Assembly: GCA_037138755.1 (NCBI GenBank)
Contig: JBAXHT010000002.1
Location: forward strand, 248,001 to 312,000
DNA from: Armatimonadota bacterium
GTDB taxonomy: Bacteria; Armatimonadota; Fimbriimonadia; Fimbriimonadales; Fimbriimonadaceae
Length of the DNA: 64,000 bases
Direction: 5' to 3'
Translations under genes and position numbers: made by a program
The notes under the pieces: generated by a model
The model's input: the letters and a program-made list of their open reading frames with translations, nothing else
Told to the model about the DNA's origin: nothing
Database searches by the model: none
Shown here: positions 1 through 64,000 of the stretch, piece after piece
Position numbering within the stretch: the first letter of the stretch is position 1
Layout of the letters: every line of letters begins with the position of its first letter

Positions 1-2
1 AT

Positions 3-557
3 CTCACACTCTTTCAAATCGATACCGGGTCAACGACTCTGACAAATTACGCTCAGATCAACGTCAACAGAGTAGCAGCGAACACCGCAATTACGATGGT
101 CGGATTTGGGGCTTCTGGAGTTCTGAACGGATCAGGAACGGGTTACGATATCACAATCAGTGCGGGCACTCGGCGCAAGGCGACAGGAATCGTTGAAGGT
201 ACCCGAATGGTTGAGGAACCAGGCTTCCGCCTTGCGTCGATCTATTCACCGCTACGATCCAACGGACAAGGGGCCCTCGTCGGTGGCGACTCCGGAGGAG
301 GTTGGTTCCTGCAAGATGGATCATCTCGCCCGCAGCTCGTCGGTATCAACTCATGGATCGACAACTTCGGAACCTTTTCGAGCTGGTTCCAGTTCAGCAA
401 TCATCCGACAAACTTCTTCGGTTCTGGAGCTGCCGACCTGAGCGAATACAACGGCTGGCTCGTGCAAAATGGCGCAAGCGTCGTGCCGGAACCCGGGACG
501 ATTACGGTTCTTGCAATTGGCTCGCTGCTTGCTCTTTGCCGCCGCCGAAAAGGCTGA
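3..557 (+). CDS. Trypsin-like serine protease with PEP-CTERM anchor (5' truncated)
   Basis: The frame is open from base 3, so the true start lies before the window; about 184 residues are visible. The protein carries GDSGGGWF (codons near 285-308), the motif around the nucleophilic Ser of chymotrypsin-fold proteases. The His and Asp of the triad must lie upstream. It ends in VPEPG, a hydrophobic stretch and RRRKG, the tripartite PEP-CTERM sorting signal that is normally cut and anchored during export. It is therefore probably an exported, surface-associated protease; substrate unknown. The last 56 bases overlap the convergent PAP2 gene. Confidence 0.85.
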   Translation, partial: LTLFQIDTGSTTLTNYAQINVNRVAANTAITMVGFGASGVLNGSGTGYDITISAGTRRKATGIVEGTRMVEEPGFRLASIYSPLRSNGQGALVGGDSGGGWFLQDGSSRPQLVGINSWIDNFGTFSSWFQFSNHPTNFFGSGAADLSEYNGWLVQNGASVVPEPGTITVLAIGSLLALCRRRKG

Positions 558-1056
558 AGACGAGTTCGACAATAGAGCTGACGAGAAACCCGAGGCAGGC
601 TCCCGCAACAACATCGCTGGGCCAATGAACGCCGCGATACACCCGGCTCCAGCCGACCATTGCAGCCCAAGGAAATAGCACCGCGACGTACTTGTCCCCG
701 CGCCGACGTGAAACCCAAAAAGCCGATGTCGCCGTGCAAAAGGCAAGCGTTGTGTGCCCACTGGGAAAACTCGATTGGCGATGCTCCTCCATCGGCTGCG
801 CAAATCTCAGGTTGCTCGGTCTCGGGCGTGGCATAGCGTCCTTGATCGCGTGAACAATAATCAGACCCCCAAGGAGCGAGGATAGGAGAATCGGCGCGGT
901 GTAAGCCTTCGTTTTAGGGTGCAGAAGCAGGAGCAGCGCGACCAAGGGCGGAAACCAGCCAAGAGCGGACCAACTGAAAACAAGCGAGATTGCATCGAGA
1001 AATGAGCTTTTTGCACCGAGGTGAATCGACCGAAAAAGCTCAATTTCCCTCTGCAT
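502..1056 (-). CDS. PAP2-family membrane phosphatase
   Basis: A 184-residue polytopic protein with the three acid-phosphatase motifs of the PAP2 superfamily: K72 to RPRP (77-80), PSGH (98-101) and SRVYRGVHWPSD (127-138), the last holding the catalytic His134 and Asp138. Hydrophobic segments surround them. Family members dephosphorylate lipid phosphates such as phosphatidic acid or undecaprenyl diphosphate; the actual substrate cannot be read here. Its ATG abuts the TAA of the upstream HAD gene, so it is the third gene of a YgfZ-HAD-PAP2 operon. The 3' end overlaps the convergent protease gene by 56 bases. Confidence 0.9.
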   Translation of the reverse strand: MQREIELFRSIHLGAKSSFLDAISLVFSWSALGWFPPLVALLLLLHPKTKAYTAPILLSSLLGGLIIVHAIKDAMPRPRPSNLRFAQPMEEHRQSSFPSGHTTLAFCTATSAFWVSRRRGDKYVAVLFPWAAMVGWSRVYRGVHWPSDVVAGACLGFLVSSIVELVFSLFGGGKEQAASQLQEP

Positions 1057-1845
1057 TTACTTCTCCAAATAAGGCAAGAGCTCGGACAGATGGCTGACAA
1101 TCAGATCCGGCAGAGGCCCTTCGGTCGGAATCGGCTCGGGCTTTCCAGTCTTTGAGCTCGGCGGAACATCAGACTCGCGATAGGTCCAAGCCGTCGCCCA
1201 GCCGAACTGAATCGCGGGAATGATGTCGTGATGCAACGAGTTGCCGACCATCAAAAGCTCGTCCGGAGTGCATCCCATTGCCGCGGCTGCTCGGTCAAAA
1301 ACAATCTTCTCGGGCTTCCCGACCCGTTGCTCGCCCTCGATGAAGATCGCCTGCAGATACTTCCGGATGCCCGTCGTGTCGATCTCCTGATTCTGAATAT
1401 CGGCAGGGCCGTTGGTCATCAGCCCGATCTTATATGATTTAGACAGCCGTTCTAGAACGTCAATGGCGTCAGGAAAGAGCTTCAGATTCGCATCGCGGCG
1501 CTCCATATAGGCTTGACTCAAACGGGCCGCAAGTTCGTCATCTTCGATATCAAGTGCAGCCAACGTCAGCTGCATCTGGTGAGTACGCGTTCGCTCACCA
1601 GATGTCAAATAAGCTTCGTACAGCTCGTCGATGCCCTTCAGTTGCCCGCTAAATGCCTGGAAAACTGCGCTCCAAGCATCGATCGCATGGTCGGTAGTCA
1701 CGCCAGGAATCGGAACTTGGTCAAATGCCTCGCGAAGGCCGATTTTGCACGCGTCCCAGTAGCCGCAGAGGGTGTCGTCTAGGTCGAAGTAGATGGCTTT
1801 GACCTTGGACAGGCGTTCTTTTGCGGCGGCATTCACTCCCTTCAT
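1057..1845 (-). CDS. HAD-superfamily hydrolase
   Basis: A 262-residue protein. Motif I is FDLDDTL (nucleophile Asp21, acid Asp23). A helical cap follows, then motif II (LMTNG), the motif III Lys in GKPEK, and motif IV in VGNSLHHD, where Asn replaces the usual Asp of GD. The layout resembles subfamily I phosphatases of the YjjG/NANP type, cytosolic enzymes acting on small phosphorylated metabolites. The substrate cannot be told. It lies 27 nt after ygfZ and directly abuts the PAP2 gene, so all three are probably co-transcribed. Confidence 0.88.
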   Translation of the reverse strand: MKGVNAAAKERLSKVKAIYFDLDDTLCGYWDACKIGLREAFDQVPIPGVTTDHAIDAWSAVFQAFSGQLKGIDELYEAYLTSGERTRTHQMQLTLAALDIEDDELAARLSQAYMERRDANLKLFPDAIDVLERLSKSYKIGLMTNGPADIQNQEIDTTGIRKYLQAIFIEGEQRVGKPEKIVFDRAAAAMGCTPDELLMVGNSLHHDIIPAIQFGWATAWTYRESDVPPSSKTGKPEPIPTEGPLPDLIVSHLSELLPYLEK

Positions 1846-1872
1846 TATGGCGAGTCCGGTGATCGACCTCGT

Positions 1873-2574
1873 TTAGTCCGAGGTCCGATTTCGCTGGTAT
1901 CCAGCTACAAGCCAGTAGCCGTCGGGATGCAGTGCCTGGTTAGTCTGCTCAAACCCCGCCCGCTGTAGCTCTTCCGTTGCGGATTTCTCGACAATCCAAG
2001 TTCGGTTGGTATGTCCTCGGGAGTGGATTCTCTGGAGGACTTCCTGCCCCGTATAGCAACCCTTGTTGTAGTTGATGTGCCGAGCGGCAAAATCCTCCCC
2101 TAGTTCCGGTGGGAGGGTCTTTTCGCGAACATCAAAAATCCAGTTCGGCTGATTGTTCTCCAGCCAGAAGAGTCGCCAAGCCATCAGATTCACAGGTTCG
2201 CCTGGGATGCCCGGGGTGATACCCATCGACGTCAAGGCGACCGGTAATTCGAGAAGCCTGGCTTCACAATCTTCCAGGATGACCGCACTCTCGACCCTTT
2301 GCAAGATCGCCGACACGGTAGCGCTCGGAACGGTGAGCCACCCCTTGCCGTCGCGTTCAAACAACTCACCGAAGCTGAGGATCTGACCGGTTGGCTTGGT
2401 CATGCAGAACCCAATCGAGTTGGTCGGCGTCAAGTGACGAGCATCTCCGGTGATCTGGCCCTGTAACCACTCTCGCCAATCCTCTCCAGATATCTCGATG
2501 ATCGACCAATCTGGGAGGTCAAACGGCCCTTCGCCGGCAGAAAGCCGTTTATAATCGTCGAATGAGTCGCTCAT
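1873..2574 (-). CDS. ygfZ: YgfZ/GcvT-domain folate-binding protein
   Basis: A 233-residue protein with the KGCYTGQE signature of the YgfZ family near residue 172. The Cys and flanking residues define these tetrahydrofolate-binding relatives of GcvT. Known members support maturation of certain Fe-S enzymes such as MiaB. It is shorter than E. coli YgfZ (about 326 residues), as in many other phyla. It is the first gene of the minus-strand operon. A TAGAAT box lies 9 nt before the ATG, so the 5' leader should be only a few bases. The gene is divergent from a DUF2993 gene 31 bp away. Confidence 0.85.
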   Translation of the reverse strand: MSDSFDDYKRLSAGEGPFDLPDWSIIEISGEDWREWLQGQITGDARHLTPTNSIGFCMTKPTGQILSFGELFERDGKGWLTVPSATVSAILQRVESAVILEDCEARLLELPVALTSMGITPGIPGEPVNLMAWRLFWLENNQPNWIFDVREKTLPPELGEDFAARHINYNKGCYTGQEVLQRIHSRGHTNRTWIVEKSATEELQRAGFEQTNQALHPDGYWLVAGYQRNRTSD

Positions 2575-2605
2575 CTGTCAATGATTCTACGCCAAGGCGG
2601 TTACG

Positions 2606-3394
2606 ATGAATCCTTGGCTAATCGGCGGATTCTTCATCCTCACCGGAGCAACCCTCAAAGGCTTCGAGCGCGACGCAGCCCGAGAAATCGCGGCGAAACT
2701 GGAAGGTGACCAGAAACAAGTTTCCATCAACGTGACCTATCCCGGACTGCTCAGCCCCGCCATCGGAGAGATCGGCGTCGCAACAATATCCGCCTCCCAC
2801 TTCCGAACCGAAGGACTCCCCTTCTTCACCGAACCCAAACGAAGCCAAAAGGGAACTGTGAAAGAATTAAGGCTCAAACTTACCGATTTCTATCTGAGAG
2901 ACCTGCACTGCGACTCGTTCACCGCCAGCATCCCCAACTGCCGATTCGACTTCGCCCTCGCCCGATCCAAACGAAAAATCCGCCTCAGCCGCAGCGGAAT
3001 CGGCCCCGGAGAAGTGCGGATTCTCATCAAAGACCTCGCGCCCTTCATCCTCAAAAAATATCCCGAAATCCAGGAGGTAACGGTTGAGCCCGAGGGCGAT
3101 AAAGTCCGCGTGAAAGGTCGCGGCCAATTCCTGATCTTAAACGCCTCCTTCGACATTCTTGCCCGTGTCGGAACCGACGGCGGCACACTTCGGCTCGAAG
3201 ACTGCCGGATCATGATGAACGGCGAAACCCCCGACAAAGCCAGCGAGCAAGCCCTCATCAACACCCTCAACCCCGTCATCGACTTCGCAAAAGACCTAGA
3301 CCTCCTCGATGCCGTTCGGGCCGAAAAGGTGCAAGTGATCAACAATGCCGTCATCGTCAGTGGCCAGGTAAAGATCCCCGAGATGCCGAACTGA
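2606..3394 (+). CDS. DUF2993 (LmeA-like) lipid-binding protein
   Basis: A 262-residue protein with an N-terminal hydrophobic segment (MNPWLIGGFFILTGATLKG) acting as signal or anchor. Alternating beta-strand segments follow, with the DUF2993 pattern of a KELRLKLTDF strand, a central basic region and terminal VQVINNAVIVSGQV. DUF2993/LmeA proteins have a lipid-binding fold and sit at the cell envelope; LmeA of mycobacteria acts in mannolipid maturation. No local neighbour explains the role here. It is monocistronic and divergent from ygfZ. Confidence 0.72.
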   Translation: MNPWLIGGFFILTGATLKGFERDAAREIAAKLEGDQKQVSINVTYPGLLSPAIGEIGVATISASHFRTEGLPFFTEPKRSQKGTVKELRLKLTDFYLRDLHCDSFTASIPNCRFDFALARSKRKIRLSRSGIGPGEVRILIKDLAPFILKKYPEIQEVTVEPEGDKVRVKGRGQFLILNASFDILARVGTDGGTLRLEDCRIMMNGETPDKASEQALINTLNPVIDFAKDLDLLDAVRAEKVQVINNAVIVSGQVKIPEMPN

Positions 3395-3420
3395 GCCATC
3401 GCTGAACCAATAGCTCCTAA

Positions 3421-3447
3421 TGCTTACCCTGCCCACGCAAGTGGCTC
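3421..3447 (-). repeat. Inverted copy of the GAGCCACTTGCGTGGGC repeat
   Basis: This 27-base stretch is the reverse complement of the repeat core found at 4160-4186, 4215-4241 and 4565-4591 (GAGCCACTTGCGTGGGC, then a G-rich segment and GTAAGCA). It lies 27 nt after the DUF2993 stop codon and is the only copy in this orientation in the window. Confidence 0.8.
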
Positions 3448-3575
3448 ACCCTCACATACAAAAAGCAATGGGATTGAGTTATGCTAGGACAACGAAGAAA
3501 CCGTCTTATGAAAAGGCCGACCTCAAAATGGGATCATGTCCAGATAGTGTTTCTGGGAGATATTAGGGGGTCACA

Positions 3576-3992
3576 GTGATTACGTGTATTGCACTATGGT
3601 GTATGGCTGTGATGCAAGAGCGAACACCAAATATAAGAATTAGAAATTGCTTGAGAGGTGTTGAGGTTGAGAATCTCGAGAGCATTACCCTCTACGGTCC
3701 TGGACTTACTAGACGGAGTGAAGAGAGTGGTTTGTATACTAAGATAAAAATTACATCTCGTAAACCGATGCGGGATTGGCTTGAAGCTTTTAAGAAGTCT
3801 TCGCGTGATAAGAGTATTGGTGAAGAGCCGTCCTTAATTGATTTTTGGGATACTGTCGAATTCGCTCTACGCCCGAAGGAGAAGGGTGGAAAACGACGAA
3901 AGATTCTATTTCAAATAAACGTAGGAGAAGCAGATCGAGGTTGGGGTAAGGGTATTGCTAAGTTGATGCAAAAGGCCTCGCAAGTAGAGTGA
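3576..3992 (+). CDS. Hypothetical protein, AT-rich orphan
   Basis: A 138-codon frame beginning with GTG preceded by a G-rich TTAGGGGG stretch at 3563-3570. I do not recognise a family. The product is basic and soluble, with no signal peptide beyond a weakly hydrophobic N-terminus. It looks like a mixed alpha/beta domain, with a Lys/Arg-rich middle (PKEKGGKRRK) and a Gly-rich C-terminal segment. Base composition is clearly AT-richer than the neighbours and codons are less biased. It sits inside a repeat-rich gap, suggesting recent acquisition. It could also be a decayed or non-coding frame. Confidence 0.5.
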   Translation: MITCIALWCMAVMQERTPNIRIRNCLRGVEVENLESITLYGPGLTRRSEESGLYTKIKITSRKPMRDWLEAFKKSSRDKSIGEEPSLIDFWDTVEFALRPKEKGGKRRKILFQINVGEADRGWGKGIAKLMQKASQVE

Positions 3993-4156
3993 CGTAATTT
4001 GATGCCTCGGGATCCTTGATCCCGCAGGCTAAAACTTGAGCCATCCTCCATGACCACCAGACTCCGTCCTGTCCAAAGCTCCCGCCGAAAACCTAGAACC
4101 GAGAACTGCTCACCGCGCCAGAACCATGCCGCCAAAAGGAAGCCGGTTCGCCATTC

Positions 4157-4200
4157 GACGAGCCACTAGCGTGGGCGGGGTAAGCAGAAGTAGCTGGGGC
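4157..4200 (+). repeat. GACGAGCCACT repeat, copy 1
   Basis: Core GACGAGCCACTAGCGTGGGC followed by GGGGTAAGCAGAAGTAGCTGG. It is nearly identical to the parts starting at 4213 and 4564 and inverted relative to 3421-3447. A partial GAGCCACTTG follows at 4201-4210, as if copies had been inserted in tandem. Confidence 0.85.
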
Positions 4201-4211
4201 GAGCCACTTGC

Positions 4212-4313
4212 GACGAGCCACTTGCGTGGGCGGGGTAAGCAGAACTAACCGGGGTGGCACTGGTAACCGCGCCCAGACCAGATTGACGCTCTCACCGAGC
4301 CAGGTTACCAGTG
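4212..4313 (+). repeat. Repeat copy 2 with perfect 11-bp hairpin arms
   Basis: The GACGAGCCACTTGCGTGGGC core and GTAAGCAG are followed by GGGGTGGCACTGG. Perfect inverted arms lie at 4258-4268 (CACTGGTAACC) and 4303-4313 (GGTTACCAGTG) around a 34-nt loop. The same layout recurs at 4562-4668 with different but still complementary arms. Confidence 0.85.
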
Positions 4314-4561
4314 AACCAACTTGGAAATCCCTGAGAGTTCCTGTCCTCGCCTCAGAACCACGCAGCCAAAAGGAAGCCTGATTGCCATTCGGGTTATTGA
4401 GCTGCCGCCGTTGAGTTCGGGGCCTTACTCTGATATGATGAATCATAGATGATCTCGAGACAAGACGGTTCATTGAGGAGAAATGGGAAAGATCGAGGCA
4501 GATGGATGGTGAACGCTTGCTCCATACTCTGTCCACTGACAAGCTGGGTGTTCGATGTCTA

Positions 4562-4668
4562 GCGACGAGCCATTAGCGTGGGCAGAGTAAGCAGGAGTAG
4601 CTGGGGTGGCACTGTCAAGCGACCAAACGCCGAGAACGTCCAGCCACCTGAAAACGAGCTTGCCAGTG
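4562..4668 (+). repeat. Repeat copy 3 with compensated hairpin arms
   Basis: The core GACGAGCCATTAGCGTGGGC is followed by GGGGTGGCACTG. The arms are CACTGTCAAGC (4610-4620) and GCTTGCCAGTG (4658-4668), pairing at 10 of 11 positions. Against copy 2, arm positions 7 (T-A to C-G) and 10 (C-G to G-C) changed on both sides, so pairing was kept while sequence drifted. Confidence 0.82.
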
Positions 4669-5212
4669 AATAGCCTTTCGATCCTGCCGATACTCCATCA
4701 TATCAGAACATAGTCTCTTTCGCTCCGGTTCCGATCCCTCGTGTTCTGTGACCTCACAGGTTGGGACCACAACCATCATGGAAGGAGCCAGAGCACCTTT
4801 GGGAGTGCGCGATAGCAGCCTTCCCCCGCATACCTGTTTCCAACCATAACCTTCAAGAACCGAAAGGAAAAGCACGGGGTTCTAAAAAACAGGTTGACAA
4901 ACCCAGCTTTACGTCGCCTATTAGGTGATGAACCAAATTATCGATACCGCGCGCAACATGTCCCGACGCACTCCGGACATCTCGCCTGCCCACGCCTAGG
5001 CTCGGGCAAAACGACGAATGAGGTTGGCCTAAAACTCCCCACTCGATGGGGAAGGGTCCGCTAGAAAGGTTGCCCCAAAGGCAGGCTTTGAGTGGAGGGT
5101 GAGCTCCGGCGAACCGGTGGGGCTGCTGTCATCTCTGACCGCTCCCTACTCCAAACCCCAACCTGCTAAGCTTGTCCCCACTTGTCCCCACCAAAAACGA
5201 AAATTGAGCACC

Positions 5213-5257
5213 CATTTGAACCTAATGTCCCCACCAAAACGCGTCGCAGTTCTCTCC
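5213..5257 (+). repeat. 45-base direct repeat, first copy
   Basis: Begins CATTTGAACCT and ends CGCAGTTCTCTCC. The second copy is at 5325-5369. The two differ only in a short stretch after CATTTGAACCT (AATGT versus GACTA); the following CCCCACCAAAACGCGTCGCA is identical. A short CTTGTCCCCA tandem precedes it at 5171-5190. Confidence 0.85.
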
Positions 5258-5324
5258 CCGCTCAAGCCCCAAGACCCAAGACCTCCTACCCACCCCTACC
5301 CAGGTGAAATCGAAAAGCGAACAA

Positions 5325-5369
5325 CATTTGAACCTGACTACCCCACCAAAACGCGTCGCAGTTCTCTCC
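5325..5369 (+). repeat. 45-base direct repeat, second copy
   Basis: Partner of 5213-5257. It ends 16 bp before the stop codon of the small minus-strand gene at 5386, so that gene's terminator region has probably been replaced or duplicated. Confidence 0.85.
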
Positions 5370-5385
5370 TAAAACCGAGAACAGC

Positions 5386-5643
5386 TCATCGCTCGTCCGA
5401 CTCCAGAATAACGGCGGTCTGCCCCGTAGCCTCGCACCATTTGCGATAAACATTCCGAACGTTCTCCCTAGCTCCGGTGACCGGTATCTTGAGGAAACCT
5501 TGTTTCTTGGCGGCCTCGAAGAGTGCCCGCTCGCGAACAGTGAGCCGATGACCGACTCCCCGGCTCCCCGCCCTGGACCGAGTGGCCTCACCCCGGCTCA
5601 GTCTTTCGACATCGTCCTTAGTGAGCCGAGGCAAGGGTTTCAT
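5386..5643 (-). CDS. Small basic protein coupled to htpX
   Basis: An 85-residue protein of unknown family. It is basic and predicted helical, with an Arg/Gly-rich linker (residues 17-32) and a C-terminal helix pair (VRNVYRKWCEATGQ). It has no signal peptide or membrane segment. The ATG overlaps the TGA of htpX in an ATGA arrangement (5640-5643), indicating translational coupling. Co-translation with a membrane protease suggests a regulator or small substrate-binding partner, but that is only inference. Confidence 0.65.
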   Translation of the reverse strand: MKPLPRLTKDDVERLSRGEATRSRAGSRGVGHRLTVRERALFEAAKKQGFLKIPVTGARENVRNVYRKWCEATGQTAVILESDER

Positions 5644-6506
5644 CGGGATTGAAGGGCTGCGATTCGATCTTCGAGTGGCGGGTGAGACGACAAGAGCTTG
5701 AACAGTGCCGAACCGCCCGAAATCTTAGCCGTTTGCAATCCGTTTGGAGCGTCCAGAGGCTCATAGCGAACCTTCAAAGTGTTGAGAGCGGCAGCCATTG
5801 GTCGTGCACCAACGAGGTCAGCTGCTCCTGCGTCGGCCCGAAACTCACGTGCTCGCGAGAATGCCATGGTGATGAACGATCCCAGGAAAGTGAACAGGAA
5901 CTGTAGAGCGATGTTAACAACGATGTAAACAATTCCCGAGAGCTTCGAATCAACCACGTTTGAAGCCGCCCAGGCGATAATCCTGGCGAGGAAGATTGCA
6001 AACGAGTTGATAACACCTTGGAGCAAGGTCATGGTGACCATGTCGCCATTCTTGATGTGCGCAATCTCGTGGGCCAACACTGCACGAACTTCTTCAGGAG
6101 GCATGTTGGCGAGGAGTCCGGTTGATACCGCCACAAGTGACCGCCGTTGAGTTGGGCCAGTGGCGAAAGCGTTAAGCTCTTCGCTCTCGTAAACTCCTAC
6201 CTCAGGCATCGCCGGTAGCCCCGCCTTTTCTGCGAGCATTTGGACATCCCGGGCAACTTGACCGAAGGGCCCGTACTCCGACGGGGAGACCAGCTTGATC
6301 CCCATCATCCACTTTGCGATGACTCTTGAGAGGCCAAGCGATATGAAGGCTCCGGCAAATCCGTAGATGATCGAACTGACCATCAACATGCCGTAGTTGA
6401 TGCCTCTGGAATCGGCCCAGCCGCGAAGACCCAGCGCGGAGGTGACCACAAACAACAGCACTCCGACTAACAGGTTGGTTCCGAGAAAGAGAAGAACGCG
6501 CTTCAT
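5640..6506 (-). CDS. htpX: HtpX-like M48 membrane metalloprotease
   Basis: A zinc protease of the M48B family. Two N-terminal membrane helices are followed by HEIAH (147-151 counted from the upstream GTG at 6509), further hydrophobic segments, and FSRAREFRADAGAAD, which supplies the third zinc ligand (Glu). HtpX degrades damaged membrane proteins with its active site facing the cytoplasm. I prefer ATG 6506. A TACAAT box (minus strand, 6518-6513) ends 6 nt before it and no Shine-Dalgarno is visible, so the mRNA is probably leaderless. Length is typical for the family. Confidence 0.93.
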   Translation of the reverse strand: MKRVLLFLGTNLLVGVLLFVVTSALGLRGWADSRGINYGMLMVSSIIYGFAGAFISLGLSRVIAKWMMGIKLVSPSEYGPFGQVARDVQMLAEKAGLPAMPEVGVYESEELNAFATGPTQRRSLVAVSTGLLANMPPEEVRAVLAHEIAHIKNGDMVTMTLLQGVINSFAIFLARIIAWAASNVVDSKLSGIVYIVVNIALQFLFTFLGSFITMAFSRAREFRADAGAADLVGARPMAAALNTLKVRYEPLDAPNGLQTAKISGGSALFKLLSSHPPLEDRIAALQSR

Positions 6507-6556
6507 CACTTAATTGTACGTACGAGTCTCGAAGAATGAATCAGATTGAGTCAGGA

Positions 6557-8341
6557 TCATGACTGAACGAGGTTGGCTTCTCCAGTTTGGACTCGCCAGA
6601 GTGCAGCGTAAAGGCCGTTGTTCCGCAGAAGCTCCTCGTGACGTCCAGATTCGGTCACCTGCCCTGCCTCTAGCACCCAGATCTTATCTGCGTCGCGAAC
6701 CGTGGAAAGCCGGTGTGCGATCACCAGCGAGGTGCGGCCCTTCGTGACATGAGCAAGTGAACGTTGGATCGCAGCTTCTGTTTCGTTATCGACTGCCGAA
6801 GTGGCTTCATCCAGCACAAGGATTGCGGGTGTACGTAGAATCGCGCGAGCCAGCGAGATTCGTTGCCGCTGGCCGCCGCTCAGCTTCTGGCCCCGTTCGC
6901 CGACGACAGTGTCGTAACCATTGGGCAGTTGCATAATGAATTCATGCGCCTCGGCTTGCTTCGCGGCTTCTTGGACTTCGGCTTCGGTTGCTTGTTCACG
7001 GCCGTACAGGATGTTCTCGCGGACGGTGCCATGGAACAGAAACACGTCTTGGGCAACATATCCACAGGCTCCGCGCAGACTGGCGTAGCTTAAGTCCTTG
7101 ATGTCCATCCCGTCAATGGTGACGCGTCCCGAAACAGTGTCGTAAAACCTCAACAGAAGGCGAATCACTGTCGACTTACCCGCACCCGTTGCACCGATAA
7201 TCGCATGAGTTTCGCCCGCAGGAACGTGCAAATTGATTCCCTTGAGAATTGGTAATTCTGGCGTGTAGCCAAACGTGACGTTCTCAAATCGAATCTCCCC
7301 CCGAACAGGCGATTCGAGCGTCGCAGAACCCTCAACCATTTTGGGTTGAGTGTTTAGTAGCGCAAAGATTCGATTCGTCGAGGCCATAGCTCGTTGGTAC
7401 TGATCCAACGTGTCGCCCAAGCCGGTCATCGGCCATAGAAGACGCTGGGTCATGAAGACAAGCACCGAGTAGATGCCAACTTCCATGCCGCCATTCAGGA
7501 CGAGCCAGCCTCCGAAAATGAGGGTGCATGTGAATCCGGTAAGGATTACCATGCGAATCAGCGGCACAAATCCGGCCGAGTACTTGATCGCCTCGCGGTT
7601 GGCTTCCCGATAGTTCGACGATGCCAACATGACCCGCTTTGATTCCATTGGCTCAGAGGTGAACGCCTTGATCGTGCTGATTCCGCCAAGGTTTGTTCCC
7701 AGCACCGAACCCATTTCGGAGACTGCCTCGCGCACCTTTGCATAGCGAGGCTTTAGACTGTTTTGATACTTGACTGATCCCAAGATGATGATGGGAATTG
7801 GCAAGAACGCGAGCAAAGTCAACAATGGCGAGCTAAGGAAAAAGACCGCTCCGACAAGGACGACATTCCAGAACACCGTGATGATTGATGCAGCTCCCCC
7901 GTCAAGAAATCGTTCCAATTGGTTGATGTCGTCATTCATCACGCTCATCAGGCCCCCACTTGTCGTGTCCTCGAACCACGCGAGTTCCAGTTTTTGAACG
8001 TGGTCATAGAGGCCGATCCGCATCTCGTGTTCGATCGTCTGGGATAGATTCCTCCACGTCACTGCACTGAGGTATCCGAACAAAGACTCAAAAATCCAGC
8101 AGAGAGCGTTTGCGATCGTGAGTATCACGAGCTGATACCACCGATCTTCGACCCCAAACTGGACGGCTAAAAAGGAACCCTTGCCGCGCACGATCACGTC
8201 GATAACGGCGCCGATAAGGACTTCGGGGACGACGTCCATGACCTTGCCCAGGGTGGTGTATGTTGAAGCAAGCCAAACCTGGGTCCGATGGGGTCCGGAG
8301 TATTGCCAAAGTCTTCGCAACCCAGATTGTGGTTTGGTCAT
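6557..8341 (-). CDS. MsbA/BmrA-like ABC exporter (fused permease-ATPase)
   Basis: A 594-residue half-transporter. The transmembrane domain spans about residues 20-320. The ATPase domain holds Walker A GATGAGKS (383-390), signature LSGGQ (487-491), Walker B ILVLDEAT (506-513) and the H-loop His543. Such exporters work as homo- or heterodimers and move lipids or drugs outward. No partner half-transporter is adjacent, so a homodimer is likely. TAAACT (minus strand, 8354-8349) ends 7 nt before the ATG, the near-leaderless arrangement seen repeatedly in this window. The gene is divergent from the SAH riboswitch-ahcY unit. Confidence 0.95.
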   Translation of the reverse strand: MTKPQSGLRRLWQYSGPHRTQVWLASTYTTLGKVMDVVPEVLIGAVIDVIVRGKGSFLAVQFGVEDRWYQLVILTIANALCWIFESLFGYLSAVTWRNLSQTIEHEMRIGLYDHVQKLELAWFEDTTSGGLMSVMNDDINQLERFLDGGAASIITVFWNVVLVGAVFFLSSPLLTLLAFLPIPIIILGSVKYQNSLKPRYAKVREAVSEMGSVLGTNLGGISTIKAFTSEPMESKRVMLASSNYREANREAIKYSAGFVPLIRMVILTGFTCTLIFGGWLVLNGGMEVGIYSVLVFMTQRLLWPMTGLGDTLDQYQRAMASTNRIFALLNTQPKMVEGSATLESPVRGEIRFENVTFGYTPELPILKGINLHVPAGETHAIIGATGAGKSTVIRLLLRFYDTVSGRVTIDGMDIKDLSYASLRGACGYVAQDVFLFHGTVRENILYGREQATEAEVQEAAKQAEAHEFIMQLPNGYDTVVGERGQKLSGGQRQRISLARAILRTPAILVLDEATSAVDNETEAAIQRSLAHVTKGRTSLVIAHRLSTVRDADKIWVLEAGQVTESGRHEELLRNNGLYAALWRVQTGEANLVQS

Positions 8342-8452
8342 GGCTCAGAGTTTATCTTTGGAATACCACGGGTATCCGTGCATGAGAGAGTTCCTTTCAA
8401 AATTGATTGAAATTTGGTAACTTTCGGGCTCTTCACGCCATAATAGTAAGTA

Positions 8453-8509
8453 GCCGAGGGGCGTTGCAGTCACTTTCGAGTGGCGAGGCTCGGCGAATAA
8501 ACGGCGCTC
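8453..8509 (+). promoter_or_regulatory. SAH riboswitch (S-adenosylhomocysteine aptamer)
   Basis: The sequence fits the SAH aptamer consensus. P1 is GCCGAG (8453-8458) with CTCGGC (8489-8494). A CACT-TTCG-AGTG hairpin lies at 8471-8482. The pseudoknot pairs GGGCGT (8459-8464) with GCGCTC (8504-8509) by four Watson-Crick and two G-U pairs. The conserved words GCGTTGC and AACGGCGCTC are present. SAH riboswitches are ON switches for genes recycling SAH, and ahcY follows directly. The 3' pseudoknot strand is also part of the terminator stem. Confidence 0.93.
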
Positions 8510-8538
8510 ATGATCGAAAGTTGGTCATGGGCTTTTTT
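8506..8538 (+). terminator. Riboswitch-controlled intrinsic terminator before ahcY
   Basis: A 10-bp stem (8506-8515 with 8523-8532, two G-U pairs) with a 7-nt loop is followed by six T residues (8533-8538). Its first four bases (8506-8509) are also the end of the aptamer pseudoknot strand. The ligand-bound aptamer and the terminator therefore cannot form together. Confidence 0.88.
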
Positions 8539-8573
8539 GTTTCCAGACCGACTAACAAAGGAAAGGATAACAA

Positions 8574-9989
8574 ATGAACACAGCCCCTGCTGACCTCAAA
8601 ATTGACTTCCACGTTGCCGATCTGGGCCTTGCTGCGTTTGGCCGCAAGGAGATCGCGATTGCCGAGACCGAAATGCCTGGCCTGATGGAGATCCGAAAGG
8701 AGTACGCCGGATCGAAGCCGCTCAAGGGCGCAAAGATCGCCGGATCGCTTCACATGACCATTCAGACCGCGGTCCTCATCGAGACCCTGGTTGACCTCGG
8801 TGCTGAAGTGCGCTGGGCAAGCTGCAACATCTTCAGCACCCAAGACCATGCCGCCGCCGCCATCGCCGCCGCGAGCATCCCCGTTTTTGCCTACAAAGGC
8901 GAAACTCTTGAAGAGTACTGGCAGTACACCCACCGAATCATGGAGTGGGCTGACGGCTCGACTCCGAACATGATTCTGGACGATGGCGGCGACGCGACGA
9001 TGCTCGTTCTCATTGGAGCAGAAGCCGAGAAGGACCTCTCTGTGCTTGACAACCCAGGCTCGGAAGAAGAAGTGATTTTCTACGCTTCGATTCGCGAGAA
9101 GCTCAAGACCGATCCAACCTTCTACTCCCGCATCAAAGCCGAAATCAAGGGCGTTAGCGAAGAGACGACGACAGGTGTAAAGCGGCTTTACAAGCTTCAC
9201 GAAGAGGGCAAGTTGCCGTTCGCTTGCTTCAACGTCAACGACTCAGTCACCAAATCTAAGTTCGACAATCTTTACGGCTGCCGAGAGTCGCTGGTCGACG
9301 GAATCAAGCGCGCAACCGACGTGATGATCGCCGGAAAGGTTGCGGTCGTCTGTGGCTACGGCGACGTTGGCAAGGGTTCAGCCCAGGCTCTGCGAGCCCT
9401 GAGCGCCCAGGTCTGGGTGACCGAGTGCGATCCGATCTGCGCTCTTCAGGCAGCAATGGAAGGCTACCGAGTCGTGACCATGGAGTACGCCGCCGACAAG
9501 GCCGACATCTTTGTTTCCGCAACCGGAAACAAGGACATCATCCGCCACGAGCACATGATCAAGATGAAGGATCAGGCGATCGTTTGTAACATTGGCCACT
9601 TTGACAACGAGATCGATGTCGCGGGATTGAAGCAGTACACCTGGGAGAACATCAAGCCGCAGGTCGACCACATCATCTTCCCTGATGGCAAGCGGATCAT
9701 CCTCTTGGCCGAAGGTCGGTTGATCAACCTCGGTTGCGGAACCGGACACCCGTCCTACGTCATGTCCTCGTCGTTCGCCAACCAGGTTCTGGCGCAAATC
9801 GAACTCTTCGTCGAGTTCGGAAAGTATAAGCCCGGCGTGTATGTGCTGCCGAAGCACCTCGACGAAAAGGTTGCTCGCTTGCAGCTCGCCAAGCTTGGAG
9901 CCCAGCTCACCGAGCTGACCCCGTCGCAGGCATCGTACATCGGCGTGACCCCAGAAGGTCCGTTCAAGTCAGACTCCTATCGGTATTGA
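8574..9989 (+). CDS. ahcY: Adenosylhomocysteinase (SAH hydrolase)
   Basis: A 471-residue cytosolic NAD-dependent enzyme. It reversibly splits S-adenosylhomocysteine to adenosine and homocysteine, removing the inhibitor left by methyltransferases. It has the usual N-terminal substrate domain ([15 protein letters not shown]), the NAD-binding loop [13 protein letters not shown] near residue 260, and the C-terminal KSDSYRY tail that closes the neighbouring active site. It has the longer bacterial form with an insertion around 140-180. The start is fixed by AAAGGAAAGGA at 8557-8567. Expression should rise with SAH through the upstream riboswitch. Confidence 0.98.
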
Positions 9990-10007
9990 GCTAGGTACCC
10001 TTTAGGG

Positions 10008-11324
10008 GTGCCAGACTCCCGATTTCGCCTCTCCGCTGATTCTGCAAATGACTTGGCGGAGAAATTCGGGACACCACTTTATGTTTTGGATGAAGCCGGG
10101 TTGCGCGAGCGGGTCGCCCGCTATCGGCATGCGCTTGCCGCTCTATATCCTCGCTTTGAAGTGAGTTTTGCCAGCAAAGCGAACTCAACTCTTTCGCTCT
10201 TAAAGATCGCACATGACGCTGGTGCGACCATTGACGTCGCCAGCCGAGGAGAGCTCGAAGCCGCGCTCCGAGCTGGAGTACCGGCAGGCCATTGTCACTT
10301 GCACGGGAACAACAAGAGCATTTCTGAGCTCACCTTTGCTCTTGAACAAGGCGTGAGCCACATCATGATCGATCATCTTGGCGAGATCGATATGCTTGCG
10401 TCACTCTCGAAAAGAGAGACGAAGTTCGTCCTTCGAGCTGCGCCGGGCGTTGATCCGAAGACGAACGCGAAGATCTCCACCGGCCAGGCCGATACCAAGT
10501 TCGGTTTCAATCTCGCCAACGGCTCCGCCGAGGAAGCTCTGCTGTACGCTCAGGCGAAAGGGATTGAGATCGTCGGAATTCACTGCCACGTTGGCTCCCA
10601 GCTTATGGACGGTGAAGCTCAGGAAAACGCGGGTGAGTTACTCGGCAACTGGCTTGTTCAAATGCGTAAGAAGCACGGGTTTGAGCTGGACTATCTCAAC
10701 GTGGGTGGCGGTTTAGGAGTTAAGTATCTGGACTGCGACGAGCCGGAGACGATTGAACAATATGTCTCACGAGTCATGTCTCGGCTCCTCCCAATTCTTG
10801 AAGCAGCAGGCATCGAGCCTTTGATCGGCATGGAGCCGGGACGGAGCCTGATCGCCGAGTGTGGATTGACGCTTTACCGGGTAGGAGTTGTGAAGACGGT
10901 TGGTGAGAAAACCTATGTCGCTGTGGATGGCGGCCTGGCCGACAACCCGCGACCCGTCATGTACGGAGCGCGGTATCAAGTTGAACTTCTGCGAGACTCG
11001 AAATGGGAGTACCAGACCGACGGTCCGGGAGCAATGGCTTTCACGAGGGAAGTTGGTGAGGGAGCCGTCGTCACCATCTCTGGAAGGCATTGCGAGACGG
11101 ACACACTGTTCCCAAATGTTGAACTAGCCCGAATGCCAAAGGAAGGCGACCTCATCCAAGTCCTTACAACCGGAGCGTACAACAGCAGCATGGCGAGCAA
11201 TTACAACCGCTATCAACGCCCCGCAACGGTGTTAAAGAGAACCAACGGTGAATTTGCACTGATTCAGCGGCCTGAAACGTATGATGAAATGTTCGCCCGC
11301 GAGATCATTCCGGAGGGACTCTAA
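10008..11324 (+). CDS. lysA: Diaminopimelate decarboxylase
   Basis: A 438-residue PLP enzyme converting meso-diaminopimelate to lysine, the last step of lysine synthesis. It has the alanine-racemase-like barrel with PLP-binding Lys57 in SFASKANS, the phosphate-binding GGGLGVKY, EPGRSLIAECG, and the C-terminal GAYNSSMASNYN typical of LysA. The GTG start at 10008 is preceded by TTTAGGG, a close ribosome site. It follows ahcY by 18 nt and precedes the M50 gene by 3 nt, so it may be read through from the riboswitch transcript. Confidence 0.96.
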   Translation: MPDSRFRLSADSANDLAEKFGTPLYVLDEAGLRERVARYRHALAALYPRFEVSFASKANSTLSLLKIAHDAGATIDVASRGELEAALRAGVPAGHCHLHGNNKSISELTFALEQGVSHIMIDHLGEIDMLASLSKRETKFVLRAAPGVDPKTNAKISTGQADTKFGFNLANGSAEEALLYAQAKGIEIVGIHCHVGSQLMDGEAQENAGELLGNWLVQMRKKHGFELDYLNVGGGLGVKYLDCDEPETIEQYVSRVMSRLLPILEAAGIEPLIGMEPGRSLIAECGLTLYRVGVVKTVGEKTYVAVDGGLADNPRPVMYGARYQVELLRDSKWEYQTDGPGAMAFTREVGEGAVVTISGRHCETDTLFPNVELARMPKEGDLIQVLTTGAYNSSMASNYNRYQRPATVLKRTNGEFALIQRPETYDEMFAREIIPEGL

Positions 11325-11327
11325 GTC

Positions 11328-12011
11328 ATGCAGGATTTTGATTTCGTCGGAGCATTCCTCAGGTTGCTAGTCTTCATTCCCGCGGTCGGACTTCACGAGT
11401 ACTGTCACGCAAAGTTTGCCGACATGGCGGGCGACATGACACCCCGCTCTCAGGGCCGCGTGACCCTTAACCCGCTGGCGCATCTTGATCCAATCGGCAC
11501 GATTATGATGGTGCTGTCGTCGGCCTCCGGTGTCGGAATCGGCTGGGGGAAGCCGGTCATGGTCAACATCGGTCAGATGCGAAATCCTCGTTTTGACCAC
11601 TTTGTGAGCGTCATTATGGGGCCGATTTCTAACCTAGGACAGGCGATCTTTTACGCCATCATTCTCCGGACCGGCCTCGTTGCTTTCAGCCTAAACAGCA
11701 TCTACGAGCCGGTTGCATTCCTGCAAGGCGGCGGCTCGTTCCTCACCTTCTGGGTTAGTTCTTCGCTCATTTACAACCTCGGAATGTTCTTCTTCAACAT
11801 GATCCCGCTTGGCCCACTGGACGGCCACTGGATCGTCGGAGCCATGATGCTTCCACCACAGCGTAACGCATGGTACAAGTTCTGCCATGGGCCAGGAATG
11901 TACATTTTCTTGGCTCTGGTTTTACTGCCTCGGGGAATCGGTTTCAACCCCATCGGCTGGTACATGCAGCACACCCTCTTCCCTACTCTGAAGTTTCTTT
12001 TGGGACTCTAG
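11328..12011 (+). CDS. Site-2 protease family (M50) membrane protein
   Basis: A 227-residue integral membrane metalloprotease. The first helix holds the zinc motif HEYCH (about residues 24-28) and a later helix the MIPLGPLDGH motif that supplies the Asp ligand. This matches the short, PDZ-less S2P group that cleaves substrates within the membrane or is inactive in some lineages; both catalytic motifs are intact here. It starts 3 nt after lysA in the same transcript. The link to lysine synthesis is probably only positional. Confidence 0.9.
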   Translation: MQDFDFVGAFLRLLVFIPAVGLHEYCHAKFADMAGDMTPRSQGRVTLNPLAHLDPIGTIMMVLSSASGVGIGWGKPVMVNIGQMRNPRFDHFVSVIMGPISNLGQAIFYAIILRTGLVAFSLNSIYEPVAFLQGGGSFLTFWVSSSLIYNLGMFFFNMIPLGPLDGHWIVGAMMLPPQRNAWYKFCHGPGMYIFLALVLLPRGIGFNPIGWYMQHTLFPTLKFLLGL

Positions 12012-12016
12012 GGTTC

Positions 12017-12649
12017 TTACTCTGATGAAGTCTGCTTCGGGAAGCTGAGTCCATCTCGGTTCATTTGGACGACCCTCACGTGTCCGTCAACGAATAGCAG
12101 GTTGAACTTGAGTCCGTGTCCACTCTTGATAAGGAGGGTTCCCTCGTTTTCTTCGATGGCTCGGATCGGATCGCGAAGATAGGGGAGATTTGCGGGGTCC
12201 GGAATTGCGGTGAGCTTGAAAGAATCGACTTTTCGGACGAATCGGGCGTATTCGATCGGATGGACATAGCTCATCTTCCCTGAACCTTCGATCCCCATAT
12301 AGACATTCCCTCTGAGTGACCGAGGCGTCTCGGGACAATGCCAAACGTTTTCAGATTTGATGTAAGGACTCACAGCATCAGCAAAAAACGTCTGGCCTTC
12401 GACGGCTAGGCTCGTGGTCAGATAGGGCGGTGCGGATTCGGAGTTGTCTGCTGCATACAATTGGACCGCATTACCGAACTGCTTGAGATTGGAGAGGCAG
12501 GCGGCTCGTTTGGCAATGTGCTTTGGCTGACCAGTAGGAAGCAGTACACCAGCCATGACAAGGAGAATGAACGCGAGTCCAAAGAGCGCACAGCCGTCCT
12601 TCCACGTGAGGGGCCTCCCATTGACTTCGGCTTTGAAGAAGTTCTTCAT
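12017..12649 (-). CDS. Membrane-anchored DUF1559-like (H-X9-DG) protein
   Basis: A 210-residue protein with one transmembrane helix (about residues 21-40) after a 20-residue basic cytoplasmic tail. It continues with the AACLSNLKQFGNAVQLYAAD helix found just after the prepilin helix in DUF1559 pseudopilins, and ends in the GHGLKFNLLFVDGH motif. It lacks the G/A-F-T-L-I-E prepilin cleavage site, so it probably stays as a single-pass exported protein and is not processed by a prepilin peptidase. It is convergent with the M50 gene and lies 48 nt downstream of guaB. Confidence 0.75.
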   Translation of the reverse strand: MKNFFKAEVNGRPLTWKDGCALFGLAFILLVMAGVLLPTGQPKHIAKRAACLSNLKQFGNAVQLYAADNSESAPPYLTTSLAVEGQTFFADAVSPYIKSENVWHCPETPRSLRGNVYMGIEGSGKMSYVHPIEYARFVRKVDSFKLTAIPDPANLPYLRDPIRAIEENEGTLLIKSGHGLKFNLLFVDGHVRVVQMNRDGLSFPKQTSSE

Positions 12650-12697
12650 TTCGCAGCGGCGAACCCTGGGTGGAGTAGAAACCTACATCCGCCCCGA

Positions 12698-14176
12698 TTA
12701 GTCTCCGTCGTTTCCGCCGAAGGGGCTGCTGTAGTTGGGCGGTTCCTTCGTGATCTGAACATCGTGAGGGTGGCTCTCGCGGAGGGCGGCGTTGGTGATT
12801 TTCTGGAACTCGGCGTTCTCTCTCAGTTGTAACAGATTCTCCGCTCCAACGTATCCCATTCCCGATCGAAGTCCGCCGATGAGCTGAGCCATTGTGTCTT
12901 TAAGCGGACCCTTGAACGGAACCCGACCTTCAACGCCTTCCGGTACGATGACGGCGCCAGAATCCTTGATCTGCATGTAACGATCGCTCGAACCCGACTT
13001 CATCGCGCCGACCGACCCCATGCCTCGATACACTTTGTACGCCCGGTTTCGGAAGATCTCAACCTCGCCCGGGCTCTCTTCACAACCGGCGAACATATTG
13101 CCCATCATCACGCAGCTTGCACCAGCCGCGAGACACTTGACGATGTCACCCGATGACCGAATTCCACCGTCAGCAATGGTCGGGACTCCCAGATTATTCG
13201 CCTCGTCGGCGCACTCAAGAACTGCTGTAAACTGAGGAACGCCGATTCCCGCGACGACACGTGTGGTACAGATAGAACCGGCCCCAATTCCCACCCGAAG
13301 CCCGTCTGCGCCAAGCTCAGCCAAAGCTTTGACCCCTTGCGGAGTCGCGACGCTTCCCGCGATCACTTTCAGATCTGGAAGCTTCTCCTTGAGCATTTTG
13401 AGGCAACTCATCACGCCTTTGCTGTGACCATGGGCAGCATCAATGACAACAAAATCGACCCCAGCATCGTGAAGCGCCTTTGCCCGCTCATAAGGCTCGC
13501 GCAGTGCGCCGATGGCGGCTCCAACGATCAATCGACCTTTGTCGTCTTTAGTCGACAGCGGGTGTTGCTGAACTTTGAGGATGTCCTTGATCGTGATGAG
13601 ACCCTTGAGGATTCCTTCGGCGTCCACGATGGGGAGCTTTTCGATGCGGTGCTCGGCGAGAATCTTTTGGGCTTCGTCCAAGGAGGTGCCCACCGTTGTG
13701 GTGACCAAGTCTTTGCTTGTCATCCTTGAAGAAATCTTTTGGTTGTAGTCCGTCTCAAATCGGATGTCGCGGTTCGTCAAAATCCCAACCAAGTGTCCCT
13801 CGGCGTCCACGACCGGAACACCCGAGATGTGATACCGTTCCATCAGGTCGACGGCATCTTGAATTAGAGCGTCGGCGGTAAGTTTGAATGGCTTGGTGAT
13901 GACTCCGCTCTCCGAGCGTTTCACTCGATCAACTGCCGCGCACTGGGCATCAATCGACATCGTCCGGTGAAGCACGCCAACTCCGCCCTGGCGAGCCATC
14001 GCGATCGCCATTCGCGCGTCGGTCACCGTATCCATTGGCGAAGAGACGATAGGAACACGCAAGCGAATTCCGGGCAGAAACTGGGTAGAGAGATCGACTT
14101 CGGATGGGAGAACTTCGGTGTGCTGGGGCACCAGCAGTACGTCGTCGAAGCTCAATCCTTCCTTAAATGAAGCCAT
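12698..14176 (-). CDS. guaB: IMP dehydrogenase
   Basis: A 492-residue cytosolic enzyme oxidising IMP to XMP with NAD, the committed step of GMP synthesis. The barrel is interrupted by two CBS domains (about 95-205). The catalytic loop [11 protein letters not shown] places the nucleophilic Cys at 303; the flap Arg-Tyr region and [11 protein letters not shown] are present. Length is standard. CATAAT (minus strand, 14190-14185 region) lies about 5 nt before the ATG, suggesting a near-leaderless mRNA. No purine riboswitch is visible. The gene is divergent from galE. Confidence 0.97.
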
Positions 14177-14207
14177 ATGAGATTATGACATCCATCACGG
14201 ATGGACT

Positions 14208-14225
14208 GCGCGGTGCAAGCCGCGC
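14208..14225. other. GCGCGG/CCGCGC hairpin between guaB and galE
   Basis: A perfect 6-bp stem (14208-14213 with 14220-14225) with a 6-nt loop lies in the divergent intergenic region. It is followed on the plus strand by TTTCGCTT, too weak to call a terminator. It may separate the two promoters or be a protein site. Confidence 0.4.
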
Positions 14226-14308
14226 TTTCGCTTCTAATCTGACAGGCCTACCGGGTTAAGGACTCAACTTCCAACCGATACTCTTCCTGGTAAGGTTTTC
14301 GTATTCTT

Positions 14309-15298
14309 ATGTCTCATTCAGTTCTGGTCGTCGGAGGTGCGGGTTATATCGGGAGCCACACGTGTAAGGCTCTCAAACAAGCCGGCTTTTTGCCTGTCGT
14401 GGTCGATAATCTGAGCGAGGGACACGAATGGGCGGTCAAGTTCGGTCCGCTTGAGCGAGGCGATGCAGGCGACACAGACTTCATTACCGCCACGATTCGA
14501 AAACATCAACCCGTTGGGCTGATTCACTTCGCGGCGAACGCCTATGTCGGAGAGTCCGTCAGCAACCCTCGGAAGTACATCCAAAACAACGTCGTAGCAA
14601 TGCACAACCTACTCTCGGTTTGCATCGACGAGAATGTTAACAATGTGATTTTTTCTTCATCCTGCGCGACCTACGGAGTTCCGACCCAGGTTCCGCTTGA
14701 TGAGGAACACACCCAACTCCCGATCTCACCGTATGGAGATAGCAAGCTCATCGGAGAAAAGATGCTCCACTGGTACTCCAATGCGCATCCCCTGCGCTAC
14801 GTGGCCCTTCGCTACTTTAACGCAAGCGGCGCGGATGCGGAAGGTGAAGTTGGCGAGGTTCACGATCCGGAAACTCACTTGATCCCGTTGGTGCTCCAGG
14901 CGGCGATGGGAATCCGCCCGGCGATCAATGTCTTTGGCACCGACTACCCGACTCCTGATGGCACTTGCCAGCGTGACTACATTCATGTCACCGACCTGGG
15001 AACCGCTCATGTGGCCGCCTTGAAATACTTAATCGGCGGCGGTGAAAGCACGAAGATTAATCTCGGAAGCGGAGTTCCATTCTCGGTGCGCCAAGTGATT
15101 GACACGGCGACCAAAGTGACCGGGCGAGAGGTTCCAACCGTGTTTGGCCCTCGGCGAGAAGGCGACCCTCCCGGATTGTATGCCAGTCCGGATAAGGCGA
15201 AGCGGGTCCTTGGATGGGAAGCCGAGCATAGCTCGCTGGAGAACATTCTGACTACAGCCTACAACTGGGAGCTGAAGCGCAAGGAATTAGGAATCTGA
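14309..15298 (+). CDS. galE: UDP-glucose 4-epimerase
   Basis: A 329-residue extended short-chain dehydrogenase. It has the NAD-binding GGAGYIGSHT at the N-terminus, the SSSCATYG segment with the catalytic Ser/Thr, and the YGDSK catalytic Tyr-Lys pair near 149-153. The substrate loop (HDPETHLIPLVLQAA) matches GalE closely. It interconverts UDP-glucose and UDP-galactose for polysaccharide synthesis. Its TGA shares one base with the ATG of the next gene, a glycosyltransferase, so the two are translationally coupled and likely serve one surface glycan. Confidence 0.94.
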   Translation: MSHSVLVVGGAGYIGSHTCKALKQAGFLPVVVDNLSEGHEWAVKFGPLERGDAGDTDFITATIRKHQPVGLIHFAANAYVGESVSNPRKYIQNNVVAMHNLLSVCIDENVNNVIFSSSCATYGVPTQVPLDEEHTQLPISPYGDSKLIGEKMLHWYSNAHPLRYVALRYFNASGADAEGEVGEVHDPETHLIPLVLQAAMGIRPAINVFGTDYPTPDGTCQRDYIHVTDLGTAHVAALKYLIGGGESTKINLGSGVPFSVRQVIDTATKVTGREVPTVFGPRREGDPPGLYASPDKAKRVLGWEAEHSSLENILTTAYNWELKRKELGI

Positions 15299-16512
15299 TG
15301 AGGATCATCATTGTCAATGACAACGCCGTGATTTCGGGCGGAGCAACTAAGTGCGCGCTTTTGAGCGCGGAGCACCTTGCAAAGGCGGGGCACGAGGTTC
15401 ACTACGTATCCGGACTCGAGGGTGTTGATCCTTACTTCGAAGGACTCGGGACAATCAAGTTTCACAGTCTTGGTCGCCCCGATACTCCAATGACAATGAG
15501 GAAGCTCGTCGAGCTTTCCTACTTGGATGACATGTACAAGTTGGTTCGGGATTTAATCGCTCAGGGCGATCCGAAGCAGACAATCGTCCACTCGCACCTC
15601 TGGAAAACTGGGGCGTCACCGAGCTTTGTTAACGCAGCAATAGACGGAGGGGCGCACCTGCTCTGCTCGTTCCACGACTATCACGTCGCTTGTCCGGCAG
15701 GGCAGTTTTTCAATAACCAGACGTACGAGATTTGCACTCTCGAACCCGGCTCCGCCAAGTGCGTGATGACGCATTGCACCCGAACCCGAACCATCCTGCC
15801 CAAGTGGGTGGAAGTTTACCGATGGAGCGTTCAGCGAGGACGAGCTGGCTTGCCAACCAAAGTAAAGCACTTCGGCGTTTTCAGTCAGAAGAGCGTGGAT
15901 GCGTTTGGCAAGTACTTGCCAGCCAACGCCAAGTTGCACATGATGCATTATCCGATCCAGGCTGAAGAAGCACCTCGCGTGGACGTGACAAAGAACCGCC
16001 GGTTCGTGTTTTCGGGCCGGCTATCACAAGAAAAGGATCCCGCGATTCTGATTAAGGCGGCAGCAAAGATTGATGCCGAAGTTCGCTTTATCGGCGATGG
16101 GCCCCTCATGGACGATCTGAAGGCCCTCAGCTATCCCAAGGCTAGTTTCTCGGGCTGGATAAAGGGTGATGAGATCCTAAAGGAGATGGAGCTGGCGCGA
16201 GTGATGGCGATCACGTCGATCTGGTACGAGGTCAATCCGCTCGCCCCGCTAGAAGCCCTCGGCAAAGGAATCCCGGTCATCGCGAGCGATTGCACTTCGA
16301 CGCTCTATGAGATCGAGGACGGGGTCACGGGTCTTGGTTTCAAGCATCAAAACGAGGCTGATCTTGCGGAAAAGATGGCGAGGATGCTCGACGATGAGAC
16401 CGTTGACCGCATGAGCAAAGCCGCCTACGAGCGATTCTGGGCAAAGCCTCCAACGGCAGAAAACCACTGCAAAAGACTGCTGGAAATCTACGACGAGATA
16501 CTGAAGGATTGA
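15298..16512 (+). CDS. GT4-type glycosyltransferase
   Basis: A 404-residue GT-B fold enzyme. The N-terminal domain begins with MRIIIVNDNAVISGGATK; the C-terminal domain has the GRLSQEKDPAILIKA strand-helix and the NPLAPLEALGKGIPVIASD segment with the nucleotide-sugar-binding Glu region of family 4. The central part has several Cys and His residues (FHDYHVACP, CVMTHCTRTR) as seen in some GT4 subgroups. It probably transfers a sugar to a surface glycan using a nucleotide sugar. The one-base overlap with galE supports a shared pathway. Confidence 0.9.
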   Translation: MRIIIVNDNAVISGGATKCALLSAEHLAKAGHEVHYVSGLEGVDPYFEGLGTIKFHSLGRPDTPMTMRKLVELSYLDDMYKLVRDLIAQGDPKQTIVHSHLWKTGASPSFVNAAIDGGAHLLCSFHDYHVACPAGQFFNNQTYEICTLEPGSAKCVMTHCTRTRTILPKWVEVYRWSVQRGRAGLPTKVKHFGVFSQKSVDAFGKYLPANAKLHMMHYPIQAEEAPRVDVTKNRRFVFSGRLSQEKDPAILIKAAAKIDAEVRFIGDGPLMDDLKALSYPKASFSGWIKGDEILKEMELARVMAITSIWYEVNPLAPLEALGKGIPVIASDCTSTLYEIEDGVTGLGFKHQNEADLAEKMARMLDDETVDRMSKAAYERFWAKPPTAENHCKRLLEIYDEILKD

Positions 16513-16625
16513 CGGATGAATCAACATGATTCACCTGAGCACGATGTCCGGCTCCGCAACTCGCCGAGGCTTTTGCACGACAAAACGGGGTCCGCACCAA
16601 GGGCTCGGGCTAAAATGCAAGTACC

Positions 16626-18746
16626 ATGCTCACCTCGCTGATCGCGCTCACATTGCAAACCGGATTGACCAGGGGCGACTACGGAGTCCCAATCATTCGA
16701 GCGACGAATACCGCCGAGGCGATGGAGTTGCAAGGATATGCCACCGCCCAGGATCGACTCTGGCAAATGGAAATGAGTCGGCGAGGGGCAAGGTCTCGCC
16801 TCGCCGAGGTTCTTGGGCCGGGATCGGTGAACGCCGACATCGAGCAAGCGAAGCAGTTCTACACGGAAGCGGAGATGCGGGCGCAGTTGGTCCGCTTGCC
16901 AGCTTCGATGCAGGGGTGGTTTAAGTCTTATGCCCGCGGAGTGAATCGGTTTATTAACGAAGGAAATCTGCCTGAGGAGTATGAGCGAAACGGATTCAAA
17001 CCCGAGCCTTGGAGCGAGATCGATTCGGCGGCGATCACGATCAAGCTCCTCCAAACCTTCGGTCGCGGAGGAGCAGGTGAGCTACGAAATCTTGCCCTCT
17101 ACAAATTCCTTGAAGCGCAGGCAAAAATCAAAGATCGTGCGACGGATGTGTTCGGAGATTTCGCCTGGCAAAATGATCCCAACTCGGTTCCCACTTGCCC
17201 TGCTGAAGACGACTTGGTGAAGACCAAGCCAAACTTCCCGGAGATCACTCCCGAGATCACCAAGACGCACCTGGCATCACTTCCCGCTTTGGGCGTTTTC
17301 GAGTTGCTTCCTGGAGTGCGTGTTGTCAGCTTGGATGAATCCAAACGTCGAGCCGAGGCGTTGAAAACTCCGTTCAAGAGCGGGTCGTACTGCGTCGTTG
17401 TCGGCAAAAAGAAATCGACCACTGGCGGTTCGCTTCTTCTCAGCGGACCCCAGATGGGATTCACCGTGCCCTCGATTGTCCACGAAGTTTCGCTTCACGC
17501 TCCGGAACTTGATGTCGCAGGAATGGCCGTTCCAGGCGTACCTGGCGTTATGGTAGGAGCGACGCCGAACGCAGCCTGGGGACTGACAACCGGGGTTGCA
17601 GATACCGAAGATATTTACCTTTTGAACCTGAAGGATAAAGACAATTGGTCGGACGGTGCGATCCGGAATGTTGCCTTCACGATTCCCGTCAAGGGAGCTG
17701 AGCCGAAACTGATTGAGCGGCGAGACACCGACTATGGGCAAATCGTGTTTGAAGTTGGAGCAAAGAAGGTCGGTTTTGCTCGCAAGCGCGCATATGAAGG
17801 CCGCGAGCTGCAGTCTTACGAAGCCGTCGTGGGGCTTTGGAAAGTGAAGGATCGCAAGGGATTTGATGCATCTACAGCGCGGGCAACGATGAACTTCAAC
17901 TGCTTCGTTGCCCTCAAGAATGGCGACATCGGCTGGCGATACTTGGGTGACGTACCCAAGCGTACAAGCGGTTTTGATCCACGGTTTCCGCTGCCGCCGA
18001 TTCGGCGAGCGGAGTGGGATGGGATGATTCCGTTTGATCAGATGCCGCACTCGTGGAACCCGAAGCGAGGCTACTTGGCGAATTGGAACAACAAGCCGGC
18101 GGCGTGGTGGCCCAATCTGGACACCCCTGCATGGGGCGAGGCGTTCCGAAATCGTCTGCTGCTCTCTCAGCTCGAAGCGAATAAGCTCTCGCCCGATTCA
18201 TTGCAGAAGGCGGTTGCCGGAATGGCGACCTGCGCCGAAACGTTCCCCGCGTTTGCCTCAATGCTCAAGGGCACGATGCTTGACAAGTGGAACGGCTCTT
18301 ACCGAGACGATCCGAAGATGGGGCTTGTGTACTCCAAGTTCATCTCAATGCTCCGTGAAGAACTCTTCCTTAACGTGACGGGAAATCTCGGCTCCGCCGA
18401 AAATTTTGCCCTGGTTGCTCAGCCGGATGTGATGCTGCGGGCGTTACGCGGTGAGACCAAGTTTGACTACTTGCAGGGCCGAACTGCTAGACAAGTCATT
18501 CAAAGCGCCCTCGAAAAGGCCGTGTCTGCGACTGGCGATAACATCTTCACGCCCGCCAACATCCCGGTTCCGCCCGAAACCAAGCCGATCCCTTGGCGCA
18601 ATCGCGGAACGTATATCCAACTCGTCGAAGTCGGCAAATCTGGGATGAACGTCGTCACCCCGGGCGTCTCAACGACTGGAGCACATTCCGCAGATCAAGC
18701 AGATTTAGCCCGGAGGTTTGGTTTTAAGTCGATGATCCTAAAGTAG
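16626..18746 (+). CDS. Penicillin acylase family Ntn-hydrolase
   Basis: A 706-residue amidohydrolase made as one precursor. The alpha part begins with RGDYGVPIIRA and QGYATAQDRLWQMEMSRR, both diagnostic. The autocatalytic cut should fall before Ser254 in KSGSYCVVV, freeing the N-terminal nucleophile Ser of the beta chain. The Asn of the oxyanion hole may lie in TPNAAWGLT. A short hydrophobic leader (MLTSLIALTLQTG) suggests export. Relatives cleave beta-lactam side chains or acyl-homoserine lactones; the substrate is open. TAAAAT lies 9 nt before the ATG. Its stop codon abuts that of the next, convergent gene. Confidence 0.9.
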   Translation: MLTSLIALTLQTGLTRGDYGVPIIRATNTAEAMELQGYATAQDRLWQMEMSRRGARSRLAEVLGPGSVNADIEQAKQFYTEAEMRAQLVRLPASMQGWFKSYARGVNRFINEGNLPEEYERNGFKPEPWSEIDSAAITIKLLQTFGRGGAGELRNLALYKFLEAQAKIKDRATDVFGDFAWQNDPNSVPTCPAEDDLVKTKPNFPEITPEITKTHLASLPALGVFELLPGVRVVSLDESKRRAEALKTPFKSGSYCVVVGKKKSTTGGSLLLSGPQMGFTVPSIVHEVSLHAPELDVAGMAVPGVPGVMVGATPNAAWGLTTGVADTEDIYLLNLKDKDNWSDGAIRNVAFTIPVKGAEPKLIERRDTDYGQIVFEVGAKKVGFARKRAYEGRELQSYEAVVGLWKVKDRKGFDASTARATMNFNCFVALKNGDIGWRYLGDVPKRTSGFDPRFPLPPIRRAEWDGMIPFDQMPHSWNPKRGYLANWNNKPAAWWPNLDTPAWGEAFRNRLLLSQLEANKLSPDSLQKAVAGMATCAETFPAFASMLKGTMLDKWNGSYRDDPKMGLVYSKFISMLREELFLNVTGNLGSAENFALVAQPDVMLRALRGETKFDYLQGRTARQVIQSALEKAVSATGDNIFTPANIPVPPETKPIPWRNRGTYIQLVEVGKSGMNVVTPGVSTTGAHSADQADLARRFGFKSMILK

Positions 18747-19136
18747 TTACTGGACGCGAACCGCCTCCCATCTGGACACGCCTCCATTGATGCCGTACAT
18801 GATCCAGGTCTGGCCCGTGGATCGATCGATTCGAACTGCCATGGCATCTTTGTTGTTGCCTTCGATGACCTCAAATGGCCCGGAACCAGGCGCAAGACTC
18901 TTGTCCTCGGTCACCAAATCCCATTTGAACTTGACGGCATTGGTTGCGGAGCCGAATCCCAGTTGTTCGGTACGACCGGTCTTTGCGTCGTATCGAAAAA
19001 CAGAGGTGTTGTTCTTGAACGTGTGCCAATCTCCTGCGATATTCCTCACACCTCCAGGAACCCGAATCTGGGCTTGGACCACGGTTCCGATGAGGACAGA
19101 AGACACGACGAGCAAAAGAGGCAGGGCTGCTTTCAT
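18747..19136 (-). CDS. Exported hypothetical protein
   Basis: From ATG 19136 the protein has about 129 residues. It begins with MKAALPLLLVVSSVLIG and an Ala-Gln cleavage-like site (VVQAQ), a classic Sec signal peptide. The mature part is beta-rich with repeated W and aromatic residues (AGDWHTFKNN, TWIMYGINGG). I do not recognise a family. A start at 19169 would add 11 residues without improving the signal peptide. It is convergent with the penicillin acylase, with abutting stop codons. It is probably a small periplasmic protein. Confidence 0.65.
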   Translation of the reverse strand: MKAALPLLLVVSSVLIGTVVQAQIRVPGGVRNIAGDWHTFKNNTSVFRYDAKTGRTEQLGFGSATNAVKFKWDLVTEDKSLAPGSGPFEVIEGNNKDAMAVRIDRSTGQTWIMYGINGGVSRWEAVRVQ

Positions 19137-19228
19137 GACCCCATCATATTCCCTTGAATCCGAAACCACAACCCCAACCGGCCTACTCCCAACCCAAAAC
19201 AGTGCCGGGTATACTCTTTCCTTCCTGT

Positions 19229-19305
19229 GCTCCGGTCGTCTAGCGGTTCAGGACATCGCCCTCTCACGGCGAAGATCGCGGGTTCGAATCCCGTTCGGAG
19301 TACCA
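19229..19305 (+). tRNA. tRNA-Glu (anticodon CTC), CCA encoded
   Basis: The cloverleaf is complete. The acceptor is GCTCCGG with TCGGAGT. The D arm contains TCTAGCGGTTCAGGA. The anticodon loop is CTCTCAC with anticodon CTC. The T arm is GCGGG-TTCGAAT-CCCGT, and the discriminator A is followed by genomic CCA (19303-19305). It reads GAG codons. Degraded copies of its 3' part occur at 20830 and 25682. Confidence 0.97.
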
Positions 19306-19613
19306 CGCTTTTTAGGTTCAATTTCTGAGTCAGTTCGAACGGGATTAGCGATCTGGGCCAGCCAAGAGCTAGTCGGCGGCGACGAATTCACCCCGCCTTG
19401 CCTCATCGCATATCGGAGCTTCGTCGAACTGCTGCTTGTAGTCCTGGCTGAAGTGCAACTCGTCGTCGTGCCCTTCCCGGTTCCAGAGCTGTCCGCATCT
19501 ATGCTCTGCGAGAGTGTGAGTTGGCCAGCCTCTTGCAATCGGCTCAGATTTTGGAATTGGAGGGGATTGTCGGAACCGGGCATACCGTCACCTCCGTATT
19601 CCAAAATGCGTCC
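19306..19613. other. Intergenic gap after tRNA-Glu
   Basis: About 300 bases with open frames on both strands that run through the tRNA or lack any start signal. The minus-strand frame reads the tRNA antisense as GIRTRDL, a well-known artefact. I see no gene, terminator or repeat here apart from a TTCGAACGGGATT stretch at 19334-19346 that echoes part of the T arm. Confidence 0.5.
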
Positions 19614-20666
19614 ATGTTCACTCTGTTAGCGTTTTCGACGATCGCAATTGGCATCCAAGTCAATGACAGCCTGAGTGAAGAATTTCTCAAGATTTGCAGC
19701 CGAGCGCCAGGAAAGCCAAGAGTTGCCTGTATGGTTGTGGGCAAACCCGATACGTTGGCTACATTCGAAGGGGAACGCCCGATGCCGATGGCCAGTACTT
19801 CAAAGGTCGGCATCTTGATTACTTATTTGCGAAAAGTGGAAGCTGGGAAGTTGAAACCCTCCAACCTGGTAGAACTTCATCCTTCCGATCTAAGGCCCGG
19901 AAGCGATCTCGCTCTCCTATTGGACCCTCCGGGTGTAAGCCTAGATTTGAGAAACCTGGCTCGTCTGATGATGACCATTAGCGACAACACAGCGACTGAC
20001 CTCTTGTTGAGAGAGGTCGGCGGACCGAGAGAAGTTACGCAAACCATGCGCAGCCTGGGTTACTCAAGCTACCGCCTCGATCATTCCATGCTGCAAGGCC
20101 TCTTGGCGGCAGTTCGGAAATCAGGTGCTGTTCATGACTCAAGTTTCACGTTCGCTAAGTACAACGCTGCGATCCAAATCGATCAGAAGAGTGAAGCTAA
20201 GGCCTTAGTCCAGTTTATCGAGTCGCAAGAAGATTCGATAACACCCGTAGATATGGTTAGAATTCTTTGCGACCTGGAGGAAGCAAAGATAGTCAAGCCC
20301 GACTCTGCAGCGCTAGCGCTCGGGCTTATGAGACAGGCGCGCGGCTCGTCGAGAATCCGAGCAAAACTGGCTCAAACCACCAACCGTGCGGCAGTTAAGA
20401 GCGGCACCCTCATCTTCTCACAATCATGCGTGGTCAACGATGTGGGCATTATCGACTTGCCCAATGGTAAACGCCTAGCCATCGCCTGCTTTGTGCACAG
20501 CGTGCCTCCAGACTCATTGACTGCCGCCGAGCAGACTATCGCGGACTTGGCAAAGGCGGCATATGATTTCTTTGGCGTTAGAACGAGGAACGCCACCGGT
20601 TCGTTATCGTTTCATTCTTCACCTGACGCATTCCTTAGCCCAGGTGCGTCGAAGCGCAAAGTCTAG
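19614..20666 (+). CDS. Class A beta-lactamase-like serine hydrolase lacking the deacylating Glu
   Basis: From ATG 19614 the protein has 350 residues, with a hydrophobic leader (MFTLLAFSTIAIG) suggesting export. Class A/PBP-type motifs are present: S61-T-S-K64 (SxxK), SDN about residues 123-125, and a KSG triad near the C-terminus (AAVKSGTL). The omega-loop segment reads RLDHSMLQGL, where class A enzymes have a conserved Glu (ExxLN), so the deacylating Glu166 equivalent is missing. It may acylate slowly, act as a peptidase, or bind a substrate without turnover. A longer frame from 19521 is possible but gives a worse signal peptide. Confidence 0.78.
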   Translation: MFTLLAFSTIAIGIQVNDSLSEEFLKICSRAPGKPRVACMVVGKPDTLATFEGERPMPMASTSKVGILITYLRKVEAGKLKPSNLVELHPSDLRPGSDLALLLDPPGVSLDLRNLARLMMTISDNTATDLLLREVGGPREVTQTMRSLGYSSYRLDHSMLQGLLAAVRKSGAVHDSSFTFAKYNAAIQIDQKSEAKALVQFIESQEDSITPVDMVRILCDLEEAKIVKPDSAALALGLMRQARGSSRIRAKLAQTTNRAAVKSGTLIFSQSCVVNDVGIIDLPNGKRLAIACFVHSVPPDSLTAAEQTIADLAKAAYDFFGVRTRNATGSLSFHSSPDAFLSPGASKRKV

Positions 20667-20829
20667 ACGACTTGGGCCTCGACTCCGCTGCATGCGCTAA
20701 GTTCAGAAGGTCGCAATTTGTACGATTCGGTGTACCAAAAAAGTTGATCTACCGAGGGTAGGTCACTCTTTATTGGTATCAAGGAGCCATGAGAAGTTCA
20801 CCTCGTCGAGTGGAGCGAAATCCCCGGCT

Positions 20830-20863
20830 AACATCGCCGGTTCAAATCCCGTTCGGAGTACCA
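20830..20863 (+). repeat. Degraded tRNA-Glu 3'-end copy 1
   Basis: Bases 20839-20863 match the tRNA 3' end (T loop to CCA) with two differences (C for G at 20839, and TTCAAAT for TTCGAAT). The preceding ACATCGCC equals bases 19253-19260 of the tRNA, so a middle stretch of about 20 nt is missing. There is no matching 5' acceptor strand, so it is not a functional tRNA. It resembles an attachment-site remnant or a tRNA pseudogene. Confidence 0.8.
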
Positions 20864-20881
20864 AACACCCACTCGACCGCG

Positions 20882-22099
20882 CTAGCGAGACTCGTTTAGC
20901 GTAAGCACAGGGATCGATCGTTGAGGAGTGCTGAGCCACTCGATGCCGCTCTCACCGACTCGGACCATCTCTTCGAGCCCCAGGTAGCCGCGTCCCGGAA
21001 CCGTCACGCCAAGTTCAAGCGTGTACACCTGTCCTTCCTCGATTGGCTCATCCGGTAACCGGCCGTAACGCTCCCATCGTGGGCCGAGGAGGCTTCCTCC
21101 ATCGTGAGCAACTCTCCCCACTTGGTGCCCGAGTGCGTGCATGTACTCAGGGTAGCCCGTACTGATCAAAAAGGATCGGGCGGCAGCATCCACTTCGTAA
21201 CCCTTCACCCCCGGCCTCAACCGGTTCGCACCCGCTTGGATCGCACCGGTTACCGCTGCGAGAGCTGCTTCAAGGTCGGCAGGAAGCGTGGACTCGCCCG
21301 GTTCGGCAACGTACCAGCAGCGCTGGATATCCGAAGAATAGCCATCCACGATAACTCCGAGGTCGATGTGTACCAGGTGGCCGGGTCGAAGGCGGACTTC
21401 GGCGGAAGGCACACCATGCCCAATCATCGAATCAGGACCAAAATTGACGATCGGATTGCCGGAGCGTGACCAGCCGTAGCCCCACCGATTCGCATCAATA
21501 TCGGCTTGAATCATCCTATAGAGCGTGCGTTCGTCCAGGTCAAGATGTAGGCGTCCTGGCACAGTCGCGAAAATGCCGTCGGTGGCGGTAATTGCCTCGC
21601 GAAGACGGCGGATTTCTTCGCTCGTCTTAAGACCTCGCAAACGTGAAACGATCGGATGGGCTGATTCGAGCGACCCTGCGAATCGAGTTCCCTCGAGGTG
21701 AGAGGTCAAAAGGCGGAAGAGACCGTGCGTTAGACCATCGGCCTTGTCATCGTCCTCACTGAAGTTGACGGCAATGCGAGGTTGCTCGCCTTTAGGAATC
21801 CACGACTCCAATGTCTCAAGCAGAGGCGCACGAATTCCTTGCACATATGGAATCACTTCATCCCAATCTCCAGAGTGCTTGAGGGGATCTGCATCGTAGT
21901 TGCCGACCACTGCGACCTTCCGTCCGTCACGACCTACGAGCAATGCCGAAATCCAGACCAGTCCGGTTTCGCAGATGAAGGGTAGCGCCGGATCCGACCC
22001 TTCGCCCGTCTCCCGCACAAAGGTTAACCAGACATGCGCGCCTGATTCTCGGACCAAAGTGGCCGCTTGCGCAAGTTTCTCTCGCGTAAGCGCGCTCAA
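20882..22099 (-). CDS. M24 family metallopeptidase (Xaa-Pro aminopeptidase/dipeptidase-like)
   Basis: I place the start at TTG 22099: AAGGAG lies 7 nt upstream, and a TATAAT box at 22168-22163 lies downstream of all earlier in-frame starts, up to GTG/ATG at 22234. That gives 405 residues. The pita-bread domain has the metal ligands in order: Asp in HIDLGVIVDG, Asp in YSSDIQR, His in HALGHQVG, Glu in TLELGV and Glu in YLGLEEMV. An N-terminal creatinase-like domain precedes it. It probably removes Xaa-Pro ends from peptides in the cytosol. It is monocistronic. Confidence 0.9.
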   Translation of the reverse strand: MSALTREKLAQAATLVRESGAHVWLTFVRETGEGSDPALPFICETGLVWISALLVGRDGRKVAVVGNYDADPLKHSGDWDEVIPYVQGIRAPLLETLESWIPKGEQPRIAVNFSEDDDKADGLTHGLFRLLTSHLEGTRFAGSLESAHPIVSRLRGLKTSEEIRRLREAITATDGIFATVPGRLHLDLDERTLYRMIQADIDANRWGYGWSRSGNPIVNFGPDSMIGHGVPSAEVRLRPGHLVHIDLGVIVDGYSSDIQRCWYVAEPGESTLPADLEAALAAVTGAIQAGANRLRPGVKGYEVDAAARSFLISTGYPEYMHALGHQVGRVAHDGGSLLGPRWERYGRLPDEPIEEGQVYTLELGVTVPGRGYLGLEEMVRVGESGIEWLSTPQRSIPVLTLNESR

Positions 22100-22162
22100 C
22101 GGATGGCTCCTTGGCGCGGGCTGCGAATTGGTCTGGATTGAGAACTGGACATAGGTGCCCCG

Positions 22163-22168
22163 ATTATA
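22163..22168 (-). promoter_or_regulatory. TATAAT -10 box for the M24 peptidase gene
   Basis: Perfect TATAAT on the minus strand. A transcript starting about 7 nt later would exclude the upstream start codons and include AAGGAG (22112-22107) and TTG 22099. The -35 region (about GGTGGC) does not match well. Confidence 0.55.
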
Positions 22169-22405
22169 CATGCGGTTTTCGGGGAGCCACCGTGAGTGAG
22201 GGAAGATGTAAGCGCGCAAGTATCGGCGTACCACGACTTTTCAACCTCGAGATTCCGTCCTACCGGAAAGGATCCGAACTAGTCGCGAGCCCGCGGCAAA
22301 TCTCCTATCCCCAGATGCGGAAGGTATGTACTTGAGCAGGGTCGCGAGCACTGTTTTGCGCAGGTATTCATAGATCTGCCATGCGACCTAAATCCCGTCA
22401 CCCCT

Positions 22406-23089
22406 TCAGACCTTTAGTCCAACAACTGTTGCCTTAACCGACTCTCGAAAAAGGATCTCAATTTGATCCTGGGGAATCCAGAAGAACTGTCGGGCGATGG
22501 CGATTGAAGCCATCCCATGAACCTGAGCCCAGATGGCGTATGCCAGGATGGGCTCTGGCAGGGCGCAATTGAGAGTTCCCTGCCTTTGACCAGCCTGAAC
22601 TGCCTCAACCAAAGACAAAAAGCAGTCTGGCGGTGCGTCAGCGATGGCCCTCATGTGCTCCTGGTCCTCTGGGGAACGTGCCAAGAACATGACTTCATAC
22701 AGACGTGGGTTGTCTACCGCAAACTGAATATAGTTCAGACCCTTTTGGATCAAGCCTTCCAGCGAACCTGGATCCATAACGTTTCGAAGACGAATCGCGA
22801 GCTCGTCGAAGCCCTCCTCAATCAGGGCCTGCAGGATCGCGTCTTTATCCTTGAAGTGGAGGTACAGAGCCCCTGGCGAATACTCGATCATGTCGGCAAT
22901 CGTTCGAAGTGAGATCGCTTCATAACCATCCGTGACCAAGATTTCACGGGCGGCACTCAAAATCGTCTTTCGCAACTTTTCTTTTTCGCGTTCTCGCCGA
23001 GCCACGGATTTGGAGATCACTTGCTTATTATTACTCATTTTATGAACACAGTTCACTTCTTGTGTCAGCTTCAGAATCATGTCGTTCAT
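22406..23089 (-). CDS. TetR/AcrR family repressor
   Basis: A 227-residue regulator. The helix-turn-helix is in ISLRTIADMIEYSPGALYLHFKDKDAIL (about residues 59-86), followed by an all-helical ligand domain of the TetR_C type. The start at 23089 is favoured by AAAGGAGATCC 11 nt upstream and by the ATGA overlap with the preceding membrane gene. It is last in a four-gene minus-strand operon. A TGAAC-N3-GTTCA palindrome lies within its first codons, and the same half-sites lie just before the first gene of the operon. Autoregulation of the whole unit is therefore likely. Confidence 0.9.
   Translation of the reverse strand: MNDMILKLTQEVNCVHKMSNNKQVISKSVARREREKEKLRKTILSAAREILVTDGYEAISLRTIADMIEYSPGALYLHFKDKDAILQALIEEGFDELAIRLRNVMDPGSLEGLIQKGLNYIQFAVDNPRLYEVMFLARSPEDQEHMRAIADAPPDCFLSLVEAVQAGQRQGTLNCALPEPILAYAIWAQVHGMASIAIARQFFWIPQDQIEILFRESVKATVVGLKV
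23043..23055. promoter_or_regulatory. TetR-type palindrome TGAAC-ACA-GTTCA
   Basis: Perfect 5-bp half-sites with a 3-bp spacer inside the first codons of the tetR gene. The half-sites and spacing equal those at 25375-25387, pointing to one repressor binding both places. Confidence 0.6.
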
Positions 23090-23781
23090 TGCTTTTGGAT
23101 CTCCTTTACAGAAAGTGCCTTAAGCGACAAAACGTGGAGGACTATCGCTAGAGGCGCCAATAGCCCGGGTACGAAGCTGAATGGAAAGATTCCGATTGCA
23201 GTATTCGGCACATCTCCGCCGGGTACACCGTGCGTCCGTCCTAAGAAACTGAGGACGCCGATCATGATCGCATTGATCACCGAGAGCAGTCCAATGATGT
23301 TCCAGCCTCGATAGAGCGGTTTGAGATTGGGCTTCTTCCAGGCGACGAGTGCGACCACCGGAGCGGAAACTCCAATTAGGATGTCAAAGTTGAGACCTCT
23401 AAAGGTCATGAGCTGAGGAACCATCTTTCTATTCGCGAGTTCATGAAAACCAAGTTCTACGAAAACGCGATACGCCTGAAAACCTGTCAGAACTGGAAGC
23501 GCAACTCTGGCGGCAAAGGCGGCGCTGTTGGGGTTTCGGACAATCCCAAAGAAGACGATCAAGAGAGCCGGAACTCCGACGAACACCGGTCCCGGAGGGG
23601 TCTTACAGGCCAGAATCCCCGTATAGCCCAGCATTCCCGCAAAGAAAACCCAACCCATGAAGGCCGTGACAGCAACACCTTTGCTCCGGCCCTCAACATT
23701 TCTGTAGAGAATCCATCCTGAGATTCCCGCGACAGTTAGGCTCAGAATTAGATATCCAATGGCAAGTGGGTCATTCGACAT
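23086..23781 (-). CDS. Polytopic membrane protein of unknown family
   Basis: 231 residues with about seven hydrophobic segments (for example AIGYLILSLTVAGISGWIL and GVPALLIVFFGIV) and a basic C-terminal tail. I do not recognise a domain. It overlaps the tetR gene by ATGA and follows the methyltransferase gene by 36 nt, so it is co-expressed with them. The association with a small membrane methyltransferase, an NmrA-type oxidoreductase and TetR suggests part of a membrane-lipid or hydrophobic-compound response. This is inference from context only. Confidence 0.75.
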   Translation of the reverse strand: MSNDPLAIGYLILSLTVAGISGWILYRNVEGRSKGVAVTAFMGWVFFAGMLGYTGILACKTPPGPVFVGVPALLIVFFGIVRNPNSAAFAARVALPVLTGFQAYRVFVELGFHELANRKMVPQLMTFRGLNFDILIGVSAPVVALVAWKKPNLKPLYRGWNIIGLLSVINAIMIGVLSFLGRTHGVPGGDVPNTAIGIFPFSFVPGLLAPLAIVLHVLSLKALSVKEIQKQ

Positions 23782-23817
23782 GAGACACCCCAGCAGCTAA
23801 TTGAGACCAAGAATGAG

Positions 23818-24270
23818 TTACCATCGACGCACCGTTTGTTTGTACTCTTTGTAAGCGGCTCCAAATCGTCGTTCCATGGCTCGCTCTTCGGGTCCGATCT
23901 GGAACTTGTTAATGTACAGGAAGAAAGCGAGCGGGCCGACGAATGCCAACGGATTTCTTAATGCTATTGCCAAGCCAACAAGCATCACGGCGAAACCTAA
24001 ATACATTGGGTTGCGGGTTCGACGAAAGACTCCGCTGGTCACAAGTACCACGGCGCTATCAACCATGACGGGATTGATGGTTGTCTTCGACTTGCGAAAC
24101 TCCCTTACTCCGAGTCCCGCGAGTGAGAAGCCAGCAAAGATTATTGCTGACCCAATCCCAATTTGCGCCGGATGAGGAGTGTTCTGTGCAAAGAATGAGG
24201 TTGAGACCATCGCCGCCCCTATGATTGACATCACGATTGGTGGGGGAATCTTGTTCTCAAGAACTTTCAT
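23818..24270 (-). CDS. ICMT/PEMT-like membrane methyltransferase
   Basis: A 150-residue membrane protein with four hydrophobic segments. It carries the signature of the isoprenylcysteine carboxyl methyltransferase/phospholipid methyltransferase group: GVFRRTRNPMYLGF in the middle and GPEERAMERRFGAAYKEYK near the end, whose Glu-Glu and Arg residues bind S-adenosylmethionine. Bacterial members methylate lipids or unknown hydrophobic acids. Its ATG overlaps the upstream NmrA-type gene by 4 bases (ATGA), indicating coupled translation. Confidence 0.87.
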   Translation of the reverse strand: MKVLENKIPPPIVMSIIGAAMVSTSFFAQNTPHPAQIGIGSAIIFAGFSLAGLGVREFRKSKTTINPVMVDSAVVLVTSGVFRRTRNPMYLGFAVMLVGLAIALRNPLAFVGPLAFFLYINKFQIGPEERAMERRFGAAYKEYKQTVRRW

Positions 24271-25370
24271 GCGATGCCCCCTGTCCCTTGGATATTGAGG
24301 TGCGACATGCGCCAGGTTTCCGACTCGAGCGTGAACTCAGAATGACTCTGTCGAGGAAATCCTTGCGATGTTGCAATGCGATCAAAATCATATCCGGGCA
24401 CGAATGGCACGAGGTTGAATTGGACAAAGACTCTCCACCAGTTGGCGGCGTTCCGCTGATTACGGGGATTTGCCGAGTATCGTTCCACAGTCTTGCTGAA
24501 AGGCTCGGCAGGCTTCCCAGTAAGGTCTTCGAGCACCGAATTCACGCCTTCGACTTCAAATGCGCCCTGTAGATGGTCTTGCACATAAAAGCGGAATCCG
24601 TCGAGTTCAAACGGATTGACTTTCTGAATTTTCGCCGCCCGGAGCATCATCCACATTGGCATCGGAACCGATGCGACCCGCTTGCCAAGAACCGACGCCA
24701 ATGTTCTGGCAATTTCCGCTCCATTGACCAACTCAGGTCCAGTCGGTCGATAACTTTTCCCGGCGTATGCATCGGGATCTTTCAATAGAGCCACCGCCGC
24801 CCGAGCGATGTCTTCGTTCGAGATTGGAGCGCTCAAGCTTTCGGCAGTAAGGTTCGGATAGATTCCAAGAACTGTGGCGAAGTCCATCAACCGCAGAATG
24901 TTGTCAGCGAAGTAGCCGGGATTGAGGATCGTGTGGGCAACACCTGGGATCGCGCTGAAAAGCTGCTCAGTCTGCCAAAGCTGGCGGGTGTGAAGCGAGG
25001 GATGTCGAGGACTCGCGATCCACTGGCTCAGTTGAACGATCGCTTCAAGCCTCGCCTCTCGAGCCGCAACAGAAAAGGCCGTAGCACTTTGAATCATGAA
25101 GGGGTCGAAAAACGGCACGAAGTAAGCCCTTTTCACACCCCTCATGGCTGAGACCCAGCTGTGGGTATCGAAAACGTTGACGAGGACTGTTTCTGCACCT
25201 TTAGATCGAAGTTGTTCACTCCTCATATCCTCTCTCCGAATAACGGCTCGAACGGGATATCCTTCGCGCAGAAGGGCCGAAGTGACGCTGCCTCCGGTTT
25301 TGCCGGTGGCGCCAGTGACGAGAATCGTTGGTAGAGATTGATTTGATCTCATATATTGACTATACGCCAT
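24267..25370 (-). CDS. NmrA-family NAD(P)-binding protein
   Basis: A 367-residue atypical short-chain dehydrogenase. The Rossmann motif ILVTGATGKTGGSV sits at about residues 16-29, followed by AVIRRED, which favours NADP. The NmrA-like middle contains NPGYFADNILR; the catalytic Tyr-Lys pair of true SDRs is not obvious. Relatives are NADP sensors or quinone/azo reductases. The extra C-terminal segment (about 60 residues) is not typical. ATG 25370 or the second ATG at 25352 could be used; neither has a Shine-Dalgarno. It is the first gene of the TetR operon, with an operator-like palindrome 4 bp upstream. Confidence 0.85.
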   Translation of the reverse strand: MAYSQYMRSNQSLPTILVTGATGKTGGSVTSALLREGYPVRAVIRREDMRSEQLRSKGAETVLVNVFDTHSWVSAMRGVKRAYFVPFFDPFMIQSATAFSVAAREARLEAIVQLSQWIASPRHPSLHTRQLWQTEQLFSAIPGVAHTILNPGYFADNILRLMDFATVLGIYPNLTAESLSAPISNEDIARAAVALLKDPDAYAGKSYRPTGPELVNGAEIARTLASVLGKRVASVPMPMWMMLRAAKIQKVNPFELDGFRFYVQDHLQGAFEVEGVNSVLEDLTGKPAEPFSKTVERYSANPRNQRNAANWWRVFVQFNLVPFVPGYDFDRIATSQGFPRQSHSEFTLESETWRMSHLNIQGTGGIA

Positions 25371-25373
25371 TTT

Positions 25374-25388
25374 CTGAACATTGTTCAG
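25374..25388. promoter_or_regulatory. TetR-type palindrome CTGAACA-T-TGTTCAG
   Basis: Perfect inverted repeat of 7-bp arms around one base, directly upstream of the first gene of the operon. The inner TGAAC-N3-GTTCA matches the palindrome at 23043-23055. Its position would block transcription start. Confidence 0.72.
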
Positions 25389-25773
25389 TTTTGGATCAAT
25401 ATTGTTTATTTTTCATCTGGGATTTTGATCCCAAACTTGAACTTGACTGACCGTTGCGCCCTCTCCTCACCTCAATCATGGCGAATGTATACAGTGCTTT
25501 CCTCGCTACCCTCATTCCGCAAATGCTCCTCTGGTGGCAACCGCCAACCAGGTTCGGAACCGCCTACCACGGCTTTTTAGGCAGGGTGCTCACTCTCATT
25601 GCAGGTGGAGTTTTTAAGAACGGAGTGAGAGATTTGGTCGCGAGTTTGGGCGTGCACGAGTGAACGGTTTTGGACCCATCGAACATCTCGGCTTCAATTC
25701 CCATTCGGCGCACCCGAACGGGAGGGGCTGATCCCTCACTCCGCCGTCATTTCGCTAACCATCGGCTAGAGAT
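25389..25773. other. Intergenic gap with a degraded tRNA-like stretch
   Basis: About 385 bases between the TetR operon and the ankyrin gene. The only open frame (25454-25663) has no recognisable product or start signal. The one structured item is the tRNA-Glu-like stretch at 25682-25714. The inverted repeat CCCATTCGG/CCGAACGGG near 25700-25722 could be a weak hairpin. Confidence 0.5.
25682..25714 (+). repeat. Degraded tRNA-Glu 3'-end copy 2
   Basis: Aligned without gaps to 20830-20862, 26 of 33 positions agree, including AACATC, TTCAA, TCCC and TTCGG. It is further decayed than copy 1 and ends in CACC where the tRNA has TACCA. Confidence 0.6.
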
Positions 25774-26370
25774 CTAGCCGCCACCCTTCACAAACGGATT
25801 GGGCTTCATCTCGAGCTTCTTGATCGACTGCAAGTATGAGAGCATTGTGTCTGCCTCCTTTCCGGCGAGTTGGGCATGGAAATGGAGCGTAAATCCGTGC
25901 GGGCCGCGCGAATCAATGAGCTTTGGCTGCAGTGTCAAAAAGGCCTTGACAGCATCCAACTGCCCCATCATGGTCGCGCAAAAGATGTCAATGCGGGCAC
26001 CGCGTTCTAGTAGAAGGCTCACAATGTCGTGTCGTCCCATGTGGGATGCACCTCCAAGTGCCGATTCCCAGTCGCCTGCACCCCAGTCCATGAATCCATT
26101 GATCAGCATGGGCTCACGGTCCAGCAGCTTCTTCGTCATCTCAATGTCTGAGTGAGCGTAAATCACAAAGTCTTCGAGCATCGTTCGGTTCAGCTGGGGC
26201 TTCTTCCAACCGGGCCGAAACCCAGGTGCTGGATAGTCCCGCGTAAAGGGCACTTCCGTTGGTCCCTGACTTTTAGTTTCGTCCCGCCCAAGCCCTAAAC
26301 CAGCGAAGGCGGAGACAGCAGTTCCGCTGACCAAACGAGCGAATGTACGACGCGAATAGGTGTTATCCAT
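25774..26370 (-). CDS. Tat-exported ankyrin-repeat protein
   Basis: From ATG 26370 the protein has about 198 residues. The N-terminus MDNTYSRRTFARLVSG has the twin-arginine pattern (SRRTFA) followed by a hydrophobic stretch, so it is probably exported folded. Two to three ankyrin-like helices follow (LLDREPMLINGFMDWGAGDW, SHMGRHDIVSLLLERGARID, MMGQLDAVKAFL). CATACT on the minus strand (26382-26377) ends exactly 6 nt before this ATG, which supports the shorter start. Binding partner unknown. Confidence 0.82.
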   Translation of the reverse strand: MDNTYSRRTFARLVSGTAVSAFAGLGLGRDETKSQGPTEVPFTRDYPAPGFRPGWKKPQLNRTMLEDFVIYAHSDIEMTKKLLDREPMLINGFMDWGAGDWESALGGASHMGRHDIVSLLLERGARIDIFCATMMGQLDAVKAFLTLQPKLIDSRGPHGFTLHFHAQLAGKEADTMLSYLQSIKKLEMKPNPFVKGGG

Positions 26371-26423
26371 ACCCGGAGTATGACGCGCTCGGTCAAGAAA
26401 CGCCGCCATAATCTGGAACTAGG

Positions 26424-26843
26424 ATGGGTGTTGAAGAGCAGATTCGGGAGCTTTTTGCGAGCCAAAGTCAGGGGAAGCGGCGGGACATGGAAGCTCTGCA
26501 TCGGTTGATCCTTGAAGAGTTCCCTTCGTGTCAGCTTCGGTACCTCGACGGTCGAGACGACTCTGGCAAAACGGTTACGAACCCGAATATCGGCTACGGA
26601 TCGTGCCAAATCAACTACAAAGACGGTTCCTCGCGGGAGTTCTACCGGGTCGGAATGAGCGCGAACACGAGCGGGATTTCGGTTTACATCATGGGTCTCG
26701 AAGACAAGGCTTATCTTGCCAGAACCTACTCTGAAACGATTGGAAAAGCGAAGGTCACTGGCTATTGCATCAAGTTCAAAAGCCTTAAGGACATCGAACT
26801 GGATGTCCTCAAGGCTCTGATTCAGGACACTTTGAGTACCTAA
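26424..26843 (+). CDS. DUF1801 domain protein
   Basis: A 139-residue protein with the DUF1801 (YdhG-like) fold. FYRVGMSANTSGISVYIM is followed by a lysine-rich KVTGYCIKFKSLKDIELDVL segment, which matches the family's end. The N-terminal helix region (LHRLILEEFPS) is also typical. The family is widespread, cytosolic and of unknown function. A CATAAT box lies 11 nt upstream with AACTAGG as possible ribosome site. Its last 4 bases overlap the convergent ankyrin gene. Confidence 0.78.
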   Translation: MGVEEQIRELFASQSQGKRRDMEALHRLILEEFPSCQLRYLDGRDDSGKTVTNPNIGYGSCQINYKDGSSREFYRVGMSANTSGISVYIMGLEDKAYLARTYSETIGKAKVTGYCIKFKSLKDIELDVLKALIQDTLST

Positions 26844-28285
26844 AGATACTGCTTGAGAACCGCGATGACGTCGGTGCGCTTCCCTGCCTGTTCAATCATC
26901 GAAGTTCCGCCGGAATTTGCCGTCGACGATGAATCTGCACCGGCCCCGATAAGTTCCCTCACGACAGCGACGTAATCTCCTTTGGGATTACGGCACCACT
27001 GGGCGCCGTGACAGGCCCAGCCGAGCGGGGGGCTTCCGTGGTGGGCATCTCGAAGATCGAGCGGGACTTTGTCGACTAGCATTCTCACGACTTCAACGTA
27101 GCCGAACCAGCACGCCACATGAAGCGCCGAGCCCGAGTCCATACCGGGGGTGGTTGGGTCGAAGCCCGCCCTTAGCAAGAGCCGCACCGTCTCTGCCTTT
27201 CCGGCTTGCGGAGCTTCCGTGATCATCCGAGCAGAAGCTCCGATTTCGATGGCAGGTTCTTCCGCCAAGATTTTCTCGACCAATGATTCGTCCTCTGCCC
27301 AGGCCGCCGCGATCAGCCGGTCAACGGCACGCGCTCCGCGTTGCAGTTCCGCCGCGACCGCTTGGCTTCCGCGCTCGATGGCGACTTGGAGGGGGGTCTT
27401 TGTAGGACCGAGTTGGTAGGCGTAGATGTGGCCGCCGTTTGATTTTGTAGTCACAAACGGAGCTTCACCCACGTGGACCGAAGCTGATTTCGGGTCCGTT
27501 TCCAAAATAGAACGCATGAGTTCGACATCGTCGAGCACTACCGCCGTAAAGACATCTGGCGTTGCTCCGTGTCGCAGCAGCTCACGCACTACAGGCAGGT
27601 TGTTGATATGATACTGGATCGGCGTGCTCTCGTGGTCGGTATCCCGAATCTCCAGATCAGCGCCTCGCTTGATCAGTAATGCTGCGATTTCGGCGTTCGC
27701 CGCAACGTGCAGCGGCCGCTGGCCGTCGCCGCCTGGGGCGTTGACGCTCGCAGGATCGGCGTCTAGCAATTCGCGAAGAACATCGAGCCGACCCTGAACC
27801 GAGGCTGACCAAACATCGAACCGGGCGCCCACGCCCAGCAAGACATCGACTGTAGAACCGCGAGCGAAATCCAAAGCACTAAAACCGCCCGCCCACCACA
27901 TGGTTCTCGCGTTCGGGTCAGCACCGTGGCGCACTAGGATCGGCAAGAGCCGAGCCGCTTCACGGTGCCGCACGGCCTGGATGATCGGCTGAGCGTCGAA
28001 TGCAAACATGGGGTCGTTGACCCTCTTTCTCAGTGCGGGCTTGTTGGCAAGCAATCGCTCCAAACCGGCAGCATCGCCTTCATCAATCGCTCGGCGAAAC
28101 TGGTCAAGCAGGACTGGAGTTTCGACTTCGGCAATAAGCTTCGGCCAACTGTCAAAGCCGTATTGACGAGCGATACTGAGCTGGGCGTCCGCCAGCTTGG
28201 AGCCAGCAGGAAGGGTGCGGAGGAGTTCTTTCGCACGGGTGCGAAGTTGCCGAACATCGGCATTTTCAGGGAGTTTTTCTGACAT
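26840..28285 (-). CDS. Ankyrin-repeat protein, cytosolic
   Basis: From ATG 28285 the protein has about 481 residues. The N-terminal segment (ADVRQLRTRAKELLR, then SIARQYGFDSWPKLIAEVE) is a helical domain common in front of bacterial ankyrin proteins. Roughly nine ankyrin repeats follow, with typical words such as RPLHVAANAEIAALLIKRGA and GSALHVACWFGYVEVVRMLV. There is no signal peptide. It probably serves as a protein-binding scaffold. An upstream start at 28348 would add 21 residues with no family support. Confidence 0.88.
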   Translation of the reverse strand: MSEKLPENADVRQLRTRAKELLRTLPAGSKLADAQLSIARQYGFDSWPKLIAEVETPVLLDQFRRAIDEGDAAGLERLLANKPALRKRVNDPMFAFDAQPIIQAVRHREAARLLPILVRHGADPNARTMWWAGGFSALDFARGSTVDVLLGVGARFDVWSASVQGRLDVLRELLDADPASVNAPGGDGQRPLHVAANAEIAALLIKRGADLEIRDTDHESTPIQYHINNLPVVRELLRHGATPDVFTAVVLDDVELMRSILETDPKSASVHVGEAPFVTTKSNGGHIYAYQLGPTKTPLQVAIERGSQAVAAELQRGARAVDRLIAAAWAEDESLVEKILAEEPAIEIGASARMITEAPQAGKAETVRLLLRAGFDPTTPGMDSGSALHVACWFGYVEVVRMLVDKVPLDLRDAHHGSPPLGWACHGAQWCRNPKGDYVAVVRELIGAGADSSSTANSGGTSMIEQAGKRTDVIAVLKQYL

Positions 28286-28481
28286 CGATAACCTGTGTTG
28301 TGTGGCTTGTGGTCCGCGAACAAGCAACAACATAGGTCGGCGTAACAATCGACGAACTACTTCAGATGGACTCAGTCCTTCCCGCGGACCCGGAGGCGCT
28401 CCTTGCGCCTCTTGAATTCTATCACAACTAGTTGCTCGCTAGTTTCGTGCACGGCCCATAGAGCAGCTCAAAGGTGTAGAG

Positions 28482-29048
28482 TCATCGATGTTCCAGCCAA
28501 ACATCTCTAAACTCGACTTTCATATCCATTCCACCGTGTAGTTGCAACGCGACTCGACCTTCGAGGCGACCTTTGGGGTCTTCGATGTCGGTGATAATTT
28601 TGCCGTTGAGCTTCACGGTGTAGTGGGTGCCGATTGCGCTAACGTCCAGCTTTGACCATTCGCCTGGCTTAAACTTAGCCGTCGCATGCAACGCGGCATC
28701 TGGCTTGAACACCCAGCCTCGGCCAGCGGTCTCCCAGATTCCGGCGACATCCTCGATGGCGTCGATCTCGGCTTGCATTCCTTTCACGAGCGGTTGCTCG
28801 TTGATGCGCTCGGCTCGAAAGTAGAAGCCGCTGTTTCCGCCCGAGATCCGGAACTGGAGGCGGGCGGTGAAGTCCTTCACTGGCTTTTCGTAGAGCAAGA
28901 TTCCCTGGTCATCCGATTTGGTGCATTCGCCCTTCAGCACTCCTCTCTCGACTGTCCAAGTTCCGCCACCGACGACCTCCCAACCCTTGAGAGATTTGCC
29001 GTCGAAGATCTTGGTCGAGCCTAGGAGAACAAGAGTTGCTGTGATCAT
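28482..29048 (-). CDS. DUF1080 (3-keto-disaccharide hydrolase-like) protein
   Basis: A 188-residue single-domain protein of the DUF1080 family. It has a beta-jelly-roll with IFDGKSLKGWEVVGG at the start, GGNSGFYFRAE in the middle and the closing VALQLHGGMDMKVEFRDVWLE. These domains are abundant in Planctomycetota, Verrucomicrobiota and Armatimonadota and are linked to carbohydrate breakdown; some act on 3-keto-glycosides. The N-terminal hydrophobic stretch (MITATLVLLGS) is short and may be a signal peptide. Confidence 0.88.
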   Translation of the reverse strand: MITATLVLLGSTKIFDGKSLKGWEVVGGGTWTVERGVLKGECTKSDDQGILLYEKPVKDFTARLQFRISGGNSGFYFRAERINEQPLVKGMQAEIDAIEDVAGIWETAGRGWVFKPDAALHATAKFKPGEWSKLDVSAIGTHYTVKLNGKIITDIEDPKGRLEGRVALQLHGGMDMKVEFRDVWLEHR

Positions 29049-29138
29049 AGGCTCAGTTTGGCTTACAATCGGCTCGACAAGAACCTCCGGGCATGAAAAA
29101 CACTTTCCAAAAAAGCAGTTCGTGTTACTATGGAATCA

Positions 29139-31172
29139 ATGGATCTTCGATTCAGCGCAGCCCTCATTGCAATCGCAGTTGCCGCCACTGCAGTGGCAGC
29201 AAACGATGTAAGCACACTCCTGAAATCCAAATCTTGGGAGGCTTCGCTCAAGAAGTCAGTTAAGTCGTATCGGGCCATGACGCCTGAATTCATCCGTGCC
29301 CTCAACGATAAGAACCCTCAAACCAGGGCTCTGGTTGCCCGCGCGATCAGAATCCTTGATACCGAAGGATGTGAGATTCGAGACAATCCCAAAGATGGTA
29401 TCCCGACCTTTCGAGCAGCGGCCCTCGCCGCGCTAGCGAAAAGCGCACGAGACTCAAATCCAACAGTGAGCGAAGAATCAATCTGGACCATGACGTATCT
29501 CGTCAGGAACCGAGAATTTGGCCAACATGGCGAAGCTTGGTCAGATCCCGCCGAAGTCCAACCTGTCATCAATCTTGGTCAGATCGCCATTGGTCCTCTC
29601 GTCAAACTTCTCAGGTTCGATGAGAAGAAGGATAAGCTTGCCTACGCCGCAAAAATAGCCGCCGTACGCGTGCTCTCGAAGTCGAAAGATCCGGCCGCAA
29701 TGGAGGGCCTGGTAGAGCTGATTAAAACCTCCAGCCACTTTCTTGTTTCCGAAGCCATGTATGCACTCGTTAAGTTCGACGACCCACGCGTAGTCGGAAT
29801 TCTGATCAATCGAATGGATGAAGGCATCAACAGCTATTCAGGCACGCCCGGCCTCTGGGCACTCCGAAAAATGAAGGCCCGTGCCATCCCCGAACTTCTG
29901 ATCGCTGCAGAAAAACACCCCAAGCCGAGAGTTCGCGCGAACGCCATTCACTTCTTCTGCCAAACACCAGACCCGAGGTGCATCCCGGTCATTCAGAGGG
30001 CCACCAACGATCCGGACGCAAACATCCGAGTTGCTGCTGCTGAGGCAATGGCATCAAACCACGATCCTGGCAACATCATCTTGCTTAGAAGGATGATCAT
30101 GGATACCCATCTTTTAGCACGAGGGGCAGCCGTAAAGAGCATCGGTTACGTAGGTGGCTCAGCAGATTTCGATCTAGTAGAGCCATTGGCTCGAGAAAAT
30201 TCTCGCTTCATTGGGAACCAAGCGATGTTCGTCCTTACAAAGTTGGACCCCGAACGTGCGGCCAGACAGTTGACTTTGCTTCTGGACGTTCCTAAAGTGC
30301 AGCGTTGGGCAATCGAGTATCTGGATCCAAGCCGCGCCGCTCCCGCTGAGCAAAAGCTAATCAGAATTGCCGAGACAGGTGACGAAGATTCGAAGGTGGC
30401 TGCAATAGAGCTTCTCGGAAAATTACGGTCGGCCGCCGCAATTCCAATCCTCCTCCGGGCTGTCAAAGAACCGGAGCTTTACGCAAGTGCTTTCGAAGCA
30501 CTTGGGCGAATTGGTCCGCCCTCTGTCCCAAGTCTGATCGCGCTGGCCGCAAACAGCCAGGGAAGTGAGGCGTGGCATCTGGCTTTGGCACTTGGAAAGA
30601 CTCGCGACCCACGAGCCTTTGAAACGATTCTTAGCTTTCTGAAGTATCCAATGGTTAGGCTGTCTGCGATCTCAGCCCTTGGGGCCTCCGGCGACCCTCG
30701 AGCCGAGCCCATCATTCTGAGCTATCTCAATAATTCTGCATCCGACGTCCTTTGGTACGCCGCTGAAGCCGCGGGTGAGCTAAAGCTGCGAGCAGCCGTG
30801 CCGCGACTGGTGCAACTGTTATCGCATAAAGGTGACTATGTAGCCTCATCTGCCGCAGAATCTCTAGGCAAAATCGGTGATAAGCATGCCCTCGCCGCTT
30901 TGATCGAAGTCGCCAGCCGCCCTCCCTTTGAAGGCAGGCTTTTCTCCATACAAGCTCTCGGCAAGATCGGGGATCGCTGCGCCGTTCCGCTCTTGATTCA
31001 ACTTCTCGACGCCAAATGGCCCGATAACTCGGAAGCGATCGAAGCTCTGGGGAACATTGGAGATCCGGCCGCGCTCTCGGCGCTTCAAAAACTACTTCTT
31101 TCCGATGATGATCAGCTTGTGAAAGAAGCCACATCCGCCATCGAAGCAATCAAGAGGCGAAACAATCTCTAA
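29139..31172 (+). CDS. Exported HEAT-repeat protein
   Basis: From ATG 29139 the protein has about 677 residues. The leader MDLRFSAALIAIAVAATAVAA is a Sec signal peptide with an AxA site. The rest is a long array of HEAT/PBS-lyase-like repeats of about 30 residues, for example DPRCIPVIQRATNDPDANIR and HKGDYVASSAAESLGKIGD. I prefer 29139 over ATG 29130 because a TACTAT -10 box (29126-29131) overlaps the first ATG and ends 7 nt before the second. It is probably a periplasmic scaffold; no catalytic domain is seen. Confidence 0.88.
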   Translation: MDLRFSAALIAIAVAATAVAANDVSTLLKSKSWEASLKKSVKSYRAMTPEFIRALNDKNPQTRALVARAIRILDTEGCEIRDNPKDGIPTFRAAALAALAKSARDSNPTVSEESIWTMTYLVRNREFGQHGEAWSDPAEVQPVINLGQIAIGPLVKLLRFDEKKDKLAYAAKIAAVRVLSKSKDPAAMEGLVELIKTSSHFLVSEAMYALVKFDDPRVVGILINRMDEGINSYSGTPGLWALRKMKARAIPELLIAAEKHPKPRVRANAIHFFCQTPDPRCIPVIQRATNDPDANIRVAAAEAMASNHDPGNIILLRRMIMDTHLLARGAAVKSIGYVGGSADFDLVEPLARENSRFIGNQAMFVLTKLDPERAARQLTLLLDVPKVQRWAIEYLDPSRAAPAEQKLIRIAETGDEDSKVAAIELLGKLRSAAAIPILLRAVKEPELYASAFEALGRIGPPSVPSLIALAANSQGSEAWHLALALGKTRDPRAFETILSFLKYPMVRLSAISALGASGDPRAEPIILSYLNNSASDVLWYAAEAAGELKLRAAVPRLVQLLSHKGDYVASSAAESLGKIGDKHALAALIEVASRPPFEGRLFSIQALGKIGDRCAVPLLIQLLDAKWPDNSEAIEALGNIGDPAALSALQKLLLSDDDQLVKEATSAIEAIKRRNNL

Positions 31173-31216
31173 CTAACCTGAGTTACTCACAGGGGTATGC
31201 CGCGTAGAATGCTGCC

Positions 31217-31507
31217 TTAACGAAACTCGATCTGCACCCTAGCTCGCACCCTATCGCCAACCGCAATCGACTCAGCTTTCTGAACAGCAGCCTTCACCGG
31301 AACCAAGAACCGGCCATCCTTCGGCATGATCGAAGTCGTGAACTCCGTCTCCCCGATCCGGGCCAAAACTGGGATGCAACCCCACCCGTACGACGCCCGC
31401 TTTGCTAGAGCCTTGATCGCTTTCGATTCCTCCTCCGGAATCGGTGCAAAGACAAACGGAGCCGGGCCACGCCACTCGATTAGAACGGATTCAAATTCGA
31501 ACTCCAT
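31217..31507 (-). CDS. DUF1905 domain protein
   Basis: A 96-residue protein with the DUF1905 pattern: a beta strand with FESVLIEWRGPAPFVFAPIP, then GWGCIPVLARIGETEFTTSI, then GRFLVPVKAAVQKAESIAVGD. The fold is a small beta barrel. It is often found alone or beside YdeI/OmpD-associated domains; its function is not established. It is convergent with the HEAT-repeat gene 44 bp away. Confidence 0.85.
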   Translation of the reverse strand: MEFEFESVLIEWRGPAPFVFAPIPEEESKAIKALAKRASYGWGCIPVLARIGETEFTTSIMPKDGRFLVPVKAAVQKAESIAVGDRVRARVQIEFR

Positions 31508-31557
31508 CTCGTTTACTGCCCCGTAGTTTATCGCTTTCCATTACAATGCAACTGACA

Positions 31558-31824
31558 ATGAAGCACCTTGGAGACATCAAATCGGCCCGGATGATCCACG
31601 TCAAAGGCTGGTTGTTCCTGCTCTTAGCCGCAATCGCGGTGGCCGGATTGCTCGTGCCAGAGTTCAGATGGCAAAACCTGGCTCTCATCTGCATCGCCAT
31701 CTGGGCTGCCTGCCGGTGGTACTACTATTTGTTCTATGTCATCGAACACTACGTCGACAGCACTTTTCGCTTTGCCAGTGTAAGCGATGCGTTGCGCTAC
31801 CTATTGCGTCGTTCGAAGAAGTAG
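31558..31824 (+). CDS. Small two-helix membrane protein
   Basis: From ATG 31558 the protein has 88 residues. A soluble SARMIHVKG start leads into two membrane helices (LFLLLAAIAVAGLLV and LALICIAIWAACRWYYYLFYVIE) and a short cytoplasmic end (VSDALRYLLRRSKK). I do not know a named family. A TACAAT box at 31542-31547 overlaps the earlier ATG 31546 and ends 10 nt before ATG 31558, so the later start is preferred. The DinB gene follows 10 nt later, possibly with its own promoter. Confidence 0.68.
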   Translation: MKHLGDIKSARMIHVKGWLFLLLAAIAVAGLLVPEFRWQNLALICIAIWAACRWYYYLFYVIEHYVDSTFRFASVSDALRYLLRRSKK

Positions 31825-31834
31825 AATCGGCGCA

Positions 31835-32335
31835 ATGATCGCCCAAATGCTCCTCGACTCCTGGGATCGACAGTGCTCGATTTTGGATTCGGTCGCCTCG
31901 CTGGTGAACGAAGAAAACCGCTACTTCAAGCCATCCGAAGACGGCTGGTCAATCGATCGGCACTTAGCCCATTGTCATAACACGCGCACATTCTTCGTTT
32001 CGCAAGTCGCACCTGACCTGCCGGAGTCCGAACGATTCGGGGTCGATGACGCGGGCGAGATAACGGCGACTCTTGAAACAGTTCGGTCTGCCCTGAGCCA
32101 AAGTTCCCGTGTTATCCGTGATGTTGTTGAGAAGGGCCTAGCGACCGGCGAGCCTCTGGCAGGCGAGAATGTCACCTACGACAATGCGATCTTGCTAATG
32201 CAACATATGGTCTGGCATGAGGGTTGGCACGTAGGACTCATCTTCTTAGCCCTACGACTCCATGGACAGGAGCCACCAGAAGAGTGGGAAGAGCCTAACG
32301 TTTGGGGTCGGTGGAGAACGGAAAGCTGGGAATGA
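31835..32335 (+). CDS. DinB-family metal-binding protein
   Basis: A 166-residue four-helix bundle of the DinB/YfiT-like type. Three His ligands can be seen in SIDRHLAHCHN and MVWHEGWHVGLI. Family members bind a divalent metal and some are thiol transferases; this one cannot be assigned. TAGAAT (31822-31827) ends 7 nt before ATG 31835 and no Shine-Dalgarno is present. This argues against the longer frame from 31787, which would also overlap the upstream gene. Confidence 0.85.
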   Translation: MIAQMLLDSWDRQCSILDSVASLVNEENRYFKPSEDGWSIDRHLAHCHNTRTFFVSQVAPDLPESERFGVDDAGEITATLETVRSALSQSSRVIRDVVEKGLATGEPLAGENVTYDNAILLMQHMVWHEGWHVGLIFLALRLHGQEPPEEWEEPNVWGRWRTESWE

Positions 32336-32340
32336 TCTGG

Positions 32341-32601
32341 CTATCCAATTATCTTTCTTTTCGCAACGGAAAACTCTTCGTCAGTCAGTTGGCCATCTTG
32401 GTGGAGCTGAGCCAATCGCTGTAGCTCAGACACGCCTTCAGACTTCGTTTTTTGATGTACCAGTCCAAGACCCCAACCTATCATTCCAATAATCCACCCG
32501 ATCCAACCAGTCTGAGCGGATACCGCGTTGATCCAACTGCCAAACACAAGGGCAGTTCCAACGATATAGAAAAGCCAACTTACTTTCCCCAATATCAACA
32601 T
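32341..32601 (-). CDS. Small membrane protein with SHOCT domain
   Basis: An 86-residue protein with two hydrophobic segments (about residues 8-27 and 32-48) and a C-terminal SHOCT motif (LQRLAQLHQDGQLTDEEF, then AKRKII). SHOCT is a short helical oligomerisation module found at the ends of many small bacterial proteins. It is convergent with the DinB gene, 5 bp apart. TATACT lies 8 nt before the ATG on the minus strand. Confidence 0.85.
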   Translation of the reverse strand: MLILGKVSWLFYIVGTALVFGSWINAVSAQTGWIGWIIGMIGWGLGLVHQKTKSEGVSELQRLAQLHQDGQLTDEEFSVAKRKIIG

Positions 32602-32650
32602 CTAATCCAAGTATAAATCTATTAGACAACTGATAGGTCTAAACTGAGCT

Positions 32651-33661
32651 ATGAAGCGATTCAATTTGGTGGTTCTCTCCTTGGGGATGGCGGCTATGGC
32701 CGTGCGCCCTGAAGCGCCAGCGGTGGCTGCCGCCAAAACCTTTCTTGGAACATTGACCGATGTGCAACGGCAGGCGGTTCTGGTTCCCTTTTCCTCTGAG
32801 CAAAGGTTTCAATGGGCATATGTTCCGTTGACTCGAAAAGGAATCTCTTGGGCAGAAATGAGTCCTGAGCAGCGGAAGGCAGCCGAACGCCTTCTGGCAT
32901 CCGCACTGAGTAACGAAGGAATTGTCAAAGTTGATGGGATTAGGCAGTTAGAATTGGTTCTCAGGCAGATCGAAAACAACAATATGAACCGCGATCCGGA
33001 GAAGTATTGGTTTGCGATCTATGGAGAACCTTCCTCCTCGGAGAAGTGGGGATGGCGCTACGAGGGGCATCACACTTCGTTGACTTTTGCGTTCGATAGG
33101 GGGATTACGGTTTCCAGCACGCCTCAGTTTCTAGGTTCAAATCCTGGCGAAGTACGCAACGGCGCCAAAGCTGGAACAAAGATTCTGCACAAAGAGCAGG
33201 ATCTTGGCTACGCGCTCCTTAACTCACTCTCTCCTCAACAGCGAAGTCAGGCGATCATTTCCGCGGAGGCGCCCGCAGACATCTTAACGATGAACTCGAT
33301 TCGAGCAAGGATTGACCATAAAGGCGGAACCGCTGCAAGCGAATTCACAAAAGAGCAGCACAAGCTAATCAGGTCGCTTTTGCTTGCTCACTCCGAGATC
33401 CAAGTTCCGAAGGAGCGAGATCGCAGGGTGAACAAGGCATTGAAGGACAAAGGACTTCGATTTGTCTGGATGGGTTCAACAAAGCCAGGGGAGAAGCACT
33501 ATTACCGAGTTCAGGGCGATGGCTTCGTGGTCGAGTACGACAACACTCAGAACGATGCAAATCATATCCATGCGGTTTGGCGAGACTTCAAAGAGGACTT
33601 CGGAGGTGATTCGTTAACCGAACATCTTGAACATTCGCATGGGCACACACATTCTCGATAA
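32651..33661 (+). CDS. DUF3500 protein with His-rich tail
   Basis: A 336-residue protein of the DUF3500 family, with the conserved RFQWAYVPLTRKG near the start, WGWRYEGHHTSLTFAF in the middle and HYYRVQGDGFVVEYDN near the end. The N-terminus looks like a weak signal peptide. The family is of unknown function and often ends with HIHAVWRDFKEDFG, as here. The C-terminal tail is unusually His-rich (HLEHSHGHTH), a possible metal-binding end. TAAACT ends 5 nt before the ATG. The last 23 bases overlap the following GNAT gene. Confidence 0.88.
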   Translation: MKRFNLVVLSLGMAAMAVRPEAPAVAAAKTFLGTLTDVQRQAVLVPFSSEQRFQWAYVPLTRKGISWAEMSPEQRKAAERLLASALSNEGIVKVDGIRQLELVLRQIENNNMNRDPEKYWFAIYGEPSSSEKWGWRYEGHHTSLTFAFDRGITVSSTPQFLGSNPGEVRNGAKAGTKILHKEQDLGYALLNSLSPQQRSQAIISAEAPADILTMNSIRARIDHKGGTAASEFTKEQHKLIRSLLLAHSEIQVPKERDRRVNKALKDKGLRFVWMGSTKPGEKHYYRVQGDGFVVEYDNTQNDANHIHAVWRDFKEDFGGDSLTEHLEHSHGHTHSR

Positions 33662-34316
33662 TCCGATGTACAATGCGCTCCTCACGGGGCACGCCTCAGT
33701 CGCGGCTGGAAAAAGGCTTGCCCGGCGATTCCCTTCTCAAGTTGCACCTTTCGGTGGCCTCGCCCCAGGTGGAGAGGCTGACCTGTTGCCGTTGTTTGAA
33801 CCTGGTGAGCAGGCCGTTCTTGTAGGAGAATCGCCAGTTGATCAAGGTGGTTGGAGGGTCATCAAGACGTTCGATGTCATCCAGATGACAATGGGAGCAA
33901 CTCAATCGGTTTCCGAATCACCTTCGATTCAATTACTGACCACATCTGACGTTCCTGCAATGCTAAAGCTGACATCACTTGTGTATCCGAGCTACTTCCG
34001 TGCGGAGACAGCACGGCTCGGCGAGTACTGCGGAATCTTCGAAGGGGAAGACCTGATTGCCATGGCGGGAATCCGAATGAAGCTTCCTGGGTACGAAGAA
34101 GTGAGCGCGATCTGCACTCACCTCGACCACCGTGGCAAGGGCTTGGGGCAGAAGGTCACCAACTTCATGCTTCAAAGAATCATATCCAGAGGCAATACCC
34201 CGTTTCTCCATACCGAGTCCGACAATCCGGCCCAACAGATGTACAAGAAGCTCGGCTTCGAACCAAGGGCACTTCTGCCCGTCAAGGTCTTGGTGCGAAC
34301 TACTCTTCCGAGCTAG
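33639..34316 (+). CDS. GNAT-family N-acetyltransferase
   Basis: From ATG 33639 the protein has about 225 residues. The N-terminal half (NPMYNALLTGHASVA) is typical of FR47-like GNATs. The acetyl-CoA site is LDHRGKGLGQKVTNFML (motif A, R/Q-x-x-G-x-G) and motif B is NPAQQMYKKLGFE. The substrate is unknown. The start lies within the 3' end of the DUF3500 gene in another frame, so translation is probably coupled. The 3' end overlaps the convergent SPFH gene by 17 bases. Confidence 0.85.
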   Translation: MGTHILDNPMYNALLTGHASVAAGKRLARRFPSQVAPFGGLAPGGEADLLPLFEPGEQAVLVGESPVDQGGWRVIKTFDVIQMTMGATQSVSESPSIQLLTTSDVPAMLKLTSLVYPSYFRAETARLGEYCGIFEGEDLIAMAGIRMKLPGYEEVSAICTHLDHRGKGLGQKVTNFMLQRIISRGNTPFLHTESDNPAQQMYKKLGFEPRALLPVKVLVRTTLPS

Positions 34317-35013
34317 CCACTTCATGAGAGTTCGTGGAATCTACCATGAACGTCACGCGGGGCTTTTGCCCGGTAGACAGAATGCGTAGTTCAAGCAACT
34401 TAGGATTCTCTCGCACGAGTCGGGAAGTATTGAGCAAACTTCGCATTGTCGCCGCCTCATGCCGAGCTCGAGCCAGAGCCACCTGCCCTTCGAGATCAGC
34501 TTTGAGCAGGTCTGCCATGGCCGACTTCAGCCCGCCGGTCGGAGTCATGTCGATCAAGTAAGTCTCGATGAGATCGAAGCCAACGCCAGCCAGCTTTTCC
34601 CGAATACCCTCAGCAATATCTGTATGCAACGTCGCCCGGTTTTCATAGGCCTCAGCAAAGGTCTTCGACGTCACCCACTCTCGAATCCCAAGCTGCGTAG
34701 GCACGTGGGCGACATTCAGCACGCTCAAACTCCCGAACATTAGGCTCAGAATCCCCTGCTGATATGCCAAGAGTGGATCAACCAACTGGCAAACCACCCC
34801 AACTGTCACCCGGAAATTTCCACCGTCCGACGACGAAACGTCCTGACCACCCACAATCTCATACTTCGGCTGAATCGACACATCAAAGACCTCGTGCCCC
34901 GATCCCAAAAAGACGTGCTGCCCAGGCGACAGGAGTCGTTCGAGCTTGCCCTTATAAAAGTACAACCCCTTATTCCCTTCGTAAACAGTGTGCTTACTCG
35001 TAAACATTGACAA
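34300..35013 (-). CDS. SPFH/Band 7 (slipin-like) protein
   Basis: A 237-residue protein covering an SPFH domain: KGLYFYKGKLERLLSPGQHVFLG, then FRVTVGVVCQLVDPLLAY, then the helical DIAEGIREKLAGVGFDLIE and a charged coiled stretch (ADLEGQVALARARHEAAT). No clear transmembrane anchor is visible at the N-terminus. It may associate peripherally with membranes or form oligomeric rings. Slipin-type proteins often organise membrane regions and protect proteases; no NfeD partner is adjacent. Confidence 0.83.
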   Translation of the reverse strand: MSMFTSKHTVYEGNKGLYFYKGKLERLLSPGQHVFLGSGHEVFDVSIQPKYEIVGGQDVSSSDGGNFRVTVGVVCQLVDPLLAYQQGILSLMFGSLSVLNVAHVPTQLGIREWVTSKTFAEAYENRATLHTDIAEGIREKLAGVGFDLIETYLIDMTPTGGLKSAMADLLKADLEGQVALARARHEAATMRSLLNTSRLVRENPKLLELRILSTGQKPRVTFMVDSTNSHEVASSEE

Positions 35014-35220
35014 ATCTCTTTCCCGGGAGTGGAGGCAGAGCGGTGAGGTGGGGGTTTTGCACCCGCATAACCTTTACAGTCCTACCCTTGCGGGTTGCCT
35101 CCTTCCCGTTTCAAGTTCGATCCACAGTCGAATGGTCCACGGCAAGCCGTGCTGATTGAGAGTTTCCGCGTACGCTTCTGTCCCCAGCTTAGTCCGCTTG
35201 AAATGACCGATCTGATTGTA
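35014..35220. other. Structured intergenic region upstream of the SPFH gene
   Basis: A 207-bp gap rich in self-complementary words: CACGGC-AA-GCCGTG (35138-35151), ACCC-TTGC-GGGT (about 35084-35095) and GCACCCGC (35056-35063) against GCGGGTTGC. It may be a long structured leader for the SPFH gene or a small RNA. It does not fit the SRP RNA core or any riboswitch I know. Confidence 0.35.
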
Positions 35221-35745
35221 TCACGACTTGCAGAGTTCAACCAGCTTTTCCACCGTGTTCATATTCCGTGTCGTCGTTGACTTCTTATAACGTGGTTTTG
35301 CGAACAGCTTCGAGAGGTCAGTGCCAAGCGTATCCCCTTTCGGAACGACCCAGTAGAGGCATTTCGGACCTCTTGCAAGGCGCTCGGTGGGCGAAGGTTG
35401 ACCGACCTCGACAAGCTCGTCGAGGAGCTCGTCAGAATCTCCGAACACAACATACCGGTGGCTCGTTTCCGGCACGTCCTGCCAGGGAAACTCAGTGGCA
35501 CACCTCCGCAACTCATCCGGAGAAAGGCTTAGCACTTTCGCAGAGTATCCAAAGCGAGCCGATAGAGAAACTTCACTCAGTTCGACCTGATCCCCCGCCG
35601 GAGGTGTACAAACTACGTTGCCGGTATTAAACACCGTTTCAACATCCCGGAACCCGGCTTCTTCAAGGCATGCCTTCAGCTCCGCCATCGGAACTTTGAC
35701 GCCGCCGACATTGATCCCTCGAAGAAGCAAAACAACCCTGGACAC
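35221..35745 (-). CDS. DUF1697 family protein
   Basis: A 174-residue protein starting with the family signature VVLLLRGINVGGVKVPMAEL, followed by FNTGNVV and a C-terminal TTRNMNTVEKLVEL. DUF1697 is a cytosolic alpha/beta family of unknown function found widely. The GTG at 35745 lies 6 nt after TAATCT, a -10-like box that includes the TAA stop of the upstream hydrolase gene (35757-35755). It may be read both from the hydrolase transcript and from its own near-leaderless promoter. Confidence 0.87.
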   Translation of the reverse strand: MSRVVLLLRGINVGGVKVPMAELKACLEEAGFRDVETVFNTGNVVCTPPAGDQVELSEVSLSARFGYSAKVLSLSPDELRRCATEFPWQDVPETSHRYVVFGDSDELLDELVEVGQPSPTERLARGPKCLYWVVPKGDTLGTDLSKLFAKPRYKKSTTTRNMNTVEKLVELCKS

Positions 35746-35754
35746 CAGAAGAGA

Positions 35755-37098
35755 TTACTTCTCGGCAATCACGTCGCGAATCCACTTCATCATCATGTTG
35801 CTGAAGTTCATGCTGAACTTCCCTTTTGTCCAACCCTTCATAGAGTCTTTCTCAGTCGCCCAATCGTGGAACAAGTGATCCGAATCTGGACAAAGTTCAA
35901 ACTTGCCCCAACCTGGATGAACGGCATTTACAGCATCAGCAATAACCTTGTGATCAGCGTCATAGGTGACGTAGTCGCTCACGCCTCGGACTGAGAGAAC
36001 ACGGCAGTTCGCATTCACCCACTGCTTGGGGAAGTTTATGTCGTTCAACTGGCGCCAAAACTCCAACGTCTTTTGGTTGAAGAGTCCTCCCGGAAAATAG
36101 GCATCTGCGTAGGGCGCGAGTTGAGGATGAGATTTTTTAAGCGCAGCTGGACTCTTTCGCTCAATGATGACTTGAGCAAAGACTTGCGCGGCGATGCGCA
36201 TTTCATCATCGGCTGCCGGCAGGGTTTGACCAGCCAGGACTCCTTGGTAGCGAATGATATCGAGTAGATATTCGAACCACGTCCGCGCCGCTGTACCGTA
36301 AGTTGCGATACCTTTCACTGGGCTCTCGGCCGCAATCATTGGCCCAAAAGCCCCACCCATCGAGTGCCCAAAGATGAAGATATTGTCCTTGTCAACGCCG
36401 CCATGCTCCTTGATTTGCTTCAGAGTTTGACGATAGATATCAAGTTCGGTCGTGTAGTCCATGTCGGCAAACGGGCCGCCTTCGCTATCGCCGACGCCTG
36501 GTTTCTCGACTCGAAAGGTCACAAATCCCTCTGAGGCAAACTGATGAAGCAAAGGGCCATCGATCGTCTTCACGTCCCCAGTCGAAGTCGAGAGTGTGAA
36601 ATCGTAGGAGTTTGGTGAGAAACCTTGGATGAAGAAGAAGGCGGGGTACTTGCCTGGCTTCTTCGGGGTCGTGATGATGGTGCGCATTCGCTTGCCGTTG
36701 CTTACGATGTGCGAATAGTTCACGGTATAGAGGTCTGTGCCGGGGTCTCTTGGCTTCTCAACCATATCGGTTCGTAAGGTGATCGTTTTGTCCCCACGTC
36801 GGATTTCAAAATTGACAACCTGTGTGCTTGGGAGATTTCGCGCCATCTCGCCAAGCGTCTGCGGGGCCACTGATTTGCCGTTGATCTTTGCGATGATATC
36901 GCCTTTCATCAGTTTGGCTTTATCTGCCGTGAGGCCGGGAACAACCTCAATAACCGTGAGGCCTGTTCCCTCCTCAAGCTTCAGACTGGCGGCCTGCTCC
37001 TTAGGAACGGGCCCGCTGGCGAGGCCAAGCGCGCCTCGGCGAGGCAATGCATCGGCTTGAAGAAGAGTGGCGAGAACGAGAGTCGAGACAACAACCAT
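35755..37098 (-). CDS. Exported PDZ-alpha/beta hydrolase fusion
   Basis: A 447-residue protein. A signal peptide (VVVSTLVLATLLQADA) is followed by a PDZ domain (about residues 25-112, with GLTVIEVVPGLTADKAKL and GDIIAKINGKSV). The alpha/beta hydrolase domain has catalytic Ser246 in GHSMGG, an acid in the VRGVSDYVTYDADH region and a C-terminal His in PDSDHLFHDW. It is probably a secreted peptidase or esterase guided by its PDZ domain. A perfect 5-5-5 palindrome abuts its start codon, and a divergent PadR regulator lies 76 bp away, so PadR control is likely. Confidence 0.87.
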   Translation of the reverse strand: MVVVSTLVLATLLQADALPRRGALGLASGPVPKEQAASLKLEEGTGLTVIEVVPGLTADKAKLMKGDIIAKINGKSVAPQTLGEMARNLPSTQVVNFEIRRGDKTITLRTDMVEKPRDPGTDLYTVNYSHIVSNGKRMRTIITTPKKPGKYPAFFFIQGFSPNSYDFTLSTSTGDVKTIDGPLLHQFASEGFVTFRVEKPGVGDSEGGPFADMDYTTELDIYRQTLKQIKEHGGVDKDNIFIFGHSMGGAFGPMIAAESPVKGIATYGTAARTWFEYLLDIIRYQGVLAGQTLPAADDEMRIAAQVFAQVIIERKSPAALKKSHPQLAPYADAYFPGGLFNQKTLEFWRQLNDINFPKQWVNANCRVLSVRGVSDYVTYDADHKVIADAVNAVHPGWGKFELCPDSDHLFHDWATEKDSMKGWTKGKFSMNFSNMMMKWIRDVIAEK

Positions 37099-37113
37099 AT
37101 TACAATCCGTAAT
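37099..37113. promoter_or_regulatory. ATTAC-N5-GTAAT palindrome between the hydrolase and padR genes
   Basis: Perfect inverted repeat immediately upstream of the hydrolase start codon, within the shared divergent region. It could be the PadR operator; a TATAGT box lies just beyond it on the minus strand. Confidence 0.5.
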
Positions 37114-37174
37114 ACACTATACACGCGCCCGGGAGTTTCTTGGGTTTACTAATTGCGTAAAGAAACTTTGAAAA

Positions 37175-37765
37175 ATGCGAAAGTCGCGAAAACTCTCAAC
37201 CATCGAGCTGATGTTGCTCGGCCTCTCCCACGAAAACGGACCAGGTTCGACATACCAACTGATGAAAATGATGTCGATGTCCGGGTCGACATATTACAAA
37301 TCGCGAGCGGGAACCGCGTATTCGGTCACAAAGCGATTGGTAAGCGGAGGGTACTTCGAGCATGTTCCGCAGGAGTCTGGCGAACCGCATATTCGCATCA
37401 CCGCCAAAGGGATCGAAGCTCTTCGCGAATGGGTCACGCCTCCGATCTCTGCGCAGGATATCGCGCACTCCGCCGACCTGATTCGTCTACGGTTCTATTT
37501 TCTTAATGTCGTGGACGCCGAAGCCCGCATAGCCTTCATCGACGACTCGATCAGAGGCCTAGAAGCAAGAATGGAGTTTGTTCAATCGACCATGCGCCTT
37601 AATGCCGCCGATGGTCACTACTTCTCAACTGTGGCGACGCTTTCATCTCTGATGGAGACGAAAGCCCGAATCGAGTGGCTCCGCCACGCCCGAAACCTCG
37701 TCACCGACCCGCCGGAGGACAAGGCTAAATGGGTGGAGATGATCTTGAAGGATGCGCCGGTCTAA
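37175..37765 (+). CDS. PadR-family transcriptional regulator
   Basis: A 196-residue protein with an N-terminal winged helix (LSTIELMLLGLSHENGPGSTYQLMKMM, then SVTKRLVSGGYFEHV and the wing HIRITAKGIEALREWV). A C-terminal helical domain (about 100-190) is typical for PadR subfamily 2 dimers. These repress neighbouring stress or efflux genes until a ligand binds. The divergent PDZ-hydrolase is the likely target. Its last 4 bases overlap the convergent tetR-like gene. Confidence 0.87.
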   Translation: MRKSRKLSTIELMLLGLSHENGPGSTYQLMKMMSMSGSTYYKSRAGTAYSVTKRLVSGGYFEHVPQESGEPHIRITAKGIEALREWVTPPISAQDIAHSADLIRLRFYFLNVVDAEARIAFIDDSIRGLEARMEFVQSTMRLNAADGHYFSTVATLSSLMETKARIEWLRHARNLVTDPPEDKAKWVEMILKDAPV

Positions 37766-38307
37766 GCGCGAGCGTCGGCAAGCACTCTTGCTAGTATGTT
37801 CCTCAGAGCTGACAACGGCACTGGTGTAATCAATCGCTCGATCGTAAGGTCAGCAAGTCCATGGACGAAAGCCCAGAGCCCGAGACCAGAAAGTCTCACT
37901 TCATCGTCGCTCATCTCTGGATGGTGATGATGAATGGCCGCCAATACGTGGGTAAACGAGTGATCCATATCCGTACATTCTTCTAGAGTGAGATACACGC
38001 CACCGAACATGAGCCGAAATAGGTGGGGCTTCTCGATCGCAAAGTCAACGTAAGCGTTTCCTAATGCTTCAATATCGAATCCAGCTCGGATGGATCGGGC
38101 TGTCAGATCCTCAAAGCCCTTTGCCGCGATAGCTTTTAGCAGGTGCTGCTTACTGGGAAAGTGCACGTAAGGCGCACGTGGGCTGACGCCTGCCCGCTCG
38201 GCAAGATCACGCAAGCTCAGCTCCTCGGCTGACTTTTCTTCTAGCAATACCAGGGCATCCAAAACGAGAGCGTTCGCCAAATCTCCGTGCCGGTAAGTAT
38301 TTTTCAT
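37762..38307 (-). CDS. TetR-family regulator
   Basis: A 181-residue regulator. The N-terminus KNTYRHGDLANALVLDAL and the helix-turn-helix LSLRDLAERAGVSPRAPYVHFPSKQHLLKA are typical of TetR proteins. The C-terminal domain contains FGGVYLTLEE and a His-rich loop (HHHHPEMS). ATG 38307 is preferred, although GTG 38310 is in frame directly before it. It is divergent from an NAD(P)H oxidoreductase, with two direct copies of a CAATG-N-TTACA motif between them. The oxidoreductase is the probable target. Confidence 0.88.
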   Translation of the reverse strand: MKNTYRHGDLANALVLDALVLLEEKSAEELSLRDLAERAGVSPRAPYVHFPSKQHLLKAIAAKGFEDLTARSIRAGFDIEALGNAYVDFAIEKPHLFRLMFGGVYLTLEECTDMDHSFTHVLAAIHHHHPEMSDDEVRLSGLGLWAFVHGLADLTIERLITPVPLSALRNILARVLADARA

Positions 38308-38320
38308 CACATCATGTATA

Positions 38321-38362
38321 CAATGCTTACAATTCTTTGAAAAGTATGCAATGATTACATTG
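38321..38362. promoter_or_regulatory. Paired operator-like motifs between the tetR-like and oxidoreductase genes
   Basis: CAATGCTTACAATT (38321-38334) and CAATGATTACATTG (38349-38362) are direct copies 28 bp apart. The second is a perfect CAATG-N4-CATTG palindrome that includes the G of the GTG start. Spacing near three helical turns fits cooperative binding of two TetR dimers. Confidence 0.62.
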
Positions 38363-38946
38363 TGACACAGAAATCAGTTCTCATCATCCTTGGACATCCG
38401 CAGGCTGGCTCTTTCAACGAGGCCCTTGCCAAGTCCTACCATGCCGGTGCGGTCGAGGCGGGAGCGTCAGCCGAAATACTCCGTGTGAGCGACTTGGAGT
38501 ACGCCTGGAAAGCAGACCCCAGACCGATTTCAGAATTGGAACCAGCTCTCATCGAGGCGCAACATAAGATTAAACAAGCAGATCATGTTGTTTGGGTCTA
38601 TCCCCTCTGGTGGGGTTCGGCTCCCGCCGCCCTCAAGTCTTTTGTCGACAGGGTCTTCATTTCGGGTTTTGCGATGCAGTATGAGTCTGGCAAAGCACTG
38701 CCAAAGAAACTGCTTATTGGGAAAACGTCCCGAATCATCATCACAATGGATGCGCCCAGCTATTGGCACGCTCTGATGTATAAGCGGTCAGGAACAACGT
38801 GGCTCCGCTGGGCGACCCTCTGGTTCTCCGGATTCAAGACAACGAAGGCATGGGAGGTTGCGGGAGTCCGCGAATCAACATCCGAACAGCGAGAGACTTG
38901 GCTCGCCAAAGCCCGAGCAATGGGAGTATCCGAAGGGCGGGCCTAG
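38362..38946 (+). CDS. NAD(P)H-dependent flavodoxin-fold oxidoreductase
   Basis: A 194-residue protein of the NQO1/MdaB/KefF group. VLIILGHPQAGSFNEALAKSY binds FMN/FAD phosphate, VVWVYPLWWGSAPAALKSFVDRVF is the central signature and APSYWHAL the third flavin loop. It reduces quinones or similar electrophiles by two electrons in the cytosol. The start is GTG 38362, with no Shine-Dalgarno. The divergent TetR regulator and its paired operator suggest induction by a toxic substrate. The 3' end overlaps the next convergent gene by 4 bases. Confidence 0.92.
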   Translation: MTQKSVLIILGHPQAGSFNEALAKSYHAGAVEAGASAEILRVSDLEYAWKADPRPISELEPALIEAQHKIKQADHVVWVYPLWWGSAPAALKSFVDRVFISGFAMQYESGKALPKKLLIGKTSRIIITMDAPSYWHALMYKRSGTTWLRWATLWFSGFKTTKAWEVAGVRESTSEQRETWLAKARAMGVSEGRA

Positions 38947-39404
38947 GCGCCTTCCCAAAGTACCGTGTGGATGAACCAGCGAGACCCGTCGAAATAGAGT
39001 TGGATCGAGTTGGTTCCTTTATCGAACGGCTTCTTGTCTTCGGCGAGCTTGCGTGATTCGTAATCGCTCATGACGTTCACTAAGTTCGCAGCCTTCTGGG
39101 ATCTTCGCTTGGTCTCCTTCTCGAAGAACCCGTTCTTCTCGAGCCAGGGACCGCTTCGGGTGATGTAGTCCTCGGGAGTCATGATGACGCAGATTTTTTT
39201 TCCGTCCTTGTTGTTCACCATCGCCGACAGGGTTGCCTTCGGGCCGAATAGCCCCCGGAACCGATCCCAATCTCGTTTTGCTTCTGCAGGGCCCGAGATC
39301 ACTTGGTAGAGTGCCTTGATGATCGAATCCTCGGATTTTCCATCTGGATTCGGAGCGGCAGGCGTTTGAAGCGCCAGAGCGAAAACGAAACTGGAGAGCA
39401 ACAT
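38943..39404 (-). CDS. Exported NTF2-like hypothetical protein
   Basis: From ATG 39404 the protein has about 153 residues. The leader MLLSSFVFALALQTPAA is a signal peptide. The mature part has the SnoaL/NTF2-like layout: IIKALYQVISGPAEAKRDWDRFRGLF at the start, MTPEDYITRSGPWL in the middle and IQLYFDGSRWFIHTVLWE at the end. The function is unknown; such domains bind small ligands. The longer frame from 39449 runs into the upstream arylamine N-acetyltransferase gene and is not needed. The two genes lie 10 nt apart on one strand. Confidence 0.75.
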   Translation of the reverse strand: MLLSSFVFALALQTPAAPNPDGKSEDSIIKALYQVISGPAEAKRDWDRFRGLFGPKATLSAMVNNKDGKKICVIMTPEDYITRSGPWLEKNGFFEKETKRRSQKAANLVNVMSDYESRKLAEDKKPFDKGTNSIQLYFDGSRWFIHTVLWEGA

Positions 39405-39414
39405 GTCAACTACT

Positions 39415-40239
39415 TTAGCGCGTTGGCCAAGGTTTATCGCCACTACCAAACCGAGTTCCGGCGGGAAAATCGAGCCCGAACTCTTGGCGGAGCACTTCCA
39501 AGAGTTCTTCGGCAGAGCCGATTGTCCTGCTCGCTAGCACGACTCCGCCTCGGCGACGGGTCAGCGTATCGTTCAGCAACCCCATCCGCTCACCGTTAGG
39601 CAGAGCGCGGCTTGCCATCAGATTCTTAGCGAACTTGGCATTTGGCGATGTGCTTGTCCACCAGTTCCCAACTTCACGATCAATCTCTGGCATCTCTTCC
39701 CCGGTGAACTCGTAAACATCCATCCACCGCCCTTCTGAGTTCATTTGATGAAAGAATCGCCCATCTTCTTTCAAGACTCGGCGAGTCTCGTGTCGCGTCG
39801 GTTGCTCAGTATCCGAGTTTCGACGGATGAGAGTGGTCAGAGAACCACCGCCTACCCCGGCATCAAAGAACCAGTCCTCACCATCCAGCCGAACACTCAA
39901 GGTTAAGTGCGTTCGAGGCGGAGTGAAGTGTCTCTCCTGACCCAGCCTAACGCGCCCCGAAAGCGGAGTGACATCAAAGCCGATTTGCCTTAGAACGCCG
40001 AGCATCAACCCGTTCTGCTGGAAGCAATACCCTCCTCGCCGCCTAAAGATCAGCTGATCTTCAAGGCTGGCTGCATCGAGTTGGATCGGGAGTCCGCGCA
40101 GGATATCCAGATTCTCAAATGGGATCGATGAGACGTGGAGGAACGCAATTTCATCCAGCACCTCGCGCGTGGGAACGAGGCTTCCTGCAAACCCAATCCT
40201 ACGTGCATAGGCGTCCAAGTCAAAGACGTGTTTTTCCAT
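39415..40239 (-). CDS. nat: Arylamine N-acetyltransferase
   Basis: A 274-residue cytosolic enzyme moving acetyl groups from acetyl-CoA to arylamines or hydrazines. The catalytic triad is visible: Cys72 in RRGGYCFQQN, His111 in THLTLSV and Asp126 in DAGVGGG. The N-terminal FLHVSSIPFENLD is also a family hallmark. Length matches bacterial NATs. The upstream sequence has CATAAT with a CAGGA ribosome site 3 nt before the ATG. The natural substrate is unknown. Confidence 0.94.
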   Translation of the reverse strand: MEKHVFDLDAYARRIGFAGSLVPTREVLDEIAFLHVSSIPFENLDILRGLPIQLDAASLEDQLIFRRRGGYCFQQNGLMLGVLRQIGFDVTPLSGRVRLGQERHFTPPRTHLTLSVRLDGEDWFFDAGVGGGSLTTLIRRNSDTEQPTRHETRRVLKEDGRFFHQMNSEGRWMDVYEFTGEEMPEIDREVGNWWTSTSPNAKFAKNLMASRALPNGERMGLLNDTLTRRRGGVVLASRTIGSAEELLEVLRQEFGLDFPAGTRFGSGDKPWPTR

Positions 40240-40267
40240 TCCTGAATGCCATTATGACAAGCCCTAA

Positions 40268-41140
40268 CTAGTTCTTCCGTATGCTCCACATGTTGTCGGT
40301 CGCCGACCGGTAAGTAGCCGCAAACGGAAGCGCCTTGACGTGACTATCCGCAAACGCAAAGAGTTGGACTTTTCCGTACCGAGTGTTCCTCACCGGCATT
40401 CGGGGCAAACCGTGAACGTTCTGATTCCATTCGCCTTCCAACTGACTATTCCAGTCGCCGCAGTACGGAGCCGTTGGCAACAATGAGCACGGCGGAGCCG
40501 CCTTTTCGTAGCTATAGTGATACGGATTAGCCGTATTCGTCCGGTCCTCTGCCCATGGGTCGAAGCAGATATCAAAGAACTCCGAACTCCAAAATGGATC
40601 TGCGGCGTTGCTGATTGGCAATGGTGAAGGGACTGTAACTCCAACCGCCTGAGCCCAATTTCCGGCTCGTAGCGCCGAGTAGATGGTGCTCGCCGAATCT
40701 TCGATAGACGTTGCGTTTCGACTCATTCCCGTCATGAATCCGTTATTTGCATACGAGCCCCACATGACCGGATCGCCCTTATCGGGGTCAGCCGGGTCAA
40801 ACCAGACACTCTGCTTCGAGGGGGCCAAGCCGTTGGCGTTGATGCCGCCCTTGCCGTTTTTGATGTACGGATTGAGCGCCTCCTGGTAACTATGGATTGC
40901 CCACCAACTAATCGTCTCTGGAACTCCCGTCGCTATATCCATTGTTCGCGGCAAGACATCGTCATTGTCGCCCGCATACATCATCACTCCGGTGTTGATC
41001 TGCTTCAAGTTACTGAGGCTTTGGGTCTTTTTGGCCGCGAGCTTCGCCTGCGCGAAGACCGGGAATAGAATCGCAGCGAGAATTGCGATGATGGCAATCA
41101 CCACCAGTAATTCAATCAGTGTAAAGGCAGATTGCTTCAT
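40268..41140 (-). CDS. DUF1559 pseudopilin
   Basis: A 290-residue type II secretion/type IV pilin-like protein. The prepilin site [11 protein letters not shown] is at residues 4-14, with Glu at +5 after the Phe, followed by the hydrophobic helix and [23 protein letters not shown]. The C-terminal region carries the degenerate H-X9-DG-type end ([10 protein letters not shown]). It should be cut by a prepilin peptidase and either join a pseudopilus or remain on the envelope. No secretion genes are nearby. TATAAT lies 10 nt before the ATG. Confidence 0.9.
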
Positions 41141-41150
41141 AGCTTAAGCT

Positions 41151-41156
41151 ATTATA
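41151..41156 (-). promoter_or_regulatory. TATAAT -10 box of the pseudopilin gene
   Basis: Perfect consensus on the minus strand, ending 10 nt before ATG 41140. The transcript leader would be only about 4 nt. Confidence 0.55.
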
Positions 41157-41205
41157 GCCAAAGCAATGATATTTCTTGAGAGCGGTTCAGCGATCTTAAG
41201 AAACT

Positions 41206-41658
41206 TTGCTAAACTGTTTTTCAGCCTTGAGACTCAATGCATTTGAAAAAACTCGACGAGACCATTCGGACGAGACGCTTGAAGACGTAACGGAACTGAT
41301 TTTCCGCCTATCGGGAGCGACTGCGGATTCGCCAGCAGAGGAAGTTCAGGTTCGGACGGCGAAACTTGTCGAAGCTCTGGGCGTCTCGCAGCCCACGGTG
41401 ACAAAAATGCTGAACCGCCTTGAGCGCGAAGGCGTGGTTCACATCCACCGTCGCCAGTTTGTTCACTTAACCGACGAGGGCCTTGAGATCGCGCGGCGAT
41501 CTGCAGAAAGGCATACGATGGTTGTAGCCTTCCTGCGTTCGCTTGGTGTCAGCGATGTGACCGCCGAGCTTGATGCCGAAGGCATTGAGCATCACCTCAG
41601 CCCAGAAACGATGGACTGTATTCGAGGCTATCTCGCGATTTCTGGAGAGCGGGGATGA
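41206..41658 (+). CDS. mntR: DtxR/MntR-family metal-responsive regulator
   Basis: About 150 residues, opening with TTG 41206 (start uncertain; TTG 41227 is also possible). A winged helix (LVEALGVSQPTVTKMLNRLEREG, then VHIHRRQFVHLTDEGLEIA) leads into the dimerisation region ERHTMVVAFLRSLGVSD, with Glu and His residues (DAEGIEHHLSPETMDCI) placed like the metal ligands of MntR. Such proteins repress manganese uptake when Mn is bound. No transporter gene is adjacent; instead a small DNA-binding protein overlaps it (ATGA) and pnuC-nadR follow. Confidence 0.85.
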   Translation: MLNCFSALRLNAFEKTRRDHSDETLEDVTELIFRLSGATADSPAEEVQVRTAKLVEALGVSQPTVTKMLNRLEREGVVHIHRRQFVHLTDEGLEIARRSAERHTMVVAFLRSLGVSDVTAELDAEGIEHHLSPETMDCIRGYLAISGERG

Positions 41659-41840
41659 CTCCCTTGCCAAAGCTTTCCACCCCCGCGCGGAAAGCGCTGA
41701 CTTCCGTCGGCATCACTAGTTTGGAAGATGTCGTAAAATTCACTCGGGCAGAAATTTTAGGATTGCATGGGATTGGTAGGACCACAATCACGCCTTTAGA
41801 AAGTGCTCTCGCCTCCGCCAAAATGAGCTTCAAGTCTTGA
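41655..41840 (+). CDS. Small helix-hairpin-helix (RNAP alpha CTD-like) protein
   Basis: A 61-residue single-domain protein. Residues 6-58 (LSTPARKALTSVGITSLEDV, then LGLHGIGRTTITPLESAL) form the double helix-hairpin-helix seen in the C-terminal domain of RNA polymerase alpha and in small DNA-binding relatives. The ATG overlaps the mntR TGA, with GGAGAGCGGGG as ribosome site. It may bind DNA or modulate transcription together with the upstream repressor; this pairing is inference. Confidence 0.8.
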   Translation: MTPLPKLSTPARKALTSVGITSLEDVVKFTRAEILGLHGIGRTTITPLESALASAKMSFKS

Positions 41841-41852
41841 GATCGGTATTCT

Positions 41853-42524
41853 ATGTACTTGGAAGCTAACTCAAGAAGAAGCTTACTGGCCTTCCCTATC
41901 GCGGCCATCGCCTGCATAATCGGGCTGATCATCAAATCTAAATTTGGAGGAGATTGGTACGAGTTTGTTGGCTTTGTCACCGGTATCGTTGGCGTCTACC
42001 TTGTGGCGATAGAGCATATTGCTAACTGGCCCATTGGGCTAGCGAACGTGTCAGTTTACGGCTATGTTTTCTTCGACAGCCGTCTTTATGCAGACATGTC
42101 TCTCCAAGTCTTCTTTTTTGCGCTTGGCGTGATGGGGTGGATCACTTGGCTTAAAGGTGGTGAGAATCGGACTGAACTAAGAATCAGCTGTATCTCACGA
42201 ACTCACTGGCTCTTCGTCGCATTGGCTTGGACTATTGGCACGGCGATCTACTATCCGATCATTCGCCACTACAATGGAGCGGCACCTTTTATCGACTCTT
42301 CGCTCACAGTGGCGAGCATGCTGGCTCAGTTGCTTCTGAACTTCAAAAAGCTTGAAAATTGGATCCTTTGGATCACGGTAGATATCGTTTTTATTCCCCT
42401 CTACTTCTCCCGAGGACTGTACAGTACTGCGATTCTTTACTCCATTTTTCTGCTGATCGCCATCCACGGTCTTCTCTCCTGGCGCCAGAGTTTTATTGGA
42501 TCTCAGAAAGAATGCTCGGCGTAA
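41853..42524 (+). CDS. pnuC: Nicotinamide riboside/NMN transporter PnuC
   Basis: A 223-residue integral membrane protein with seven hydrophobic segments. The PnuC hallmark W and Asn residues occur in WPIGLANVSVYGYVFFDSRLYADM, and the end ILYSIFLLIAIHGLLSWR is typical. PnuC proteins are SWEET-like facilitators importing nicotinamide riboside. Uptake is driven by trapping through phosphorylation, which the overlapping nadR gene supplies. It follows the helix-hairpin-helix gene by 12 nt, so it is probably in the mntR transcript. Confidence 0.93.
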   Translation: MYLEANSRRSLLAFPIAAIACIIGLIIKSKFGGDWYEFVGFVTGIVGVYLVAIEHIANWPIGLANVSVYGYVFFDSRLYADMSLQVFFFALGVMGWITWLKGGENRTELRISCISRTHWLFVALAWTIGTAIYYPIIRHYNGAAPFIDSSLTVASMLAQLLLNFKKLENWILWITVDIVFIPLYFSRGLYSTAILYSIFLLIAIHGLLSWRQSFIGSQKECSA

Positions 42525-43477
42525 TTATTGGGAAGTTCTATCCGCCACATCTGGGTCACTCCTTCCTGATCCAATGTGCGATAGACAGAGCCTCAGATGT
42601 CGTCGTGATCGTCTGCGACCATCCACAGCAGGTGATCCGTGGAGCGGTGCGCGCCGCCTGGTTGCAGGAGCAGTTCCCGGGGGTCCGAATTGTGATCACA
42701 CCGGATGATCTTCCTGACGAGCCGGAGCCGTGGGCGGACAGAACCATCTCTCTCCTGGGAAGAGCTCCGGATATCGTTTTCTCATCGGAAGACTACGGTC
42801 CAGGCTTCGCCTCCGCATTGAAGTGTCAACACTTTATGGTTGACCGAGAACGATGCAACGTCCCGATCTCTGCAACAAAAATTCGGGAGAATCCACTTGG
42901 CCATCTGGAGCATGTACACGCTTGCGTTCGGCGCGACATCATCCTGAGAGTGGTCATCATCGGAGTCGAGTCAACCGGAAAGTCAACACTCGCTGCGGCT
43001 CTGGCAAAAGCACTCAGGACCGAATGGGTTCCTGAATATGGTCGAGAATACTCAGCCCAGAAAACTGGCACCTGGGAGACCAAGGATTTCGTAGCCATCG
43101 CTAAGGAGCAGCAGCGACGGGAAAGTGATGCTGCATCTTCAGCCAACCAAGTGCTCATCTGCGACACGAATGCGGTAGCGACCAGCGTCTGGCACCGAAG
43201 GTACATGGGGGAATACTCCGACGAAGTCGAGGGCGTCGCCACCAAAGATCGAGTGGATCTTTACTTGCTCACGTTGCCAGACTTTCCATTTGTGCAAGAC
43301 GGCACGCGGGACGGAGAACACATCCGGCACGAGATGCATGAATGGTTTGTCAGGAGGCTCGCACTTCAGCGAACAAAAGTTGTCGAGATCGGTGGCGGGC
43401 AATTAGCCCGGCTCGAAAAATCGCTGAAGGAAATCCAAGTCGCGGTTGAAACGAAAAACCGCGATATGTTCAACTGA
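42512..43477 (+). CDS. nadR: Bifunctional NMN adenylyltransferase / ribosylnicotinamide kinase
   Basis: From ATG 42512 (13-base overlap with pnuC) the protein has 321 residues. The N-terminal nucleotidyltransferase domain has GKFYPPHLGH (7-16), a variant of the HxGH motif, and ISATKIR (119-125). The C-terminal kinase domain has Walker A GVESTGKST (151-159) and LICDTNAVAT. It phosphorylates nicotinamide riboside and adenylates NMN to NAD. It lacks the N-terminal helix-turn-helix of enterobacterial NadR, so it is an enzyme only. The longer frame from 42359 merely reads through pnuC. Confidence 0.93.
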   Translation: MLGVIIGKFYPPHLGHSFLIQCAIDRASDVVVIVCDHPQQVIRGAVRAAWLQEQFPGVRIVITPDDLPDEPEPWADRTISLLGRAPDIVFSSEDYGPGFASALKCQHFMVDRERCNVPISATKIRENPLGHLEHVHACVRRDIILRVVIIGVESTGKSTLAAALAKALRTEWVPEYGREYSAQKTGTWETKDFVAIAKEQQRRESDAASSANQVLICDTNAVATSVWHRRYMGEYSDEVEGVATKDRVDLYLLTLPDFPFVQDGTRDGEHIRHEMHEWFVRRLALQRTKVVEIGGGQLARLEKSLKEIQVAVETKNRDMFN

Positions 43478-43539
43478 TCGTTATTCAACTAGTAGCGAGA
43501 GCCATTCGCTCGGGAATGGCTCTCAGAGACAGGGTCCTC

Positions 43540-44052
43540 TTACTTACCTGAACCAGGCATCGGCATCACTTTGCCGTCCTGCTTCATTTCCATCGTCTTC
43601 CATTCCATGACCGACATCTTCCAGGTTTTGCCTTCTTTGACGTAGGTCTCGATGGTGTTTCCGCCGAAGCTCATCGTGTGCTTCTTCTTGTCCGGCCCGA
43701 TCATCGTGCCTTCCATGATGTTGCTCACGGTCGCGGTGGCCTTGTTGCCCTGAACCTGAGCTTCGATCATTCGCGATTTGAACTTGGTGACCTTTTGGAA
43801 GGTCTTCACCGACATGCTCATTTGATCAAACATTTGCTTGCGGCTCATGCTCTGACCGTTCTCCTTGTACACAAAATCCTTCGTCGTGTACATCTCCAAC
43901 AGCTTCCCGAACTGCTTGATGTCCTTTTTCAGCATTGCTGATTCGTACTTCTTGGCGTGGGCGTTGACTTGGGTTCGGAACTCGTCCTCTGGTCCGGCCA
44001 CGCAAAGTGCGACCGACAAGATCATTGCTCCGGAAGTTATGAGTTTCTTCAT
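43540..44052 (-). CDS. Exported NTF2/SnoaL-like protein
   Basis: From ATG 44052 the protein has 170 residues. The signal peptide is MKKLITSGAMILSVALCVAG. The mature part has the layout of DUF4440-type NTF2-like domains: FRTQVNAHAKKYESAMLKKDIKQF, a middle with VYKENGQSMSRKQMFDQ and a C-terminal strand WKMSVMEWKTMEMKQDG. It is rich in Lys and Met. The function is unknown, with ligand binding in the periplasm likely. The 268-codon frame that includes it runs across the divergent arsR-like gene and is rejected. Confidence 0.8.
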   Translation of the reverse strand: MKKLITSGAMILSVALCVAGPEDEFRTQVNAHAKKYESAMLKKDIKQFGKLLEMYTTKDFVYKENGQSMSRKQMFDQMSMSVKTFQKVTKFKSRMIEAQVQGNKATATVSNIMEGTMIGPDKKKHTMSFGGNTIETYVKEGKTWKMSVMEWKTMEMKQDGKVMPMPGSGK

Positions 44053-44134
44053 CCAGACGATTATATCTGCGGCGACACCAAAATGTAGACACTTGATTCT
44101 TTTTCGCAACCAAAGATTCGTACGTGCAGTAAAG

Positions 44135-44150
44135 TTAGATGATCGTCTAA
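44135..44150. promoter_or_regulatory. TTAGA-N6-TCTAA operator before the arsR/sdpR-like gene
   Basis: A 16-bp near-perfect palindrome (TTAGATGATCGTCTAA, 14 of 16 positions symmetric) ending 5 nt before the ATG of the ArsR-family gene. Its position fits autorepression of the arsR-sdpI unit. Confidence 0.7.
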
Positions 44151-44155
44151 ATATC

Positions 44156-44440
44156 ATGTCCGAGGTTCTGAAAGCTCTGAGCGACCCCACTCGCCGAGAA
44201 ATTCTCTTCGCACTTCGCGAAAGGGACCTCACTGCCGGCGAGATCGCATCAAGATTCGAACAGACCGGAGCGACGATCAGCCACCACCTTTCCGTCTTGC
44301 GCGAAGCCGACTTAGTTAGGTCGCGCAAGAACGGAACCCAGCTCATCTACTCTGCAAGCGCCAGCGTGCTCGAAGACGCAGTCGCGTCACTGCTGGCCCT
44401 GCTTCCGGTGAAGAAACATGAAACAGAATCGAACCCTTAG
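44156..44440 (+). CDS. ArsR/SdpR-family autorepressor
   Basis: From ATG 44156 the protein has 94 residues, one winged helix: VLKALSDPTRREILFALRERD, the recognition helix in TGATISHHLSVLREADLV, and the wing RSRKNGTQLIYSAS. No Cys-rich metal site is present, matching the SdpR type rather than metal-sensing ArsR. The next gene overlaps it by 23 bases and encodes an SdpI-family membrane protein, as in the Bacillus sdpRI immunity unit. The palindrome 5 nt upstream is the probable operator. Confidence 0.9.
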   Translation: MSEVLKALSDPTRREILFALRERDLTAGEIASRFEQTGATISHHLSVLREADLVRSRKNGTQLIYSASASVLEDAVASLLALLPVKKHETESNP

Positions 44441-45071
44441 TATCGGGGGCACCATCGTCCTCGTCACCTCCGCGTACTCGGCTTGGAAGTATGCCACCCT
44501 TCCCGACCAGATGCCGATGCACTTCAACTCCAGAGGCGAGGTCGACCGGTACGGCTCCAAACTCGAAGCCGTGCTCTTCTGCCCGATCATCATGATCGTG
44601 CTTCTTGCCATTTTTGTCGTCATCCCGAAGATGCTGCCCGAGGGAAAGAAAATCGACCCGTTCCAAAAAGCTTGGGACACAGTCGTCATCACCATGATGG
44701 GGTTCATGGCCTGCGTCCAGTTCATGGTCTTAAACCCCGGTCTGCTTGGTACGGGTCAGGGCCAAGTCAAGTTCATGATGGCGGCGATGAGCATCCTCTT
44801 CATCATCCTCGGAAACCTGATGGGCAAAACCGAGCGCAACTATGTCATGGGAATCCGCACGCCCTGGACTCTCGAAGACGACGAAGTCTGGCACCGGACG
44901 CACCACCTCGGGGGACGGCTCATGGTCGGGGCCGGGCTCCTTTGCTTAGTTCTCGCGCTACTGGGCGTCAACGTTCTGCTGATCACCGGTGTGATTCTAT
45001 TCTCAGCGTTCTATCCCGTCTGGTACTCGTATGCGCTGTACAGAAAGCTACACCCAGGTAGCAAAGCGTGA
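44418..45071 (+). CDS. SdpI-family membrane protein
   Basis: A 217-residue protein with six membrane segments. The N-terminal DUF1648 part (YATLPDQMPMHFNSRGEVDRYG) and the SdpI signature LMGKTERNYVMGIRTPWTLE, then WHRTHHLGGRL, are both clear. In Bacillus, SdpI gives immunity to the toxin SdpC and signals to SdpR by sequestering it at the membrane. No sdpC-like toxin gene is near, so this pair may sense envelope stress instead. It overlaps the regulator gene by 23 bases and is convergent (24-base overlap) with DUF1990. Confidence 0.9.
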   Translation: MKQNRTLSIGGTIVLVTSAYSAWKYATLPDQMPMHFNSRGEVDRYGSKLEAVLFCPIIMIVLLAIFVVIPKMLPEGKKIDPFQKAWDTVVITMMGFMACVQFMVLNPGLLGTGQGQVKFMMAAMSILFIILGNLMGKTERNYVMGIRTPWTLEDDEVWHRTHHLGGRLMVGAGLLCLVLALLGVNVLLITGVILFSAFYPVWYSYALYRKLHPGSKA

Positions 45072-45596
45072 CATCGCCGCCTTTCGCGCACGCTCTTGCA
45101 TGTACCTAGCGACCGGGACCGCCAACCAGTAAACCAAGCTTTGCGGCCGAGCTTGGCACTCCACCATAAGTGTGTATTCATCGTCTTCCCACTTCAAAGT
45201 CGCCTGCCACCAGCCCTTGGCAAAATGCCTCGACGTCGTGTAGTAGCCGATACGACAATAGTTCTCTCGTCTCTCCGCAACAGAAATCTCCGTGACCGTT
45301 CGCGTGCGATATCCGAACAGGAACGGAAGCCTTGCCAACTGCAGAATACGGTCTCCTTTTCGAATATCTCGCCTTTCACGGCGAAACTCGCCTTCGAAAA
45401 CAATGATCTCCGGTGGGTAGTAATCGCCGCGCATCATGTGGTCCGCAATCTGGTCAAAGAGGCTCTGACTATCTCCGAGACCCATGACCACGGAGTCATT
45501 AAACTCAATCAGTGCCCGTCCCGTCATCATCTCCGGTGCCCCTGTAACTGTTGGCTTTTCAAGTCCAAGAAGAGTTTTTTCACTAATTTCAATCAT
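45048..45596 (-). CDS. DUF1990 family protein
   Basis: From ATG 45596 the protein has about 182 residues (TTG 45608 is in frame but less likely). A beta-rich START-like fold is suggested by ILQLARLPFLFGYRTRTVTEI, then RIGYYTTSRHFAKGWWQATL and MVECQARPQSLVYWLAVPVARYMQERARKAAM, which match DUF1990. The function is unknown. It is divergent from a TIGR01777-type epimerase; a 27-bp palindrome covers its start codon, so both genes may answer to one regulator. Confidence 0.78.
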   Translation of the reverse strand: MIEISEKTLLGLEKPTVTGAPEMMTGRALIEFNDSVVMGLGDSQSLFDQIADHMMRGDYYPPEIIVFEGEFRRERRDIRKGDRILQLARLPFLFGYRTRTVTEISVAERRENYCRIGYYTTSRHFAKGWWQATLKWEDDEYTLMVECQARPQSLVYWLAVPVARYMQERARKAAMSRFATWV

Positions 45597-45604
45597 TAGT
45601 GAAA
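45578..45604. promoter_or_regulatory. 27-bp palindrome with perfect 10-bp arms at the DUF1990/epimerase divergence
   Basis: Arms TTTCACTAAT (45578-45587) and ATTAGTGAAA (45595-45604) around 7 bases. It straddles ATG 45596 of DUF1990 and lies 22-48 bp before the epimerase ATG, where a -35 element would be. No regulator gene is adjacent. Confidence 0.72.
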
Positions 45605-45625
45605 TCAATATACCATAATGGATTC

Positions 45626-46552
45626 ATGAAGGTTCTCATCCCCGGCGGGAGCGGACACGTGGGGCAAATACTAGTTCCTTTCCTCACAAAGAGCGGCCAC
45701 GAAGTCAGAGTTCTTTCGCGCAAAGGAGACCTTGCCTGGAACCCTCGGTACCCCGATAGTTTGGTTCATCACCTGGACTGGGCCGATGCAATCATCAACC
45801 TCGCCGGTCGAAGCGTCAATTGCCGCTACAACGCAAAGAATCTCGCCGAAATGATGGAGAGTCGAGTTCAATCGGTCGAAGCAGTCTCCGAAGCTCTGAC
45901 CGATTGTGCTTACCCGCCGACCGTTTGGCTCCAAGCCAGCACCGCCACCATCTATTCGCACCGGCTCGATGCTCCCAATGACGAGCAAACCGGGCGCATT
46001 GACCCGATAGTTGGACCCCCTAAGTGGCAAGCTTCCGAACGAATCGCGCTCGCTTGGGAGGCGGCACTTTTCGCCGATAGCCATCCAAGAATTCGAAAAG
46101 TAGCCCTGCGCTCTGCGATGACCATGTCCGCGACTCCGGGGAGTGTGTTCGATGTCATGGCTAAACTCGCTCGGTGCGGGCTACTTGGCACCTACAGCGA
46201 CGGTAAGCAATATGTGAGTTGGATTCATGAACTCGATTTCTGCCGAGCGGTAGAACTGCTTCTCGGAGACACATCCCTGGACGGCCCCGTCAACCTCTGC
46301 TCGCCACATCCACTGCCGAACAGGGAGTTCAACCGAATTCTGCGCGAAGCCGTCGGCTCTCATTTCGGCCTTCACTCCCCGAAATGGGCCCTCGAAATCG
46401 GTGCCGCAATGATGAAGACCGAGACCGAACTCATCCTCAAAAGCCGCCGAGTGATCCCGAAGCGCCTACTCGACCACGGGTTCAGATTTGACTATTCCGA
46501 CTGGCAGCCAGCTGCCCAAGACTTAGCCAAACGGCTGAAAGCTGAAGGCTGA
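45626..46552 (+). CDS. TIGR01777-type NAD-dependent epimerase/dehydratase
   Basis: A 308-residue extended short-chain dehydrogenase. KVLIPGGSGHVGQILVPFL is the Rossmann motif; INLAGRSVNCRYN and WLQASTATIYSHR belong to the TIGR01777/YfcH subgroup, and the C-terminal DUF1731-like end is PKRLLDHGFRFDY. The substrate is unknown. CATAAT (45614-45619) lies exactly 6 nt before ATG 45626, so the mRNA is probably leaderless. The last codons (LKAEG) are read from the start of a heptamer repeat at 46533. Confidence 0.9.
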   Translation: MKVLIPGGSGHVGQILVPFLTKSGHEVRVLSRKGDLAWNPRYPDSLVHHLDWADAIINLAGRSVNCRYNAKNLAEMMESRVQSVEAVSEALTDCAYPPTVWLQASTATIYSHRLDAPNDEQTGRIDPIVGPPKWQASERIALAWEAALFADSHPRIRKVALRSAMTMSATPGSVFDVMAKLARCGLLGTYSDGKQYVSWIHELDFCRAVELLLGDTSLDGPVNLCSPHPLPNREFNRILREAVGSHFGLHSPKWALEIGAAMMKTETELILKSRRVIPKRLLDHGFRFDYSDWQPAAQDLAKRLKAEG

Positions 46553-46577
46553 AAGCTGAGGGCTGACAGCTGAAGCC
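46533..46577. repeat. GGCTGAAAGCTGAAGG short tandem repeat
   Basis: Six imperfect 7-9 base units of GGCTGAAA/AGCTGAGG/CAGCTGAAG type. The run supplies the end of the epimerase gene and stops at the convergent NamZ gene. The same family occurs at 54113-54178, again between convergent genes. Confidence 0.75.
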
Positions 46578-47782
46578 TAATAAAGCAAATACTTCGCCCG
46601 CTTCGCCCGGAACCCAGCCGCCCCCGCGTTCCACTTCTGCCAAATCGCCGAGGCTGATTGCCCCGAGTTGAACATCGCCCGAACCGACCCCGTTCCGCAT
46701 ACCTTATCAAACATACTCGCCGTTGACGCCTGGAAGAAATCAAACCCTGGTTTGAGCTTCCGAACGGCATCCATCAGTTCAAAGTTGATTCGTGAAAGTT
46801 CTACTTTTCGCTCGTCGGTGAAGAAGATGTTCACCCCGCCGCAAGACTGCCCCTTGAACGCCGCATAGAACGGAGTCCAAGTCATCGGCCGAAATGTCAC
46901 GCCTGCCAACCCCCGTCGGTTCATCTCGCTCGCCAAGGCCTCGGCCCCAATCCCCGGCGCTCCAGCGAGTTCGAATGGCAGAGTGTAACCAACCCCAATC
47001 GATACCGAGTCAAGCTCGCCAAAAATCCCCGTCGCCGCGTAGTAGGCAGACGAATCAGACCGTGGCACGTGCGGAGAAGTCAGCACCCAAGGCAGACCAG
47101 TCTCCGCCCAGTTCATCGACCGTCGCCACCCTTTCATCGGAATCACCTTCAGATCGCACTTCTTGCCCCTTAACCACCCCTCACCATTCGCCATTCGGGC
47201 GAATTCGCCGATGGTCAGACCATGGCAATAGGGCAGAGGATAAGCCGAAACAAACGACTTATAGCCATCCTCCGTGATGTTCCCTTCCACGCGATCACCA
47301 CCGATCGGGTTCGGACGATCTAGGACGTAAAGCGGCAGATTATTCTCCGCCGCCGCCTCCATGCAGACTCCCAGAGTGCTGATGTAGGTATAGCTTCGCG
47401 ACCCAATATCTTGGATGTCAAAGACCAACGCGTCGACCCCTCGGAGCATCTCCGCCGTCGGCTTGCGAGTCTTGCCGTACAACGAAAACTCCGGCACCCC
47501 AGTCTTTGGATCGCGCCCGTTCTCAACATAAACCCCGGCTGGCACCGAACCCCGAACCCCGTGCTCGGGTCCGTACAGAGCCACCAACTTCACTCCGGCC
47601 CCTACCATCAGATCAATGTTCGACTTGAGCGTCCGATCCACCCCCGTCGGATTCGTGATGAGTCCAATATTCTTTCCTTTAAGCTCAACAAATCCGTTGT
47701 TCCTAAGGACATCCAATCCTGATTCGACCGGAGGAGCAACCACAGAAGCGGCCAGTAGAACCGTAGCAGAGGCAAAGATCAT
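46577..47782 (-). CDS. namZ: NamZ-like (DUF1343) exo-beta-N-acetylmuramidase
   Basis: About 401 residues with a signal peptide (IFASATVLLAASVVA). The DUF1343 landmarks are VLRNNGFVELKGKNIGLITNPTG at the start of the mature part, LYGPEHG, DRPNPIGG, YPLPYCHGLTIGEFA and GVGYTLPFELAGAPG. NamZ of Bacillus removes terminal MurNAc from peptidoglycan fragments, so this is a periplasmic muropeptide-recycling enzyme. The start is ATG 47782 or GTG 47785, with TATTCT 8 or 5 nt upstream. It is convergent with the epimerase gene through the heptamer repeat. Confidence 0.92.
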   Translation of the reverse strand: MIFASATVLLAASVVAPPVESGLDVLRNNGFVELKGKNIGLITNPTGVDRTLKSNIDLMVGAGVKLVALYGPEHGVRGSVPAGVYVENGRDPKTGVPEFSLYGKTRKPTAEMLRGVDALVFDIQDIGSRSYTYISTLGVCMEAAAENNLPLYVLDRPNPIGGDRVEGNITEDGYKSFVSAYPLPYCHGLTIGEFARMANGEGWLRGKKCDLKVIPMKGWRRSMNWAETGLPWVLTSPHVPRSDSSAYYAATGIFGELDSVSIGVGYTLPFELAGAPGIGAEALASEMNRRGLAGVTFRPMTWTPFYAAFKGQSCGGVNIFFTDERKVELSRINFELMDAVRKLKPGFDFFQASTASMFDKVCGTGSVRAMFNSGQSASAIWQKWNAGAAGFRAKRAKYLLY

Positions 47783-47823
47783 CACGCTACAGAATAACTG
47801 ATTCTGATAATCTCTCCCATGCC

Positions 47824-48600
47824 ATGCGTCCGGACTTTGACAAAGCCCAGGAGTTCACCCGCCAACTCGCCGTCTGCTTCGAGGAAATGAACAGCCCCGA
47901 TCCTGCGGCTCGGGAAAATTTTGACGTTGCGTTCCTAAACTCCCTGTTTCATCACAACTGGGAGCAGCCTTACATCAGAACCGAACTTGGAGATCTGAGC
48001 TACCAGTTCATCTGGCCCGAAGTGGGAGAGATTCAACCCACGATCCCATCATTGGCTCTCGATGAGATTGTCTTCCACCACTCAGGGGCGCAAGTGGTCA
48101 ACAGTGATGGCAAAGTCATGGCTTCGCTAACCCCTGGCGACATGCTGGGGCTCAAGCTGTTCAACTGCCGCAGCCTCAACTGGAAAGGGGGTTGGGCCGA
48201 ACACGTCGATGTCGATGTTTACAGAGAAGGCGGCCCGGTTGAGATAGGCGTGCCCAACGACGTCATGCTACCACCACTGGTGGCGCGAAGTCTGCAATAT
48301 GCAATGTCTCTCTTTGGAAGCACGTCCACGTTCGAACCTCGAATATCCCTGGTGCGGCCCAAAGGTCGAACAAAAGCGTCGGATCCGTCGGACCTGATCA
48401 TCAATTGTCCCGCTTTTCCGCCGCAGGAACTCGAAACTCAGTTAACAAGGTATGTCCACGTCGTGTGTCGTCACGCGCCCGATCACATCGCTCGACGGAT
48501 ATTTGCGAGCTCTAGTTTGGTGATCGATGATCAAGATCTCTTCCCGTTGAACTCCTTGTTTCAGGAACCTAAACTTGTCGAGGGTAGGCTCATACTGTAG
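47824..48600 (+). CDS. Hypothetical protein
   Basis: A 258-residue soluble protein without signal peptide or recognisable domain. It has an acidic N-terminal helix (KAQEFTRQLAVCFEEMNSPD), a middle with PSLALDEIVFHHSGAQVV, and a C-terminal helical segment. GC and codon use match the neighbours. It is followed 3 nt later by DUF5990 and then the YpfJ-like gene, so the three may be one transcript. TAATCT lies 10 nt before the ATG. Confidence 0.75.
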   Translation: MRPDFDKAQEFTRQLAVCFEEMNSPDPAARENFDVAFLNSLFHHNWEQPYIRTELGDLSYQFIWPEVGEIQPTIPSLALDEIVFHHSGAQVVNSDGKVMASLTPGDMLGLKLFNCRSLNWKGGWAEHVDVDVYREGGPVEIGVPNDVMLPPLVARSLQYAMSLFGSTSTFEPRISLVRPKGRTKASDPSDLIINCPAFPPQELETQLTRYVHVVCRHAPDHIARRIFASSSLVIDDQDLFPLNSLFQEPKLVEGRLIL

Positions 48601-48603
48601 GCC

Positions 48604-48960
48604 ATGCCAACGCTCCGAATCACTCTCGTCGATCCGCCCGAAGAGTTCCTTGGTTACGGCAAGATTCGGCACCAGCTACAGCTCAAAAAGGGCTATCTTC
48701 AGCCCTCGTCGCCGAACGTATACGAAACAGAGTTCGAGTTGGTCGAAGGCGTCCCCAAAGGGCAGATCGTCCACTACCACGGCGACAAGCGCCGGTTCAT
48801 CTACATCCAATGGGTCGGGGCGCACGGCCAGATGTTTAGGCGGATCAAACTCTACTTCGAACACTTCTTGGAGGATGACAAGGAAAACTACGATCTGCGG
48901 ATTGCGGGCACTATGAAGGACGGCTCACCCGCCTGTTCAACCGCACGACTTATCCCGTAA
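48604..48960 (+). CDS. DUF5990 family protein
   Basis: A 118-residue protein whose start LRITLVDPPEEFLGYG and end DLRIAGTMKDGSPACSTARLIP resemble DUF5990. It is mostly beta strands, soluble and of unknown function. It lies 3 nt after the upstream hypothetical gene, and TACTGT ends 5 nt before the ATG, so it may also have its own near-leaderless promoter. Family assignment is from memory of the pattern. Confidence 0.7.
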   Translation: MPTLRITLVDPPEEFLGYGKIRHQLQLKKGYLQPSSPNVYETEFELVEGVPKGQIVHYHGDKRRFIYIQWVGAHGQMFRRIKLYFEHFLEDDKENYDLRIAGTMKDGSPACSTARLIP

Positions 48961-48969
48961 ACTATCCCT

Positions 48970-49818
48970 ATGCGTCTTGATGAAATCGAAGAGAGTTCAA
49001 ATGTGGAGGATCGGCGAGGGTCGATCCCTCGCGGCGGGATGGTTGCGGGTGGAGGCATTGGTGTGGTTGTCCTCGCCATCATCGTAACTCTTCTCGGCGG
49101 TGATCCTCAACAAGTCCTTGACGCATCCAAGACCATGCAAGGCGGCGCACCCCAGACTCGGGGCGATGCGCGGCCTATCGATGACGAAGCCAAACGCTTC
49201 GTCTCCAAGGTCTTGAAAGAGACTGAGGATGTGTGGACTGACATCTTCCGCGAAAAGGGAATGACCTACCAAAAACCCAAGCTCGTCGTCTTCACCGAAC
49301 GAGTGGAGACCGGCTGCGGAATCGCCGACTCCGGCGTTGGTCCCTTCTACTGCCCTGCCGACAACCAGGTCTACATCGACCCAACGTTCTACGACACGAT
49401 GGAGAAGCAGCTTGGAGCTGGCGGCGATTTCGCCCAAGCTTACGTCGTTGCCCACGAAGTAGGACACCACGTCCAAAACCTCCTCGGCACCTCCGACAAA
49501 GTCAATGCCGCCCGCCGCCGCATGTCTGAAACCGAATTCAACAAGGTTTCTGTCCGCATGGAACTTCAGGCCGACTTCTACGCCGGAGTCTGGGCGAAAC
49601 GAGCGGGCAAACTAAAGATCGACCGTCAAGACATTGAGGAAGCGATGAACGCCGCCTCCCAGATCGGAGACGACACCCTCCAAAAGCGAGGTCAAGGCTA
49701 CGTCGAGCCCGAGAAATTCACTCACGGAACCTCGGCTCAACGAGTGAACTGGTTCATGAAAGGATTCCAGTCCGGCGACATCCGCGACGGAGATACCTTC
49801 AGCGCCCGAAACCTTTGA
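48970..49818 (+). CDS. YpfJ-like neutral zinc metallopeptidase
   Basis: A 282-residue protein. One N-terminal membrane helix (residues 24-42, VAGGGIGVVVLAIIVTLLG) anchors a zinc_peptidase (PF04228-type) domain. Its motif is AHEVGHHVQNLLG, with the third ligand in ELQADFYAGVWAKR, and VETGCGIADSGVGPFYCPAD before it. RLDEIEESSNVEDRRG is the usual start. The active site should face the periplasm; the substrate is unknown. TAAACT, which begins with the stop codon of the upstream gene (48958-48963), ends 6 nt before the ATG. Confidence 0.93.
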   Translation: MRLDEIEESSNVEDRRGSIPRGGMVAGGGIGVVVLAIIVTLLGGDPQQVLDASKTMQGGAPQTRGDARPIDDEAKRFVSKVLKETEDVWTDIFREKGMTYQKPKLVVFTERVETGCGIADSGVGPFYCPADNQVYIDPTFYDTMEKQLGAGGDFAQAYVVAHEVGHHVQNLLGTSDKVNAARRRMSETEFNKVSVRMELQADFYAGVWAKRAGKLKIDRQDIEEAMNAASQIGDDTLQKRGQGYVEPEKFTHGTSAQRVNWFMKGFQSGDIRDGDTFSARNL

Positions 49819-49871
49819 AGGAACCTTTGAACGATTCCAGCGGTTAGTGGCACTAAGTTAAAGAGATCGTC

Positions 49872-50762
49872 ATGAAAATTTGGTTGCCCCTCATCGCCAT
49901 TTCTGTATTCCTTGCTGGATGTAGCGGAGGGGCCGATGCAGCAAAACGAGCCCCGGCCTCGCCGAATGTGATGTCGGAGATGTCCACTGCCTCACCCGCC
50001 GATGCCGAAGGCGGAGCTGCACCCGCAGCAGTCCCAGCCCTACCGCGAAAGATCATCTACACCGGCTCAGTCGCCCTGCGAACCGACGACCTAGACGCCG
50101 CCGAGAAGAAGCTGGACGCGATGGTGAAGCAATTCAACGGCTACCTCGGCTCGGCCAGCCGATCCGGAACCAAGGGTTCCCAACGCTCCGGCTCCTGGAC
50201 AATCCGAATCCCGAGCACCGGCTACGGCTCCTTCGTCAAAGCTATCTCAACAATCGGCGAACTCGAATCCAGTTCGCAAGAAGCCCAAGATGTCAGCGAA
50301 GAATTCTACGACGTCCAGGCTCGGCTGAAAAACAAGAAAGTCGAAGAAGCCCGCCTTGTCGAACTTCTCCAAAAAGCCACCGGCAAGCTGACCGAGGTGC
50401 TACAAGTCGAAAAAGAACTGTCCCGCATTCGCGAAGAGATCGAGCAAATCGAGGGCCGACTCCGGTTCCTCACCAACCAGACCGACCTTTCAACCATCAC
50501 CGTGACCATCAACGAAGTCAAACAATTCCGCCCCGCCGGTCCCCCATCGCTCTCAAACGACATCAGCCGAACCTTCTCCGAATCCATCGGCCAACTAGGC
50601 GACGCTGCCCGCGGTCTCCTGCTGATCGTCATCGCCGTCTTGCCCTGGGCAGTATTACCCGGGTTAGTCGTTGGCTATCTTCTGCTTCGAGCGCGCAAGG
50701 CGAAAGCGGCGGTAACCATAGACTCCAGCGAATCCGACCAGAACATACGCCCCAAGATCTAG
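49872..50762 (+). CDS. DUF4349 lipoprotein with C-terminal membrane helix
   Basis: A 296-residue protein. The lipobox is in FLAGCSGG (Cys17). After a Pro/Ala-rich linker comes the DUF4349 domain (IIYTGSVALRTDDLDAAEKKL), a coiled coil (about 150-200, VEKELSRIREEIEQIEGRLRFL) and a membrane helix (about 245-275, LLLIVIAVLPWAVLPGLVVGYLLL). The function is unknown; it is anchored at both ends of the periplasmic part. The last 99 bases overlap the convergent DUF2330 gene. Confidence 0.9.
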   Translation: MKIWLPLIAISVFLAGCSGGADAAKRAPASPNVMSEMSTASPADAEGGAAPAAVPALPRKIIYTGSVALRTDDLDAAEKKLDAMVKQFNGYLGSASRSGTKGSQRSGSWTIRIPSTGYGSFVKAISTIGELESSSQEAQDVSEEFYDVQARLKNKKVEEARLVELLQKATGKLTEVLQVEKELSRIREEIEQIEGRLRFLTNQTDLSTITVTINEVKQFRPAGPPSLSNDISRTFSESIGQLGDAARGLLLIVIAVLPWAVLPGLVVGYLLLRARKAKAAVTIDSSESDQNIRPKI

Positions 50763-51623
50763 CCACAACGGACGAATGGAGTGAATATGGAGATAGCCGT
50801 CGTCAGTAGCAGACGATGGGAACTGTAAATCATCCCAGCCTGTTATGTGCATGGAGTGGTCTAGGGCTCCGGGGGGAAGAGTAAGATCATCTAGGAGCCC
50901 AGGGACGGCTCCCGGAAATAAAGGAGCATCCCAACTCGGCTTTGGAAGGACAACACCTTCCGCAGTCGCAGAGCCGACCCCTGAACTGAGCAAGAACACC
51001 TGGAGCTTGGCCGGCTTCCCTTGATTAGACGCAGGTACGAGATATGGGAAAAATGGTCTATCCGTCTTGAAAGACATCCGAATCGGCTCAAGTTCAGTGC
51101 GTTCACTCTTCTTCTTCAGTTTGAAGGCTGTCAGATACCACTTCTTCTTCAAATAGAACTGTGTCCATTCTTCGATGTCCTGACTTGCTTGGTAGCCGTT
51201 CTGGTTAAGATAATTGGTCAGTGCGGCAGGGTCATCAGAACGTAATGTCGTTGCCTCATAATTGCCAACTTCAACAATTTGGGCAACCTCAATACCACCC
51301 GCAACGGCCGCCTTCGACATCGTAGCTTCGCCTGCCGCCGCGGCCATCAGGACGGGAACGGGCCGATGATCCTCAATGGTGCGAAAGGCTCGAGTAGATG
51401 CTGCCTTGAGCTCCGGAACCGATGGACTGGGTGCAATGAAACCCATTTCTGGACTCGTCGATTGAAAAGATGCCTTTCGAACAAAGTGCTCGGTCTGGGT
51501 CGAATCATCCCAAATGACAATATCCTGTTGGCCGCCAAAATACACTCGGCTCTTTCCAACCCCACAACATGCCCAACTTTGGTAGGCGGCGAAGAGGGCG
51601 AAAGTTGTTAGGAACCGCTTCAT
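50664..51623 (-). CDS. DUF2330 membrane-anchored protein
   Basis: From ATG 51623 the protein has 319 residues. A signal peptide with the family's Cys-Cys feature (AAYQSWACCGVG) precedes the DUF2330 body (QDIVIWDDSTQTEHFVRKASF, then FGFIAPSPSVP-like GFIAPSPSVPEL). A C-terminal helix (LDLGAYVLVGFAGVYGYRRF) anchors it. The function is unknown. TAAACT (minus strand, 51636-51631) ends 7 nt before ATG 51623, which argues against the earlier GTG/ATG frame start at 51659. Its last 99 bases are antisense to the end of DUF4349. Confidence 0.88.
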   Translation of the reverse strand: MKRFLTTFALFAAYQSWACCGVGKSRVYFGGQQDIVIWDDSTQTEHFVRKASFQSTSPEMGFIAPSPSVPELKAASTRAFRTIEDHRPVPVLMAAAAGEATMSKAAVAGGIEVAQIVEVGNYEATTLRSDDPAALTNYLNQNGYQASQDIEEWTQFYLKKKWYLTAFKLKKKSERTELEPIRMSFKTDRPFFPYLVPASNQGKPAKLQVFLLSSGVGSATAEGVVLPKPSWDAPLFPGAVPGLLDDLTLPPGALDHSMHITGWDDLQFPSSATDDGYLHIHSIRPLWLDLGAYVLVGFAGVYGYRRFRLARSKQKIAND

Positions 51624-51658
51624 GGTCGCAAGTTTAGCAGGGTTGGTAAGCTGAGTCA

Positions 51659-53056
51659 ATGCGTTCGTGGTTGCCCTCCTGTCTATTGCTTTCGAGCGTT
51701 TTGCTGGCTGGCTGCGGAAGCGGGTTCAGCGAGCGGGGCGAACGGACGGCGGGAGAGTATCGGTGGCTCCTGCGCTACGACGTAAAGACCCTTGATCCAG
51801 CGGCAATCAACGACTGGACGACCGGCGAGGTTCTTCACTATCTGTATCCGACCATTGGCGAAGCGTGCGAGATTGAAACTGCAGACAACGTAACATTCAA
51901 ACTACATGTCAAGGAGTTCGATTTCTCAGACAAAATTGGTAACGAGGTCACCGGCGAGGACATCCAACACACCATTGAGCGATGCCTCATACCCGAAGTT
52001 CAGTCGGGGTTGGGAAGTCTATTCGCCGCTCAGATCGCAGGAGCAGATTCCTTCGCAAAGGGCACGGCACCTCACATAACCGGAATCACGGCGGAAGCGC
52101 ACGACGTCACAATTCAGCTGTCCAAACCGGATACCGCATTTGCCGACAAACTCAAGAATCGAGCCTTCGGAGTCGTCAATCACGACGTTGTCAAACTGAA
52201 CGAGCCAATCAAGGATTGGAAGCCAGGGTATGGCCTTGGCAGATGGTCGCTCAAATCGTTCGAACCTGGTCGAGAGTGGGTTATCGCCAAAGGTGCGGAG
52301 ACGATCAAGTTCCAATTCGTAGGCGACTCGGCGTCTCGGAAGACGCAGTTTGATGTTGACAAAGCCGACCAGGCAATGTTTGCCGCCCACGAGATTCCTG
52401 TCGTCAAGGGGCACCCGATGTTAACCAAAGGCGGACCGACCACGCTGGTTTATCTCCAGTTCAATCAGAAGATCGCACCATTCAATGATCGGGCGAACCG
52501 ACTAGCAATTATCTCCAATTTGGAAACGGGAGGTCTTGGGTCGATTCTTGACAACAAGGTCGATCCCCCGGCCGGATTCGGAACGCTCAGTAGCCTCGGC
52601 AAAAGCGTCACTGGCTTCAAAGCAACTCAGCCCAAGCCGTTTGAGTTCGAGTTGGTCTACGCCGACATCGGTCACTCGAACCCGGTAGTCGAAGTTCTGA
52701 TCACGCAGATGCGAAAGTTCGGCATCAAAGCAAGCGCGAAGCCGATGACTTCGGGTGGCTTGATCGCCGCCAATAATCGCGGCGAGCTGGCTTGCTTATT
52801 CACCGGCTGGCAACCCGACTTTCCGGGCCCCCTCAATACGGTTCCCTATCTCTTTCATTCCAAATCACCGGAGAACCACTCCGGTTTCGCGGACCCGCAG
52901 GCCGACAAGTACATTGAGCTAGCTCAAACTGGAACAGACCCGGAGGCGAACATCGCGAGGGCCCTCGATATCATTCACCAGAACATTCCGGGAGTTCCGC
53001 TTTATGTTCAGCGTGACCTAGTTTTGAAGCGACGCGAGCCGCCTGAAGTGTTTTAG
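51659..53056 (+). CDS. Peptide/oligopeptide-type ABC substrate-binding lipoprotein
   Basis: A 465-residue family 5 solute-binding protein. The lipobox is LLAGCGSG (Cys19). The body has VKTLDPAAINDWTTGEVLHYLYPT near the start, VTGEDIQHTIERCL and the C-terminal HSKSPENHSGFADPQADKYI, as in DppA/OppA proteins. It binds peptides or other solutes outside the membrane and hands them to a permease. No permease or ATPase gene is adjacent, so it is an orphan. TAAGCT ends 6 nt before the ATG. Confidence 0.92.
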   Translation: MRSWLPSCLLLSSVLLAGCGSGFSERGERTAGEYRWLLRYDVKTLDPAAINDWTTGEVLHYLYPTIGEACEIETADNVTFKLHVKEFDFSDKIGNEVTGEDIQHTIERCLIPEVQSGLGSLFAAQIAGADSFAKGTAPHITGITAEAHDVTIQLSKPDTAFADKLKNRAFGVVNHDVVKLNEPIKDWKPGYGLGRWSLKSFEPGREWVIAKGAETIKFQFVGDSASRKTQFDVDKADQAMFAAHEIPVVKGHPMLTKGGPTTLVYLQFNQKIAPFNDRANRLAIISNLETGGLGSILDNKVDPPAGFGTLSSLGKSVTGFKATQPKPFEFELVYADIGHSNPVVEVLITQMRKFGIKASAKPMTSGGLIAANNRGELACLFTGWQPDFPGPLNTVPYLFHSKSPENHSGFADPQADKYIELAQTGTDPEANIARALDIIHQNIPGVPLYVQRDLVLKRREPPEVF

Positions 53057-53290
53057 CGGGCCTAGGCAATGCCGATAGGGACGACATGATAGTAATCGGC
53101 TCATTTGGGAGAGATCGGCAATCAAAGTCATAGCGCACATTGCACTGCGCCCTCGAAACTCGGCCCAAGGTGCTTGAACGTAATGATTCAGATTCAAAAA
53201 TGACGAACCTGGTGTTCAACAGAGACCAGCGTAGGTGGATCGTCAGAATTGTAAAATGATGCCAACCTGAACACCGTCAGCATCATTGTC
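53057..53290. other. Intergenic region upstream of a pseudopilin gene
   Basis: A 234-bp stretch. TAAAAT at about 53251 is a possible -10 box. The segment has no recognisable gene, terminator hairpin or repeat. Confidence 0.5.
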
Positions 53291-54109
53291 ATGCGACGAG
53301 CTTTCACCTTGATCGAACTTCTTGTGGTCATCGCCATCATCGCGATCCTCGCTGCAATCCTCTTCCCCGTCTTCGCCCAGGCGAAGCTGGCGGCAAAGAA
53401 GACGACGAGTATCAGCAACATGAAGCAGGTTGCGCTCGGAACCCAACTCTACATTGGGGATTTTGATGACGTGATGCCTCCTCTACGTTGGTACAACCCC
53501 GCTGATCTCTCCATTCCCAGCACATACGGGTTCTACTTCTATCCAGTGCTTTTGCAGCCCTATACCAAGAGCACAGAGCTGTTTTTGGACCCCAACGACC
53601 GCGGCGATGATTCGGCAATGCACTACACCGGTTGCCCGGGAGCCGCGCGGTTCGACAAGACGGGCTGTGCTTATTGGTACCTCACCGGAGCGTTTCCGAG
53701 CTATGGCTACAACCGGCGGTACATGAACACTTCGCTTCCAGGTGCCTTCGGTGCACTGACTTACTTTGGAGTTTCGGCGACCTCGCTTGGTTCGCCGGCA
53801 CAAACCGTCGTCTTTGCCGAGGCTACCGGAAAGGATCTCGTTTCACCGGGTCAGCCGATTGTTCGGCAACCGGTCGGATACCACCGAGTGGATGCCCCTT
53901 CATTCTGGATTCCAGCGTCCGCCGCAGATCCCGCGGCGGTGGGCGTGGATGCACGAACCCAAGGTCAGCTTTGGGGGCGATACGACGCGAAGAAGGTGAT
54001 CGTCAACTGGCTGGACGGTCATACAAAGTATGTTCCGATTGATTCCTTGGTTGGGCAAGGAGCGACCGTACAGGAGCGAGACAGGTTCTGGAACGGGATC
54101 GGGAACTGA
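53291..54109 (+). CDS. DUF1559 pseudopilin
   Basis: A 272-residue protein with the prepilin site [12 protein letters not shown] at the N-terminus, then [16 protein letters not shown] and a large extracellular domain rich in aromatic residues. The H-X9-DG-type end reads VIVNWLDGHTKYVP. It should be processed by a prepilin peptidase. Its N-terminal 38 residues are nearly identical to those of the pseudopilins at 40268 and 55825, but the rest differs. A heptamer repeat separates it from the convergent OB-fold gene. Confidence 0.92.
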   Translation: MRRAFTLIELLVVIAIIAILAAILFPVFAQAKLAAKKTTSISNMKQVALGTQLYIGDFDDVMPPLRWYNPADLSIPSTYGFYFYPVLLQPYTKSTELFLDPNDRGDDSAMHYTGCPGAARFDKTGCAYWYLTGAFPSYGYNRRYMNTSLPGAFGALTYFGVSATSLGSPAQTVVFAEATGKDLVSPGQPIVRQPVGYHRVDAPSFWIPASAADPAAVGVDARTQGQLWGRYDAKKVIVNWLDGHTKYVPIDSLVGQGATVQERDRFWNGIGN

Positions 54110-54112
54110 GGT

Positions 54113-54178
54113 TTCAGTCTTCAGCCCTCAGCTTTCAGCAATAGACTGAGGGCTGAGGGCTGAGAGCTGACGGCTGAT
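54113..54178. repeat. GGGCTGAGAGCTGA heptamer repeat, inverted arrangement
   Basis: TCAGTCTTCAGCCCTCAGC-type units on the left and GACTGAGGGCTGAGGGC-type units on the right form one long imperfect hairpin around 54140-54150. It lies 3 nt after one gene and 1 nt before the stop of the next, convergent gene. It is the same family as 46533-46577. Confidence 0.78.
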
Positions 54179-54179
54179 C

Positions 54180-54566
54180 CTACTTACCCAAAATCTTGAG
54201 CTTCGGAGCCTCGCCCTTCTTACCACCGACAGTGACTTGGTTTTTAACAGAGAAGCTGTCACCGATCTTGTGCTCTTTCTCGAACTTCCCTTCGACTTCG
54301 ACTTTGTCGCCGTCTTTGGGTTCTTTGTCGAGCTTGCCTCGACCATAGACTGAGATCTTCTCCTTGCCGTCTTTCAAGTCGAAGACGTAGTAGTCGTTGC
54401 CAGCTTTGCTGGTTTTGGCTTTGAACTTATCGACAGTTCCGGTGACTTTGACAGTCTTTTTGTCGAATTCATCGGCCTTTTTGACGAGGTCAGCGACTTT
54501 CGCGGCGTCTGCGGCGAAGGCAACGACCACGAGTCCAGCGAGGATGAGAGAGAGGGTGCGTTTCAT
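54180..54566 (-). CDS. Exported OB-fold-like protein
   Basis: From ATG 54566 the protein has about 128 residues. The signal peptide is MKRTLSLILAGLVVVAFA. The mature part is Lys- and Asp-rich with a five-strand OB-like pattern (KTVKVTGTVDKFKAK, then DYYVFDLKDGKEKISVYG, then GDKVEVEGKFEKE). Similar small exported OB folds are found in the BOF/CcmE-like groups; none is certain. It follows apt by 4 nt, so it may be expressed with it. The longer frame from 54590 starts inside apt. Confidence 0.78.
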   Translation of the reverse strand: MKRTLSLILAGLVVVAFAADAAKVADLVKKADEFDKKTVKVTGTVDKFKAKTSKAGNDYYVFDLKDGKEKISVYGRGKLDKEPKDGDKVEVEGKFEKEHKIGDSFSVKNQVTVGGKKGEAPKLKILGK

Positions 54567-54570
54567 TTTC

Positions 54571-55092
54571 TTAGAACTCCAGCAAGGCATGGACGGGTTT
54601 GCCGCCTAATGCGGTTCGCCCGTCCAAAAATGTTAAATCAATCATAAAGCCGAAACCGGCAACTTCGCCTCCAAGGCGCTCAACGAGTCGCTGCGCTGCG
54701 GCGGCAGTTCCGCCAGTGGCAAGCAGGTCATCGATGATGTACGCCTTCTGACCGGGCTGAATGGCATCGGTGTGCATTTCGACCGTGTTCGTGCCGTACT
54801 CCAGCGCATACTCTTCAGTGATTCGCTCGTAGGGGAGTTTGCCGAGCTTGCGAACCATCGCGAACGGGAGCTTGGCCTGGAGGGCAATCGGGGTTCCGAA
54901 CACGAAACCGCGACTCTCGATACCGACGATCACATCCGCTCCGCTTTCGAGAGCTTTTGCCGTCATAAGGTCAATGACTTCCTGGAAAGCCGCCGGATCT
55001 TCGAGAACGGGAGTGATGTCTTTGAAGAGGATTCCAGGTTTCGGAAAATCAGGTACATCGCGGATCAGCGACGCGGCGAGGAGCTCAGCCAT
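54571..55092 (-). CDS. apt: Adenine phosphoribosyltransferase
   Basis: A 173-residue cytosolic salvage enzyme making AMP from adenine and PRPP. It has IRDVPDFPKPGILFKDITPVL at the start, IESRGFVFGTPIA in the middle and the PRPP-binding AYIIDDLLATGGTA, all diagnostic of APT. Length is normal. It would recycle adenine released by other pathways, including SAH breakdown products. TATTCT lies 9 nt before the ATG on the minus strand. It is divergent from the SRAP gene. Confidence 0.96.
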   Translation of the reverse strand: MAELLAASLIRDVPDFPKPGILFKDITPVLEDPAAFQEVIDLMTAKALESGADVIVGIESRGFVFGTPIALQAKLPFAMVRKLGKLPYERITEEYALEYGTNTVEMHTDAIQPGQKAYIIDDLLATGGTAAAAQRLVERLGGEVAGFGFMIDLTFLDGRTALGGKPVHALLEF

Positions 55093-55119
55093 ATTTACGA
55101 TAGAATACCTAGCACCTTC

Positions 55120-55767
55120 ATGTGCTCGGTGTACTATGCCAATCTGACCGCCGAAAAGCTCCAGCGTGAGCTTCCATTTTCGGTGCTTGAAGGATACTCG
55201 CCGAGGCTAAACCGGGGGATTGTCCGCCCGACAGACTGGGTGGAGGCGATTTGTATGGCGGGGGTTTTACAGCCGATGCGATGGGGATTTTCGCCTTCAT
55301 GGAGCCAGGAAGACTGGAAGGCAAAGCTCATCAACATTCGCTCGGAGACAGTCGAAGAGAAGCCGATGTTCAAGGCGGCTTTTCGGGGGCGACGGGCCGT
55401 GTTACCGGTCAGTGGGTACTTTGAGTGGGTTGAGGAGGAGGTTGAAATTCCGAATCCCCAGGGAAGCCTCTTCGGCGAAAAGCCGCAAACCAAGAGCGAA
55501 CAGCGCAAATACGCCTTGGTCGTCCGCGGCCACGATCCGTTCTTTTTTCCTGCCTTGTTCGAAGACTATCTGGACCCGAACGGGTCCGAAATTCGAACTG
55601 TCGGTCTCCTGACGTGTGAGCCGAACGGATTTACGCGGAAGTTTCACACTCGGATGCCGGTGGTCCTGACCGGCGAGCAAGCATCGGAGTGGCTAGACCG
55701 TGGCTCTTCGAACCTGTTGGGACCGCCGCCGTTTGCGGCAATGGACGCGATTTCAATTGTTAAGTGA
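55120..55767 (+). CDS. SRAP (YedK/HMCES-like) abasic-site DNA-protein crosslink enzyme
   Basis: A 215-residue SOS-response-associated peptidase. Processing would expose Cys2 (MCSVYY), which bonds covalently to abasic sites in single-stranded DNA. The supporting residues are present: Asn72 in INIRSE, Glu102 in SGYFEW and His176 in FHTRMPVVL. It protects the DNA from cleavage at replication forks. Cys2 fixes the start at 55120; the longer open frame from 54772 overlaps apt and is not coding. Confidence 0.94.
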   Translation: MCSVYYANLTAEKLQRELPFSVLEGYSPRLNRGIVRPTDWVEAICMAGVLQPMRWGFSPSWSQEDWKAKLINIRSETVEEKPMFKAAFRGRRAVLPVSGYFEWVEEEVEIPNPQGSLFGEKPQTKSEQRKYALVVRGHDPFFFPALFEDYLDPNGSEIRTVGLLTCEPNGFTRKFHTRMPVVLTGEQASEWLDRGSSNLLGPPPFAAMDAISIVK

Positions 55768-55824
55768 ATGTAAATCTTTCAGCTTCTTAACGCAATCTTT
55801 ACTTAAGAGTCTTAACATTGACTC

Positions 55825-56706
55825 ATGCGAAGAGCGTTCACTTTGATCGAACTCCTTGTGGTAATTGCAATCATTGCGATTCTTGCCGCGATCCTATTCC
55901 CCGTTTTTGCTCAGGCCAAGGAAGCCGCAAAGAAGACTAGTTGTCTCAGCAACAACAAGCAGATGGCGACTGCTTCGTACATGTACGCGGCGGACGCAGA
56001 CGATATTCTCATGCAAACAAGCTGGGAAGGAACGATCACTCCAAACCCGATCAACCCCGGTGATAAGTTCCAGATTCATTGGACCTACAATATTCAGCCT
56101 TACATGAAGAACATGCAAATGCTGGTGTGCCCCTCCGACACGGATGCTCAGGTTCCAAAATTCCCTTGCGATGGTGTCACCAAGGTTCTTGGACAGCTGA
56201 GCGGAGGAGTGATGACCTGCGACTGGATGGCTCCGAAGTACAGCTACATTCCAAACTATAACCTGATCCCAGCCCACGACTGGCTTCCCGTCTCAATGAC
56301 TTCGTTCGATCAACCAGCCAATCTAATCATCTTCGCTGAGCGACGAAACAAGCTAAAGAACGGCACTCTCATGGGTCAACATAAAGGAACTTCCGGGTTC
56401 AACCCATCTCAGCCTTGTCCGAACTGGTCGATCGTCTCGTTCACTGCTCTGACAGGAAGTCCTAGCACGGGAACATATTCCTACTGGACTCAGGCTCAAG
56501 CTGCAAACAATCTCCTTGTCGATACAAACGATAAGCGAGATATTGACCGCGTTGCCTTTGATCGGCACACCGAAGGTAGCAACTATTCGTACGCAGACGG
56601 TCACGCAAAGTACATGAAGATTGGCAAGGTTCTTGACCCGGCGGCCTATCAGTTCGGCGAGAAGTGGTACCCAACCCCGATGCCAGGTGGCGCAGTCTGT
56701 CCATAA
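55825..56706 (+). CDS. DUF1559 pseudopilin
   Basis: A 293-residue pseudopilin. The N-terminus [13 protein letters not shown] is followed by the shared hydrophobic helix and [23 protein letters not shown]. The C-terminal motif is [19 protein letters not shown], a classic H-X9-DG end. TAACAT (55813-55818) ends 6 nt before the ATG. Its TAA shares one base with the ATG of the next gene, so a metallophosphoesterase is translated with it, an unusual pairing for a pseudopilin. Confidence 0.93.
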
Positions 56707-57725
56707 TGATCGCACTTCTACTTGCCCTTACGCAGGTAACGAACACTCGAGTCGCATGGCTCGGGTGTAATCGTTTGGATGCTAAGGATTGGGAATCCCA
56801 AAAAGCCGAGAATCCTTCATCCGCGAATCTCGTTCAACTGCGCCAATCTCTCTCTGATCTCGACAACTTGTCTCCTCGGCCGTCGGTGGTCTTTATTGCT
56901 GGAGACTTTGTAAACGGCTACGCTGATGATGATGGCACGACGCTTCGGGAGCAACTTGCCGCTTGGAAGGAAGAAGTTCTCAAATCGTCATTGTCGCGCC
57001 ACGCCAAGATCATTGTCGTTCCGGGCAATCACGAGGTCAACAAAAAGGTCGGCGACAATCGAATGCCGAACTGGGAGACAACCCCGATTTGGAACACATG
57101 GCTCAAAAGCTCACCGTTTTGGGACGGCGTTGTACCAGGGCCTACTCCCGATAACGATGTTGCCGACGAGCTGGCAGACGATCAGTCACTGCTCAATGGA
57201 ACGCTCACGGTTGGTGTTGCTAAGTTCATTCTGGTGAACACAGACTGCAACAAGAAGTCGCAGAAGGAGAAGCCTGAGGTCGGATTGGTGGCAACTTCCT
57301 GGGTTGCGAGTCAGCTTGGAATTGCACAAGCAGATCAGTCCGTCAAAGCGATCTTTGCGATTGGCCACAAAAACTTGTTGCAAAACGGCGTCGGTGACGC
57401 ACCGGTAGCCGAGAAGGACGCCAAAGTGCTGCAAACAAGCATGGAAGGTACGGCAAAGTTTAAGGGCTTTCTCTGCTCTCACGTCCATGCCTGGCACAAG
57501 CACTCGTTCGGCGACGCTAAGTGGCAGATCATCGAAGGACGCGGCGGAAGCAAGTTGGAGAAAGATTGGAAACCCGAGGAGGGGCGGACGTTTGGCTTCA
57601 CGGTTCTGGACATCGCGAATGATGGGCAGACGACAGCCACACGATTCGACCGACCCGTACCGACGGGAAACTACTTTGACGGTCCAGCTACACCGGCGAA
57701 GCCAAGCGTCAGTTGGAAGCTATAG
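56706..57725 (+). CDS. Exported metallophosphoesterase
   Basis: From ATG 56706 the protein has 339 residues. The signal peptide is [18 protein letters not shown]. The calcineurin-like fold has FIAGDFVNGY (metal site), VVPGNHEVN and the late His motif FLCSHVHAWHKHSFG. The first DxH motif is modified. It probably hydrolyses phosphoesters outside the cytoplasm. It overlaps the pseudopilin stop codon by one base. Its 3' end overlaps the convergent mrp gene by 6 bases. Confidence 0.86.
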   Translation: MIALLLALTQVTNTRVAWLGCNRLDAKDWESQKAENPSSANLVQLRQSLSDLDNLSPRPSVVFIAGDFVNGYADDDGTTLREQLAAWKEEVLKSSLSRHAKIIVVPGNHEVNKKVGDNRMPNWETTPIWNTWLKSSPFWDGVVPGPTPDNDVADELADDQSLLNGTLTVGVAKFILVNTDCNKKSQKEKPEVGLVATSWVASQLGIAQADQSVKAIFAIGHKNLLQNGVGDAPVAEKDAKVLQTSMEGTAKFKGFLCSHVHAWHKHSFGDAKWQIIEGRGGSKLEKDWKPEEGRTFGFTVLDIANDGQTTATRFDRPVPTGNYFDGPATPAKPSVSWKL

Positions 57726-58781
57726 CGCCTCGGTCCCAGTCATCGCTTTGATCGAAGCTTGCTGAGCAAGTCTTCCCGCGATTTGCTTCAACGCGTCGGC
57801 TTGGGCTGACTGCGGGTAGGCAACGACGGCAGGAATCCCCTGATCTCCAGCTTGCGATACTTGAGGGTCGAAGGGGACGGAGCCCAGGTAAGGAACCTTG
57901 AGCTGGGCGGCGAGGTCTTCACCAGAAAGGCCCGAGAACATTCTAGTCTCTGCACCGGTGATGGGGTCGATCAGAACTCCCATATTCTCAACGACACCCA
58001 AAATTGGCGAATTGAGCCGCTTGAAAAGTTGGACCGCCTTCCCTGCGATATTTGCCGCAACGTTGTGTGGAGTCGAAACAATCACTACGCCGGTAAGTGG
58101 AACAAGCTGCGCCAGAGACATCGGTGCATCACCCGTTCCAGGGGGAAGGTCAACCAGCAAGTAGTCAAGAGTTCCCCAGTTGACATCGGCAAGCAACTGC
58201 CGCACGGTTCCGGCAACCATCGGCCCACGCCACAGCACAGCTTGGTCATCATCCAGAAGGTATCCGATCGACATCGTGTGGACTCCAAATCGGAAGACCG
58301 GAACGATTTTCTGCCCTTCAGTAAACGGCTTCTCGTTTTGCGCGCCAAGAAGCAAAGGAACCGAAGGTCCATAGACGTCGGCATCGAGAATTCCCACGCG
58401 AGCACCCTTTTGCGCCAACGCCACGGCAAGGTTTACGGTAACAGTGCTCTTGCCAACTCCGCCCTTGCCAGAGGCAATCGCGATCACATTAGCAACTTCC
58501 GGAAGCAGATCTTGAGCTTCGCCTGGCCTCGCTCGGACCGTGGCGGTCATTTCGATTTCAACCTCTGAGACTCCCTCCAGACCCCGGACGGCTTCGTCAG
58601 CCTGTGCCTTGAGTTCCTCTTTAACCGGGCAAGCCGGAGTCGTGAGGTTGATGGTGAACGAAACATTGCCTCCCTCAATCACGACGTTTTTGACAAACCC
58701 GAGCGTCACGATGTCGCGGTGCAGGTCGGGATCCATCACGACTTTGAGGGCGTCAAGAACTAAGGACTCAGAAAGGGGCAT
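57720..58781 (-). CDS. mrp: Mrp/NBP35-type iron-sulfur carrier ATPase
   Basis: From ATG 58781 the protein has 353 residues. The N-terminal MIP18-like (DUF59) domain (about 1-85) contains ALKVVMDPDLHRDIVTLGFV. The P-loop domain has the deviant Walker A IASGKGGVGKST and LVDLPPGTGDA. Mrp proteins carry and hand over Fe-S clusters in the cytosol as dimers. TACCCT (minus strand, 58794-58789) ends 7 nt before this ATG, supporting it over the frame start at 58844. It is divergent from asd. Confidence 0.95.
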   Translation of the reverse strand: MPLSESLVLDALKVVMDPDLHRDIVTLGFVKNVVIEGGNVSFTINLTTPACPVKEELKAQADEAVRGLEGVSEVEIEMTATVRARPGEAQDLLPEVANVIAIASGKGGVGKSTVTVNLAVALAQKGARVGILDADVYGPSVPLLLGAQNEKPFTEGQKIVPVFRFGVHTMSIGYLLDDDQAVLWRGPMVAGTVRQLLADVNWGTLDYLLVDLPPGTGDAPMSLAQLVPLTGVVIVSTPHNVAANIAGKAVQLFKRLNSPILGVVENMGVLIDPITGAETRMFSGLSGEDLAAQLKVPYLGSVPFDPQVSQAGDQGIPAVVAYPQSAQADALKQIAGRLAQQASIKAMTGTEAL

Positions 58782-58877
58782 TGGTTTAAGGGTACCAGCC
58801 AAGCTATGTGCTGATCGCTTGGATCTCATAATCATCATAGGCATCCACGACTGTAACGAGTGGGGTACACCTTAAGC

Positions 58878-59885
58878 GTGCCAAGCCACATTGCGATAGT
58901 CGGAGCGACGGGTGCCGTCGGGGCCGAATTTTTGAACTTGTTCCAAACTCGAAAGTTTCCTGTCGACTCGTTGAAGTTGCTGGCATCGGCCCGCTCGGCT
59001 GGAAAAAAACTGAAATTTGGGACTCAAGAAATCGCGATTGAAGAAGCGACTACAGACTCCTTTAGCGGAGTTGACGTTGCCTTCTTCTCCGCTGGAGCGA
59101 CACGGTCCAAAGAACTGATCCCCGCCGCTCTAGCCGCAGGCGCCCTTGTCATTGACAATTCAAGCGCATTCCGAATGGATCCCGAAGTTCCCCTGGTGGT
59201 CCCCGAGGTGAACTCCTCGGAAATGCTCCCGACAAGTCGCCTGATCAGTGTCCCCAACTGCACCGCAATTCTGCTCTGTGTTGCCATCAACTCCCTCCGC
59301 ACTCTGGGAAAGATGGAGAGGCTGATCGTAAGCACTTACCAAAGCGCAAGCGGAGGCGGTGCGGCAATGATGCACCAACTTGAGCAAGAAACCCGTGCGC
59401 TCTTGGCGGATGAAGAGCTCCCGGCCAGCAAGCTAAACCACCGCTACGCTTTCAATCTATTTAGCCATAACACCGCAATCGGAGAAGACGGCTACAACGA
59501 GGAGGAGTCAAAAGTGATCGAGGAGACTCGAAAGATTCTGGGAATGCCGTCGCTCAAAATCAACGTGACGTGCGTTCGCGTGCCTGTCCTTCGGGCGCAC
59601 ACCGAAACTGTCACGATCGAGTTTGATGGTCCCGCTCCGTCGGTCGAAGCCGCGAGATCTGCATTATCGAACGCACCTGGAGTTCGACTGGTGGATGATC
59701 GCCAAAAAAATATCTTTCCGACTCCTTTGGATGCCAGCGGTCGAGGTGACGTCTTGGTGGGACGAGTGCGACAAGATTTGTCGAATCCAAATGCCCTCTC
59801 GCTCATGCTCTCCGGTGACCAGCTCCTGAAAGGTGCCGCGTTGAACGCGGTTCAGATCGCCGAGCTTGCCCTTAGCTTGAAGTAG
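58878..59885 (+). CDS. asd: Aspartate-semialdehyde dehydrogenase
   Basis: From GTG 58878 the protein has 335 residues. IAIVGATGAVGAEFL binds NADP, catalytic Cys128 lies in SVPNCTAIL, and the late His is in VPVLRAHTETV. It reduces aspartyl phosphate to the semialdehyde for lysine, threonine and methionine synthesis, and thus also feeds the LysA step at 10 kb. GTG 58860 is also in frame; the shorter start fits the family better. A strong hairpin terminator follows 10 nt after the stop. Confidence 0.95.
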   Translation: MPSHIAIVGATGAVGAEFLNLFQTRKFPVDSLKLLASARSAGKKLKFGTQEIAIEEATTDSFSGVDVAFFSAGATRSKELIPAALAAGALVIDNSSAFRMDPEVPLVVPEVNSSEMLPTSRLISVPNCTAILLCVAINSLRTLGKMERLIVSTYQSASGGGAAMMHQLEQETRALLADEELPASKLNHRYAFNLFSHNTAIGEDGYNEEESKVIEETRKILGMPSLKINVTCVRVPVLRAHTETVTIEFDGPAPSVEAARSALSNAPGVRLVDDRQKNIFPTPLDASGRGDVLVGRVRQDLSNPNALSLMLSGDQLLKGAALNAVQIAELALSLK

Positions 59886-59895
59886 CCAAAGACAC

Positions 59896-59931
59896 AAAAA
59901 AACGTGAGCAACCTATGGTTGCCCACGTTTT
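59896..59931. terminator. Bidirectional intrinsic terminator
   Basis: The stem is ACGTG-A-GCAACC with GGTTGC-C-CACGT around TAT, extended by A/T pairs: 59899-59906 and 59908-59913 pair with 59917-59922 and 59924-59931, with one A/C mismatch. On the minus strand it is followed by a run of seven T, so it ends the TolB-like gene efficiently; on the plus strand TTTTG makes it weaker for asd. Confidence 0.9.
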
Positions 59932-59946
59932 GTACCAAAAGCCGAC

Positions 59947-61179
59947 TTAGCGTCGATTGCGTCGGCTTCCGAACGAGAAGTGGAACGGTTGACCACCAAT
60001 CGAACGGCCCTGCGAGTTGGTGAAGTAAGTGGTGAACCCAAGATTTGTTCCGGCCACCAGGCGCGTGGAGGACGATCCATCGGCGTTCATGACGTACAAC
60101 CCGCTATCACTTGCATTGCCAGTGAAATTGATGAACGACACTTTGCTCTCAGTTTCGTTAACACCGAACCCACTCTCAAACACGAGATCAGTTGAGGTGA
60201 CACGGGTCGCAGTACCACTAGGGTGAGTGACTGTATAAAGTTCAGTCTGGGTGCCTCCACCGCCGCCCGAGACGGGCTGCTGGCTAGCGAAGTAGACCTT
60301 CGTTCCAGCTCGGTTCCAGCTAGGGGTAAATGCTTCGGTGTTCAGCGTCGTCAAAGCGGCAACACCTGCTCCGGTCGTGTAGTTGATCGAGTACAGGTCA
60401 GAACTAGTTCCTGAAGGGTTGTCCTTGCTGTAAACCACGATCCGCTTGCCGGAATCTGGGCAGACGGCAAAGTCTCCACCATTGTCCAAAATCGTCTCCG
60501 TTCCGCCTGATGCCGAAACGACGAACAGCTTATAGTTGGCGTCTCCCGGTCGAACTGCGCTAAAGAGGACGTAGGCTCCGTCGGGGCTGAACTGGACGTC
60601 CAGGACGTCATCAAAGACGGTTGAAGTTAGCTGCGTGGAAGTCGCCGGATCGAGAGCAGAGTTACCCTTGTAAAGGCGCATCTGAGTTGTGGTGGCGTTA
60701 ACAATATTCACGAACGCGAACTGGTTCGTCGTGTTCGGATTTGCCGCAACCGCCTTCGTAGTGTCTCCGCTAAACGATGCAAGAACGGTCTCATTGGTGC
60801 CATCCTCCTTGATCGACTTTAGGAATACACCGGTGCCATCCAATTGAGTAAAGAGAATCGCGTTGGAGGGAAGCGACCCTGCTGTGCCGCCTGCCGTAGA
60901 GGCTGTCGTTGCAGTCGTAGCTGTGGTTGCCGTCGTGGCGGTGGTTGCTGTGGTTGCCGTGGTTGCCGTGGTTGCCGTGGTTGCCGTCGTTGCGGTCGTG
61001 GCTGTGGTCGCGGTTGTGGCCGTTGTCGCAGTCGTTGCAGTGGTCGCAGTTGTAGCAGTAGTAGCCGTCGTTGCGGTCGTTCCGGTGGTTGTTCCGCCGC
61101 CGCCACCGCCGCCGCAGGCGATCAACACTATCGAGCCGGCGACTGCCGAGATTGCTACCAAATTAGATTTGCGTTTCAT
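59947..61179 (-). CDS. TolB/PD40-like lipoprotein with Thr-Thr-Ala repeat linker
   Basis: About 410 residues. The lipobox is LIACGGG (Cys23 counted from GTG 61182). A run of glycines and about twenty Thr-Thr-Ala units (about residues 34-93) forms a long flexible stalk. The C-terminal domain has several WD40/PD40-like blades (VLDVQFSPDGAYVLFSAVRP, then TPSWNRAGTKVYFASQQP), like TolB. It is probably an outer-surface lipoprotein whose propeller stands away from the membrane. CATTCT lies 5 nt before ATG 61179. Confidence 0.87.
   Translation of the reverse strand: MKRKSNLVAISAVAGSIVLIACGGGGGGGTTTGTTATTATTATTATTATTATTATTATTATTATTATTATTATTATTATTATTATTATTATTASTAGGTAGSLPSNAILFTQLDGTGVFLKSIKEDGTNETVLASFSGDTTKAVAANPNTTNQFAFVNIVNATTTQMRLYKGNSALDPATSTQLTSTVFDDVLDVQFSPDGAYVLFSAVRPGDANYKLFVVSASGGTETILDNGGDFAVCPDSGKRIVVYSKDNPSGTSSDLYSINYTTGAGVAALTTLNTEAFTPSWNRAGTKVYFASQQPVSGGGGGTQTELYTVTHPSGTATRVTSTDLVFESGFGVNETESKVSFINFTGNASDSGLYVMNADGSSSTRLVAGTNLGFTTYFTNSQGRSIGGQPFHFSFGSRRNRR
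60904..61083 (-). repeat. Coding 9-bp minisatellite (Thr-Thr-Ala)
   Basis: Twenty 9-bp units encode the stalk of the lipoprotein. Most differ at third codon positions, so the protein repeat is conserved while DNA drifted. Four adjacent units (60949-60984, GTGGTTGCC on the plus strand) are identical, suggesting recent slippage. Confidence 0.88.
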
Positions 61180-61238
61180 CACAAAGAATGCCCCTAAAAG
61201 CCGTAGGGCTACTTTACAGCATTTCCGGCGTTTTTTGC

Positions 61239-62051
61239 CTACTTCGGAGCGATAATCTGCCCGTAAAGTTCGGGGCGACGGGATTCCAAGATCGTCGTCT
61301 CGTGCTTGCCAGGAACAGTGATGTTTCGCTTGTTCCTGGCCAGATCAAGATCGAAGTCAGCAACTAAGACTTTCGCGTCATTTCCCACGGCTTGATCAAG
61401 CAATTGTCCGCCCGGAGCGATCAGCTTACTCTTGCCGATGAACGAGTAACCGTTCTCTGTACCGATGCGGTTGGCAGTCATCACGAAGACTTTGTTCTCT
61501 ACTGCGCGAGCGATACACAAGTTGTCGGCTGAGATATCGGCACCGGTGGGCCAGTTGGTGGGAATTGCGATGATGTCGGCTCCCTTGAGCCCAAGTGTTC
61601 GCGCGGCCTCAGGATGACGAACGTCGAAACAGATCAGAACTCCGATTCTACCAACGCTCGTGTCAAAGACATCCAAAGCATCGCCGGGGCAAACAAAGTT
61701 GTCGTAACCAAGCTCGGGCAAGTGAGTCTTTCGGTAGTAAACGGCTTCTCGGTCAGAATCGAAAAGCGCGGCGGTATTATGAAGTCCCTTCTCGGCAAAG
61801 CCGACGACGACGACCATCTTTGCTTCGGCTGCAGCGCGCTGAATCGGGGCCAGCGAGCTCAACTCCATCCCGATCTGCACGGCTTCCTCTCGAGTGGAAA
61901 CGCAATACCCCGTGAGAACACATTCGGGAAAAACCGCGAGCTGCACACCACTTTCGGAAAGAGAATTAATTTGCTCAACAACCCGAGCGATGTTTTCGCT
62001 CGGATTGTTGAAAGCGACGTCCATCTGGACGCTGGCGACGCGAACGGTCAT
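61239..62051 (-). CDS. Nitrilase-superfamily carbon-nitrogen hydrolase
   Basis: A 270-residue cytosolic amidase. The catalytic triad is Glu43 (FPECVLTGY), Lys108 (YYRKTHLPE) and Cys141 (VLICFDVRHPEAA). The arrangement and length match small CN-hydrolases such as omega-amidase, carbamoylputrescine amidase or Nit2 types; the substrate is not clear. Its ATG directly follows the TAA of a 58-codon gene, itself 15 nt after the aldolase gene, so all three are one operon. Confidence 0.92.
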   Translation of the reverse strand: MTVRVASVQMDVAFNNPSENIARVVEQINSLSESGVQLAVFPECVLTGYCVSTREEAVQIGMELSSLAPIQRAAAEAKMVVVVGFAEKGLHNTAALFDSDREAVYYRKTHLPELGYDNFVCPGDALDVFDTSVGRIGVLICFDVRHPEAARTLGLKGADIIAIPTNWPTGADISADNLCIARAVENKVFVMTANRIGTENGYSFIGKSKLIAPGGQLLDQAVGNDAKVLVADFDLDLARNKRNITVPGKHETTILESRRPELYGQIIAPK

Positions 62052-62228
62052 TTAGACCGCCGCGACTGCGATGACGTTACTGATGCAAAGGAACAAGGTC
62101 TCGGAGTCCTTTTTCACTTTCAAGAACTGAGCGTCTGCAGCCTCCAGCACTCCTCGGTGCTGGGCAACGTTTGCTCCGGTCTCGACGTGAACCACAACCT
62201 TTTTGCCAACCAATTCTTGAACGATCAT
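62052..62228 (-). CDS. 58-residue Sm-like small protein
   Basis: A complete frame, ATG 62228 to TAA 62054-62052, with the stop abutting the nitrilase ATG. The protein starts MIVQELVGKKVVVHVETG and ends with a hydrophobic strand (CISNVIAVAAV). The pattern of GKKVVVHVETG, then HRGVLEAADAQFLKVKK, then a terminal strand resembles the beta-strand layout of Sm/Hfq-like or other small beta-barrel proteins. A role in RNA binding is a guess. It lies 15 nt after the aldolase gene in the same operon and shares its codon style. Confidence 0.72.
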   Translation of the reverse strand: MIVQELVGKKVVVHVETGANVAQHRGVLEAADAQFLKVKKDSETLFLCISNVIAVAAV

Positions 62229-62243
62229 TGCTCTGATTATCCC

Positions 62244-63263
62244 CTACTTTCCATACAGCGTGACGCCGAGGCTCTTGAGCTCCGTTGCCGCTTGGATGAC
62301 CCGAGCTTTCATGCCCGCTTCGGCCTTCTTCATGTACGATCTCGGATCGTAGACCTTTTTGTCACCCATCTCACCGTCGATTCGCAGGAGGCCGTCGTAG
62401 TTCTTCATCACATGGTCGACCACTGGACGTGAGTAGTGGTATTGGCAGTCGGTATCAACATTCATCTTGACCACCCCATATTCGAGAGTGGCGTGAATGT
62501 CGCTAAGCTCCGAGCCGCTTCCGCCGTGGAAAACGAGGTCAGCAATGGCGTTGTACTTCGCCCGAATCGCGTCGTTTCCGTTCTTGAGAATCATCGGATC
62601 GAGCTTGACGTTGCCTGGCTTATAGACGCCATGGACGTTTCCAAACGTCGCCGCCAACGTGAACTTGCCGAGCGCATGGAGGTGCTCATAAACCATCACC
62701 ATGTCTTCTGGAGTGGTGTACAGCTTGCTGTGGTCGGCGCTCGAGTTATCGATTCCGTCCTCTTCTCCACCAACCAGTCCAGCCTCAACTTCTAGAACGA
62801 TTCCCATCGGACCCATGAGCTTCAGGAGCTCAACCGAAGTCTTCATGTTCTCGACCATCGAAAGTTCCGAACCGTCGAACATGTGTCCGTTGAACAGCGG
62901 TACTTGTCCCGCATCGACCCGCCGCTGGCTCTCCGCGATCAGCGGACGAACGAACTTGTCGACCTTATCTGGGACGCAGTGGTCTGTTGTGAGTGCGACG
63001 TAGCAAGGCAGGTCCGCCGCCACCCGGTGGGTGTACTCGGCAAGAGCGATTGCTCCTGTCGACATCGACTTGATCGGACCACTCGCAAACTCCGAACCGC
63101 CAGTGCTGAACTGGATGATGCCGTCCGTCTTTGTCTCGGCAAACGCTGCCAGAGCGGCGTTCAGCGTGGAGCTAGAAGTGACATTGATGGAAGCCAATGC
63201 ATAGTTCCCCTTCTGAGCTTCGTCGAGCATTCGGTGAAATGTTGGCGCGTCTGGTACCGGCAT
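62244..63263 (-). CDS. fba: Class II fructose-bisphosphate aldolase
   Basis: A 339-residue zinc aldolase splitting fructose 1,6-bisphosphate to glyceraldehyde 3-phosphate and dihydroxyacetone phosphate. The zinc ligand His95 is in LTTDHCVPDK, the catalytic Asp is next to it (Asp94), and AATFGNVHGVYKPGNV and FHGGSGSE supply the other ligand and phosphate sites. It is the first gene of an operon with the Sm-like and nitrilase genes. TAACAT (minus strand, 63276-63271) ends 7 nt before the ATG. Confidence 0.95.
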   Translation of the reverse strand: MPVPDAPTFHRMLDEAQKGNYALASINVTSSSTLNAALAAFAETKTDGIIQFSTGGSEFASGPIKSMSTGAIALAEYTHRVAADLPCYVALTTDHCVPDKVDKFVRPLIAESQRRVDAGQVPLFNGHMFDGSELSMVENMKTSVELLKLMGPMGIVLEVEAGLVGGEEDGIDNSSADHSKLYTTPEDMVMVYEHLHALGKFTLAATFGNVHGVYKPGNVKLDPMILKNGNDAIRAKYNAIADLVFHGGSGSELSDIHATLEYGVVKMNVDTDCQYHYSRPVVDHVMKNYDGLLRIDGEMGDKKVYDPRSYMKKAEAGMKARVIQAATELKSLGVTLYGK

Positions 63264-63269
63264 AATATC

Positions 63270-63276
63270 TATGTTA
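63270..63276. promoter_or_regulatory. Shared back-to-back -10 boxes of fba and vanZ-like genes
   Basis: On the minus strand TAACAT (63276-63271) ends 7 nt before the aldolase ATG. On the plus strand TATGTT (63270-63275) ends 5 nt before the VanZ ATG. Only 17 bp separate the two start codons, so the two -10 boxes overlap on the same bases. Confidence 0.6.
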
Positions 63277-63280
63277 TCCG

Positions 63281-64000
63281 ATGAAGCGACTTATTCCCTT
63301 GCTCGCCTTATTGCCGCTCGTCGTTTCAATTGATCAGTCACGCTATTTCGTCTATCCGTGTCTCTTGCTTCTGGCGTTACTTTCACTGCGATTGGGCCTA
63401 GCAATGTCTTCCCGTAGAGAGGTCATGTACGTACCGATGCTGCTATTCCTGGTATCGCCTGCCGCACTCATGTGGGCTCTGAGTGAGCGGCGTGAGGGCC
63501 GAGACGTTTGGCCTCCGCTCGTAGCCATCGAGCTTGGACTAAGCGCACTGGGAACACTCTGGCTCCTGAACTCGGGCCGGATCAGCAATCGCCACGTCCC
63601 CTTTATGCTGGCAGCCGTGCTCTTGTGGTGCCTTTCCTTTGTGAGCGGTTCCTCGGGAGGCGCGGACCACATGCTCCCCTACTATTCCGTATTCGGCTTG
63701 AGTGCGGAGCAAACCTTAACTCTGATTCTCTGGAGTCGCAAACTCGTCCATGTCGTCTTCTACTCGACTATGGCAAACCTGTGGTATGCCTACTTTATTC
63801 GAACTAACTACGTCGACTGGACTGCCTCAGACAGGCATGATCAAAAAGATCGCGACCAACAAACGTTGCCCCAAGACGAGCGAAGGCCAGCGGTGCAAGT
63901 AGCGCTCGAACTCACCGCAATCGTAGCAATCTGCGATGAATGGCGACAGAACATGATGCCGAACCGAGAAGGATCGTATCGAGATGTACTGCTCGACCTT
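63281..64000 (+). CDS. VanZ-family membrane protein (3' truncated)
   Basis: The frame opens at ATG 63281 and is still open at the window end (240 codons seen). Hydrophobic segments alternate with short loops (LLALLPLVVSI, YPCLLLLALLSLRLGL, VPFMLAAVLLWCLSFVSG). VanZ hallmarks are SRKLVHVVFYSTMANLWYAYF, with its conserved His, and near the end ICDEWRQNMMPNREGSYRDVL, matching the E-x-x-Q-x-x-x-x-x-R-x-x-x-x-D signature. Between them lies a hydrophilic insert (residues about 185-205). VanZ gives low teicoplanin resistance in enterococci; most homologues are of unknown role. Confidence 0.85.
   Translation, partial: MKRLIPLLALLPLVVSIDQSRYFVYPCLLLLALLSLRLGLAMSSRREVMYVPMLLFLVSPAALMWALSERREGRDVWPPLVAIELGLSALGTLWLLNSGRISNRHVPFMLAAVLLWCLSFVSGSSGGADHMLPYYSVFGLSAEQTLTLILWSRKLVHVVFYSTMANLWYAYFIRTNYVDWTASDRHDQKDRDQQTLPQDERRPAVQVALELTAIVAICDEWRQNMMPNREGSYRDVLLDL

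Follow-up and report, generated by a model that had tools for sequence, protein, structure and literature searches.

The leader of ahcY in the 64-kb (64,000-nt) stretch of Armatimonadota DNA analysed here (the window, to whose forward strand all coordinates below refer) contains an apparent SAH aptamer running into a hairpin followed by a run of T. The locus therefore raises the question of whether these two elements form a single switch, in which direction such a switch would work, and which of the neighbouring genes it would control. We consider it highly probable (about 0.92) that a cis-acting SAH-sensing riboswitch controls ahcY by transcription termination. The argument is based on the identity of the aptamer, mutually exclusive base pairing, conservation and covariation among homologues, and predicted energies; we infer that the window RNA binds SAH, where transcription starts, and the direction and magnitude of the effect.

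The aptamer in the ahcY leader

The cmscan search matched RF01057, the Rfam family of SAH riboswitches, to positions 8452–8516 (+) with a score of 49.6 bits (gathering score 37), covering the full length of the model (1–78), with an E-value of 3.8e-6 for the whole 64-kb window. This is the sole copy found in a search of the 3.27-Mb genome. The first-pass annotation, made by reading the sequence, had called an SAH riboswitch at this position, and the covariance match bears it out. According to the Rfam structure line, P1 is formed by 8453–8457 and 8490–8494, and P2 is a hairpin at 8470–8483 (8470–8474 paired with 8479–8483, loop TTCG). The pseudoknot, assigned from the sequence and for its 3' strand also from relatives, joins GGGCGT (8459–8464) to GCGCTC (8504–8509); this six-pair core can be extended to 8466/8502, which brings the 3' strand to 8502–8509. 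All 26 pairs named in P1, P2, the pseudoknot core and the terminator stem described below are standard. A nearest-neighbour estimate that omits tertiary and ligand terms gives about -7.3 kcal/mol for the core duplex.

Comparison with relatives indicates that the conserved bases of the aptamer core are kept in the window. Position 8485 departs from C, the commonest base, and several relatives in both sampled sets have a G there. In a tentative alignment with the crystallised sequence, G8466, C8467, A8486 and C8502 appear to be the counterparts of G15, C16, A29 and C46. The latter four are the reported SAH contacts (PMC7057144). Every sequence feature tested places the window RNA in the SAH riboswitch class.

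The aptamer lies in the 5' leader of an SAH-recycling gene, the start of ahcY being 57 nt beyond it, and the usual target of the class is the SAH hydrolase gene (PMC4239095). Upstream, a -10-like element, CATAAT (8439–8444, +), precedes the aptamer by about 8 nt; a transcript initiated from it would start at or near P1. A generic sigma-70 scan called no full promoter at the window leader, only this -10-like element. The element is kept in relatives: in 56 of the 69 homologous leaders, a hexamer matching TATAAT at five or more of its six positions is present, mostly 15–20 nt before the GAGG of P1.

A terminator built on the pseudoknot strand

The hairpin at 8506–8532 (+; 8506–8515 paired with 8523–8532, loop 8516–8522), identified by scanning, folding and pair checking and supported by the covariation described below, has a 10-bp stem of eight Watson-Crick and two U-G pairs, and is followed directly by T6 (8533–8538, +). 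Judged by its sequence, with a GC-containing stem and a T-run directly after it, this element is an intrinsic terminator. The first four bases of its 5' arm, GCTC (8506–8509), are exactly the last four of the pseudoknot 3' strand; both the 10-bp stem starting at 8506 with its six T and the four-base overlap with 8504–8509 had been proposed at first reading, and they are exact in the sequence. When the region was scanned loosely for terminators, four sites were returned against 3.6 expected from shuffled sequence, and we dropped this generic scan as proof: at a rate so close to chance a hairpin with a T-run is unremarkable by itself, and homologues are needed to decide.

Energies were calculated for fixed structures, because plain minimum-energy folding cannot represent the pseudoknot and mispairs the aptamer. 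By nearest-neighbour estimates that omit tertiary and ligand terms, the complete terminator has -14.4 kcal/mol, and the stem that remains when the four shared bases are withheld has -4.8 kcal/mol, with four unpaired bases between this remnant and the T-run. Across 65 relatives, withholding GCGCTC from the terminator has a median cost of 13.2 kcal/mol.

Since the pseudoknot and the terminator are mutually exclusive, binding of SAH is expected to keep the terminator from forming and so to switch ahcY on. In the mechanism that we propose, the transcript would begin at or near P1, and when SAH is lacking the nascent 3' pseudoknot strand (8504–8509) would remain free; its last four bases would then become the base of the terminator stem (8506–8532), and RNA polymerase would stop in T6. 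With SAH bound, the pseudoknot would be held and the four shared bases would be unavailable, so that only a short upper stem, set apart from the T-run, could form and the polymerase would read into ahcY, whose product would in turn remove SAH. The predicted sign is thus ON, as had been suggested at first reading and as published for the class, members of which reportedly respond to SAH with increased expression of ahcY (PMC7057144). Other members bind SAH with an affinity of about 20–32 nM (PMC7057144, PMC11188199), and by analogy a similar affinity in the window RNA would be enough to tip the balance between pseudoknot and terminator.

Conservation of the shared strand in Armatimonadota

We searched 291 Armatimonadota genomes for RF01057 and found matches in 69 (64 above the gathering score), all of whose leaders were extracted and read; they come from about 30 genera and are related by descent, hence they do not represent 69 independent cases. 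A single terminator detector, applied to all sets, looked for hairpins that begin in the GCGCTC strand of the pseudoknot and lead into a T-run. It found such terminators in 64 of the 69 leaders from Armatimonadota and in 5 of 113 from Proteobacteria and Acidobacteriota among the matches listed; after the downstream bases had been shuffled, 3 of 690 leaders had one. The comparison with the shuffled controls argues against chance as the source, in these leaders, of a stem based in the pseudoknot strand together with a T-run. Moreover, stem positions beyond the shared bases pair with their own arm in 96.6% of cases and with the arms of other genomes in 64.4%, and none of 2000 arm-exchange permutations, carried out with 58 distinct leaders, reached the former value. 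The stem thus varies in sequence while pairing with its own arm is kept, and this covariation directly supports the terminator. Comparative sequence evidence therefore indicates that competition between aptamer and terminator for the same bases is conserved among the Armatimonadota homologues. The mechanism of shared bases, put forward earlier as a personal reading of this one leader, gains considerably from these results, its effect on termination being a prediction.

These data also bear on two other explanations of the leader. According to one of them, the hairpin acts constitutively, as terminator or attenuator, the aptamer is a degenerate relic, and ahcY is under no SAH control. The pseudoknot core of the window does have one G-U and one U-G among its six pairs, and 49.6 bits is only in the middle of the range observed among relatives (32.8 to 62). 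However, the RF01057 match is well above the gathering score, the conserved aptamer bases are retained, and aptamer and terminator have stayed coupled in dozens of divergent leaders, which makes a relic very improbable.

The other explanation is a translational SAH switch, in which the pseudoknot strand, once freed, would pair with the ribosome-binding site and the T-run would be fortuitous. Precedent for it exists in many proteobacterial leaders, which place the strand in hairpins without a T-run or beside the Shine-Dalgarno sequence, and pairing of the freed strand with the ribosome-binding site appears likely in many Proteobacteria; one Armatimonadota leader also looks translational. In the window, on the other hand, the ribosome-binding site of ahcY (AAAGGA, 8562–8567, +) is located outside the hairpins, 23 nt beyond the T-run, and the T-run directly follows the stem in the 64 Armatimonadota leaders mentioned above. 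We accordingly give translational control of the window gene very little credence, and retain transcription termination as the mode of action. The Armatimonadota exception (L060, G098:C123) belongs to the window's own genus and has no terminator; its pseudoknot strand could pair over the ahcY ribosome-binding site, and to judge from the sequence a shift from transcriptional to translational control is possible in this leader.

Genes downstream of the switch

The presumed direct target, ahcY (8574–9989, +), encodes an adenosylhomocysteinase of 471 aa, of the long form (TIGR00936, 609 bits, cut-off 497.6; PF05221), and in a close relative (L116) the AhcY protein is 98.7% identical. It is followed after 18 nt by lysA (10008–11324, +), encoding diaminopimelate decarboxylase (TIGR01048, 370 bits, cut-off 297.9), and, a further 3 nt on, by a gene for a membrane protein resembling the M50 (site-2 protease) family (11328–12011, +; PF02163, 26.9 bits, just below the cut-off of 27.2). 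Both spacings agree with those given in the first-pass annotation, which had added that SAH may also raise transcription of the lysine pathway.

This suggestion proved weak, as lysA directly adjoins ahcY in the window genome only. In its strongest form it would make lysA and the M50-like gene part of a regulon maintained by selection, with SAH control extending through both and coupling the state of the methyl cycle to the supply of lysine and peptidoglycan precursors, in addition to the termination switch rather than in place of it. The tight same-strand junctions (18 and 3 nt) and the lack of a clear terminator between ahcY and lysA are compatible with such a regulon. Yet of the relatives for which downstream sequence was available (just under 60), only the two nearest to the window genome (L209 and L210) have lysA and the M50-like gene near ahcY; in both of these an opposite-strand gene, absent from the window at 9989–10008, intervenes between ahcY and lysA, and in L209 ahcY is followed by a clear hairpin whose tail is rich in T. 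The link is recent and may be neutral, and we regard a selected regulon as unlikely. A conserved ahcY-lysA operon is ruled out, the adjacency not being kept in relatives. From the sequences compared, in which direct adjacency is peculiar to the window genome, the 18-nt junction most likely reflects a lineage-specific deletion. It is plausible that transcription continues from ahcY into lysA, with lysA a probable passenger in the window's lineage only.

Linkage to one type of AhcY

The family to which the window belongs (f1) is represented by 85 genomes, with the riboswitch in 57, a short AhcY in 21, and no AhcY shown in seven. All 56 riboswitch genomes in which the enzyme could be typed have the long form of about 470 residues (in the remaining one, G087, the gene is cut off by the contig end), and none of the 21 genomes with short AhcY has the riboswitch. 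A second family (f10) follows the same pattern, with 11 long AhcYs accompanied by the riboswitch and one short AhcY without it. To the extent that we checked, this strict link of the riboswitch to one AhcY type is new. The genomes with short AhcY and no riboswitch (G079, G081, G082, G089, G100, G116–G120, G134, G135, G139–G141, G147–G149, G152, G155 and G156) are scattered among close relatives, and three of them (G081, G082 and G089) are from the window's own genus.

About 27 genomes from other Armatimonadota families encode a different long AhcY, 61–68% identical to that of the window, without the riboswitch. A permissive Rfam search detected no degenerate riboswitch upstream of this other long-form ahcY (20 loci) or at the short-form gene (5 loci). 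One of the matches to RF01057 (G070, family f2) is on a 3.7-kb contig of a bin that is 73% complete, and could be contamination.

A tree built from 93 AhcY sequences places the Armatimonadota proteins linked to the riboswitch among those of Proteobacteria and Acidobacteriota that likewise accompany it, with a branch support of 99, and apart from the other long forms of Armatimonadota, and a single clade of all Armatimonadota long AhcYs is rejected (p = 8.6e-8). The corresponding test does not reject a single clade comprising the two families with the riboswitch (p = 0.31), hence two separate transfers are not shown. The grouping with Proteobacteria suggests that switch and gene were transferred together. 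Since the proteobacterial AhcYs were chosen by the presence of the riboswitch, from the matches listed, and the tree includes few switch-free relatives, the direction of transfer is an inference. With this in mind, we lean slightly towards a scenario in which Armatimonadota acquired ahcY together with its riboswitch from a proteobacterial pool, once or separately in the two families, the incoming gene standing in for the short AhcY of other members of the same family, and the platform being rebuilt to termination through the pseudoknot strand in almost every copy.

Comparison with known systems

The class was reportedly described by Wang et al. in 2008 (Mol Cell), and its crystal structure by Edwards et al. 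in 2010 (RNA). The window shares with RF01057 the sequence and fold of the aptamer, the usual target ahcY and, as a prediction, the ON logic; what distinguishes the window and the other Armatimonadota leaders is the terminator platform, which is rare in the Proteobacteria and Acidobacteriota among the matches listed. Betaproteobacterial leaders such as L105, L115 and L123 likewise use GCGCTC as the base of a terminator stem; unlike the window, L115 (27–204) and L123 (4191–4394) have tandem SAH aptamers before ahcY, the second directly after the first, and it is the first that has the shared-strand terminator. We do not claim that the arrangement itself is undescribed; its near-universal use in the riboswitch leaders of Armatimonadota is new, as far as we have checked.

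The SAM/SAH riboswitch (RF01727) also senses SAH by means of a pseudoknot, but its fold differs from that of the window RNA; it is found upstream of metK in Rhodobacterales (PMC2864571) and is of the translational occlusion type (PMC10907184). According to a 2014 survey, metK is not controlled by SAH riboswitches (PMC4239095). A contig of a Thiothrix MAG (L158) carries SAH riboswitches at 2619–2708 and 1282–1389 (minus strand), one of them directly upstream of a MetK-like gene, and in two gammaproteobacterial MAGs (L094 and L103) an SAH riboswitch precedes a gene similar to metH (methionine synthase).

Surveys place the SAH riboswitch class mainly in beta- and gammaproteobacteria (PMC3766115, PMC4239095), and also in Mycobacteriaceae (PMC3766115); the literature that we searched contained no paper in which riboswitches are connected with Armatimonadota or Fimbriimonas. 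The present findings extend the class to this lineage. They also reveal a natural experiment, in which one aptamer with a nearly identical pseudoknot strand is combined with a terminator in most leaders of one phylum and with other platforms in most leaders of another. Finally, the strict pairing of the riboswitch with one AhcY subtype makes the joint transfer of a regulator and its enzyme testable.
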